NCBI GenBank assembly: GCA_018829965.1
Contig: JAHJTG010000005.1
Span: 113,558 to 148,773, forward strand
DNA length: 35,216 nucleotides
From: Patescibacteria group bacterium
GTDB lineage: Bacteria > Patescibacteriota > Minisyncoccia > Minisyncoccales > Staskawiczbacteraceae
Reading direction: 5' to 3'
Part shown: positions 1-35,216 of the stretch, one piece after another
Position numbering within the stretch: the stretch's first letter is position 1
Layout of the letters: each line of letters opens with the position of its first letter
Notes under the pieces: generated by a model
What the model saw: the letters and a program-made list of their open reading frames with translations, nothing else
The model's database searches: none
Told to the model about the DNA's origin: nothing
Translations under genes and position numbers: made by a program

Positions 1-128
1 CAATATGTGGTGGTGCATTAGTATAAGCAATGCTCGTTGTTATATAGAATTTTTTGTTTTTGTTTAACATAATGTATACTTATAACTATCATCATATTAT
101 CACAATATCGTTAAATTTCCATTAGAAC

Positions 129-632
129 ATGATTTTAATTCCGCATTTAGTCATCGGTGCCGTTATCGCAGTAAAAATACCGTATTGGCCACTTGCAATC
201 GTTTTGGCTTTTTTAAGCCATTATTTTTTAGACTTCTTCCCTCATATTGAATATTCGATTGATAATATAAGACAAAGGCGATGGCGGAAAATCAAACCAG
301 ATATATTTAAACTAACACTAGATTTAATAATAGGATTAATACTTATCTTTTCAATACAACAATTAACAAACATAAACCCTCTATTAATACTTGCTACTGC
401 ATTTTTTGCTATATTGCCGGATATATTAATTATTTTACTATTAATTTTCCCGAAGAATGTAATTCTGCAGAAAAATTTTTATATACATCAAAAAGTTCAT
501 CTTTTAAACAACAACCCTCCTTCGTCCTTCGCTAAACTCAGGACTACAGAAGGGCAAAGAAAAATCTCCAATGGATGGAGAGTTCTTACTCAAATCGCTT
601 TTGTTATTTTAGGCTTTGCTTTTATATTATAA
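129..632 (+). CDS. Small integral membrane protein, possibly YdjM/metal-dependent hydrolase-like
   Basis: This 167-residue protein is very hydrophobic, with about four membrane segments (roughly residues 3-20, 20-37, 62-80 and 84-107) and a C-terminal one near 152-167. Conserved-looking polar residues are His6 and the SHYFLDFFPH stretch around residues 30-39. Their placement resembles the membrane-bound hydrolase (YdjM-like) family, but I recognise it only weakly and no catalytic role is shown. The segment around residues 130-143 (SSFAKLRTTEGQ) is encoded by a short palindrome and looks like an inserted repeat. The gene converges on the AI-2E family gene with only 3 bp between stops. The 128 bases upstream hold no other gene that I can see. 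Confidence 0.7.
   Translation: MILIPHLVIGAVIAVKIPYWPLAIVLAFLSHYFLDFFPHIEYSIDNIRQRRWRKIKPDIFKLTLDLIIGLILIFSIQQLTNINPLLILATAFFAILPDILIILLLIFPKNVILQKNFYIHQKVHLLNNNPPSSFAKLRTTEGQRKISNGWRVLTQIAFVILGFAFIL
518..553. repeat. Short palindrome inside the membrane-protein gene
   Basis: CCTTC at 519-523 pairs with GAAGG at 549-553, and GTCC at 524-527 pairs with GGAC at 541-544, enclosing TTCGCTAAACTCA. The palindrome is read in frame and adds about 12 residues with no membrane character. It has the look of the other in-frame palindromes in this window. Confidence 0.6.
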
Positions 633-635
633 CCT

Positions 636-1670
636 CTAAACTAACTGTGCCCCCTCTTCTTTTTTCTTTTCCAAAAATTCTTTTGTAAATTCAAATAATA
701 TCCCAAAAATTGGAATTGCAAAAATTGCGCCTAAAAATCCAAACATTTTCCCTCCAATTACTATGGCTAATAAAACTAAAACCGGAGGCAAACCAATAAA
801 TTTTTTCATTAACGTTGGGGATATTATGCTGTTTTCAATTTGGTTGATAATAATAAAACCGATAAGGACAATAAGAGCTTTTAGCCAAGAATCTGCCACA
901 CCGACAAAAAGAACTAATAAAATACCTGTTACCAACGCTCCTAAAAACGGGATAAAAGCTAAAACTCCGGCCAAGAAAGCTAAAGTAAAGGTGTATTTTA
1001 TTTGGAATAAAGAAAATACAATAAAAGAAGCAACTGCGATAAAAACACAAGCAAGAATTCTAGCCCCAAACCAACCGCTTACTTTCTTCTGACATTTCGC
1101 AAAAAGTGACAAAACGAAATCCTCATATTTTTTAGGCGAAAGTAATCTCAGAACAGTTTCCAGTCCTTTTTCTTCTATAGAAAGGAAAAAGGCAATGGAA
1201 ATTATAAACAAGGCTGAAACCACTCCCCCAAAAAAAGTAGACAGAGCATTAAAAATACTAACTGAAACCTGCTCTAACCCACCTGTAATAGTTTTGGTAA
1301 AACTTTCTAAGTCTTGCAAAGCCCCTATCTTTAATTCTTTAAAAATAGGACTGATTTTCTCAAAATAATCGGGAACCATTTGAGAGAACTGTTTAATTTC
1401 AATAATGAAAATCGGAGCTGTTAAATAAATAGCTAAACCTAAAATTCCGAAAAAGGATAGATAGATAAAAACTACTGCTAAAATTTTATTAATCCGCAAG
1501 GCTCTTAAAAAATTAATTGCCGGTTCAAATAATACTGAAATTATGAGTGCGAATAAAAACCAAATAATAATATCTTTAATAAGAAATAATACATAAAAAG
1601 CAACTCCCGAAAGAGCAATTTTCAAGATTGTTTCCCATGAAATATCTAATGTATGAGAATTTTGATTCAT
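636..1670 (-). CDS. AI-2E family transporter (YdiK/PerM-type permease)
   Basis: The 344-residue protein has the arrangement of the AI-2E transporter family (PF01594): paired N-terminal membrane helices (about 15-50), a third near 62-85, a soluble middle segment (about 90-140), and a cluster of helices at 205-330 including GVLAFIPFLGALVTGI, which matches the family's conserved IPxxG region. Members are inner-membrane proteins with about 8 helices and have been linked to export of small molecules or Na+/H+ exchange; the substrate here is unknown. The length is normal for the family. Upstream lies a 195-bp repeat-rich gap. Confidence 0.88.
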   Translation of the reverse strand: MNQNSHTLDISWETILKIALSGVAFYVLFLIKDIIIWFLFALIISVLFEPAINFLRALRINKILAVVFIYLSFFGILGLAIYLTAPIFIIEIKQFSQMVPDYFEKISPIFKELKIGALQDLESFTKTITGGLEQVSVSIFNALSTFFGGVVSALFIISIAFFLSIEEKGLETVLRLLSPKKYEDFVLSLFAKCQKKVSGWFGARILACVFIAVASFIVFSLFQIKYTFTLAFLAGVLAFIPFLGALVTGILLVLFVGVADSWLKALIVLIGFIIINQIENSIISPTLMKKFIGLPPVLVLLAIVIGGKMFGFLGAIFAIPIFGILFEFTKEFLEKKKEEGAQLV

Positions 1671-1671
1671 A

Positions 1672-1866
1672 AAACTCTAAATTCTAATTTCTAAACTCTA
1701 AATAAATTCAAATCACCAAAATTCAAAATTCTAAACCGGTTTTGTGTTTTGGATTTATAGTTTTGATATTGCTCCGACTTTGTTCCGACCTTGTCGAGAA
1801 TGCTCGACTTTGTCGGCATCGAGAGTCCTCGATTATATCGGGATTTAGGATTTGGGATTTAGTATT
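1672..1866. repeat. Composite intergenic repeat with AT-rich inverted arms
   Basis: The left part carries repeated CTAAAT-type words (1675-1732) and the right part the inverse GGATTTAG-type words (1841-1862). Between them, 1771-1860 is a 90-bp block found again at 23461-23550: the first 60 bases are identical and there are 4 mismatches overall. The block contains ATCGAG/CTCGAT and other small hairpins. No gene is visible. Confidence 0.8.
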
Positions 1867-3135
1867 TCAAATTTTTAGCAACTGTTGAAATTTTGTTTCT
1901 TTTTTGAACGGACCGATTATAGCTAAATTCAGTTTTTCTGGTATGAATATATCTTCTGCTACTTTCTTTATATCATTTACAGTAACTCGGTCAATCTTTT
2001 TAAAAATTTGTTCTGGTTTTAAAATTTGTTTTCTAAACAACTCTTGTTCGGCATAAAAAAATGCCAGCGCGTCAGATGGCTCAAGGTGTAGAGGCATACT
2101 TCCCTTAGTATAGTCTTTTGCTTTTTTAAGCTCTTCTAAAGTAATTTTTATGTTTTTCAAAGATTTGTATTCTTCTAAAATCATTCTGATAACTTCTTCT
2201 ACATTTTTATGGTCTACTCCAGCTTGAGTCATCAGCCATCCAGTATTAGTATTCTCTTCTACGGAGGTATGAATATAATAAGCCAAGCCCTTCCTTTCCC
2301 TAACTGAAATAAAAAGACGAGAACTCATATTCCCTCCCAATATAGTGGCTAATAACCCTAAAGCATATCTTCTTGAGTCAAATAAATTATAAGCTCTTAC
2401 GCCTAAACATAAGTGCGTTTGGTCAGTTTCCTTAAAATGAATTAAACTTTCTGGTTTATTTTGCTCTTCTTTTACATCTATTTTTTCTTTGGGGTAGGTT
2501 TCATTAATATCTTTAAAGTATTTTTTAATCTTTTCTTCTACTTTCTTAGAATTAATATCACCGGCGACGCAAATTATGGTATTTGCAGAAGAATAATGCG
2601 TTCTTAAATAATCAACGATCTTTTCCCTAGTCATACTAATAATGTTTTCTTTTTCTCCGATGACTCTCCAGCCAGCTGGCTGGTCCTTATAGAGTAATTT
2701 TTCCCATAAATCTCCTATATATGAAGTAGGAGTATCTAGATACATATTAATCTCTTCAATAATCACTCCTTTTTCCCTATCCATTTCCACCTGCTCTATT
2801 TTAGAATTCAAAGAAATATCTGAAATCCAATCCAAGGCAATATCTTGGTTTTTTGAAGCTACCTTCGCCCAGTAGCCAGTGACTTCCTTAGAAGTAAAAG
2901 CATTATATTCTCCGCCAACCTTATCTAAAGTTTCAGCAATATCTAAAGTAGTTGGTCTCTTTTTTGTACCTTTAAAAAACATATGCTCTAAGAAATGAGA
3001 GATGCCGTTTATTTCTTTTGTTTCATACTTTGAGCCGGTATTAACTAAAACTAAAAATGTAACGGTGTTTGTATTTTTTACCGGAATAGTAATTATTCTT
3101 AACCCGTTTTTAAGTGTTGATTTTTTTATACTCAT
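1867..3135 (-). CDS. M16 family zinc metallopeptidase (insulinase/processing-peptidase-like)
   Basis: The 422-residue protein shows the inverted zinc motif HxxEH (His47, Glu50, His51) and a downstream Glu at about 127 in VIIEEINMY, spaced as expected for the third zinc ligand of M16B peptidases. The second, inactive M16 half follows (about 180-400) and includes the R/Y-rich pocket region SVRERKGLAYYIHTS. There is no signal peptide, so it is probably cytoplasmic. Members degrade peptides or process precursors; the substrate is unknown. Its start overlaps the stop of the YqeG-like gene by 4 bases, so the two are probably translated together. Confidence 0.93.
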   Translation of the reverse strand: MSIKKSTLKNGLRIITIPVKNTNTVTFLVLVNTGSKYETKEINGISHFLEHMFFKGTKKRPTTLDIAETLDKVGGEYNAFTSKEVTGYWAKVASKNQDIALDWISDISLNSKIEQVEMDREKGVIIEEINMYLDTPTSYIGDLWEKLLYKDQPAGWRVIGEKENIISMTREKIVDYLRTHYSSANTIICVAGDINSKKVEEKIKKYFKDINETYPKEKIDVKEEQNKPESLIHFKETDQTHLCLGVRAYNLFDSRRYALGLLATILGGNMSSRLFISVRERKGLAYYIHTSVEENTNTGWLMTQAGVDHKNVEEVIRMILEEYKSLKNIKITLEELKKAKDYTKGSMPLHLEPSDALAFFYAEQELFRKQILKPEQIFKKIDRVTVNDIKKVAEDIFIPEKLNLAIIGPFKKETKFQQLLKI

Positions 3136-3650
3136 ATTTTTAAAAATTTTCCTGCGAGGAAAAGTGATAATTTTTCTAATACTCTTATTATTCTAATCAA
3201 TATTTGCTCTTTACGCGAAATCGGTTCTATTAATATAGTTTTGGCTCCGCCTAAATTTCCAAATAAAATATCTGTGAATATCCTGTCTCCGACCATAGTA
3301 ATTTTCTTGTTCTGAAGGTCATACTTTTTTTTAATCTCTGCAAATAATTTTTGAGAAGGCTTTTTTCTTTTGCTCAAGAAAATCTCACAACCGAATAAAT
3401 TTTCTATCTTTTCTCTTCTCTGCCATTTTGTTCTGCTGTTTGAGGCCAAGATACAATGATAATCTTTTTTAATATTATCCAACCATTCAATAATATCTTT
3501 CTTACTCTCACATGTCTCTGAAAAGACCAATGTGTTATCAATATCAAGAATAATTAAATCGCTCCCTAAAAATATATTAGGGCTTATGTCTGTTATTTTT
3601 TTAAATTTATAATCGGGTAAAAAGATTTTAATTCCTTTTTTCATATACAA
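3132..3650 (-). CDS. YqeG-like HAD superfamily (class IIIA) phosphatase
   Basis: HAD motif I is LDIDNTL (about residues 35-41), with the nucleophile and general-acid aspartates. Motif II falls in ILASNS, the conserved lysine region is around KKPSQKL, and motif III/IV is MVGDRIFTDILFGNLGG (about 125-141). At 172 residues it matches the YqeG family, whose bacterial members act on phosphorylated small molecules; the substrate is not predictable. It has an ATGA overlap with the following peptidase gene and starts 27 bp after glyS ends, which suggests one transcription unit. Confidence 0.88.
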   Translation of the reverse strand: MYMKKGIKIFLPDYKFKKITDISPNIFLGSDLIILDIDNTLVFSETCESKKDIIEWLDNIKKDYHCILASNSRTKWQRREKIENLFGCEIFLSKRKKPSQKLFAEIKKKYDLQNKKITMVGDRIFTDILFGNLGGAKTILIEPISRKEQILIRIIRVLEKLSLFLAGKFLKI

Positions 3651-3677
3651 GCTGAAACATTCTTTTACTCCATAATT

Positions 3678-5072
3678 TTATAATTTTTCTTTTAATAGAG
3701 AGGCGATATCTTTTATTTTTATTCTCTCCTGCTTCATTGTGTCACGATTACGAACAGTAATAGTATCGTCTTTTATAGTATCAAAATCAATCGTTAAACA
3801 CAGATAGGTTCCAATTTCGTCCTGACGGCGATATCTTCTACCGATAGAACCTGCTTCGTCGTATTGGCAAACAAAATCTTTCTTTAATAATTGATAAACC
3901 TCTTTTGCCTTCTTTGTTATCTCCTCGTTATTCTTCACCAAAGGCAGTATCGCAACCTTTATCGGAGCTAGGGCTTTATGGAGCCTTAAAATCACTTCTG
4001 TCTCTTTGGTTGATTCTGTTGTCTTGGTTCTGCCGCCTTCAACTTCTTGATAGGCTTCGCATAGAAAAGCAAAAAGAGACCTATCTGCTCCAACCGATGT
4101 TTCAATAATATATGGGAAATATTTGTCCTTGCCAGCTTCTTCAAGATAGCCTAAATCCTCTCCGCTGTTTTTTGAATGGTTGGATAAATCCCAATCCCCT
4201 CTGTTGTGAATGCCTTCAATTTCTTTCCAGCCGAACGGAAACTTATACAGAATATCAACTGCTTTTTTGGCATAATGAGCAAGTTCTTTTTTTGGTACTT
4301 CGTATGTTTTTAAATTCTTTTTATCAATACCTAATCTGTAATACCAACTTAATCTTTGCTCTAACCAATAATCAAAAAACTTGTCTGCGTCTTGCGGATT
4401 GCAGAACCATTGCATTTCCATTTGCTCAAATTCTCTCATTCTATAAATAAAGTCTTTTGGGGTAATCTCATTACGAAATGCCTTTCCGATTTGAGCTATC
4501 CCAAATGGAATTTTTAGGCGCATTGACTGCAACACATTTTTAAAATTCATATATATACCCTGACAAGTTTCCGCTCTTAAATAAGTTGCTGCCGCTTCAT
4601 CTTCAACCGGTCCGACAAATGTTTTCATCATTAAATTAAATTTTCTCGGTTTTGTCAGTTCTCCATTACAATTAGGGCACCGCATTTCCCTTGCCATTTT
4701 TTTAGCAATGCTTTTTTCTGTATTATCTTCAATTTTTTCCAATTCATCTTTTCTAAATCTGATATGACAGGACTTACATTCAACCAATTCGTCTGCAAAT
4801 CCTGCTGTTAAATGACCTGAGGCCTGCCAGACTTTAGGACTCATTAAAATTGCTGCATCCAAACCTACGATATTATCGTGAAATTTTGTCATCTCCTCCC
4901 ACCAAACTTTTTTAATATTATTTTTCATCTCCACTCCCAAGGGTCCAAAATCATAGCAAGAACCAAACCCGCCGTAAATTTCTGACGACTGGAAAATAAA
5001 ACCCCTTCTCTTGCATAAAGATACAATTTTATCCATCCTATTAGAAATTTCTTTTTTTGTATTTTTATCCAT
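3678..5072 (-). CDS. glyS: Glycyl-tRNA synthetase, homodimeric class II type
   Basis: This 464-residue enzyme charges tRNA-Gly. The N-terminus, with FIFQSSEIYGGFGSCYDFGPLG, is the hallmark of the alpha2 (eukaryote/archaea/Gram-positive type) GlyRS. A Cys pair (CKSCHIRF, about 99-106) and a later CPNC can form a zinc site. Class II motif 2 is visible as FRNEITPKDFIYRMREFEQME (residues about 200-220), and motif 3 as SVGADRSLFAFL (about 333-344). The C-terminal anticodon-binding domain runs from about 365 to the end. The length is typical of the family. It lies upstream of yqeG and the M16 gene on the same strand. Confidence 0.96.
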   Translation of the reverse strand: MDKNTKKEISNRMDKIVSLCKRRGFIFQSSEIYGGFGSCYDFGPLGVEMKNNIKKVWWEEMTKFHDNIVGLDAAILMSPKVWQASGHLTAGFADELVECKSCHIRFRKDELEKIEDNTEKSIAKKMAREMRCPNCNGELTKPRKFNLMMKTFVGPVEDEAAATYLRAETCQGIYMNFKNVLQSMRLKIPFGIAQIGKAFRNEITPKDFIYRMREFEQMEMQWFCNPQDADKFFDYWLEQRLSWYYRLGIDKKNLKTYEVPKKELAHYAKKAVDILYKFPFGWKEIEGIHNRGDWDLSNHSKNSGEDLGYLEEAGKDKYFPYIIETSVGADRSLFAFLCEAYQEVEGGRTKTTESTKETEVILRLHKALAPIKVAILPLVKNNEEITKKAKEVYQLLKKDFVCQYDEAGSIGRRYRRQDEIGTYLCLTIDFDTIKDDTITVRNRDTMKQERIKIKDIASLLKEKL

Positions 5073-5090
5073 AATTTTTCTATTTTACCC

Positions 5091-5161
5091 CGTTAGAAAT
5101 CTAAAAACAATAAGTTTATATTCCATTATTTGAAAAATAATCCATTTACAAATTTCTAACG
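5091..5161 (-). terminator. Inverted repeat between the repeat-protein gene and glyS
   Basis: CGTTAGAAAT (5091-5100) is matched by ATTTCTAACG (5152-5161), and ATTATTTGAAAAATAAT forms a nested smaller hairpin inside. Its position after the upstream gene's stop suggests transcript termination or 3'-end protection. There is no strong U tract, so the terminator call is tentative. Confidence 0.4.
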
Positions 5162-5175
5162 TGGTTTAGCTTAAT

Positions 5176-6879
5176 TTACTGAACAATTCCAGAATGGTTA
5201 GTAACACTAGCGTCATCGGGTAAAGTAGTGTCTACGATTAAAGATTCTGCTTCAGTATTTACACCTGTCCATTGATCTTCAGCGGTGATTTTAGCCTTAT
5301 TGATAATAGGCAAAACTTGCCCCCTTTGGCTGGAGTCTGGGAATAAAGAAACCTGAAAAGAAATATTCTGATTTGTATCAGAAGCACCAATACCTGCTAC
5401 CATATCAACAGGACCAGTCCAAACAATTTCTCGGCTCGTGCTGTCAAAAGATAATTTTGATATTTCGCTTTCAGGAGAAATCCTGCCAGTAAGATTAACT
5501 CCCTGCGGTAAAATTGCCCGAACTTTAACGTTTTTAACATTGTTATATAAGTTTTGGATTTGCCAAGTGATTGTATATGTGGTTGCTTGGCCAGCTACTG
5601 GCGGAAAGGGACCGGAATTGTTAAAAGTGCTATCTTGATAAAAACCTTTTTGTAAAATTACTAATTTAGAATTAACTTTTATTTGAAAATCTTGATTTAT
5701 TTGAGAGATGTTAATCCTATTCCCTATAACCGTAGCATTAACATCTGTTTCTGAAGGTGGCCAAGAAGATTTCAAAGTTATACCAAATTCAACTTTACCC
5801 TCTTTTTGAGCGTCTAAATATTTTAATTCTGGAACTTGCTTCCAATCCCAAACAGCCATATTATCATCAATCCGAGTATCTCCTTTATCAACCCTTAATG
5901 TTGATAAATCAAAAACCGAGCTATTAAAGCTATTTGTTAAAAACAAATTCTCAAACGGGGTATTTCCTATATTCCTAAAATAGATTTCATAGTGAAGCTC
6001 TTCCCCGGGACTGGCTATATAACTAGAGGACCCGTTAACCTGCTGGGAGATATAAAGTTGGGGCTCTACAACTTCAACATTTTTAGTTGTTTCTTTTAAT
6101 AAAACATACTCTCCCTCTTTCCAAATCCCAAACCTCACTTTAAATTCTAATTGCTTGCCTGCTTCTTCCGTTAAACTGCCTGTTATTTTTATCCTTCCGC
6201 CTTGCGCCTTACTTAATTCCCCGATATCCCATTCATTTTTATCTAATGATTGTGGTTCCGCGCTGATAAATTCAAACTTTCCAGGATATTCAACATCTAT
6301 TCTTAAGCCTGAAAGAGTGCAATCAACATTAGAAAAATAGTTAATTGAGAACTGAATTTCTTTGCCTCTCTCCAATTTTGACGGCAAGTCAAAATCTAAG
6401 GTTAAAGGAGCCGCTGTAATTTTTGTAGTAAAAGTTGTATTTGACTCATAACGCGGTTTCATATTTTTTGGCCTGTAAGATAACCTAGCATTAGCCACCT
6501 TTAAACCATTTTCCTTTCCTAAAAGCCTGCCCTTAAATTGAACAAATTGTTCGTCTCCGGGATAAATATCTTTTAAAACCTTCGAAACTATTGTTTTCCC
6601 CTCATCGTTAATAGTATATTCGGGATATTCAAAAGTAAGCTTCGGTTCTTCTAATGTAAAATCACTATTATTCTTATATCTAACAGTATATTTAATTTCT
6701 TCACCGATTTGAGCCTCTTCAATACCCAAAATTTCCAGCTTTAAAATGCTTTTTGAAAAAATTCTTTGCTGATAGTACCAATATCCGGCTATCGCCAATA
6801 TAATTACTATTATTAAAAAAATAATAAGTTTCTTTTTCATAATTATAGATAATAAATTATTTCTATATTTTTTTACCAT
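5176..6879 (-). CDS. Membrane-anchored surface protein with DUF11-like beta repeats
   Basis: The 567-residue protein has one N-terminal membrane helix (IIFLIIVIILAIAGYWYY, about residues 19-36) after a basic KKK stretch, then only beta-rich soluble sequence. Phrases such as GEEIKYTVRYKNNSD, ELHYEIYFRNIGNTPFENL and TTYTITWQIQNLYNNVKNVKVRAILPQ recur about every 130 residues. This is the pattern of DUF11/conserved-repeat adhesion-like domains on the outside of the cell. A second ATG at residue 14 (base 6840) places the basic residues right at the N-terminus and may be the true start; neither start has a clear ribosome site. It begins 8 bp after recO ends. Confidence 0.75.
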   Translation of the reverse strand: MVKKYRNNLLSIIMKKKLIIFLIIVIILAIAGYWYYQQRIFSKSILKLEILGIEEAQIGEEIKYTVRYKNNSDFTLEEPKLTFEYPEYTINDEGKTIVSKVLKDIYPGDEQFVQFKGRLLGKENGLKVANARLSYRPKNMKPRYESNTTFTTKITAAPLTLDFDLPSKLERGKEIQFSINYFSNVDCTLSGLRIDVEYPGKFEFISAEPQSLDKNEWDIGELSKAQGGRIKITGSLTEEAGKQLEFKVRFGIWKEGEYVLLKETTKNVEVVEPQLYISQQVNGSSSYIASPGEELHYEIYFRNIGNTPFENLFLTNSFNSSVFDLSTLRVDKGDTRIDDNMAVWDWKQVPELKYLDAQKEGKVEFGITLKSSWPPSETDVNATVIGNRINISQINQDFQIKVNSKLVILQKGFYQDSTFNNSGPFPPVAGQATTYTITWQIQNLYNNVKNVKVRAILPQGVNLTGRISPESEISKLSFDSTSREIVWTGPVDMVAGIGASDTNQNISFQVSLFPDSSQRGQVLPIINKAKITAEDQWTGVNTEAESLIVDTTLPDDASVTNHSGIVQ

Positions 6880-6887
6880 ACTAATAT

Positions 6888-7643
6888 TTAATTATTATTT
6901 TCATTTAGAAGATGAAAATAATAATCGTTTGTTATATCTTTTAATAGTTTTTGGGAGAATGGAGGAATTTTTAGTTTAAATAAAGTATTCCATTCTCTTT
7001 TTAAAATTAATCTTAGGGTTTTTATAACGTCGGAATTTATCCTTCGACAATTCTCAGGACAAGTTCGTCTGGACTCTTTATCGTCTTTAAAGCAAGCTCG
7101 GCAAATTACTCCGCCTTCTTTTGAAGAAAAATAGAAAAATCCCAGCACTAATTTTTTCTGACAATTTGCGCATTTATAAAGCTGCGGCTTATATCCTAAA
7201 AGGTAAAAAAGATTCCAAATAAAATAGAAATATAATAAACGCAACTGTTTGGAATCAAACTCTAAATCATTCAGCCTTGAATATGTTTTTTTAAGCAAAC
7301 TAAATATTTTTTCGTCTTTCTCCTCTCCTTTTATCAAACTATCCACTGGTTCGTTTATCTTATAGGCCGTCCTTAATTTTTCTAAATTGCTTTTTATTCC
7401 TTCAAACTTTTCTAAAACCATGGCATCTGTAAGGGTTTTATACGCCTTGCCTTGGATAAACTCAATCTCCGACAAAGAAACAACATTAATACCGCTTTTT
7501 AGCTTTGAGGCAATTTTTCTAATTGCCCTGCCTAGAACTTTAATTTTCCCAAAATCTTGGGCAAAGACAGTGAATATTCTGCCGTGTTCTCCAGTGTCAT
7601 TTTTCTTAATAACAAACCCGCTGGTTCTGTAATGAGTTATCAT
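6888..7643 (-). CDS. recO: DNA repair protein RecO
   Basis: RecO loads RecA through RecF/RecR and anneals SSB-coated single strands during recombinational repair. The 251 residues show an OB-fold N-terminus (YRTSGFVIKKNDTGEHGRIFTVFA), the helical middle, and a zinc module near 159-200 with the first pair CANCQKK and the second CRACF. The length is normal. The start codon overlaps the stop of the upstream 176-residue gene in an ATGA arrangement, so it probably relies on translational coupling. Confidence 0.92.
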   Translation of the reverse strand: MITHYRTSGFVIKKNDTGEHGRIFTVFAQDFGKIKVLGRAIRKIASKLKSGINVVSLSEIEFIQGKAYKTLTDAMVLEKFEGIKSNLEKLRTAYKINEPVDSLIKGEEKDEKIFSLLKKTYSRLNDLEFDSKQLRLLYFYFIWNLFYLLGYKPQLYKCANCQKKLVLGFFYFSSKEGGVICRACFKDDKESRRTCPENCRRINSDVIKTLRLILKREWNTLFKLKIPPFSQKLLKDITNDYYFHLLNENNN

Positions 7644-8170
7644 TTTATCCCTCCTATTCTTTTAAAGAATTTTATTTCTTTTCTTAACTGCTTTTTTTGC
7701 CCAGGATTTTTTGACGCAACCAACTCTCGACAAAGTTTGCTGATGCTCTGCTTTAAATCTGTTTTAGAAATATTTCTTCCTAGAATTGGCGAGAATACTT
7801 TTTTCTCTAATTTTACCCTCTCTCCTCGACTTAGATTTAATCCTGTCTCCCTTTGCGCTTTAAAAACTTTTGGGTCTTTTCTTAAGGCTTCTCTTAAATC
7901 CCCTCTACAAATTCCACTCTTTCCTTTAAATAAACCTCCACCGCTCTGGTTGTTATTTTTTTGCAAATTAGGGTTAAATAATGGTTTTGTCTTAGGGGAA
8001 GGATATGTATTCAATAATGGTTTATCGTTTTGATTAGAAATATTTTTAGAAATTTTGGCGTTAATCTTTCTAAAAGAAGATTGATATGATTTAGATAGTT
8101 GAATTGATGACCTAGGCGGGCCAGAAGGCCGACCTGGTGGTGAAAAATTTGTTCTATCTAATAATGACAT
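7640..8170 (-). CDS. Unknown basic protein, disordered N-terminus
   Basis: I do not recognise this 176-residue protein. The first 75 or so residues are rich in Pro, Ser, Asn and Lys and look disordered. From about 80 on there are short helical stretches rich in Arg and Lys (GDLREALRKDPKVFKAQRE, SISKLCRELVASKNPGQKKQLRKEIKFFKR), which could contact nucleic acid, but that is only an inference from charge. It overlaps recO by ATGA, so the two proteins are made together. There is no signal peptide or membrane segment. Confidence 0.6.
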   Translation of the reverse strand: MSLLDRTNFSPPGRPSGPPRSSIQLSKSYQSSFRKINAKISKNISNQNDKPLLNTYPSPKTKPLFNPNLQKNNNQSGGGLFKGKSGICRGDLREALRKDPKVFKAQRETGLNLSRGERVKLEKKVFSPILGRNISKTDLKQSISKLCRELVASKNPGQKKQLRKEIKFFKRIGGIK

Positions 8171-8240
8171 GTTATTTATCCAGTTAAATAATTTTCAACT
8201 TTTCTCAAAAAATTGGAAATTAAAATCCAAAGGATTTTAT

Positions 8241-11186
8241 TTAACAGGGGTGAATCTTTTTTATTATTAATAATAGTTTTTGCCCACTGATTATAATTTC
8301 TTTTTCCAAGTAAGAATTGTCACCCCTTTCAACGCCATAACTTATATTTTTAGATTTAGTCTCAGTTAAAATAAACTCTTTATTTTTATTTATAATCTCA
8401 ACCAAAGATTTGTCACCTGAAATATAAATAGAGATTTTATCTTCTGGTTTCAATCCCTGCTTTTTTCTCATTTCCTGGATCTGCCTGATTATCTCTCTCA
8501 ATGCGCCCTCTTGCCTTAATTCGTCTGTTAATTCAGTGTTCAATTCTACCTCCTTTCCAATTTTATCACTAAAAACAATCTCCCTTACATTCACTTCATC
8601 TTTTATTAAACCCAAAAAGTCCTCTTCGTTTTTTAATTCCTTATTCTTAATTCTTAATTCTTTCAATGGCTGACGGACTTTAATCCCAAGCATCGTTCTT
8701 TCAGCAAGCGCTAAATTGACAATTGCTCTTACTTTTTCCATCTTTTCTTCTAATTTTTTATCTATCTGTTTTTTATTCACTTTCGGCCAATCATTCAAAT
8801 GCACTGATTCCGGCATTCTTTCTGTTTTTAAGTTTCGGTAAATCTCCTCTGCAAAAAACGGCATTATCGGAGCGATAAGTTTCATTAAAGTTAGAAGCGA
8901 AAAATAAAGTGTTTTAATAACATTATCTCTATCCGCTTGCCCTGAGCTTGCCGAAGGGTGGAATCTTTTTCTTGACCGCCTTAAATACCATATTGATAAA
9001 TCATTTATAAAAAAATCTTCAATTGCAATAACTGCAGTTGCGGGGTTATATTCTGCGAAATTTTTATCAACTTTATCAATTAAATTATTCAGTTTTGAAA
9101 CAATCCATTTGTCTAATATATTTTCCGGCTTTAATTTATCTTTTCTCGGAAACTCTTCTTTTTTTACATAAGTAGTTAGAAAAGTGAAGACATTGTAAAG
9201 AGTTAGCAGTTTTCTCTTCACTTCTTCTAAGGCAGGATAGCCGAATCTTAAATTATCTGCCGGATTCTGCTTCGTATACATCCAGCGCATCGGGTCTGCA
9301 CCAACTTTTTCTACAGCATCATTGAACCAAATAGCATTTCCTTTTGACTTATGCATTTCTTCGTCTTTTTCGTCGTGGACTGAAGCAAAACCAAAAATTG
9401 TTTTTACAGGAGATACGCCCTCTAAAACCGTGCTCATTACAATAATTGAATAAAACCAGTTTTTGAATTGGCCAGGAAATGATTCGCAAACCAATTCGGC
9501 CGGAAACCACTTTTTCCAATATTTACGGTTATTATTATAATTCATTGTTGAAAAAGGAACTATTCCTGCGTCCAGCCAGGGATTTCCCACATCAGGAATG
9601 CGAGAAATGATTTCTTTGCATTTTGAACATTTAATTTTGACGCTATCAACCCAGGGACGATGAGGAGAATTCCCTTCTCCGCCTGAGGCGGATCCGCATT
9701 TAGCGGAAAACTCATCCCAGCCGCTAACCGCTCTCTTTTTAAGCTCTTCCTTTGAGCCAATCACATCAAAATTACCGCATTTACATTCATAAATAGGCAA
9801 AGCTAAGCCCCAATATCTTTTTTTAGAAATAAGCCAATCGTGCATGTTCTTTAGCCAATCCAGTTCCCTATCTAAGCCAAACCCAGGAATCCATTTTATT
9901 TTCTTTGCAACTTCCATCAAAGGCTTCCTCAATTTCTCCATTGAAATATACCATTCGTCTACCACTCTCCAGACTAATTCTGTTTTGCATCTCCAACAAG
10001 TCGGGTAGCGATGGGTATATTTTTCGGTTTTAAATAAAAACTCGCCGTTTTTATAGGTCTTCAGACAGTCAAAAATTATTTCCGGGTTTGTTTTTGCATT
10101 CTGACCTGAAAAATTATCCATACCGCTTAAATAAACAGCACTCTCGTCAATTACATCAATCACTGGCAATTTTTCTTTTTGGCCTATCTTAAAGTCTTCT
10201 TCTCCGGCGCCCGGAGCAATATGGACAATACCAGTTCCTTCTTCTGCTGTTACTAAATCTTTATCTAAGACAACAGTGTGAAATGTTTTCGGATTTTCTT
10301 CCTTTGCATTTTTTACTCTTGGCAGATTATCAAATGGGCCTTCGTATTTTAACCCTCCTAAGTCTTTCCCTTTATATGTTTCTTTTGCAATAAAATTCTT
10401 GCCTAATATTTTTTCTGCTAAAGATTTTAATAAAATCAACTCTCCCCCATTAACCTCAAAAACTCCGTATTCAAAATCAGGATTTATAGCTAAAGCAACA
10501 TTTGCCGGAACAGTCCAAGGAGTAGTAGTCCAAACTAGAAAGTTTGCTCCTTTAAATTTTCCATCTAAAATCGGCAATTTTAAATATATTGCCTCGTGAG
10601 TGATTTCCTTATACTCTTCAGTTAAAATTTCGTGTTGAGAGAGAGCAGTCCCGCAACGAGGGCACCAAGGCACAGAATCTCTTCCTTTATACAGATATCC
10701 TTTTTCATGGCATTTTTTCAAAAAACCCCAAATCGTATAATTATTCTCATCGGACATTGTATAGTAAGAATTATCCCAATCCATCCATTGGCCTAATCTA
10801 ATTGATTGTTGAGTTTGCATAGCAGAATATTTCTTCACCCTTTCTTTGCATTTCTCAACGAACTTATCAATCCCATATTTTTCAATATCTTTTTTAGTTT
10901 TGAACCCTAACTCTTTTTCAACTTCAACCTCAACCCATAAACCTTGGCAATCAAAACCATTCTGATAACGTTGGTCAAAACCCTGCATCGCATTATATCT
11001 TTGGAACACATCTTTATATGTTCTACCCCAAGCATGATGCACACCCATAGGATTATTGGCAGTAATCGGGCCATCTAAAAACGACCAACGGTCTTTCCCT
11101 TGGTTTTTAGCGCGAAGCTTCTTAAAAATATCGTTATCTTCCCAAAATTTTAGTATTTTATTTTCTATTTCCGGAAAATTAAGCAT
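8241..11186 (-). CDS. ileS: Isoleucyl-tRNA synthetase, eukaryote-like (IleS2) type
   Basis: This 981-residue class Ia enzyme charges tRNA-Ile and has an editing domain. The HIGH box is the variant GVHHAWGR (about residues 48-55) after DGPITANNPM, and the KMSKS box is MHKSKGN (about 614-620). The editing domain (CP1) lies around 190-390 with TTTPWTVPANVALA. The HHAW form and the flanking sequence match the eukaryote-like clade that includes mupirocin-tolerant IleS2 enzymes. Two palindromes are read in frame: around residue 500 (SAKCGSASGGEG) and around residue 745 (HPSASSGQAD). Both look like late insertions in loops. The C-terminal zinc/anticodon region is shorter than in E. coli IleS. Confidence 0.95.
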   Translation of the reverse strand: MLNFPEIENKILKFWEDNDIFKKLRAKNQGKDRWSFLDGPITANNPMGVHHAWGRTYKDVFQRYNAMQGFDQRYQNGFDCQGLWVEVEVEKELGFKTKKDIEKYGIDKFVEKCKERVKKYSAMQTQQSIRLGQWMDWDNSYYTMSDENNYTIWGFLKKCHEKGYLYKGRDSVPWCPRCGTALSQHEILTEEYKEITHEAIYLKLPILDGKFKGANFLVWTTTPWTVPANVALAINPDFEYGVFEVNGGELILLKSLAEKILGKNFIAKETYKGKDLGGLKYEGPFDNLPRVKNAKEENPKTFHTVVLDKDLVTAEEGTGIVHIAPGAGEEDFKIGQKEKLPVIDVIDESAVYLSGMDNFSGQNAKTNPEIIFDCLKTYKNGEFLFKTEKYTHRYPTCWRCKTELVWRVVDEWYISMEKLRKPLMEVAKKIKWIPGFGLDRELDWLKNMHDWLISKKRYWGLALPIYECKCGNFDVIGSKEELKKRAVSGWDEFSAKCGSASGGEGNSPHRPWVDSVKIKCSKCKEIISRIPDVGNPWLDAGIVPFSTMNYNNNRKYWKKWFPAELVCESFPGQFKNWFYSIIVMSTVLEGVSPVKTIFGFASVHDEKDEEMHKSKGNAIWFNDAVEKVGADPMRWMYTKQNPADNLRFGYPALEEVKRKLLTLYNVFTFLTTYVKKEEFPRKDKLKPENILDKWIVSKLNNLIDKVDKNFAEYNPATAVIAIEDFFINDLSIWYLRRSRKRFHPSASSGQADRDNVIKTLYFSLLTLMKLIAPIMPFFAEEIYRNLKTERMPESVHLNDWPKVNKKQIDKKLEEKMEKVRAIVNLALAERTMLGIKVRQPLKELRIKNKELKNEEDFLGLIKDEVNVREIVFSDKIGKEVELNTELTDELRQEGALREIIRQIQEMRKKQGLKPEDKISIYISGDKSLVEIINKNKEFILTETKSKNISYGVERGDNSYLEKEIIISGQKLLLIIKKIHPC
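8933..8960. repeat. In-frame palindrome in ileS (second site)
   Basis: CCCTGAGCTTGCCGAAGGG forms a small hairpin (CCCT/AGGG). It is translated as the Ser/Ala-rich loop HPSASSGQAD between two helices of the anticodon-binding region. Confidence 0.6.
9678..9707. repeat. In-frame double palindrome in ileS (first site)
   Basis: Two adjacent hairpins: TCCGCC-TGA-GGCGGA (9678-9692) and TCCGC-ATTTA-GCGGA (9693-9707). GC content is well above the rest of the gene. The translation SAKCGSASGGEG is low in complexity. Confidence 0.65.
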
Positions 11187-11236
11187 TTTTTAAATATTCT
11201 TAATTCTATCTTAGAAAAACTATTTTTTCAAATAAA

Positions 11237-11264
11237 AAAGCGGGGAGTTATCTCTCTCCGCTTT
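11237..11264 (-). terminator. Intrinsic terminator of the 78-residue membrane protein gene
   Basis: On the minus strand AAAGCGGAGAG pairs with CTCCCCGCTTT and is followed by TTTTTTATTTG. It lies between the small membrane protein gene and ileS, so ileS must have its own promoter or depend on readthrough. Confidence 0.75.
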
Positions 11265-11292
11265 CTATTGAAAACTCTTTTTTAATATTATC

Positions 11293-11529
11293 CTAAGCGA
11301 TTGCTATTTTTTTCTTCTGCTCAAGCGGCTTAAAAAGATCTTGGAAACCGACATAACTTATGTTGCATACGATATAAAAATCACAAAAAAGAGCAAAAAT
11401 AGCTACAATCATTCGCGAAGGACTTATCCCACCTACTTGCTTACATCCAATAATAAGCCCAATTATCGCAAGAATTGGTATTCCCCAGATAAGCAACAAA
11501 AATAGCAAAATAAGAATTTTATTTTTCAT
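11293..11529 (-). CDS. Small two-helix membrane protein, unknown
   Basis: This 78-residue protein has two membrane segments (about residues 4-28 and 39-60) and a Lys-rich C-terminal tail. I do not recognise it. A good ribosome site (AGGAG, 7 bases before the ATG) and a terminator just downstream support it as a real, separately transcribed gene. Confidence 0.65.
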   Translation of the reverse strand: MKNKILILLFLLLIWGIPILAIIGLIIGCKQVGGISPSRMIVAIFALFCDFYIVCNISYVGFQDLFKPLEQKKKIAIA

Positions 11530-11656
11530 TTCAACTCTCCTATCTATAAACTCATTTCTCTATTATTTTTATTTCAAAAAACTTTTAGTTAATTAGTTAA
11601 ATAGAACAACTATTTAGCCTAATTTTAAACTACTACTTTTTTGGTTTTTTACAATA

Positions 11657-12157
11657 CTAATTTTTTTCCCAAACAAAATATCTTTTTTTAACTGAAGTTG
11701 ATTTGAGGTTTTTAACACAATCTTTATCCGAATTTATAATCAATAAATTACTATCGGCTCGAAAATCAATACCGCAAGGAACAATTTCTGGCAAATTATA
11801 AACCTTACCATTAGTTGCATCCATCACTAATCCTTTTTCACAATTTTTCCCACAGTTCCAAAGCGCTAAAAAATAGCTTCCGGCAAAATTAACTCCTTTT
11901 TCAATTGCTTTTTTTATCTGTCCCCTAAACTCTCTTGCATTTTCATTGCTAAAATAATCAATCGGCGCTATTTCTCCTGTAAATTTTTCCGGAGATAAAT
12001 AGTCTCCAAAAGTTGGAACCTTATTTGCTATAAAATTTCCCTCAATTTTTAGAAACTTCTCTACCCAAAAATACTGATAAGCAATGGCTCCGCCAACTGC
12101 AATTATCGACCAAGCGATAATAATAACTATTCCTAATAAAGTTGGTATTTTTTTCAT
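11657..12157 (-). CDS. Membrane-anchored, Cys-containing extracytoplasmic protein
   Basis: The 166-residue protein has one N-terminal membrane helix (about 7-30). The soluble part contains NFAGSYFLALWNCGKNCEKG, MDATNGKVYNLPE and CGIDFRADSNLLIINS. This pattern resembles a widespread uncharacterised family with the motif NFAGHY...WGCGxxC and a C-terminal YxW. The four cysteines (in WNCGKNCE, PCGIDF and DKDCVK) could form disulfides outside the membrane. The function is unknown. It stands alone between two gaps with repeats. Confidence 0.65.
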   Translation of the reverse strand: MKKIPTLLGIVIIIAWSIIAVGGAIAYQYFWVEKFLKIEGNFIANKVPTFGDYLSPEKFTGEIAPIDYFSNENAREFRGQIKKAIEKGVNFAGSYFLALWNCGKNCEKGLVMDATNGKVYNLPEIVPCGIDFRADSNLLIINSDKDCVKNLKSTSVKKRYFVWEKN

Positions 12158-12300
12158 AATTATGAGTGAGCAAAGAATGAGAATTTATAATTATAAGCGA
12201 GGGAGGAATGAAAGCTTGTTTTCATTTTGACCGAGTGCAATAATTATATTAAATATTATCATTCCGACCGAGCGATTAATTATATAGATAATAAATTATC
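12158..12300. repeat. Intergenic palindromic element with GAGTGAG and CCGAGCGA ends
   Basis: The element begins near ATGAGTGAG (12163) and ends near CCGAGCGATTAATTATAT (12263). Inside, GGAATGA (about 12201) pairs with TCATTCC (about 12256), and AATGAAA/TTTCATT forms an inner hairpin. The same end words recur at 34963-35018. It forms most of the upstream region of the 166-residue gene; I see no ORF here. Confidence 0.5.
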
Positions 12301-12355
12301 TCTATATTTTTATAACTATTTTTTAATTTTACCATATTCTATTCTTTCTTCAACT

Positions 12356-13975
12356 CTACATCTTCTCTGGAGAAGAAACGCCCATCAAACTTAAAGTGTT
12401 TTTTAAAACAATTCTAGTCGCTAAAATTAAAGACAAACGCGCTTGAGTTAGCTTTTTCTTTTCTCCTATCACTCGGCACTTTTCGTAAAATCGATGAAAT
12501 GCATCGGCTAAATCAGTAGCATATTGTGGCAATCTCTGTACTTGATAATCTTCTGCAATTTCTTGAATGATTTCCGGAAACCTAATCAATTGCTTAATAA
12601 GATTTAATTCTGCAGAATTAGTTAATAACCTATAATCCGGACCAATAAATATCGATGGTTTTTTCTTTTTTAAAATACTGGATATCCGAGCATACGCATA
12701 TTGTATATAATATACCGGATTTTTCTGCGACTGCTCTTTTGCCAAATCTAAATCAAAGTTCAAATGCGTATCCGCTCCTCTTATTAAAAAGAAGAATCTG
12801 GCGACGTCTAAACTGACCTCATCTAACAATTCGTCTAATGTGACGTAATCGCCGGCTCTTTTCGACATTTTGACTTCTTCACCATCTTTAAAGAGCTTAA
12901 CCATCTGCTCCACGATTACATCTATGTTTTCTTTTTTAAAATTCAATGTATGCGCCATTGCCCTCAACCGCGCAATGTATCCGTAATGGTCTGCTCCAAC
13001 AAATAATACTATTTTTTCAAAACCTCTAGAAACCTTGTTTTTTAAATAAGCGATATCCGACGCGAAATAAGTTCTAATGCCGTCTTTCCTAACTAAAACC
13101 CGGTCTTTATCATCGCCGAGATCCTTTGATTTAAACCATACTGCTCCCTCGCTTTTATAAGTAAAACCTCTTTTTGTAAGGTCATCTATTGCTTTATCAA
13201 CTTCTTTGCTATTATATAGGCTCTTTTCTGAAAACCAGATATCGAAATTGATTCCTATTCTTTTCACTGCCGGCTTTATCATCTTCTTCAATATAACCTC
13301 CACCGCCGCCTCTCCGACTTTTTCCGGGTCTGTTTTTTTATTTTTTTTCCTTAATTCATCAATATATTCTCCTATATAAACTGCTTCGCTGTCCCCCAGA
13401 ATTGAATGCCCTAATTTTATAATCTGATTGCCCCTGTCGTTGATATAGTATTCTTTTGTTACACTATAACCTGCTTTGATTAAAACATTTGATAGAACAT
13501 CTCCGCAAAAACCACCCCTGCCATTACCTAAGGTTAATGGGCCTGTTGGATTGGCAGAGATAAATTCAACGTTCACCTTCTCGCCATCTCCTATCTCCAA
13601 ATTACCAAATCTATCTTTTTGTCTTATAATTTCTTTAATTTGATTTTGCAGATATTCTTCTTTTAAAAAGAAATTCATAAATCCGGCATTAGCTACTTCA
13701 ATTTTTTCAAAAATATAATTAAAATCCTTATCATTTTTTATTTTTTCAATTAGTAGGTCTGTTATTTCTTTTGTTTCCTCTTTTACTATTTTTACTTTAA
13801 TTTTTTTTCTCAATTCAAAAATTATATTTGTACTATAGTCTCCGTGTCCTTTTATTATTGGTTTTACATTATTAAAAATAAAAACTTCTGGGAGCTCGAA
13901 TTCCGGAAATTTTTTCTCTTCTTGTAAGTCTTTAATTGCTCTTTCAACTAATTTTTGAATTTCTTCTTTTATCAT
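12356..13975 (-). CDS. argS: Arginyl-tRNA synthetase
   Basis: This 539-residue class Ia enzyme charges tRNA-Arg. The N-terminal Add-1 domain (about 1-105) contains the GHGDYSTN stretch. The HIGH region is the variant SANPTGPLTLGNGRGG (about residues 134-149), and the KMSKS loop is EVKMSKRAGDYV (about 371-382). The DALR anticodon-binding domain fills the C-terminus (about 425-539), with YIQYAYARI at its start. The length is typical. It is divergent from smpB, with 57 bases between the starts. Confidence 0.96.
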   Translation of the reverse strand: MIKEEIQKLVERAIKDLQEEKKFPEFELPEVFIFNNVKPIIKGHGDYSTNIIFELRKKIKVKIVKEETKEITDLLIEKIKNDKDFNYIFEKIEVANAGFMNFFLKEEYLQNQIKEIIRQKDRFGNLEIGDGEKVNVEFISANPTGPLTLGNGRGGFCGDVLSNVLIKAGYSVTKEYYINDRGNQIIKLGHSILGDSEAVYIGEYIDELRKKNKKTDPEKVGEAAVEVILKKMIKPAVKRIGINFDIWFSEKSLYNSKEVDKAIDDLTKRGFTYKSEGAVWFKSKDLGDDKDRVLVRKDGIRTYFASDIAYLKNKVSRGFEKIVLFVGADHYGYIARLRAMAHTLNFKKENIDVIVEQMVKLFKDGEEVKMSKRAGDYVTLDELLDEVSLDVARFFFLIRGADTHLNFDLDLAKEQSQKNPVYYIQYAYARISSILKKKKPSIFIGPDYRLLTNSAELNLIKQLIRFPEIIQEIAEDYQVQRLPQYATDLADAFHRFYEKCRVIGEKKKLTQARLSLILATRIVLKNTLSLMGVSSPEKM

Positions 13976-14032
13976 TAACTTATTTTACCCTTATATTAGG
14001 AATTTTCCAAATTTTTATGATATTATAAACTA

Positions 14033-14479
14033 ATGAAGATATTCACGAAAAACAAAAAAGCGAGCTTTGACTATAGTATCCTGGAAAAAATGGAGGCTGG
14101 GATGATTTTGATCGGGCAAGAGGTAAAATCTATAAGACTAGGCAGAATGAGCTTAGAAGGCTCTTATGTCGTGTTAAAAGGCAGAGAGCCTTATCTGATA
14201 GGAGCAAAAATACCTGCCTACCAGCCAAAGAATGCGCCCGATGGTTATGATGTTGAAAAATCAAGAAAGCTTCTTTTAAATAAGAAAGAAATCAGTTATT
14301 TACTCGGAAAAGCTAAGCAAAAAGGCTTGACCTTAGTGCCCTTGAAAGTATATAGTAATGGTGCTAAGATAAAACTCGAATTCGGGATAGCCAAAGGGAA
14401 AAAGAAGTTTGATAAGCGGGAAAATATTAAAAAAAGAGAAGTTGACCGGGAAATTGCCAGAGAATTCGGGAGAATTTAA
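14033..14479 (+). CDS. smpB: SsrA-binding protein SmpB
   Basis: SmpB binds tmRNA and delivers it to stalled ribosomes in trans-translation. The 148 residues match the family from FDYSILEKMEAGMILIGQEVKSIRLGRMSLEGSYV at the start to the basic tail KKKFDKRENIKKREVDREI. An AT-rich TATTAT box about 10 bases before the ATG suggests a very short leader. The probable tmRNA gene follows 25 bases after the stop, a common linkage. Confidence 0.96.
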   Translation: MKIFTKNKKASFDYSILEKMEAGMILIGQEVKSIRLGRMSLEGSYVVLKGREPYLIGAKIPAYQPKNAPDGYDVEKSRKLLLNKKEISYLLGKAKQKGLTLVPLKVYSNGAKIKLEFGIAKGKKKFDKRENIKKREVDREIAREFGRI

Positions 14480-14483
14480 TGCG

Positions 14484-14498
14484 CCCCGCTAAGCGGGG
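14484..14498. repeat. GC-rich hairpin between smpB and the tmRNA gene
   Basis: CCCCGC-TAA-GCGGGG. It has the same framework as CCCCACT-AA-AGTGGGG at 14934-14949, with a G-C pair in place of A-T. It has no U tract in either direction. Confidence 0.7.
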
Positions 14499-14504
14499 TA
14501 TAGA

Positions 14505-14925
14505 GGGGATGCAAGCTTCGATAAAAGATCTTTCACAAAATAAGCAAACCGAGTATTCTTAAACCTCGTAAAACTTTAAGAGACAAAATAAGTGTCAACT
14601 TATTTAAACAACCAGCGTTAGCATACGTTTAACGCTCATCCTTCCTGCCAACTCCTAATAGGCAGAATAGCCCTATGCTTAAACCTATTTTGCAAAAGTT
14701 TAAGACGGGCCCGTTCAGAATTTTTTAAAAAATTCTAAATAGGGGGTGTCACATATTAGGATATGTGATTTTCCGCCTTAGAAAATCATCGAAAAAATTC
14801 AAGGCTAAGGATATATAAGATTTTTGTCTATTCTTTATCTAATATCCAAGAACTAAAATAGACTACGTTTGTAGAATTATTTTGTAAAAACTTTTAGACG
14901 CGGTTTCAATACCGCCATCTCCACC
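14505..14925 (+). ncRNA. ssrA: Transfer-messenger RNA (tmRNA, trans-translation)
   Basis: The gene lies just downstream of smpB. GGGGATG (14505-14511) can pair with CATCTCC (14916-14922) to form the acceptor stem, and AAGCTTCGA follows the 5' end as in other tmRNAs. A T-arm-like hairpin, GCGGT-TTCAAT-ACCGC, lies at 14900-14915. The encoded end is ACC, so the last A of CCA would be added. A plausible tag reading frame is 14594-14632, ending PALAYV before TAA, which resembles the usual hydrophobic ALAA ending; the resume codon is uncertain. Both flanks carry GCCCC..GGGGC palindromes. The rest of the fold (pseudoknots) was not worked out. Confidence 0.75.
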
Positions 14926-15006
14926 CTCTTTCGCCCCACTAAAGTGGGGCTTCAAAGGGCAAAGCCATTTGGGAAAGAGGTCCTTCGAAGCTTTAGCGAA
15001 GGAGGA
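14925..15006. repeat. Compound palindrome directly upstream of a GIY-YIG gene
   Basis: CCTCTTTC (14925-14932) pairs with GAAAGAGG (14973-14980) around the inner hairpin CCCCACTAAAGTGGGG. Next comes a 27-bp palindrome (14980-15006) with arms TCCTTCG and CGAAGGA. Its 3' end supplies the GGAGG ribosome site for the ATG at 15015. The 27-mer matches the in-frame insert at 23335-23361 at 22 of 27 positions. Confidence 0.75.
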
Positions 15007-15014
15007 ACAAAAAA

Positions 15015-15254
15015 ATGTTTTACGTTTACATTATAAAAAGCAAAAACTATAATAAACATTATACTAGGATTACGAAAGATTTAAGAAAGCGATTCCGGGC
15101 ACATAATTTTGGACAATCGCCACATACTGCAAAATATAAACCCTATGTTTTAGCTTGGTACTGTTGTTTCTCAAATAAAAATAATGCATATAAATTTGAG
15201 AAATATCTAAAAAGTGGTTCTGGAATCGCTTTCTTAAAAAAACATTTAATATAA
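15015..15254 (+). CDS. Small GIY-YIG nuclease-like protein, degenerate motif
   Basis: This 79-residue protein follows the UPF0213-type single-domain GIY-YIG pattern. FYVYIIKS stands for the GIY strand, KDLRKRFRAHN supplies the conserved Arg helix, and the C-terminal KFEKYLKSGSGIAFLKKHL is typical. The YIG strand has changed to HYTRITKD, so the catalytic Tyr-Ile-Gly is not intact and activity is doubtful. It lies right after the compound palindrome that supplies its ribosome site and only 6 bases before infC. It is probably a mobile or selfish gene rather than part of the translation operon. Confidence 0.75.
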   Translation: MFYVYIIKSKNYNKHYTRITKDLRKRFRAHNFGQSPHTAKYKPYVLAWYCCFSNKNNAYKFEKYLKSGSGIAFLKKHLI

Positions 15255-15260
15255 TTTGAT

Positions 15261-15767
15261 TTGTACAATAGAATACCAATAAATAATAATATAAGAGCGA
15301 AAGAAGTACGGGTAGTTGATGAAACAGGTAAACAACTTGGTATAATGCCTCTTTTGGAGGCATTACGCATATCTAAAGAAAGGGGATTAGATTTAATCCA
15401 AGTTACAGAAAAAGTTGAACCGCCTGTCTGTAGAATTGGAGATTTTGGTAAATACCTTTACCAATTGCAAAAGAAAGAAAGAAAAATAAAAACCACTGGT
15501 GGAGAATTAAAAGAAATAAGAGTAAGTTTTAATATTTCTCCTCACGATTTAGAAACCAAAGCAAAGACGGCAGAAAAATTTTTAAGGAATGGAGACAAAA
15601 TCAAAATGTCTATGCTCTTAAAGGGCAGAGAAAAAGCATTGGGCAATTTTGCTAAAGAAAAAATAAGCCAATTCTGTGAAGTCTTGGATAAATTAATACC
15701 AATTAAAATTGAAAGAGATTTAAAAAGAGAACCGCGAGGTTTTACAATGATTATTTCGAAACAATAA
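15261..15767 (+). CDS. infC: Translation initiation factor IF-3
   Basis: IF-3 binds the 30S subunit and checks start-codon selection. The 168 residues show the N-domain (NNNIRAKEVRVVDETGKQLGIM), the linker (KKERKIKT) and the C-domain (LKEIRVSFNISPHDLETKAKTAEKFL, then DLKREPRGFTMII). The start is taken as TTG at 15261, because TGA stands directly before it and no ATG is available upstream of the conserved region. Rare starts are usual for infC and allow IF-3 to limit its own translation. No strong ribosome site is seen. It leads into rpmI-rplT across a 119-bp repeat. Confidence 0.93.
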   Translation: MYNRIPINNNIRAKEVRVVDETGKQLGIMPLLEALRISKERGLDLIQVTEKVEPPVCRIGDFGKYLYQLQKKERKIKTTGGELKEIRVSFNISPHDLETKAKTAEKFLRNGDKIKMSMLLKGREKALGNFAKEKISQFCEVLDKLIPIKIERDLKREPRGFTMIISKQ

Positions 15768-15880
15768 CCTACGAATTACGAATGTTAACGAATTACGAAT
15801 AAAAAATTCGTAACGAAAAACGCAAATTCGTACAACGGTTTCCGTATATTCGTAATTCGAAAAAATTCGTAATTAGTAGG
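15768..15880. repeat. CGAATTACGAAT element, long palindromic copy, between infC and rpmI
   Basis: The element starts CCTACGAATTACGAAT and ends with the inverse (ATTCGTAATTAGTAGG), so its ends are inverted repeats of about 16 bp. Its interior holds further CGAAT/ATTCG words. Shorter copies of the end lie at 18727-18760 (inverted) and 34484-34516. It splits a normally tight infC-rpmI-rplT operon and leaves 6 bases before the rpmI start. Confidence 0.8.
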
Positions 15881-15886
15881 AATTTT

Positions 15887-16078
15887 ATGAAAGCCAATCA
15901 AGCAATCTTAAAAAGATTCAAAATAACAAAAAACGGAAAGATATTAAGGAGAAAAACCGGTCAAAATCATTATCGCTCCAAGAAAACCGGCGAACAGAAG
16001 AGAAAGGGCCGCAAGTGGATTTTGGTTTCCAAATGGGAAACAAAAGCAATTAAGAAAATGATAGGGAAGGTGAAATAA
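15887..16078 (+). CDS. rpmI: Ribosomal protein bL35
   Basis: The 63-residue, strongly basic protein has the bL35 pattern (AILKRFKITKNGKILRRKTGQNHYRSKKT), followed by a C-terminal helix. It is a 50S subunit protein. The N-terminus lacks the usual KMKTH start, as seen in other CPR L35 proteins. It sits between infC and rplT, the standard order. Confidence 0.92.
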   Translation: MKANQAILKRFKITKNGKILRRKTGQNHYRSKKTGEQKRKGRKWILVSKWETKAIKKMIGKVK

Positions 16079-16113
16079 CTTTGAGTTAAATTGCCGAACT
16101 TTATTTTAAATTT

Positions 16114-16470
16114 ATGGTGAGAATAAAACGAGGAACAATTGCAAATAAAAGGAGAAAGAATATCTTAAAAGAGACTAAAGGTTTTCGCTGGGGAAGAAAA
16201 TCAAAATACAAACTAGCTAAAGACGCGATGAAGCATGCTTGGAAATGGAGCTATAGAGATAGAAAGAATAAAAAAAGAGTATTTAGGCAAATCTGGACAA
16301 CTAATATAAACGGCTCTTGTAGAAAATTAGGGATATCTTATAGTAAATTAATCAACGCATTAAAAATAAATAAAATTGAAGTGAACAGAAAGATTTTAGC
16401 CCAATTAGCTCAAGAAAGACCTGATATATTTGAAAAGATTGTGGAGATAGCCAAGAAAAAATATGAATAA
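16114..16470 (+). CDS. rplT: Ribosomal protein bL20
   Basis: This 118-residue 50S protein is recognised from the N-terminal extension (RIKRGTIANKRRKNILKETKGFRWGRKSKYKLAKDA) and the globular domain (RIWT-like RQIWTTNINGSCRKLGISYSKLINAL). It is needed early in 50S assembly and represses its own operon in many bacteria. Thirty-five bases separate it from rpmI. It ends convergent with the NUDIX gene, 11 bases away. Confidence 0.96.
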   Translation: MVRIKRGTIANKRRKNILKETKGFRWGRKSKYKLAKDAMKHAWKWSYRDRKNKKRVFRQIWTTNINGSCRKLGISYSKLINALKINKIEVNRKILAQLAQERPDIFEKIVEIAKKKYE

Positions 16471-16481
16471 AAAATATTTAT

Positions 16482-16946
16482 TCATTCCTTCATTCCAAGA
16501 ATAAATTTATTCGCTCTTGTTAAAACTCCCTGGCTTTTTTTGCGAAACCTATTTTTCCCAAGCCTTTCTATAGCTTTCTCAAAATCTAACCACTCAAATC
16601 CTTTATGCTCGTGGGATATTTTAACATTTTTATTTTTAGACTCGACCAAATAAAAAGCTACTGTTTTAAAAATCTTTTGGCCGCGCATATTCCCTTTGTA
16701 AAAATTTCTTGAGGCAATAAAGGAGAAGCTTTCTTTAGTTTTAAAGCCCGAAATTATTTCTAAATTATCCAATCCTGTCTCTTCTCTCGTCTCCCTCTCC
16801 GCCGCATTAATCTCTTTCTCCTTTTTTTCAATTTCTCCTTTTGGAAAATACCAATAACGTTCATTATGTTTTAAAAGCAGATATTCAATTTTTCCATTTG
16901 GATTGCGGTAAAATACTACCGCTCCAGCTGTTTTTTTGATAGGCAT
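16482..16946 (-). CDS. NUDIX hydrolase
   Basis: The NUDIX box GEIEKKEKEINAAERETREETGL (about residues 37-59) fits GX5EX7REUXEEXGU with all the catalytic glutamates. The surrounding sequence (AGAVVFYRN..., YWYFPKGEIEKKE, a late HEHKGFEWLDFEKA) resembles Ap4A hydrolase-type NUDIX proteins that clean up dinucleoside polyphosphates. The exact substrate cannot be told. Its ATG shares one base with the stop of polX (TAATG), so it is probably translated by reinitiation. Confidence 0.9.
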   Translation of the reverse strand: MPIKKTAGAVVFYRNPNGKIEYLLLKHNERYWYFPKGEIEKKEKEINAAERETREETGLDNLEIISGFKTKESFSFIASRNFYKGNMRGQKIFKTVAFYLVESKNKNVKISHEHKGFEWLDFEKAIERLGKNRFRKKSQGVLTRANKFILGMKE

Positions 16947-18706
16947 TATTTGAAAAACTTTAATAACCTGTCTAAAGATTGTGTATTAATAACATCCTCT
17001 TTTTCCGCCCAACCACGACGGGCTTGGGCAACACCATACTCTATCTGGCTCATTTGTTCTTTTTGATGAGAATCAGTATTTATTATCATTTTAACTCCGG
17101 CTTCTTTTGCTTTCCTTATGTTCGTATCTTTTAAATCTAACCTCACCGGTGAAGAATTTATCTCTAAAATAGTGCCTGTTTCTTTTGCCACTCTCAATAT
17201 CTTATCAAAATCAATTGCATACTCTTCACGACGCTGGATTAAACGGCCGGTAGGGTGAGAAATAATATCAATGTTGGGATTTTTCATGGCTCTGATTATT
17301 CTCTCGGTCATTTCTTCCTTTGCCATATTCATATGAGAATGAACACCAGCAATAACATAATCGAGCTGCGACAGAACCCCGTCTTTTATATCAACCGAAC
17401 CATTTGACAATATGTTTGTCTCACAACCCTGCAAAACTTGAAACTTGGAACTTGGAACTTGAAGCTTTTCGTTCAATTTTTCAATTTCTTTTCGTTGTTG
17501 AAGCAATTGCCTCCCACTTAAGCCATGCTCAATTCTTAAAAACTCTGTGTGGTCGGAAATGCCAAGATATTCATATCCTAAATTTCTCGCATATTTTGCC
17601 ATTTCTTCAATTGAATCTTCCCCGCCATCCCAATTAGAATGACAATGCAAATCTCCTTTAATATCTTTTTGCTCAATTAATTTTGGCAGTTTATTTTTAA
17701 GACCTGCCTCTAATTCTCCTTGATTTTCTCTTAATTCCGGCGGGATCCAAGGCAAGCCAATTTTTTTATAAATTTCCTCTTCGGTCTTGCCTGCGAGCAT
17801 TTTTGAACCACGAAACATGCCATATTCGTTCAGCTTTAGACCTCTGCTTATAGCAAGCATCCTGGTTTCTATGTTATGCTCTTTTGAGCCAGTAAAATAT
17901 TGCAGAGCAGACCCATAGCTTTTTTCCGGCACAACTCTTAAATCTACGTCGAAACCTTGTTTCACCCCCACACCACAACTTTGTTTGGTGTGGGGGTGAA
18001 TTCTTACAGAAGCTTTAGTAGAACCTTTTGCCCAAACTTTTTCTACTCCGGGTAGTTTAATAAAAAAATCTACCACTTTGGCGGGATTCTTAGAAATTGT
18101 TAATATATCAACATCGCCAATAGTTTCTTTCATCCGTCTCGCAGACCCAGCTAAACTTATTTTCTTTATCTCTTTTAAGCTTTCTATCTCTTTTAAAATT
18201 TCTCGGATTCTGGGCATAATTTCGCCCAAAAGAAACCTTCCTTTACCACGTTTTAAAAAAGCAAGACCTTCTAAAATATTCTTTTCTGTTTTTTCTCCGA
18301 AACCGAATAAAGGAGCGATTTTGTGAGACTTGGCTGCTTTTTCCAAATCTTTTAGAGCTTTGATTTTAAGTTTTTGATAAAGAATCTTTACTTTTTTAGG
18401 ACCCAATCCTTCAACAGAAGTTAGGGATTCCAAATCCATTGGAAACTTTTTCTTGTACTCTTCATAAATTCTAATTGTTCCGGTTTTTAAACATTCTTCA
18501 ATAGCCTTTGCAATACCCTCTCCAACTCCCGGAATCTTTTTAAGGACTTCAAATCCTCCTTTTCTATACATCTCCTCAACGTCTTCATCCAGCGCCTCTA
18601 AAGCCATGGCCACTTTTTCGTAGGCATAAGGCTTAAACGGCACTCCGTCCATTTGAAGATAAGTTGCAACAGTATAAAATATTTTTGCTATCTCCTGATT
18701 TTTCAT
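16946..18706 (-). CDS. polX: Family X DNA polymerase with PHP domain (PolX)
   Basis: The 586-residue protein combines a Pol beta-like polymerase with a PHP phosphoesterase for base-excision and end repair. In order: the 8-kDa and HhH regions (GVGEGIAKAIEE, VEGLGPKKVKIL), the nucleotidyl-transferase motif LAGSARRMKETIGDVDIL (about residues 184-201) with the first two metal aspartates, the third in GFDVDLRVV, and the PHP domain from about 352 (KGDLHCHSNWDGG, HSHMNM, DSHQ). A 15-bp-stem hairpin is read in frame just before the third catalytic Asp strand and adds HPHTKQSCGVGVKQ (about 235-248). Other PolX proteins do not have this, as far as I recall. The enzyme may tolerate it as a loop. Confidence 0.95.
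   Translation of the reverse strand: MKNQEIAKIFYTVATYLQMDGVPFKPYAYEKVAMALEALDEDVEEMYRKGGFEVLKKIPGVGEGIAKAIEECLKTGTIRIYEEYKKKFPMDLESLTSVEGLGPKKVKILYQKLKIKALKDLEKAAKSHKIAPLFGFGEKTEKNILEGLAFLKRGKGRFLLGEIMPRIREILKEIESLKEIKKISLAGSARRMKETIGDVDILTISKNPAKVVDFFIKLPGVEKVWAKGSTKASVRIHPHTKQSCGVGVKQGFDVDLRVVPEKSYGSALQYFTGSKEHNIETRMLAISRGLKLNEYGMFRGSKMLAGKTEEEIYKKIGLPWIPPELRENQGELEAGLKNKLPKLIEQKDIKGDLHCHSNWDGGEDSIEEMAKYARNLGYEYLGISDHTEFLRIEHGLSGRQLLQQRKEIEKLNEKLQVPSSKFQVLQGCETNILSNGSVDIKDGVLSQLDYVIAGVHSHMNMAKEEMTERIIRAMKNPNIDIISHPTGRLIQRREEYAIDFDKILRVAKETGTILEINSSPVRLDLKDTNIRKAKEAGVKMIINTDSHQKEQMSQIEYGVAQARRGWAEKEDVINTQSLDRLLKFFK
17961..18000. repeat. Perfect hairpin inserted in polX, matching the GIY-YIG element ends
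   Basis: TTCACCCCCACACCA (17961-17975) pairs perfectly with TGGTGTGGGGGTGAA (17986-18000) across a 10-base loop. The arm sequence recurs at both ends of the GIY-YIG element at 28115-28426. It could be a MITE-like, gene-less derivative. Confidence 0.85.
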
Positions 18707-18726
18707 AAAATTTTCTTCAAAGTCGT

Positions 18727-18760
18727 GATTCGTAATTCGTTTAGATTCGTAATCCGTAGG
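18727..18760. repeat. CGAATTACGAAT element, short inverted copy
   Basis: Read on the minus strand: CCTACGGATTACGAAT, then CTAAACGAATTACGAAT. This matches the start of the 15768 element. It ends directly against the stop codon of the MFS gene (18761) and fills most of the gap to polX. Confidence 0.75.
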
Positions 18761-19396
18761 TCAGAATGGTCTTGACGGAGGAATCTCATGTAATTGTCCA
18801 TCTTTTGGCCTCATATCTTTACGAATTAAAAATATAAGGAAAACAGAAATCATAGTAAGTGTCCCTGTCAAAATAAATATTGCCTGAAACCCAATATAAG
18901 CGGCCATAATCCCACCTAATGCGCCAGTAATACCTACGCCAATCCCTAAAAGAGTGCTATCTAAACTACTTTCATAAGCTTCTCTACCTTTATCAATATG
19001 TCTTATAAAAATTGCCCATGAAGAAGGAACAACCATAGACATACCAATTGCATGGAGTATTTGCAGTAAATAAACATGTATTGGCAAAAAAGAAATCAAA
19101 AAACCAAACGGTACCAATCCGGTTAAAAATACGCCTATCACAAAAAACCAAAAATCATCTTTTTCTCCATGATTTTTATCAAGATAACGGCCAATCGGTA
19201 TTTGTAGTATTGATTTTACCGCCCAATAAGAAAGAGAGGCAAATCCAGCTATTTTTACTCCATTAGCTACATCACCAACAGCAATTGTTTGAAGAATAAA
19301 TATAGCAAAAACCGGACCCAACAAACCCCAAGCAGAGTTTATAACAATATCCCAATATATATAAATCCTTATTACTTTGTTTACTCCTTTAAACAT
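18761..19396 (-). CDS. Half-size MFS-like membrane protein (6 helices)
   Basis: This 211-residue protein has about six membrane segments and an MFS motif A-like loop (IGRYLDKNHGEK, about residues 67-78) between helices 2 and 3. It corresponds to one half of a standard 12-helix Major Facilitator protein. Half-size members occur in CPR genomes and might work as dimers. The substrate is unknown. The stop abuts a CGAATTACGAAT repeat, so truncation by the repeat is possible, although the tail after helix 6 looks complete. It follows the greA terminator and must have its own promoter. Confidence 0.7.
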   Translation of the reverse strand: MFKGVNKVIRIYIYWDIVINSAWGLLGPVFAIFILQTIAVGDVANGVKIAGFASLSYWAVKSILQIPIGRYLDKNHGEKDDFWFFVIGVFLTGLVPFGFLISFLPIHVYLLQILHAIGMSMVVPSSWAIFIRHIDKGREAYESSLDSTLLGIGVGITGALGGIMAAYIGFQAIFILTGTLTMISVFLIFLIRKDMRPKDGQLHEIPPSRPF

Positions 19397-19460
19397 AATT
19401 TTTAAAATATTAGTTTCTTAAAGTTTGTTTATTCAATATACTATAAAGTTATCAAACAAA

Positions 19461-19482
19461 AAATGCCCCAGAAGGGGCATTT
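19461..19482 (-). terminator. Intrinsic terminator after greA
   Basis: AAATGCCCC-AGAA-GGGGCATTT; on the minus strand it is followed by TTTTTTGTTTG. It lies 18 bases after the greA stop. Confidence 0.85.
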
Positions 19483-19499
19483 TGAATCAATGCTCTGAA

Positions 19500-19973
19500 T
19501 TATGATGTAAAATATTTAATTCTTTTTACTGTATAGGTTTTTTTAATTGGGGTAAAAATAGTAATTTTATCTCCAACCCTGTGCCCCAAAAGAGCGCTAC
19601 CTACCGGAGATTCATTGCTAATTTTACCCAACGCTGGATTTGCCTCTAACGTTCCGACAATAACGAATTCATCTTTTCTGCCATTAATCTCTAATGTTAC
19701 AGCAGACCCTAATCCTATTGAGTTTTGTTTTTCCGAAGAAGATTTTTTTATGATTTCGTAACTTTTCAAAATATTCCCCAGATCATTAATCCTTAACCTT
19801 AAAGACTCCATATCTTCCTGAAAATTAACGTATTCGGGGTTTATATCCTCAGACTCAAAAGGTTTAGGAGTATCTCCTTTTGTTTTATTAAGCTCAACAA
19901 TAAGTAAATCTTCGTACTCTTTCTTTAACTCTCCGAATTTCTCTTTAGTTATGTAAAATATTTTTTCTGTCAT
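19500..19973 (-). CDS. greA: Transcription elongation factor GreA/GreB family
   Basis: The 157-residue protein has an N-terminal antiparallel coiled coil (about residues 8-80) and a C-terminal FKBP-like domain (about 85-157) with NPALGKISNESPVGSALLGHRVGD, matching the Gre signature. Gre factors make backtracked RNA polymerase cleave its transcript. The coiled-coil tip carries acidic residues (FESEDINPEY). It could be a GreA paralogue rather than the housekeeping copy. It is a single-gene unit with a strong terminator. Confidence 0.88.
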   Translation of the reverse strand: MTEKIFYITKEKFGELKKEYEDLLIVELNKTKGDTPKPFESEDINPEYVNFQEDMESLRLRINDLGNILKSYEIIKKSSSEKQNSIGLGSAVTLEINGRKDEFVIVGTLEANPALGKISNESPVGSALLGHRVGDKITIFTPIKKTYTVKRIKYFTS

Positions 19974-20106
19974 AAAGTTTTACTATAACGTTTTTAGGGT
20001 GCGTTCATTTTATCCGCAAGAATTATTTATGTCAACCCTTCATCCATTTTCCATTTTTTAATATTCGTTTTATTTAAACCGACAAAGTTTTTGTATAGGT
20101 GAAGGG

Positions 20107-21405
20107 TTAAAAAAGAGCTTTTTGTTTTGATAATTTTTTATTTTTTTCAGAAAATATCTTAATTTTTCCGTATACGCCATCAAAACCAGGCTCAATAAAG
20201 ACCTTTCCTTCTCTTACTTTTATAATACCGTCGGCAATTTCGGGAAGGGTGTTTTTATTAAGTTCTTCTTTTGAAACCTCTAATAATATCTTTAATTCGT
20301 TCCCGCATTTCCCGATTAATTTATTATATTCTTGATTAACTTTTTTTGAAATTACACCTACACCTTGAGCTTCAGCAATTATTTCCTGTAAAGGTATTAA
20401 ACTGCGAAATGGTATTCTATTTTCGGGTAGAAATCCCTCAGGTCTATCGGCCAATTCTTCTACCCTATTTAAGACACCTATTGTTAAAGGTTTTTTACAA
20501 ACCGGGCAAATATTGTTATATTTTTTTGATTCTCTTGGTAATAAACTTATTTCGCAATTCCTATGACCATCATGATGATATTTCCCCTCTTCTGGAAAGA
20601 ATTCTATTGTATAAAGAAACTTTTTATTGTTCTTTGCCTCGATATCGACTGCGTCGGTATCGAGGATACTCGACGGCGAAGCCGTCGGGAATTTAATCGC
20701 TTCAGATATTCCCTGATAATTTATTTCTGTATCAAAAACATTTGCCTCCCTTCCAATTTTTTGGGGAGAATGAGCATCTGAATTGCTTATTAAAGTAATT
20801 CTTCGACCATCTGGCATTCGCCAAAGCATCTCGGGACTAGCCGAAAGTCCGGTTTCGCCCGCATAAATATATTTAACATAATCGTCAAAACATTCTTCAA
20901 GAGAATCAAATCCTGACTTTGAACCAAATACAGAAAACCATGGAGTCATTAAATGCGCCGGAACAACTAAGCAATCTTCCGAAGTATTCAATACGATCTT
21001 CGCCAATTCTTTGGCATCTAAACCTAAAATCGGTCTGCCGTCTGCTTTTAAATTTCCTATCCAGCCTAACTGTGTATTAATTTTTTCTACAACATCAAAA
21101 GACGGCGCAAAAACTATAATATGTATCTTCCTTACCCTGTTATTTTTTGAGTAAATACAGCTGATTTCCGAAGTTAAAATAAAGCGCGTCGGCGAATCTG
21201 TCTCTTTTATCTTAAAAAGGCCAGCTTCTGCTGGCTCTAATTTTTGTTTCAGGGATTTAAGCCACTCTGGATGCGTAAAATCCCCTGTGCCAAGAACCTT
21301 AATCCCTTTTATCCTCGCCCACTTATCCAGACTTTCTAAATCCATCTGTGGGGAAGTGGCTCTTGAATATTTGGAATGGATATGGAAATCAGCTACGAAC
21401 TTCAT
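20107..21405 (-). CDS. PHP-domain nuclease, Endonuclease Q-like
   Basis: The 432-residue protein begins with the PHP motif ADFHIHSKYSRATS and continues with GTGDFTHPEW, LTSEISCIY, VPAHLMTPWFSVFG and SNSDAHSP, which together make a three-metal PHP centre. The C-terminal part has a Cys module (ending ICPVCKKPL) and RVEELADRPEG, as in Endonuclease Q. EndoQ cuts DNA 5' of deaminated bases (uracil, hypoxanthine) in archaea and some bacteria. A palindrome-rich block adds about 19 residues (ISEAIKFPTASPSSILDTD region, about 236-256) just before the conserved KKFLYTIEFFPEEGKYH. This looks like an insertion. Confidence 0.88.
   Translation of the reverse strand: MKFVADFHIHSKYSRATSPQMDLESLDKWARIKGIKVLGTGDFTHPEWLKSLKQKLEPAEAGLFKIKETDSPTRFILTSEISCIYSKNNRVRKIHIIVFAPSFDVVEKINTQLGWIGNLKADGRPILGLDAKELAKIVLNTSEDCLVVPAHLMTPWFSVFGSKSGFDSLEECFDDYVKYIYAGETGLSASPEMLWRMPDGRRITLISNSDAHSPQKIGREANVFDTEINYQGISEAIKFPTASPSSILDTDAVDIEAKNNKKFLYTIEFFPEEGKYHHDGHRNCEISLLPRESKKYNNICPVCKKPLTIGVLNRVEELADRPEGFLPENRIPFRSLIPLQEIIAEAQGVGVISKKVNQEYNKLIGKCGNELKILLEVSKEELNKNTLPEIADGIIKVREGKVFIEPGFDGVYGKIKIFSEKNKKLSKQKALF
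20637..20691. repeat. Nested palindromes inserted in the EndoQ-like gene
   Basis: CTCGATA (20638-20644) pairs with TATCGAG (20658-20664), and CGACGGC-GAA-GCCGTCG (20671-20687) is a perfect GC hairpin. The block shares GTCGG(T/C)ATCGAG...TCGA...TCGGGA(A)TTT with the repeats at 1771 and 23461. Confidence 0.75.
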
Positions 21406-21556
21406 CCCAGTATATCAACCTCCAGAAGTCAAACCCATTTAGTTCTTGGTTTGAATTCTCGTGGTTAATTGTTAATTTATTTACCCAGTATTATATTCCT
21501 GTATTTTTGGTTTGACATTTTGAGCCAAGAACACTGGAGGTTATATTACTGGGTCA
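21400..21556. repeat. Large imperfect inverted repeat with re-ordered inner modules
   Basis: CCCAGTATATCAACCTCCAG (near 21405) is matched by CTGGAGGTTATATTACTGGG (21532-21551). Within the arms the words GTCAAACC and GTTCTTGG occur on the left, and their complements GGTTTGAC and CCAAGAAC on the right, in an order that cannot all nest. It fills the gap between the DUF5680 gene and the EndoQ-like gene and reaches the start codon of the latter. Confidence 0.7.
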
Positions 21557-22543
21557 TTTATAAATTAAACCTCCTTGATAATTTAATTTATATACATTCT
21601 TCCCACCTGAGAATATTTTTTCTTCTCCAAAAAACTTTCCGATGTCACCCGAACCATTATCTTCATAGCGGAATTCCTTCTTTTCTATTTCACACTTCTC
21701 GCCAAATCGGCACTTATCGGCTAATTTTAATAATGCTTGTTTCAAAAATCCAGCTGATTTTTCGGATAATTGATCTCCAAAATATCCCATACCCCAAACT
21801 GGTCTACTATTATAGTAAATGACTTCTTGGCCGATAAGGTTTTTCTGACCGTTAAAATAGACGTCCCTATAGAACCAATCTCCTTTCTGATATTCCATTT
21901 CCTTTGATCCCTTTAACCTTGGCGCCTCAACCTCAACCCCGCCGCCGGCAAAAGTTTTACTGCGCGCTTCAGTTATAAACTCTTTTAATTCACCTGGTTT
22001 TATCTTTACTATCTCAGAAAATCCAGTTTCAGGAAAAACAAGTTTGCCACCATCATTAATTATTTTTATTAAAACATTAGCAAGATCTCTTTTCTCTATC
22101 AAATATTTTGAATAATTGCTATTTATATTAACATCTATCGGCACTTTAAATTGAAAACTTCTTGTTGCTATCTCGTCGGCAATCTCAAAAAACTTATCTG
22201 CTGGAATCAACCAAAGATACTCACTAATATCTTGAGCCACTATATCGAAACTTGAAAATAGAAAATAGAAGTTGAGTTTTTCTTCGTACTCTCCTTCTGA
22301 TATTTTATTGATAAAAACCTTTTCTTTAATTTCTTTTTCACACTCCCTAATCTGAAGATGTATTTCGATATCGTCATAATATTCTCCTCTTTTCTTTATA
22401 ATAATATCCGTACCGACGAGAGTATTCGGTGGTTTAACAATAGTGAGCTTGCCACTAGCTGTCTCAGCAACCCAATCAATAATTTTATTCTCAATTTTTT
22501 CTTTAGTCTCTGTTGAGTTATTAACTCTTTTTGTTTTCATCAA
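21554..22543 (-). CDS. DUF5680-domain protein with unknown N-terminal domain
   Basis: The 329-residue protein has a recognisable C-terminal DUF5680 domain (about 175-329): FITEARSKTFAGGG, YQKGDWFYRDVYFNGQ, GQEVIYYNSRPVWGMGYFG, GGLIYK. DUF5680 is of unknown function and is sometimes fused to HTH domains. The N-terminal 170 residues are mixed alpha/beta and resemble small nuclease-fold domains (AETASGKLTIVKPPN, TDIIIKKR, ADKFFEIADE) only loosely. It overlaps the end of the mgtC-like gene by 23 bases, so the two are probably co-translated. Confidence 0.7.
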   Translation of the reverse strand: MMKTKRVNNSTETKEKIENKIIDWVAETASGKLTIVKPPNTLVGTDIIIKKRGEYYDDIEIHLQIRECEKEIKEKVFINKISEGEYEEKLNFYFLFSSFDIVAQDISEYLWLIPADKFFEIADEIATRSFQFKVPIDVNINSNYSKYLIEKRDLANVLIKIINDGGKLVFPETGFSEIVKIKPGELKEFITEARSKTFAGGGVEVEAPRLKGSKEMEYQKGDWFYRDVYFNGQKNLIGQEVIYYNSRPVWGMGYFGDQLSEKSAGFLKQALLKLADKCRFGEKCEIEKKEFRYEDNGSGDIGKFFGEEKIFSGGKNVYKLNYQGGLIYK

Positions 22544-22976
22544 TCTTTAAAAACTTTTCTTCTACTACTCTAAAAATAGTCAATATTCCTAATGCTAAAA
22601 AAGCAGTGAAAGCAGCTATCAAGTAGAGTTTGATCCCAACTGCCACACCGATAGCTGAAACCAGCCAGATTCCGGTAGCAGTTGTTATCCCGTCTATTTT
22701 AGAGCCGTGAGGAAGAATCAACCCCGCGCCGATAAATCCCACTCCTAAAACTATACCAGCTATAATACGAGAAGGGTCAAAAACAATTCCGGTCGTTCCC
22801 GCAAAGGCTGTGAAAGCCTCTGAAGAAATTATTGTAAAAAGAGCGGCGCTTAAACAAACTAAAGAGTATGTTCTTAGTCCAGCTGCCCTCTTTTGGTATT
22901 CTCTTTCTACCCCCACTAACCCGCCTAATACAGCTGCTAAAAGCAATTGGAGAATAATTTGAATTTGAATTGCCAT
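22521..22976 (-). CDS. MgtC/SapB family membrane protein
   Basis: The 151-residue protein has about four membrane helices and the family signature: LLLAAVLGGLVGVEREYQKRAAGLRTYSLVCLSAALF, then DPSRIIAGIVLGVGFIGAGLIL and GITTATGIWLVSAIGVAVG. MgtC members affect magnesium homeostasis and the F-type ATPase in pathogens; in free or episymbiotic CPR cells the role is unknown. It lacks the C-terminal soluble domain of Salmonella MgtC, as many SapB-type members do. Confidence 0.92.
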   Translation of the reverse strand: MAIQIQIILQLLLAAVLGGLVGVEREYQKRAAGLRTYSLVCLSAALFTIISSEAFTAFAGTTGIVFDPSRIIAGIVLGVGFIGAGLILPHGSKIDGITTATGIWLVSAIGVAVGIKLYLIAAFTAFLALGILTIFRVVEEKFLKIDENKKS

Positions 22977-23082
22977 AATAAAAACAAATTAAATCTTAAT
23001 TTTTAATATATTTTAAGATTAAAGTTTATAAATTTATAAACTTATAAACTAATATTAAATATAATTATATTTAATATTAGGG

Positions 23083-23379
23083 TTATACTTTATAAACACT
23101 ATAACCTTCTCTTACTTTTTCGCTTACCTTTAAGCCGGTGGAACTGCCTTTTTTTGCTGTTTTTACTTTTTCGTGCTCAACCTGCATTGAATCAACGGCT
23201 TGAGTAAAATCGGTATTTTCTCCGCCGACAATCCTTATATTATCTCCTTCTTTTAAAACACCTGAAAGCTCAATCACCGCTACTCCGATATTAGAAAAGT
23301 AATGGGTAATCTTACCGATTAGTTTTCCTTCCTTGTCCGCCGTAGCTTTAGCGGAGGCGGATTCTTTTTCTTTTGGCAT
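23083..23379 (-). CDS. EF-Tu domain-2-like beta-barrel protein
   Basis: This 98-residue protein (ATG at 23379; a TTG start 6 codons upstream is less likely) matches a small family annotated as translation-elongation-factor-like: GKITHYFSNIGVAVIELSGVLKEGDNIRIVGGENTDFTQAVDSMQVEH is the EF-Tu domain 2 beta-barrel without a GTPase domain. The role is unknown. Near the N-terminus SASAKATADKEG is encoded by a 27-bp palindrome and is absent from the core fold, so it looks inserted. Confidence 0.8.
   Translation of the reverse strand: MPKEKESASAKATADKEGKLIGKITHYFSNIGVAVIELSGVLKEGDNIRIVGGENTDFTQAVDSMQVEHEKVKTAKKGSSTGLKVSEKVREGYSVYKV
23335..23361. repeat. 27-bp palindrome in frame in the EF-like gene
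   Basis: The arms are TCCGCC and GGCGGA around GTAGCTTTAGCGGA. It has the same framework as the palindrome at 14980-15006 in front of the first GIY-YIG gene; the differences at paired positions keep the stem (TT..AA against GC..GC). Confidence 0.75.
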
Positions 23380-23400
23380 AATACTTTTGCCTTGCAAAAG

Positions 23401-23575
23401 AAACTCTAAATACTAAATTCTAAATACGGCTTGGATTTTATTATTTAGAATTTGGGATTTGCTCCGACTTTGTTCCGACCTTGTCGAGAATGCTCGACTT
23501 TGTCGGCATCGAGAGTCCTCGACGATGTCGGGATTTAGGATTTAGGATTTCTAATTTAGGATTTACTATTTATTC
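23401..23575. repeat. Composite intergenic repeat, second copy of the 1672-1866 type
   Basis: The left arm carries CTAAAT-type words (23404-23426), the core at 23461-23550 is nearly identical to 1771-1860, and the right arm carries GGATTTAG words (23531-23570). An open frame running through the core is not considered coding. Confidence 0.8.
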
Positions 23576-23617
23576 GACCTTTTTAATATACTCTATTTTA
23601 ACATATTATTACGCACT

Positions 23618-23650
23618 CCGCACCAGAGTAAACACGATGCAGAACAGATC
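23618..23650. repeat. GCACC..GATGC hairpin repeat, also found inside elp3
   Basis: CCGCACCAGAGTAAACACGA and the following bases align with 24860-24895 in elp3, with a few substitutions. Both copies can form a GCACC/GRTGC stem. It lies just past the terminator of the candidate RNA. Confidence 0.6.
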
Positions 23651-23672
23651 AAAAAACTCGCCTGAGGCGAGT
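23651..23672 (-). terminator. Intrinsic terminator of the candidate RNA
   Basis: On the minus strand ACTCGCC-TCA-GGCGAGT is followed by TTTTT. Confidence 0.85.
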
Positions 23673-23814
23673 GTTTTGATGAGGGGGCGTATAACTCTCA
23701 ATACCATCGGTTTAAGCTCGAGCCTGATTCGGACAAGTGAATCAAGTTTATATAGTTTAACCTTTTGCATTAAGAACCATTTTGTCCTTGAGAATAAATC
23801 TCTCACCCCCTCAA
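23651..23814 (-). ncRNA. Candidate structured small RNA, possibly 6S-like
   Basis: A consensus-like promoter (23820-23847) and an intrinsic terminator (23651-23672) bound a 164-base non-coding transcript. The ends pair (GAGGGGG with CCCCCTC), then UUCUCAA pairs with UUGAGAG after an internal bubble of 11 and 7 bases. The terminal part has a CTTGATTC/GAATCAGG hairpin. A rod with an internal bubble is the shape of 6S RNA, which sequesters sigma-70 RNA polymerase; sequence identity to known 6S RNAs was not recognised. I am fairly sure of a transcript and unsure of the class. Confidence 0.5.
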
Positions 23815-23819
23815 CTTGT

Positions 23820-23847
23820 ATTCTAATCTCAGAGAAAAACGTGTCAA
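23820..23847 (-). promoter_or_regulatory. Sigma-70-type promoter of the candidate RNA
   Basis: On the minus strand TTGACA (23847-23842), a 16-base spacer, then TAGAAT (23825-23820). The start of transcription is expected near 23812-23815. Confidence 0.75.
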
Positions 23848-23885
23848 GTTTTTTTATATGTGGATATTCAAACGAGATGCTTGTC

Positions 23886-23992
23886 CTTCCGAAGCCCGAA
23901 TGTAAATGAGGGCGAAGGAAGAAATTATGGGGACTTACTCTATTCAGAAATTTATAAAAATTTCTGACGAGCTCGACGCAAACTATGTTTGC
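23886..23992. other. Cluster of three hairpins before the methyltransferase 3' end
   Basis: CTTCC-GAA-GCCC pairs with GGGC-GAA-GGAAG (about 23886-23921), with a symmetric GAA/GAA internal loop. TCAGAAATTT-ATAA-AAATTTCTGA lies at 23944-23967, and GCAAAC-TAT-GTTTGC at 23978-23992 overlaps the gene's stop. They may end the methyltransferase transcript. Confidence 0.5.
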
Positions 23993-24690
23993 CTATAGAG
24001 TTTTTCAGTTATGAGATAAATATTCTGCCTGTTCCTTCTTTTGTTTTTTATAACACCTATCTTCTTAACCTTAAACCCTGCTTTCTTAACTAAGGCCACT
24101 AATTCTTTTTTTGAAAACCAATGATAATATCTATCTGTTTCTTTACCCCAATGCTTCATAATATCTTTAAAATCTAATTTTGATTTCCCAATAAGTTTTA
24201 AGATGCTATATTTAATTAAAGAATAAATCTCTTTGAGTTGATGAAACTTCCAAACAGTAAAAATTAGGATTCCATCCTTTTTTAAAACTCTTTTTGCCTC
24301 TTTCAAAAACTCCGAACGAAATTCTTTTGATGGAATATGGTGCAAAACCGCCATACTACAAATTTTATCAAAACAATTATCCGGAAAAGGAAGTTTTAAG
24401 GCATCGGCTACCTGAAAACTAATCATTGGATATTTTCTTTGAGCAATACTAATCAATCTTTCAGAATTATCAATCCCGATATAATCTATTTCTTTATTTT
24501 TAAACAACTCATAATAACGGCCGTTTCCGCATCCTAAATCTAAAACCCTATCCCCCTTAGCTAAATAATCATCAAACAAGAACTCTGTCTCTTTCCATAC
24601 TTCATTTCTTGTTCTTGAAAACTGTTCAGAAATTAAGTTATAATCCGTCTTAGTTTTATTGATTAAATATTCTGCGTAATCTCTTCTCAT
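23983..24690 (-). CDS. SAM-dependent methyltransferase, Trm9/ALKBH8-like
   Basis: The 235-residue protein (ATG at 24690) is a class I Rossmann methyltransferase: motif I VLDLGCGNGRYYELF (about residues 47-61), motif II YIGIDNSERLI, motif IV ICSMAVLHHIPSKEFR, and VLKKDGILIFTVW. The NGRYYE start and the AVLHHI...VLKKDG...FTVW series resemble Trm9, which methylates cm5U to mcm5U at the tRNA wobble base after Elp3 acts. Its neighbour is elp3, in opposite orientation, and the two start codons share CATG. The longer frame to 24771 would lie antisense to elp3 and is less likely. The substrate is inferred. Confidence 0.8.
   Translation of the reverse strand: MRRDYAEYLINKTKTDYNLISEQFSRTRNEVWKETEFLFDDYLAKGDRVLDLGCGNGRYYELFKNKEIDYIGIDNSERLISIAQRKYPMISFQVADALKLPFPDNCFDKICSMAVLHHIPSKEFRSEFLKEAKRVLKKDGILIFTVWKFHQLKEIYSLIKYSILKLIGKSKLDFKDIMKHWGKETDRYYHWFSKKELVALVKKAGFKVKKIGVIKNKRRNRQNIYLITEKLYRQT
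24615..24644 (+). promoter_or_regulatory. Likely promoter of elp3 inside the methyltransferase gene
   Basis: TTGAAA (24615-24620), an 18-base spacer, TATAAT (24639-24644). This gives a leader of about 38 bases to the ATG at 24689. Confidence 0.55.
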
Positions 24691-26308
24691 GAATAAAATT
24701 GATCCCAATTTAATAATTCCTAAATTAATTAAAGCCCGACTGAAAACTTCGGAGGATTTAGCTACATTCAAAAGAAAAATATCTAAAGAAATCGGGCTTT
24801 CAATTGTTTCTAATGTTGATTTATTAAGAGCTTATCATATTTTTTGTCATAAAAAAACCCCGCACCAGAGCAAGCACGGTGCAGAGCGTAGGTCAAAGCC
24901 AGATAGGAAAATAGAGTTTTTATTAAGGAAAAGACTTGTCCGCTCTCTTTCCGGCGTAGTTATAGTTTCAGTTTTAACAAAACCTTATCCTTGTCCTGGG
25001 AAATGCCTTTATTGCCCGACCGAAAAAGGAATGCCTAAATCTTACCTCTCCAACGAACCGGCTGTGATGAGGGCGATTTTAAACAGCTTTGACCCGGCAA
25101 GACAGATAGAAAACAGATTAAAATCTTTAAGTCTTCAAAGCCATCCTACCGACAAGATAGAGCTTGTTATTATTGGCGGAACTTGGTCTTATCTTCCAAA
25201 GCCTTATCGCGAACAATTTATAATGCGTTGTTTTGAAGCGTGCAATAATAAAAAATCAAAGGATTTAGAAACCGCCCAAAAAATCAATGAAAAAGCAAAA
25301 CATAGGATTATCGGCATCACAATTGAAACAAGGCCAGACTATATCAATGAAAAAGAAATTCTACACTTAAGAAAACTCGGAGTAACTAGGGTAGAGTTGG
25401 GAGTGCAAAGCACTTATGATGATGTTTTAAAATTTAATCTGCGAGGACATTTAGTAAAAGATACGATTAAAGCAACTAAACTATTGAAAGACGCTGGTTT
25501 CAAGATTTGCTACCATATAATGCCTAATCTGCCCGGCTCGGATGTAAAACATGATGAAAAAGTATTTGAAGAAATATTCTCTAATCCTGATTTCCAACCG
25601 GATTTATTAAAAATATATCCTTGTGCTATTTTAAAACAAGCTCCTTTATATAAATTATGGCAAGCAGGAAAATATAAGCCTTATACTGAAAAACAATTAA
25701 TTAGTTTATTGTTAAAAATAAAAAGGCGCATTCCTTATTACTGCCGTATTCAAAGATTAGTTCGTGATATTCCCTCTCCAAGCATTATTACTGGCCCTGC
25801 AAAAATCTCTAACATGCGGCAGGTTTTAAAAAAACTATCTAAGAAACAAGGATGGCGATGCAAATGTATAAGATGCCGAGAAGTAAGCGGAGACTATAAT
25901 CCAAAAGAAAAACTTTACTTATACAGAGAAAACTATGATGCCTCTGACGGAAAAGAAATATTTTTAAGCTACGAGAATAAAGACCGAAGCCGTCTTTATA
26001 GTTTGCTTCGCCTACGTATTACTTCAAAAAATACTGCCATAATCCGCGAGTTACATACCTATGGCCAACTTCATCCTTTAAATAGCTCTGCTATTTCTCC
26101 CCAGCATAAAGGACTAGGGAAAAAGCTTATAAAAGAAGCTGAAATGATAACTAAAAAGGAACACGGATTAAAAAAAATCGCCGTTATCTCCGGCGTTGGT
26201 GTAAAAAATTATTATCGAGAGCTCGGCTATAAATTAGAGAATACTTATATGGTTAAAAATATTTCGCAGAATCATAGACTGCCTACACTTGACATAACAA
26301 CCGTCTAG
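24689..26308 (+). CDS. elp3: Elp3: radical SAM/GNAT tRNA wobble-uridine carboxymethylation enzyme
   Basis: The 539-residue protein has an N-terminal basic helix region, a radical SAM core with cysteines 102, 106 and 109 in YPCPGKCLYCP, GTWSYLP and ETRPDY, and a C-terminal GNAT acetyl-CoA domain (about 440-539, HKGLGKKLIKEAE and GVKNYYRELGY). Elp3 makes cm5U at position 34 of tRNAs; single-subunit forms occur in archaea and a few bacteria. Residues 57-70 (PHQSKHGAERRSK) are encoded by a hairpin repeat that also lies at 23618-23650, between the N-terminal helices and the core, and look inserted. Most bacteria use MnmE/MnmG for this base instead. Confidence 0.93.
   Translation: MNKIDPNLIIPKLIKARLKTSEDLATFKRKISKEIGLSIVSNVDLLRAYHIFCHKKTPHQSKHGAERRSKPDRKIEFLLRKRLVRSLSGVVIVSVLTKPYPCPGKCLYCPTEKGMPKSYLSNEPAVMRAILNSFDPARQIENRLKSLSLQSHPTDKIELVIIGGTWSYLPKPYREQFIMRCFEACNNKKSKDLETAQKINEKAKHRIIGITIETRPDYINEKEILHLRKLGVTRVELGVQSTYDDVLKFNLRGHLVKDTIKATKLLKDAGFKICYHIMPNLPGSDVKHDEKVFEEIFSNPDFQPDLLKIYPCAILKQAPLYKLWQAGKYKPYTEKQLISLLLKIKRRIPYYCRIQRLVRDIPSPSIITGPAKISNMRQVLKKLSKKQGWRCKCIRCREVSGDYNPKEKLYLYRENYDASDGKEIFLSYENKDRSRLYSLLRLRITSKNTAIIRELHTYGQLHPLNSSAISPQHKGLGKKLIKEAEMITKKEHGLKKIAVISGVGVKNYYRELGYKLENTYMVKNISQNHRLPTLDITTV
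24860..24895. repeat. GCACC..GGTGC hairpin repeat in frame in elp3
   Basis: GCACC (24862-24866) pairs with GGTGC (24878-24882). The surrounding 35 bases align with 23618-23650. Confidence 0.65.
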
Positions 26309-26369
26309 AATTAAGATATAAATATAAGGAGTCGGTATATGTGCGGCTAGCCATGATCGGCTTTTTTGT

Positions 26370-27113
26370 TTAAACGAGTATCTCAAAAATCCCAGGATTA
26401 TCTTTGTCTATCATTTTTCTATTTATGAGCCTACTCATCATAACCTGCACTTTTGTAGGTTTTTTATTTTTACCCATCTTCATCATATAAACCATATCCG
26501 CCATTACGGCTAAAATATCTGCCATTTGGATATCGACATCTAAATTTTGTTTATTTACCAAGCTTAAAGATGTAATCTTATTTCTATAGTCCGAACCAGT
26601 AATCCCTTCTGATGGGATTCCAATTGACTGCAATCTATTATGTGCCTCTATTAAATATTTATCTTGGTAAGGGTCTGACTCCACTACAATTTTCCCGCAA
26701 TTACATCCAAGATGCTTTTTTGTAAATTCCTCTAAAATTTTACTGTAAGCCTTTCTTAATATTGCGATATCATTCCATCCTAATTTTTTAGCCTTATCTT
26801 TGTCCGTGATAACAAAAGCCAATGATAATTCCTTAATATTCAGTGGAGTAATGAGTTCCGACCAAAAATTTATTTCTTTTACTGGATCTTCCCGTAACAA
26901 TGCGAAAGAACCCTTTTTCCTTATTATATCTCTGCAATGGAAAACTATTTCCTCATCGTTAAAATATTTCTTCTTTAACTTACTAATTATTTTATCTAAT
27001 TTAGGCTTAAATTTCTCTGGTATTATTAAACCAGATAGTACAAAATTTTTGGACAAATGATTAAAACTAGCCTTTCCAGTTTCGTCTAATGCTAAAACTT
27101 TATAATCGCGCAT
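26370..27113 (-). CDS. DUF3800-domain protein (RNase H-like fold)
   Basis: The 247-residue protein starts with KVLALDETGKASF (the DE[ST]G motif of DUF3800) and has the C-terminal DVDIQMADILAVMADMVY, matching the conserved QxADxxA. DUF3800 has a predicted RNase H-like fold with acidic metal ligands, and many members sit in mobile or defence islands, but no activity is established here. HCRDI (about residues 58-62) is also typical. Convergent with elp3; a terminator separates it from the Nif3-like gene. Confidence 0.82.
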   Translation of the reverse strand: MRDYKVLALDETGKASFNHLSKNFVLSGLIIPEKFKPKLDKIISKLKKKYFNDEEIVFHCRDIIRKKGSFALLREDPVKEINFWSELITPLNIKELSLAFVITDKDKAKKLGWNDIAILRKAYSKILEEFTKKHLGCNCGKIVVESDPYQDKYLIEAHNRLQSIGIPSEGITGSDYRNKITSLSLVNKQNLDVDIQMADILAVMADMVYMMKMGKNKKPTKVQVMMSRLINRKMIDKDNPGIFEILV

Positions 27114-27125
27114 ATTTTTATTTTA

Positions 27126-27155
27126 TCAAAAAGCCACCTCAATTAAAAGGTGGCT
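27126..27155 (-). terminator. Intrinsic terminator after the Nif3-like gene
   Basis: On the minus strand AGCCACCT (27155-27148), loop TTTAATTG, AGGTGGCT (27139-27132), then TTTTTGAT. Confidence 0.85.
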
Positions 27156-27174
27156 CGAAAAGACTAACTTACTT

Positions 27175-28119
27175 TTAATTTCTTTTTATTCTAATCAATC
27201 CAGAGCAAGGAATTATTTCAACCCCATTCTTTTCTATTTCATCTAAGAATAGATTTATTCCTAAAGAATCAGAAGAAATATGACCGGCTATGACAACATT
27301 TAAATTCGCATTTTCAGCTTCTTTCTTATGTTCTTCAGAAATATGCATTCCAACAACAGTGCCGATACCAGCCTGAACCATTTTTTCAAAAAGTTTAGGG
27401 GAGCCTTCTGTCCCTCCTGTGATTTCAGTTAAAGCAATTTTACCACAGCGATTATCAGGAGAACCGACAAAAATCTTAGGACCAGCGCCAATTTTCATTG
27501 CTTCTTTATATTCCGGCACTTCTTTTAACAAACTAACCAAATCACTAATTCTTTCTGGATTTTTGCTTTCTATAAGTTTTTTAAGAAAACTAGCTGCTAA
27601 GTTATCACAACAAGTGTGCACGTTTATTAAATTAGCCTTTAAAAGCTTAGCAGCGTCAACTGTTCTTTGATGATTAGCTGAGTTAACGCCTCTGGCAACT
27701 TCTGATATTCTTTCTTTCATAAGCCCCTCGGCAACGTTTATAGGAACACCGTAATAATTTAGAACATCGCACTGCAAACTCATTACGTCTGCTAAATTAG
27801 CTAGTCCTTTGCCAATAGGGTGATGGCCTATTATTAAATCTATATTTCCTAATTCTTTTGCAATCAAAATCTCGTCGGAGCTAATATCAACACCGACCAT
27901 GATCCTCTTAATTTCTTTATCCTCTGCGATATGGTAAATTCTAGAATCTAAATAAGGGTTTTCTAGCGCTTCTTTATCAAATTCTTCTTTTTCTTTCTCA
28001 TTCATCCCCTCGTATTTCTTTTTTTTATTATCCAAAAATTTCCTAACTCCATCTTCTCCCCTAAAGTCAACTTTTATACCCATCTGTATCGCTAAATTGT
28101 GGATCTCTTTAATCTTCAC
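27175..28119 (-). CDS. Nif3-like dinuclear metal centre protein
   Basis: The 314-residue protein has the Nif3/DUF34 hallmark IIGHHPIGKG (metal-binding His pair), a later HxxE-type element (MHISEEHKKEAE) and IAGHISSDSLGIN. The family resembles GTP cyclohydrolase I type 2; its physiological reaction is unsettled. The start is taken as GTG at 28119, because the TTG 4 codons upstream lies wholly inside the inverted repeat of the neighbouring GIY-YIG element. That repeat also provides the bases before and including the GTG, so the element's insertion may have re-set the gene's 5' end. Confidence 0.85.
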   Translation of the reverse strand: MKIKEIHNLAIQMGIKVDFRGEDGVRKFLDNKKKKYEGMNEKEKEEFDKEALENPYLDSRIYHIAEDKEIKRIMVGVDISSDEILIAKELGNIDLIIGHHPIGKGLANLADVMSLQCDVLNYYGVPINVAEGLMKERISEVARGVNSANHQRTVDAAKLLKANLINVHTCCDNLAASFLKKLIESKNPERISDLVSLLKEVPEYKEAMKIGAGPKIFVGSPDNRCGKIALTEITGGTEGSPKLFEKMVQAGIGTVVGMHISEEHKKEAENANLNVVIAGHISSDSLGINLFLDEIEKNGVEIIPCSGLIRIKRN

Positions 28120-28426
28120 CCTACACACCAAACGAGTTTAATACCCAAGGCTTCTCTTTATCCTAACAATGAGTTGCCTTAAAGCTTTGGCCCGTAGTTT
28201 TAAATTATGTTCTCTTTTAAATGCGTCTTGTTTTGAAGCATACGCTTCATAGTAAACCAAATTAAATGGTTTCCTTGTTTTCGTGGACTTAACTAATCCT
28301 GAATTATGTTTTTTAAACCTCTCTCTTAAATCATTAGTACACCCTATATACAATTTACCATCTTTTTTACTTTTTAGGATATAGATAAAAAACATAATTC
28401 AAAACTCGTTATGGTGTGGGGGTTCA
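28115..28426. mobile_element. GIY-YIG gene bounded by inverted repeats (candidate mobile element)
   Basis: The ends are ACCCTACACACCAAACGAGTTT on the left (28118-28139) and the complement of ACCCCCACACCATAACGAGTTT on the right (28402-28423). They match over about 22 bases with small gaps. The GIY-YIG frame fills the interior, its stop lies in the left repeat, and the flanking genes start or stop at the element edges. The same end sequence forms the hairpin inside polX (17961-18000). It is 312 bp in all. Confidence 0.65.
28138..28395 (-). CDS. GIY-YIG nuclease-domain protein (UPF0213-like)
   Basis: The 85-residue single-domain protein has FFIYILKS (GIY strand), KLYIGCTNDLRERFKKHNSG (YIG strand plus the catalytic Arg helix) and a C-terminal KREHNLKLRAKALRQLI. 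All motif residues look intact, unlike the degenerate copy at 15015. Such proteins are predicted single-strand or structure-specific DNA nucleases of unknown role, abundant in CPR genomes. Its tight fit inside inverted repeats suggests it belongs to a mobile element and may cut at the hairpin ends. Confidence 0.85.
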   Translation of the reverse strand: MFFIYILKSKKDGKLYIGCTNDLRERFKKHNSGLVKSTKTRKPFNLVYYEAYASKQDAFKREHNLKLRAKALRQLIVRIKRSLGY

Positions 28427-28708
28427 TTATTTTTTAGATTGTTTCTTTGATCTATCGTGTTTAGGTGCGCTTTTGTTTTTAGCAGGTTTAACTAATTTCT
28501 TTTCTTTATCTTTTTTTACTACCTTTTCTATTTTAATATCCTCTATCACAGCTCCGGCTTGAATAGGAGCAGGAGATTTTATGAATTTTGTAATAAGCGC
28601 AATAATTTGTTCTTCCTGTTTTTTAGGATCTAAAACCTCCCTGCGGATTTTAGCCTTAGTTAGACGAATGTATTTCCTAATTGAATTTGGTAATTTACTT
28701 TTTGACAT
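28427..28708 (-). CDS. Small basic conserved CPR protein, unknown
   Basis: The 93-residue protein has a conserved-looking N-terminus (KLPNSIRKYIRLTKAKIRRE) and a Lys-rich disordered tail (KKDKEKKLVKPAKNKSAPK). I recall similar short proteins from other Parcubacteria but no function. The charge suggests RNA or ribosome binding (inference). Its stop codon lies directly against the right end of the GIY-YIG element. Confidence 0.65.
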   Translation of the reverse strand: MSKSKLPNSIRKYIRLTKAKIRREVLDPKKQEEQIIALITKFIKSPAPIQAGAVIEDIKIEKVVKKDKEKKLVKPAKNKSAPKHDRSKKQSKK

Positions 28709-28782
28709 ATGGTAATCTTCTATACCTTACCCGAGAAACCAACTAAAATCAAGCTTTGTTTATCAATTTTATCATAAAAAGA

Positions 28783-28814
28783 AAAAATGCCCCGCTAAAG
28801 CGCAGGGCATTTTA
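28783..28814 (-). terminator. Intrinsic terminator after the GH130 gene
   Basis: ATGCCC pairs with GGGCAT around GC-TAAA-GC; on the minus strand TTTTTTC follows. The GCCCCGCTAAAGC word is related to the palindromes flanking the tmRNA. Confidence 0.8.
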
Positions 28815-28815
28815 A

Positions 28816-29769
28816 TTAAAAATCGGTGCATTTTTTTAAGTAGTCGATAACATCTTTTAGATTAGCAATAGCTAAAGCAACAACAGAATCAGCAGCGCCG
28901 TAATAAAGTAAAAGCTCATTTGTTTTCTCATCAATAACAGTACCGCAAGGGAAAACAATGTCGTCTACATTGCCTACTCTTTCATAATTTTCTTTTGGAC
29001 CAAAAACCCAATCTCTGCTCCGACGAATTACCTTAAGAGTTTCTATGTCCAGCAAAACCAGCCCAACTCGATAAAGAGTGCCGGAAGCTGTATCTCTTGC
29101 TCCGTGATAAATAATTAACCATCCCTCTGGGGTTTCAATTGGTGGAGAACCTAATCCTACTCTATCACAGTCCCAAGCTCCATCACGTCCCACAGGGATT
29201 AATACCCTATGCTCCCCCCAAAATTTAAGATCTCTAGAAAAAGAGACCCAGATATCAGCTCTGCTACCAACAATAATTGGTCTGTTTATAAGGGCATAAT
29301 ACCCGTTTATTTTTTGGGGCAATAAACAACCGTCTTTATTAGCGGGCATTAATTGTTGTCCCAAACGTTGAAAATCTTTAAAGTTTTTAGTTGCGAGCAA
29401 AGAAATGCCAGGAGGTTCCCCTACAACTCCCGCAAAGAAAGAAACACAAGTAATTATGTATTCCTGCCGTTCTTTTAGCCAGACAATTCTCGGATCCTCT
29501 AATCCTTTTACAGCTTCGCCAAATTCTTGTTCTGCTGCTAACGCCGGCGCAGGACTTATCTGCCAATCTGTTTTTCCATCTTTACTTCTTGCGATTGTTA
29601 AATGGGAATACCCCCGTCCGTCTTCAACTCGCACCAAAAGCAATACTTCACCATTGAATCTTATTGCTCCTGGATTAAAAACCGACCCTACTCTATATGG
29701 CCAATTTTCTGTTGTCAATATCGGATTTTCTTCATACCTTACAAATAATTCTTTTATCGAATTCCCCAT
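28816..29769 (-). CDS. GH130 family glycoside phosphorylase/hydrolase
   Basis: The 317-residue protein has the five-bladed propeller motifs of GH130: YEENPILT, NPGAIRFNGEVLLLVRVED, GLEDPRIVW, KDGCLLPQKINGYYALINRP, LGSPPIETPEGWLIIYHG and PCGTVIDEKTNELLLYYGAAD. Family members phosphorolyse beta-1,4- or beta-1,2-mannosides and so recycle mannose-containing oligosaccharides. The exact linkage is unknown. It is probably cytoplasmic (no signal peptide). The ATG at 29769 has AAGGGAG 5 bases upstream and is preferred over the TTG at 29784. It is monocistronic with its own promoter and terminator. Confidence 0.9.
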   Translation of the reverse strand: MGNSIKELFVRYEENPILTTENWPYRVGSVFNPGAIRFNGEVLLLVRVEDGRGYSHLTIARSKDGKTDWQISPAPALAAEQEFGEAVKGLEDPRIVWLKERQEYIITCVSFFAGVVGEPPGISLLATKNFKDFQRLGQQLMPANKDGCLLPQKINGYYALINRPIIVGSRADIWVSFSRDLKFWGEHRVLIPVGRDGAWDCDRVGLGSPPIETPEGWLIIYHGARDTASGTLYRVGLVLLDIETLKVIRRSRDWVFGPKENYERVGNVDDIVFPCGTVIDEKTNELLLYYGAADSVVALAIANLKDVIDYLKKCTDF

Positions 29770-29827
29770 AAAAACTCCCTTCAAAAATTATATTATCAAC
29801 GAACTAAAACGTGTACTAACACCAACT

Positions 29828-29855
29828 ATCTTAATCGTTTTTAAAGGAAAGTCAA
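29828..29855 (-). promoter_or_regulatory. Probable promoter of the GH130 gene
   Basis: On the minus strand TTGACT (29855-29850), a 16-base spacer, TAAGAT (29833-29828). It gives a leader of about 50 bases. Confidence 0.5.
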
Positions 29856-29889
29856 TCCCTATGTAATGGTTCAATAGCTTATGACCACT

Positions 29890-31143
29890 TTAGTGCGATA
29901 TTCTTCTATGCTCTTCTCTTACTACCTCTCTATCGTCCCAAGGAATCTTTTTAGAACCGATCACTAATAACTGCTCTGTGCCTTTGCCCAAAACTAAAAC
30001 AATATCATTTTCTTCTGTCAACTCCAGCCCTTTTTTAATTGCTTCTCTCCTATTTGGAATTTCGTATAAATTGGTTTTCTGAAACCCCTCCCCGATAACC
30101 CCTGATTTTATTTCTGATATAATCTCTTCTGGCTTTTCGTTATATGGGTCTTCATTGCATAAAATAATAATATCTGAGTTTTCTGCGGCTATCTTGCCTA
30201 AAACCGGTCTTTTCCATTTATCTCTCCCTCCACCAGCAGAACCGAAAATAGCAATTATTTTATTATGCGGAAAATCTTTGACTGCTTTAAAAACTTCTTC
30301 AAAAGAATCTGGGGTATGAGCTAAGTCTACAATCACTTTAAAAGGTTTTTCTATTATTACCTCCATGCGTCCCTGTATTGTTTTTATCTTTTCCAAAGCT
30401 CTTTTGCAGGTTTCTAAATTTACGCCGTATATTAAACCGATACAAATTGCCGATAGGGCGTTATATATATTAAATCTTCCTAATAGTTTTAAGTTGAACC
30501 TTATACTATCAATAGAAAAACTTACTCCGTCTCTCGATTCTTCTAAATCTTTTGCAAAGATTGCTTCGGGTTTTTGGTTCTTTGTGCTAAAGCCCAGTTT
30601 CTTTTCTGCTTTGAATCGTAAAAAATAATCTACATTTTTGTCGTCTAAATTAAGGATGTGATTCTTTTTCGTCGCTTTAAATAACTTCAGCTTTTCGTTC
30701 CTATAATTTTCAAAGCTTCCATGGGCTTCAATATGTTCTGGCTGTAAGTTAGTAAAAACAGCTGTATCAAAGGTTATAAACTTATGACGATATTGTTTAA
30801 TGCCTTCAGATGTTACTTCTAAAATTGCGTAATCGCATTTGGCTCTTACTGCTTTTCTTAAAAAACCTTGAATTTTAAAACGGCCGGGCATTGTCATATG
30901 CTCGGGGTTTAGAATTTCTTTATCACCAACTTTAATAGTAGCTGAAGTAAGCCAGGCAACCTTAAATCCCGCCTCTTCTAATATATTCCCTGCCAATATG
31001 GCAGTTGTAGATTTCCCCTTAGTGCCGGTAATCCCAATAACCTTTATCTTTTTGCTGGGAAATCTATGCCAAAAAGCGCTTATAAGCGCGAGTTTATAAT
31101 GATAAACATTAAAAATAAATTTAGGAATGAATTTTTTAATCAT
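29890..31143 (-). CDS. Mur ligase family protein, MurE-like without the N-terminal domain
   Basis: The 417-residue protein has the Mur ligase ATP loop GITGTKGKSTTA (residues 37-48), the central domain with LEVTSEGIKQ and NLQPEHIEAHG, and the C-terminal domain with IQGRMEVI, VDLAHTPDSFEEV, FGSAGGGRDKWKRP and EDPYNEKPEEI. These are closest to MurE, which adds the third residue to the peptidoglycan stem. The usual N-terminal UDP-MurNAc-binding domain is missing; about 30 residues with a hydrophobic stretch stand in its place. The DAP-specific DNPR motif reads NEDPY, so the amino acid substrate may differ. Its ATG overlaps the stop of the DGR reverse transcriptase. Confidence 0.85.
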   Translation of the reverse strand: MIKKFIPKFIFNVYHYKLALISAFWHRFPSKKIKVIGITGTKGKSTTAILAGNILEEAGFKVAWLTSATIKVGDKEILNPEHMTMPGRFKIQGFLRKAVRAKCDYAILEVTSEGIKQYRHKFITFDTAVFTNLQPEHIEAHGSFENYRNEKLKLFKATKKNHILNLDDKNVDYFLRFKAEKKLGFSTKNQKPEAIFAKDLEESRDGVSFSIDSIRFNLKLLGRFNIYNALSAICIGLIYGVNLETCKRALEKIKTIQGRMEVIIEKPFKVIVDLAHTPDSFEEVFKAVKDFPHNKIIAIFGSAGGGRDKWKRPVLGKIAAENSDIIILCNEDPYNEKPEEIISEIKSGVIGEGFQKTNLYEIPNRREAIKKGLELTEENDIVLVLGKGTEQLLVIGSKKIPWDDREVVREEHRRISH

Positions 31144-32165
31144 TTGCTTAATTGCTTTGAGATTTCGTTTTTTAGTTTATAGGAATTACAATGCTTTAAA
31201 ACTCCGAAATACGACTGGATTGTCTGCCCAAAAGAATACTTCGTTATTTTATTTTGTTCTAATCCTAATAATTTATTATTTATCTTTTTAAACATTCTTC
31301 TCTTAGTTTTTGTTCTTAAAACTCTATGACAGGGAAAACTCACATATCCTAGAAAATCTGCGCCTTTATAATACTTTCTAATACTTATCTTAGCCGGATG
31401 CAGAGATAATTTCAAATTGTTTTTAAGAAAAGCATTTATCTCAAGAATAAGCTCTTTTAGATATTTTTTATCAACGCTTAAGATAATAAAGTCGTCGCAA
31501 TAACGGACATAGTATTTTATTCTCAGTTTTTGTTTAATAAATTGGTCTAGTTTGTTAAGATATATATTAGCAAATAATTGGCTGGTGATATTTCCTAATG
31601 GTAGCCCCCTATTAAAACTTCTAATTATTTTCTCTATTAACCAGAAGGCGTTTTCATCTTTGATTTTCTTTTTGATTAAATTGGTTAAAACATCTTGATT
31701 AATAGAGTCAAAGAATTTTTTAATATCGCATTTTAAGACAAAACAAGTTTTAGTGCTGTTTTTGCCAACTTTTCCAGCAAATTTCTGAAGCCGATTTATG
31801 GCCCTATGGGTTCCTTTATCGTTTCTGCAAGAATAAGAGTCGGAAATAAAGGACTTATCAAAAATCGGATACAGAATCCTAAATACGGCGTGATGTAAAA
31901 CTCTATCCTTCACACAGGACTTATGGATTCTTCTTAGCTTTGGGTCGCAGATATTAAATGATATATAGTCAGAATGACAATAAGTTTTAGTTTTTAATTC
32001 GTAATGGAGTTTGAATATATTACCTTCTAGGTTATACTCAAACTCCTGAACGTCTTTTTTCTTTCTTTTGCCTTTTTTAAATTCGTCCCAAGCTAAAAAT
32101 AGGTTTTCAAGAGAAATAATTTCATCAAAAATATTATGACTTTTAAATCCCCCCCCCCAACCAGT
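31140..32165 (-). CDS. Diversity-generating retroelement reverse transcriptase
   Basis: The reverse transcriptase copies the template-repeat RNA with errors at adenines. Motifs: upstream helices (SLENLFLAWDEFKKGKRKKK), KDRVLHHAVFRILYPIFDKSFISDSYSC, KCDIKKFFDSI (first metal Asp), GLPLGNITSQLFANIYLNKLD (the DGR-type motif 4), RYCDDFII (catalytic YxDD), and FLGYVSFPCHR. There is no maturase or endonuclease domain, which argues against a group II intron. The frame is open from 32165 but has no ATG, GTG or TTG before 31913, deep inside the conserved part. Adding one G to the G10 tract at 32149-32158 would connect to an ATG at 32185 (348 residues). The stop overlaps the Mur ligase start (ATGA). Confidence 0.92.
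   Translation of the reverse strand, partial: TGWGGGFKSHNIFDEIISLENLFLAWDEFKKGKRKKKDVQEFEYNLEGNIFKLHYELKTKTYCHSDYISFNICDPKLRRIHKSCVKDRVLHHAVFRILYPIFDKSFISDSYSCRNDKGTHRAINRLQKFAGKVGKNSTKTCFVLKCDIKKFFDSINQDVLTNLIKKKIKDENAFWLIEKIIRSFNRGLPLGNITSQLFANIYLNKLDQFIKQKLRIKYYVRYCDDFIILSVDKKYLKELILEINAFLKNNLKLSLHPAKISIRKYYKGADFLGYVSFPCHRVLRTKTKRRMFKKINNKLLGLEQNKITKYSFGQTIQSYFGVLKHCNSYKLKNEISKQLSK
32149..32158. repeat. C10 homopolymer at the joint 5' ends of RT and avd
   Basis: Ten C on the plus strand lie in the first codons of both divergent DGR genes. A length of 11 (or 8) gives ATG starts to both: RT from 32185 on the minus strand and avd from 32136 on the plus strand. Confidence 0.9.
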
Positions 32166-32170
32166 TTAAT

Positions 32171-32503
32171 TTGCCTATTTTGCATAAAGTTTATGAGTTG
32201 TATAAATTGTTTTATCAATACCTTGAATCTTTTCCGAGAAAAGACCGCTATGTTTTAGGCCAAAAATGCGAAAATATAATTTTGGAGATTTTAGAATTGC
32301 TTATCTCTACGACACAATTTTTTAATAAAAATAAGAAAATAGAACTGTTAGAAAAAGCGAGTATAAAATTAAACGTGTTAAGAATTATTGCCCGATTAGC
32401 AAAAGATGTAAAAGTGTTGGATTTAAAGAGATATATTATTTTACAAGAAAAAATTAACGAAATCGGAAAAATGCTTGGTGGTTGGATAAAATCGTTAAAA
32501 TAA
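32171..32503 (+). CDS. avd: Avd-like four-helix-bundle protein of the DGR
   Basis: The 110-residue all-helical protein (PILHKVYELYKLFYQYLESFPRKDRYVLGQKCENIILE, ending EIGKMLGGWIKSLK) matches the accessory variability determinant family, which forms a basic pentameric barrel that binds RT and template RNA. The assembled frame begins at TTG 32171 or TTG 32180. With one more C in the C10 tract it would begin at ATG 32136, adding MTFKSPPPNQFN. It runs opposite to RT and to the template repeat; in the classical BPP-1 cassette all of these share one strand. A strong terminator follows. Confidence 0.88.
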   Translation: MPILHKVYELYKLFYQYLESFPRKDRYVLGQKCENIILEILELLISTTQFFNKNKKIELLEKASIKLNVLRIIARLAKDVKVLDLKRYIILQEKINEIGKMLGGWIKSLK

Positions 32504-32519
32504 TAAAAACGGTTTTACT

Positions 32520-32556
32520 AGAGACACCCCTAGAAACTAGGAACGTCTCTTTTTTT
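32520..32556 (+). terminator. Intrinsic terminator of avd
   Basis: AGAGAC (32520-32525) pairs with GTCTCT (32545-32550), with the inner stem CCTAG-AAA-CTAGG, then a T run. It stops avd transcription 17 bases before the template repeat. Confidence 0.88.
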
Positions 32557-32572
32557 AGAATAGAGAAAGAAG

Positions 32573-32689
32573 TTCGGGAGGCGGCAAGACCAAGATTGTC
32601 ATTAACATTGTCATCCGAGTAGTTGTTGACATTCAAACCATCAGGATCAGAGTTACCGACATTGAGACGGTTGCCATTCGAAGAAATTT
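32573..32689 (-). repeat. DGR template repeat (TR)
   Basis: 117 bp aligned without gaps to the variable repeat at 32996-33112 (offset 423). Eight differences (plus-strand positions 32597, 32602, 32609, 32627, 32654, 32672, 32678, 32688) are all T on the plus strand, that is A in the coding sense. Thirty-one of the 117 positions are such adenines. Read in the target's frame it encodes ten Asn codons. The GC-rich end TTCGGGAGGCGGC is unchanged and may be the initiation-of-homing region. Confidence 0.97.
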
Positions 32690-32903
32690 ATCTGTTTTTA
32701 TCTCTACCACTGGAAATTGAAAATGCAAATTATATTTTCTCTTTCCTGTATTTTATTCCGAAGTAGCTCTATCAGAGATAGAACACCTTCGCCAAAAACA
32801 GACAAGAAGTTCAGTCTCTATTAAATAACTCTTGCGGGGTTAAGCCGTAACCGAACCCTCATTAGCAAGTAACCATATTATACAAAATTTCGCGACAAAA
32901 AAA
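32690..32903. other. Region upstream of the template repeat
   Basis: I see no gene. On the minus strand TATAAT (32734-32729) could be the -10 box of a template-RNA promoter, with a weak -35. There is a hairpin TCTATC-AGA-GATAGA (32768-32782). AAGAAGTTCAGTCT (32804-32817) is the exact inverse of bases at the end of the target gene (32982-32995). Confidence 0.4.
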
Positions 32904-32945
32904 TAACCCTGCAACAAAACGAACATTCGTTTTGACACAGGGTTA
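32897..32945 (-). terminator. Strong hairpin terminator of the DGR target gene
   Basis: TAACCCTG (32904-32911) pairs with CAGGGTTA (32938-32945), and inside it CAAAACGAA-CA-TTCGTTTTG (32915-32934). On the minus strand TTATTTTTTTG follows. Other DGRs need a hairpin downstream of VR for efficient homing, so it could have a second role. Confidence 0.8.
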
Positions 32946-32978
32946 GAATTAACGATTCAATTCTCAAATCTCAAAGAT

Positions 32979-33824
32979 TCAAGACTGAACTTCTTTTCGG
33001 GAGGCGGCAAGACCAAGATGGTCACTAACATAGTCATCCGAGTAGTTGTAGACATTCAAACCATCAGGATCAGAGTAACCGACATTGAGACGGTGGCCAT
33101 GCGAAGAAATATCCTGGCATCTACCATATTTTGTCTGATTAAGGTAGATACCATTCTTCTTATAATAGAGGACGTGTTTTGTAATTTCCTCTATCGCAGA
33201 TGGCACTTCGTACTCTGCCGAAAGCATTGCTTTTTGCTGGTCAAAGGTCTTACTTGTAGAGTCAGGGATGATTTCCAACGGCATCAGATACCATTTGTAT
33301 TTGCAAATCGATTTATTGACGAATTCCTCTCTAATATACCAAGCGTCTGCATAACGATAGAAGCGTAGCTGACCAGGAGCCGGACAAATCTCTTGCCACT
33401 TAACGATAGAAAGGGGATCGCCATTAATTTGGCTAAGCCCGAGAAACGCAAAGTGCGTGTCTTTAACCATTTTACCTTTGTAAAACGGGCAAGGGCCATT
33501 CAAAATATCCTCATTGTACGGAAACTTTTCTATCTCGCGAAGCTGTTTTTTGGTGAAATTGACACCAAAATCTTTTGCCCAATTTATAGAACCGTAGTAA
33601 TTTTTGCCCATAATAACACGGGCGATTTCTTGGCTGATAGACGGCTGAAAGCCTTTAGTCAGCCAGAAACTTACTAAACGTTCCCGAAATTTTGGGTCAT
33701 CAATTGGCACCTGCAGATCATTATAAGTAAGACCTGCCTCTTCCAACACACGATGCAAGGTTGCCAGCTTACCGGATACCTTGCTAAAACTAACTTGGTT
33801 CACAATGGTTTTTTTATTTTCCAT
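32979..33824 (-). CDS. DGR target (variable) protein
   Basis: The 281-residue protein (ATG at 33824, preceded by GGGAAGG) ends in the variable repeat, residues about 238-276. Seven Asn codons of the template are changed there: two to His, then three to Tyr, one to Ser and one to His along the chain. The repeat ends in LGLAASR, the place of the GFRLVR-like strand of C-type-lectin-fold targets. The first 190 or so residues (VSFSKVSGKLATLHRVLEEAG, WLTKGFQPSISQEIARVIMG, ICPAPGQLRFYRYADAWYIREEF) are not recognised. There is no signal peptide or membrane helix, so the protein may act in the cytoplasm or leave by an unknown route. Confidence 0.9.
   Translation of the reverse strand: MENKKTIVNQVSFSKVSGKLATLHRVLEEAGLTYNDLQVPIDDPKFRERLVSFWLTKGFQPSISQEIARVIMGKNYYGSINWAKDFGVNFTKKQLREIEKFPYNEDILNGPCPFYKGKMVKDTHFAFLGLSQINGDPLSIVKWQEICPAPGQLRFYRYADAWYIREEFVNKSICKYKWYLMPLEIIPDSTSKTFDQQKAMLSAEYEVPSAIEEITKHVLYYKKNGIYLNQTKYGRCQDISSHGHRLNVGYSDPDGLNVYNYSDDYVSDHLGLAASRKEVQS
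32996..33112 (-). repeat. DGR variable repeat (VR)
   Basis: 3' part of the target gene, matching the template repeat at all but eight positions. In the coding sense the template A has become T four times, C three times and G once. The stop codon follows 14 codons-worth of bases or less beyond the conserved GC-rich end. Confidence 0.97.
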
Positions 33825-33896
33825 CGTACACCTTCCCTTCTTTGTAAAAGGACTTCTTTTTTCTGAACGAAACACAATGTTTTGTTCTACATTATA

Positions 33897-33925
33897 TCTA
33901 TAACATACTACTTATTCCTTGTCAA
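33897..33925 (-). promoter_or_regulatory. Strong promoter of the DGR target gene
   Basis: On the minus strand TTGACA (33925-33920), a 17-base spacer, TATAGA (33902-33897). The -35 box overlaps the last codons of ruvA. The leader would be about 65 bases. Confidence 0.8.
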
Positions 33926-34477
33926 TAGCTTTAACCCCTCTTTTACTCTTTCTTCCGTACCCCCTAAACTCTTAGGGATTTGAAGTAAAATCTCTTTTAC
34001 TTTTTGTTTTGGAAAGCCCAAACCGACTAAGGCATCTTCAACCTCATCTCCGCTGGAAACTTTTTGCTTTGAAATATTTTTAATCTTGCCAGTGAGCTCC
34101 AAGATAATCGTCATCGCTCTTTTCTGGCCTATTCCAGGTATTGATTGAAAGATTGTTTCGTCTTGATGCATAATTTTATCTTTTAACTTTTCTAATGGTC
34201 CCAAAGAAGCAATTTCAATTGCTACCTTTGGTCCAATACCTCGTATATCATTTAAAACCTCAAAGAAATCTAATTCTTCATAGCTGAAGAAACCGTACAG
34301 ATCTAAAGCTGTTTCTTTAACGTCTTGAAAACAAAAAAGCTTAAGCTCTTTGCCTATTTCCGGCAAACTTAAAAGAAACTTCTTAGATAAAAAAACTTTG
34401 TAGCCGATATTATTGACCTCTAAGATGACAAACTTCTCCTTCTTTAGAATGATTTTGCCGTTTAAATAGGAAATCAT
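33908..34477 (-). CDS. ruvA: Holliday junction branch-migration protein RuvA
   Basis: RuvA binds four-way junctions and recruits the RuvB motor. The 189 residues show the OB domain (MISYLNGKIILKKEKFVILEVNNIGYKVFLS), two helix-hairpin-helix motifs (LNDIRGIGPKVA at about 77-88 and SIPGIGQKRA at about 112-121) and the C-terminal RuvB-binding domain (EVEDALVGLGFPKQKVKEIL). The length is normal. The divergent gap to rpsT holds a CGAATTACGAAT repeat 7 bases from its start codon. Confidence 0.96.
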   Translation of the reverse strand: MISYLNGKIILKKEKFVILEVNNIGYKVFLSKKFLLSLPEIGKELKLFCFQDVKETALDLYGFFSYEELDFFEVLNDIRGIGPKVAIEIASLGPLEKLKDKIMHQDETIFQSIPGIGQKRAMTIILELTGKIKNISKQKVSSGDEVEDALVGLGFPKQKVKEILLQIPKSLGGTEERVKEGLKLLTRNK

Positions 34478-34483
34478 AATAAT

Positions 34484-34516
34484 CCTACGAATTACGAATA
34501 TTACCGAATTACGAAT
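34484..34516. repeat. CGAATTACGAAT element, short copy upstream of ruvA
   Basis: CCTACGAATTACGAAT followed by ATTACCGAATTACGAAT, the same start as the element at 15768. It lies in the ruvA leader. Confidence 0.75.
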
Positions 34517-34582
34517 ATTTTATTTTATTGTATCATAATTAATATATACTTAGAATCTAATTACAGTTTTTAAAACTCACCC

Positions 34583-34610
34583 TTGAAAAGTTTTTTGTTT
34601 ATGTTAACAT
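34583..34610 (+). promoter_or_regulatory. Probable promoter of rpsT
   Basis: TTGAAA (34583-34588), a 16-base spacer, TAACAT (34605-34610). Short leader of about 23 bases to the ATG at 34640. Confidence 0.55.
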
Positions 34611-34639
34611 ACAGACAATATAAATTTTAAATTTGAAAC

Positions 34640-34903
34640 ATGGCAATTACAAAATCAGCTAAAAAAGCTCTTCGCCAGAGCATAAAAAGAAGAGGGAGAA
34701 ATATTGTGTATAAAGACAAATTGAAAAAACTCGTAAAAGAGTTGCGAACTTTAATTGCGAACAAGAAAATTGATGAGGCAAAAAAACTCTTGCCACAGGT
34801 TTACCAAATTTTAGACAAATCAGCAAAAGTAGGAGTAATCAAGAAAAACACCGCAGACAGAAAGAAATCTAGACTAACAAGGTTGATAAACCCTAAGCAC
34901 TAA
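34640..34903 (+). CDS. rpsT: Ribosomal protein bS20
   Basis: The 87-residue, Lys/Arg-rich all-helical protein has the bS20 pattern: AITKSAKKALRQSIKRRGRN at the start and the C-terminal KNTADRKKSRLTRLIN. It is a 30S protein that binds 16S rRNA early in assembly. It is next to the convergent end of holA, a pairing often seen in bacteria. Confidence 0.95.
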   Translation: MAITKSAKKALRQSIKRRGRNIVYKDKLKKLVKELRTLIANKKIDEAKKLLPQVYQILDKSAKVGVIKKNTADRKKSRLTRLINPKH

Positions 34904-35096
34904 ATCCTAAACTCTAAATAAATCACAATTCCAAAATCCAAAACTCAAAAACGTTTATAACCATGAGTGAGGTTGAAAAAGAAAAATAAATTTTTCTTTT
35001 TCAACCGAGCGAAGTGATTATGTGGCAACGCCACAATAATTTGAATATTTGAATTTAGTATTTATTTAGGATTTAGAAATTAGGATTTAGGATTTT
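34904..35096. repeat. Composite intergenic repeat with long hairpin core
   Basis: The left arm has CTAAAT-type words (34904-34950) and the right arm GGATTTAG words (35050-35096). The core has a perfect 16-bp stem, GGTTGAAAAAGAAAAA (34971-34986) with its complement at 34991-35006, and TGTGGC-AAC-GCCACA (35021-35035). The words ATGAGTGAG and CCGAGCGA at the stem edges are shared with 12158-12300. Confidence 0.75.
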
Positions 35097-35216
35097 ATAA
35101 TTTCATTATTAGCATTTCTAGCGCTATTTCTGGCTCGATTCTCCCTGTTTTAATATTAAGGTCTACCTCAAAAATCCTTTGGTAGATTTTTTTTAGTTCC
35201 TGCAAGCTGAATTGAC
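35095..35216 (-). CDS. holA: DNA polymerase III delta subunit, C-terminal end (partial)
   Basis: Only the last 40 residues are in the window: FSLQELKKIYQRIFEVDL followed by NIKTGRIEPEIALEMLIMKL. This matches the C-terminal helical end of HolA, the clamp-loader delta subunit (usual form: FS..EL....L...D..IKTG...p..aLe.li). The gene runs off the right edge of the window. The adjacency to rpsT supports the call. Confidence 0.75.
   Translation of the reverse strand, partial: QFSLQELKKIYQRIFEVDLNIKTGRIEPEIALEMLIMKL

Follow-up and report, generated by a model that had tools for sequence, protein, structure and literature searches.

A GIY-YIG nuclease gene with a structured palindromic leader behind tRNA and tmRNA genes: a probable small mobile element of Patescibacteria and other bacteria

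Introduction

Coding palindromes have been seen in Rickettsia since 2000. The Rickettsia RPEs are palindromes fused in-frame into conserved proteins and are also present in the tmRNA and RNase P RNA genes; the review passages on them give a length of 105–146 bp and name no enzyme (PMC2229807). REP/REPIN sequences, by comparison, are dispersed palindromes of 20–40 bp that show compensatory stem changes and are associated with RAYT (TnpA_REP), a nuclease whose clades have cognate palindromes (PMC3116915, PMC8266576). An association of small nuclease genes with tRNA genes is known for SegB, a free-standing GIY-YIG homing endonuclease of phage that cuts within tRNA genes (PMC13096335), and a survey of horizontal transfer places GIY-YIG proteins among the genes that Patescibacteria have donated to other bacteria (PMC12455944).

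The DNA analyzed here, referred to as the window, is a 35,216-nt stretch of contig JAHJTG010000005.1 from Patescibacteria group bacterium GCA_018829965.1, and all coordinates are positions in it unless another contig or locus is named. We propose that a palindrome at 14980–15006 is the last hairpin of a mobile, selfish-looking element of ~330 bp (14925–15254), composed of a leader and a GIY-YIG gene and located behind the tmRNA gene. This proposal, which includes homing of the element and the production of non-autonomous offspring, is in our judgment probably correct. As in REP/RAYT systems, palindromes with a conserved stem are dispersed in the genome and copies lie beside the gene of an enzyme. 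In contrast to RAYT, an HuH tyrosine nuclease, the enzyme described here has GIY-YIG as its sole Pfam match and is therefore not a RAYT; in addition, autonomous copies sit at tRNA and tmRNA 3' ends, other copies lie in-frame within genes, and copy number is low. The in-frame palindromes in conserved proteins recall RPEs, as does a locus (L102) where a GIY-YIG gene adjoins RNase P RNA, but here a nuclease partner is proposed. By analogy with SegB, likewise a small GIY-YIG nuclease gene tied to tRNA genes, the element would work like a free-standing homing endonuclease; it differs from SegB in its residence in bacterial chromosomes, its structured palindromic leader, its insertion right behind the RNA 3' end, and its dispersed palindromes. 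Elements that enter tRNA or tmRNA sites through tyrosine recombinases also target, and possibly duplicate, the RNA 3' end, whereas the present units measure a few hundred bp and carry a GIY-YIG nuclease and no integrase.

A literature search, with subscription journals and bioRxiv largely outside its scope, found no description of a leader–GIY-YIG element. The units would form a widespread class of small mobile elements, apparently not described before, in which an ~80-residue nuclease and a folded leader lie behind essential RNA genes.

A family of structured palindromic repeats

An earlier note on this DNA had reported that the 27-mers at 14980–15006 and 23335–23361 (both given on the plus strand) match at 22 of 27 bases, and alignment of the two copies bears this out, with mismatches at positions 5, 6, 9, 20, and 24. 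The second copy is solitary and lies within a frame that is open on the minus strand, where it encodes the peptide SASAKATADK. Folding predicts for both 27-mers a TCCNNC/GNNGGA stem around a CGNAGC..GCGNAG core; at 14980–15006 the stem reads TCCTTC/GGAGGA and the core CGAAGC..GCGAAG. The earlier note had also described the stem as preserved through an exchange of TT..AA for GC..GC. A compensatory change is indeed present, but the exact pairing is different: pair 5–24 changes from T-A to G-C, while pair 6–23 changes from T-G to C-G, replacing a wobble with a full pair.

The core pattern GTCCNNCGNAGCTTTAGCG has three matches in the window's own genome and 130 matches in 58 of 380 Patescibacteria genomes, and the reversed control pattern has none in any of the 380. 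A structural search of the own genome for hairpins of this type, termed P4 below, returned 13, compared with none in reversed and none in shuffled sequence; structural scanning also detected an additional P4-like hairpin, TCCTTCCGAAGC..GCGAAGGAAGAA, in the window at 23884–23923 (plus strand). These empty controls rule out pure chance as the origin of the palindrome. Pairing at the two free stem positions was compared in 112 fetched copies with that in 2000 shuffles. Position N5 forms a Watson-Crick pair in 82 of the 112 copies (shuffled mean 37, maximum 56) and position N6 in 90 (shuffled mean 44, maximum 58), so that the observed pairing exceeds every shuffle and the covariation proposed as a check in the earlier note is clearly present. 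The palindromes are a real and structured repeat family.

A GIY-YIG nuclease clade located behind tRNA and tmRNA genes

The first of two GIY-YIG genes in the window, gene 1 (15015–15254, plus strand), encodes a protein of 79 amino acids with a match to Pfam PF01541 (E 2.1e-13). Alignments show that Y16, R26, H30, and E62 are retained and that G18 of the YxG motif is replaced by arginine (YTR); with the Pfam match and the catalytic Y, R, and E present, the protein belongs to the GIY-YIG superfamily. Its AlphaFold model is a confident GIY-YIG fold (pLDDT 94), to which the nearest solved structures are those of UPF0213 and SLX1 (1zg2, 7cq2, 6seh). SLX1 is a branched-DNA nuclease, and a fold of this kind, as modeled, would suit the recognition of a cruciform palindrome. 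Although UPF0213 (YhbQ-like) and SLX1 appear closest in predicted fold, they are host proteins that have neither a palindromic leader nor a location at RNA genes. A PHROGs search with gene 1 gave no match, and viral contigs gave only two relatives.

Relatives of gene 1 were gathered by protein search, with neighboring genes disregarded, from the 380 Patescibacteria genomes and from a set that spans 84,980 species. Their alignment reveals the signature FExYLKSGSGxAFxxKRL, and the clade so defined (the FExYLKSGSG clade, to which gene 1 belongs) is distributed over Patescibacteria, Bradyrhizobium, Rhizobium, Omnitrophota, Bacteroidota, and others. For 100 clade members the upstream sequence was long enough to be assessed, and 68 of them lie on the same strand as a tRNA or tmRNA gene whose 3' end is no farther than 300 nt upstream, compared with 14 of 629 control genes from the window's own genome (2.2%; OR 93, p 2e-56). 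The host RNA genes vary and include those for tRNA-Ser, Ala, Pro, Gly, Gln, Ile, and Glu, tmRNA, and others. In the window the element lies directly behind the tmRNA gene ssrA (14505–14926, plus strand), which was identified by Rfam (RF00023, 87.6 bits, E 6.9e-33); ARAGORN made no call for it. Leader–nuclease units thus occur behind tRNA and tmRNA 3' ends in many bacteria. This is the main association, overlooked in the earlier note, whose interpretation as a whole is partly supported; a larger structured leader includes the palindrome as one of its hairpins.

The palindrome itself is also linked to GIY-YIG genes. In four places a GIY-YIG gene is preceded on its own strand by an exact palindrome that starts 100 nt or less away, at a distance of 35 nt in the window and in genome G126, 31 nt in G341, and ~91 nt in G019, while a hand calculation from 130 palindromes, 444 GIY-YIG genes, and ~56 Mb gives ~0.05 adjacencies expected by chance. 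The palindrome and an FExYLKSGSG-clade nuclease are found in the same genome in 27 cases against 8.1 expected (Fisher p = 1.5e-11, a value that ignores kinship). The enrichment beside GIY-YIG genes on which the earlier note had staked its reading is therefore confirmed. An ordinary dispersed intergenic repeat that came to lie by chance between ssrA and an unrelated GIY-YIG gene would account for the 82 of 112 exact copies outside long ORFs and for the lack of a GIY-YIG gene within 1.5 kb of most exact copies. Such a chance neighborhood is scarcely credible, however, in view of the four adjacencies, the identical 35-nt spacing between palindrome and gene in G126, which belongs to another family than the window's genome, and the dozens of unrelated loci that share the leader structure; it is strongly disfavored by the co-inheritance of leader type and nuclease in Bradyrhizobium described below.

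The structured leader

Related leaders share a plan in which typically 80–150 nt separate the RNA 3' end from the nuclease ATG and a helix, P1, encloses hairpins P2 and P3 and is followed by P4 immediately before the nuclease gene. In the window, where all these features are on the plus strand, the 5' arm of P1 (CCTCTTTC, 14925–14932) abuts the tmRNA 3' end and is complementary to the 3' arm (GAAAGAGG, 14973–14980). Direct reading places between them P2, the hairpin GCCCCAC-TAAA-GTGGGGC (14933–14950), and P3, a small hairpin with a GGC-AAA-GCC core (14953–14971) whose slot is occupied in related leaders by GTGCAAGCAC or GTGGCGCAGCCAC. The palindrome at 14980–15006 is P4, the final hairpin of the leader, as indicated by its fold and the covariation of the 112 copies.

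The P1 layout of the window recurs in 70 related leaders. P1 consists of a CTTCGC or CTACGC stretch paired with GCGAAG farther downstream; in a non-redundant set of 51 leaders, 46 have the stretch (CT[TA]CGC) no more than 15 nt from the RNA end, where 0.16 would be expected, and P1 arms pair better within their own locus than across loci (p 1.1e-7). The pairing of the leader is conserved while its sequence changes. A strict P4 is present in 15 of the 51 non-redundant leaders, whereas shuffled sequences contain none and only 0.5% of random windows contain one, so that P4 is a frequent and not an obligatory part of the leader.

The strong folding and covariation of the leaders would also be compatible with regulation at the RNA level, by a non-mobile RNA (a tRNA 3' trailer, a terminator, or a translation switch) that acts in cis on a resident gene linked to the tRNA and in which P4 masks the ribosome site. 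P4 of the window does carry GGAGGA in its 3' arm, 8 bases ahead of the start codon ATG at 15015, and the earlier note had assigned the ribosome site of gene 1 to the palindrome. As a general function of the leader, however, this role is rejected, because no more than 3 of 51 non-redundant leaders have an SD-like site. We consider an RNA-level regulator improbable: 16 of 70 leaders contain a −10-like box ahead of the ATG (3.2 expected), which suggests that some of the genes are transcribed from a separate promoter located past P4, and the host RNA genes are widely varied. The duplicated RNA tails and the rapid replacement at one Bradyrhizobium site, both presented in the following section, also speak against it. 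An Rfam scan of the related leaders and the window leader gave no credible match, and a known Rfam leader or riboswitch is accordingly rejected for the leaders scanned.

Signs of insertion and replacement at RNA 3' ends

Signs of insertion are present at 9 of 70 loci, where the nuclease stop codon is closely followed by 13–18 nt that duplicate the end of the locus's own RNA gene, namely the 3' strand of the T-stem and the acceptor. RNA ends from other loci match less well at these positions, and several of the duplicates abut a P4-like palindrome, e.g., GGTATTCCGAAGCTTTAGCGTAGGATACC followed by CTCAGCCCGTGC. At a further locus that has no ORF, L061, tRNA-Pro is followed by ~60 nt, P4, and a duplicated tRNA-Pro tail, and 17 of the 112 palindromes have an RNA 3' end less than 150 nt upstream of them; several of the 17 constitute a leader without a nuclease. 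No RNA-tail duplicate was seen behind the nuclease gene of the window. Because of this, and because arginine replaces the nearly invariant glycine of YxG, the window copy is probably old and its nuclease possibly impaired, perhaps inactive.

Duplication of the 3' end of the RNA gene is typical of integrase-driven insertions at tRNA genes, and the duplicates could have been left by an island of the tyrosine-recombinase type that has lost its integrase or is served by one in trans, with the RNA 3' end as att site and the GIY-YIG gene as cargo. We regard such an origin as highly improbable. The units are only ~300–400 bp and no integrase was found in them: the GIY-YIG gene is the sole ORF between leader and flanking gene in the window, and at the nine loci with a duplicated RNA tail no other ORF separates the leader from the duplicate. 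Furthermore, leader and nuclease stay constant from one RNA target to another, and the two are inherited together.

This co-inheritance was established with 70 loci at one Bradyrhizobium tRNA-Ala gene, where two leader types (v1 and v2) alternate and a few loci contain only a leader or remnants. In a phylogeny of the upstream flanks the leader type requires 22 changes (22.4 for shuffled types), at least 13 of them forced by well-supported branches, and on a tree of the downstream flanks 18 changes (shuffled 19.7), at least 15 of them so forced. On the nuclease tree, by comparison, it requires a single change, on a branch with support of 100/100, a value as low as which was obtained in 0 of 500 shuffles. 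The leader histories therefore match the nuclease and not the flanks, and leader and nuclease constitute one unit that has been replaced repeatedly at a fixed site. At this Bradyrhizobium tRNA-Ala gene, on which the test of unity rests, gene and element are replaced independently of the flanks, in the manner of a homing endonuclease. Metagenome assembly is an unlikely cause of the pattern, because many of the Bradyrhizobium records are isolate genomes.

A mechanism that would produce these patterns can be outlined for the leader–nuclease element. The nuclease would cut the T-arm/acceptor part of RNA genes that carry no matching element, after which repair or recombination would copy the element in, a process equivalent to homing. 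The leader hairpins may serve in DNA recognition or form branched-DNA structures, and the tRNA would be unharmed, the element being located past its 3' end. The solitary palindromes would represent non-autonomous offspring of the same enzyme.

Dispersal of the palindrome is not a general property of the clade. A strict Bradyrhizobium P4 pattern has a single match in a 9.2-Mb genome, within the element itself, where many had been expected.

Solitary palindromes in coding sequence

Thirty of the 112 palindromes lie within long ORFs, with one dominant frame per strand, and the peptides encoded by the in-frame copies resemble SSFAKASADK or LSAEALAKAD. The proteins that bear them include what we take to be SecA, MurB, ThrRS, and MutM. 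The in-frame palindrome of SecA is absent from all six aligned relatives; with this insert and the 30 coding copies, the family shares with RPEs the property of in-frame insertion in conserved proteins. In the window, positions 521–557 and the IleRS ORF at 8241–11186 contain more odd in-frame peptides (SSFAKLRTTEGQ; HPSASSGQADRD) that resemble the coding palindrome inserts.

From co-occurrence and shared structure, we infer that the clade nuclease spreads the solitary palindromes. The link between the two is correlative, because 31 of the 58 palindrome-bearing genomes are without a clade nuclease at the threshold used. Those 31 genomes, together with the frequent location of solitary copies in genes distant from RNA genes, would also agree with a different history, in which the GIY-YIG homing unit is real while the solitary palindromes in coding frames go back to a repeat that is either unrelated or very old, as with the Rickettsia RPEs, and from which the leader borrowed its hairpin. 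This history seems to us rather unlikely, if still worth serious consideration: co-occurrence of palindrome and nuclease exceeds expectation (27 against 8.1), solitary copies are enriched behind RNA 3' ends, and L061 ties the palindrome to a tRNA-tail duplicate without a nuclease. Were the solitary copies indeed offspring of the element, the clade nuclease would be a concrete candidate for the enzyme, long in question, that inserts short coding palindromes in-frame into conserved bacterial proteins, and recurrent odd peptides of Patescibacteria (AKATADK, AEALAEAD, SFAKASADK), which disturb annotation and structure prediction, would be explained.

Other GIY-YIG clades and palindrome families

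GIY-YIG gene 2 of the window (28138–28395, minus strand; 85 amino acids; PF01541, E 1e-17) belongs to another clade than gene 1. Upstream of it lies an inverted repeat, CCCCCACACCATAACGAGTTT (28402–28422, minus strand), whose core defines a second family (CCCCCACACCA) with 23 copies in the own genome; a matching inverted repeat, AAACTCGTTTGGTGTGTAGGG (28119–28139, minus strand), overlaps the stop codon of gene 2 and extends past it, so that inverted copies enclose the gene. A palindrome of the same family, CCCCCACACCACAACTTTGTTTGGTGTGGGG (17965–17995, plus strand; C3:131522 in the own genome), is an in-frame insert in a PolX-like ORF (16946–18706) that stays open. The earlier suggestion that both GIY-YIG genes of the window adjoin a palindrome inserted elsewhere thus holds for gene 2 as well, except that a different palindrome family and a different nuclease clade are involved. 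Inverted repeats of the CCCCCACACCA family also enclose tRNA-Gln and tRNA-Gly genes of the own genome at C8:74785–74888, C8:80286–80393, and C9:4818–4925, an arrangement in which the tRNA genes have the appearance of cassettes.

A third family (CTTCTAACGGGG / CCCCGTTAGAAG) has 38 copies in the own genome, with inverted pairs ~100–130 bp apart that look MITE-like. Its arm CCCGTTAGA lies directly before GIY-YIG genes of a GMGKR clade at 14 of 29 loci, compared with 4.7% of random windows, and loci of this clade with a third-family arm were found in other genomes (L390–L397). A clear two-sided terminal inverted repeat is present at few of the 29 loci, and the GMGKR-type clade and its repeat are a lead.

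These observations suggest one palindrome family per nuclease clade. On a wider and more tentative reading, one that is possible without being our preferred expectation, GIY-YIG nucleases with clade-specific palindromes would be mobilizers comparable to RAYTs and would give bacteria a further enzymatic route for spreading palindromic repeats, the FExYLKSGSG clade with P1–P4 and coding palindromes and other clades with terminal repeats (CCCGTTAGAGAC, CCCCCACACCA) and MITE-like copies that even flank tRNA genes.

Further GIY-YIG genes of other clades adjoin RNA genes. At L102 (1501–2208) such a gene is located directly before an RNase P RNA gene, and the sequence upstream of it repeats the 5' end of the RNase P RNA, partly inverted. 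At L098, L080, L204, and L213, GIY-YIG genes of other clades precede tRNA genes and the 5' part of the tRNA is duplicated, a layout that is the mirror image of that of the FExYLKSGSG clade. A short perfect palindrome, ACACCGGGTGTTG, has 29 exact copies in the own genome, often clustered on contigs C13 and C16.

Other repeats in the window

The region 31140–33875 contains a reverse transcriptase gene (31140–31913, minus strand) and, near it, a pair of 115-nt repeats that are 94% identical (32573–32687 and 32996–33110); judged by this arrangement, it looks like a diversity-generating retroelement. A+T-rich repeats (GGATTTAGGATTT; ACGAATTACGAAT) lie between genes at 1669–1874, 23400–23570, and 34888–35100 and at 15768–15880, 18728–18760, and 34484–34517, and account for some of the genome's most over-represented 12-mers.
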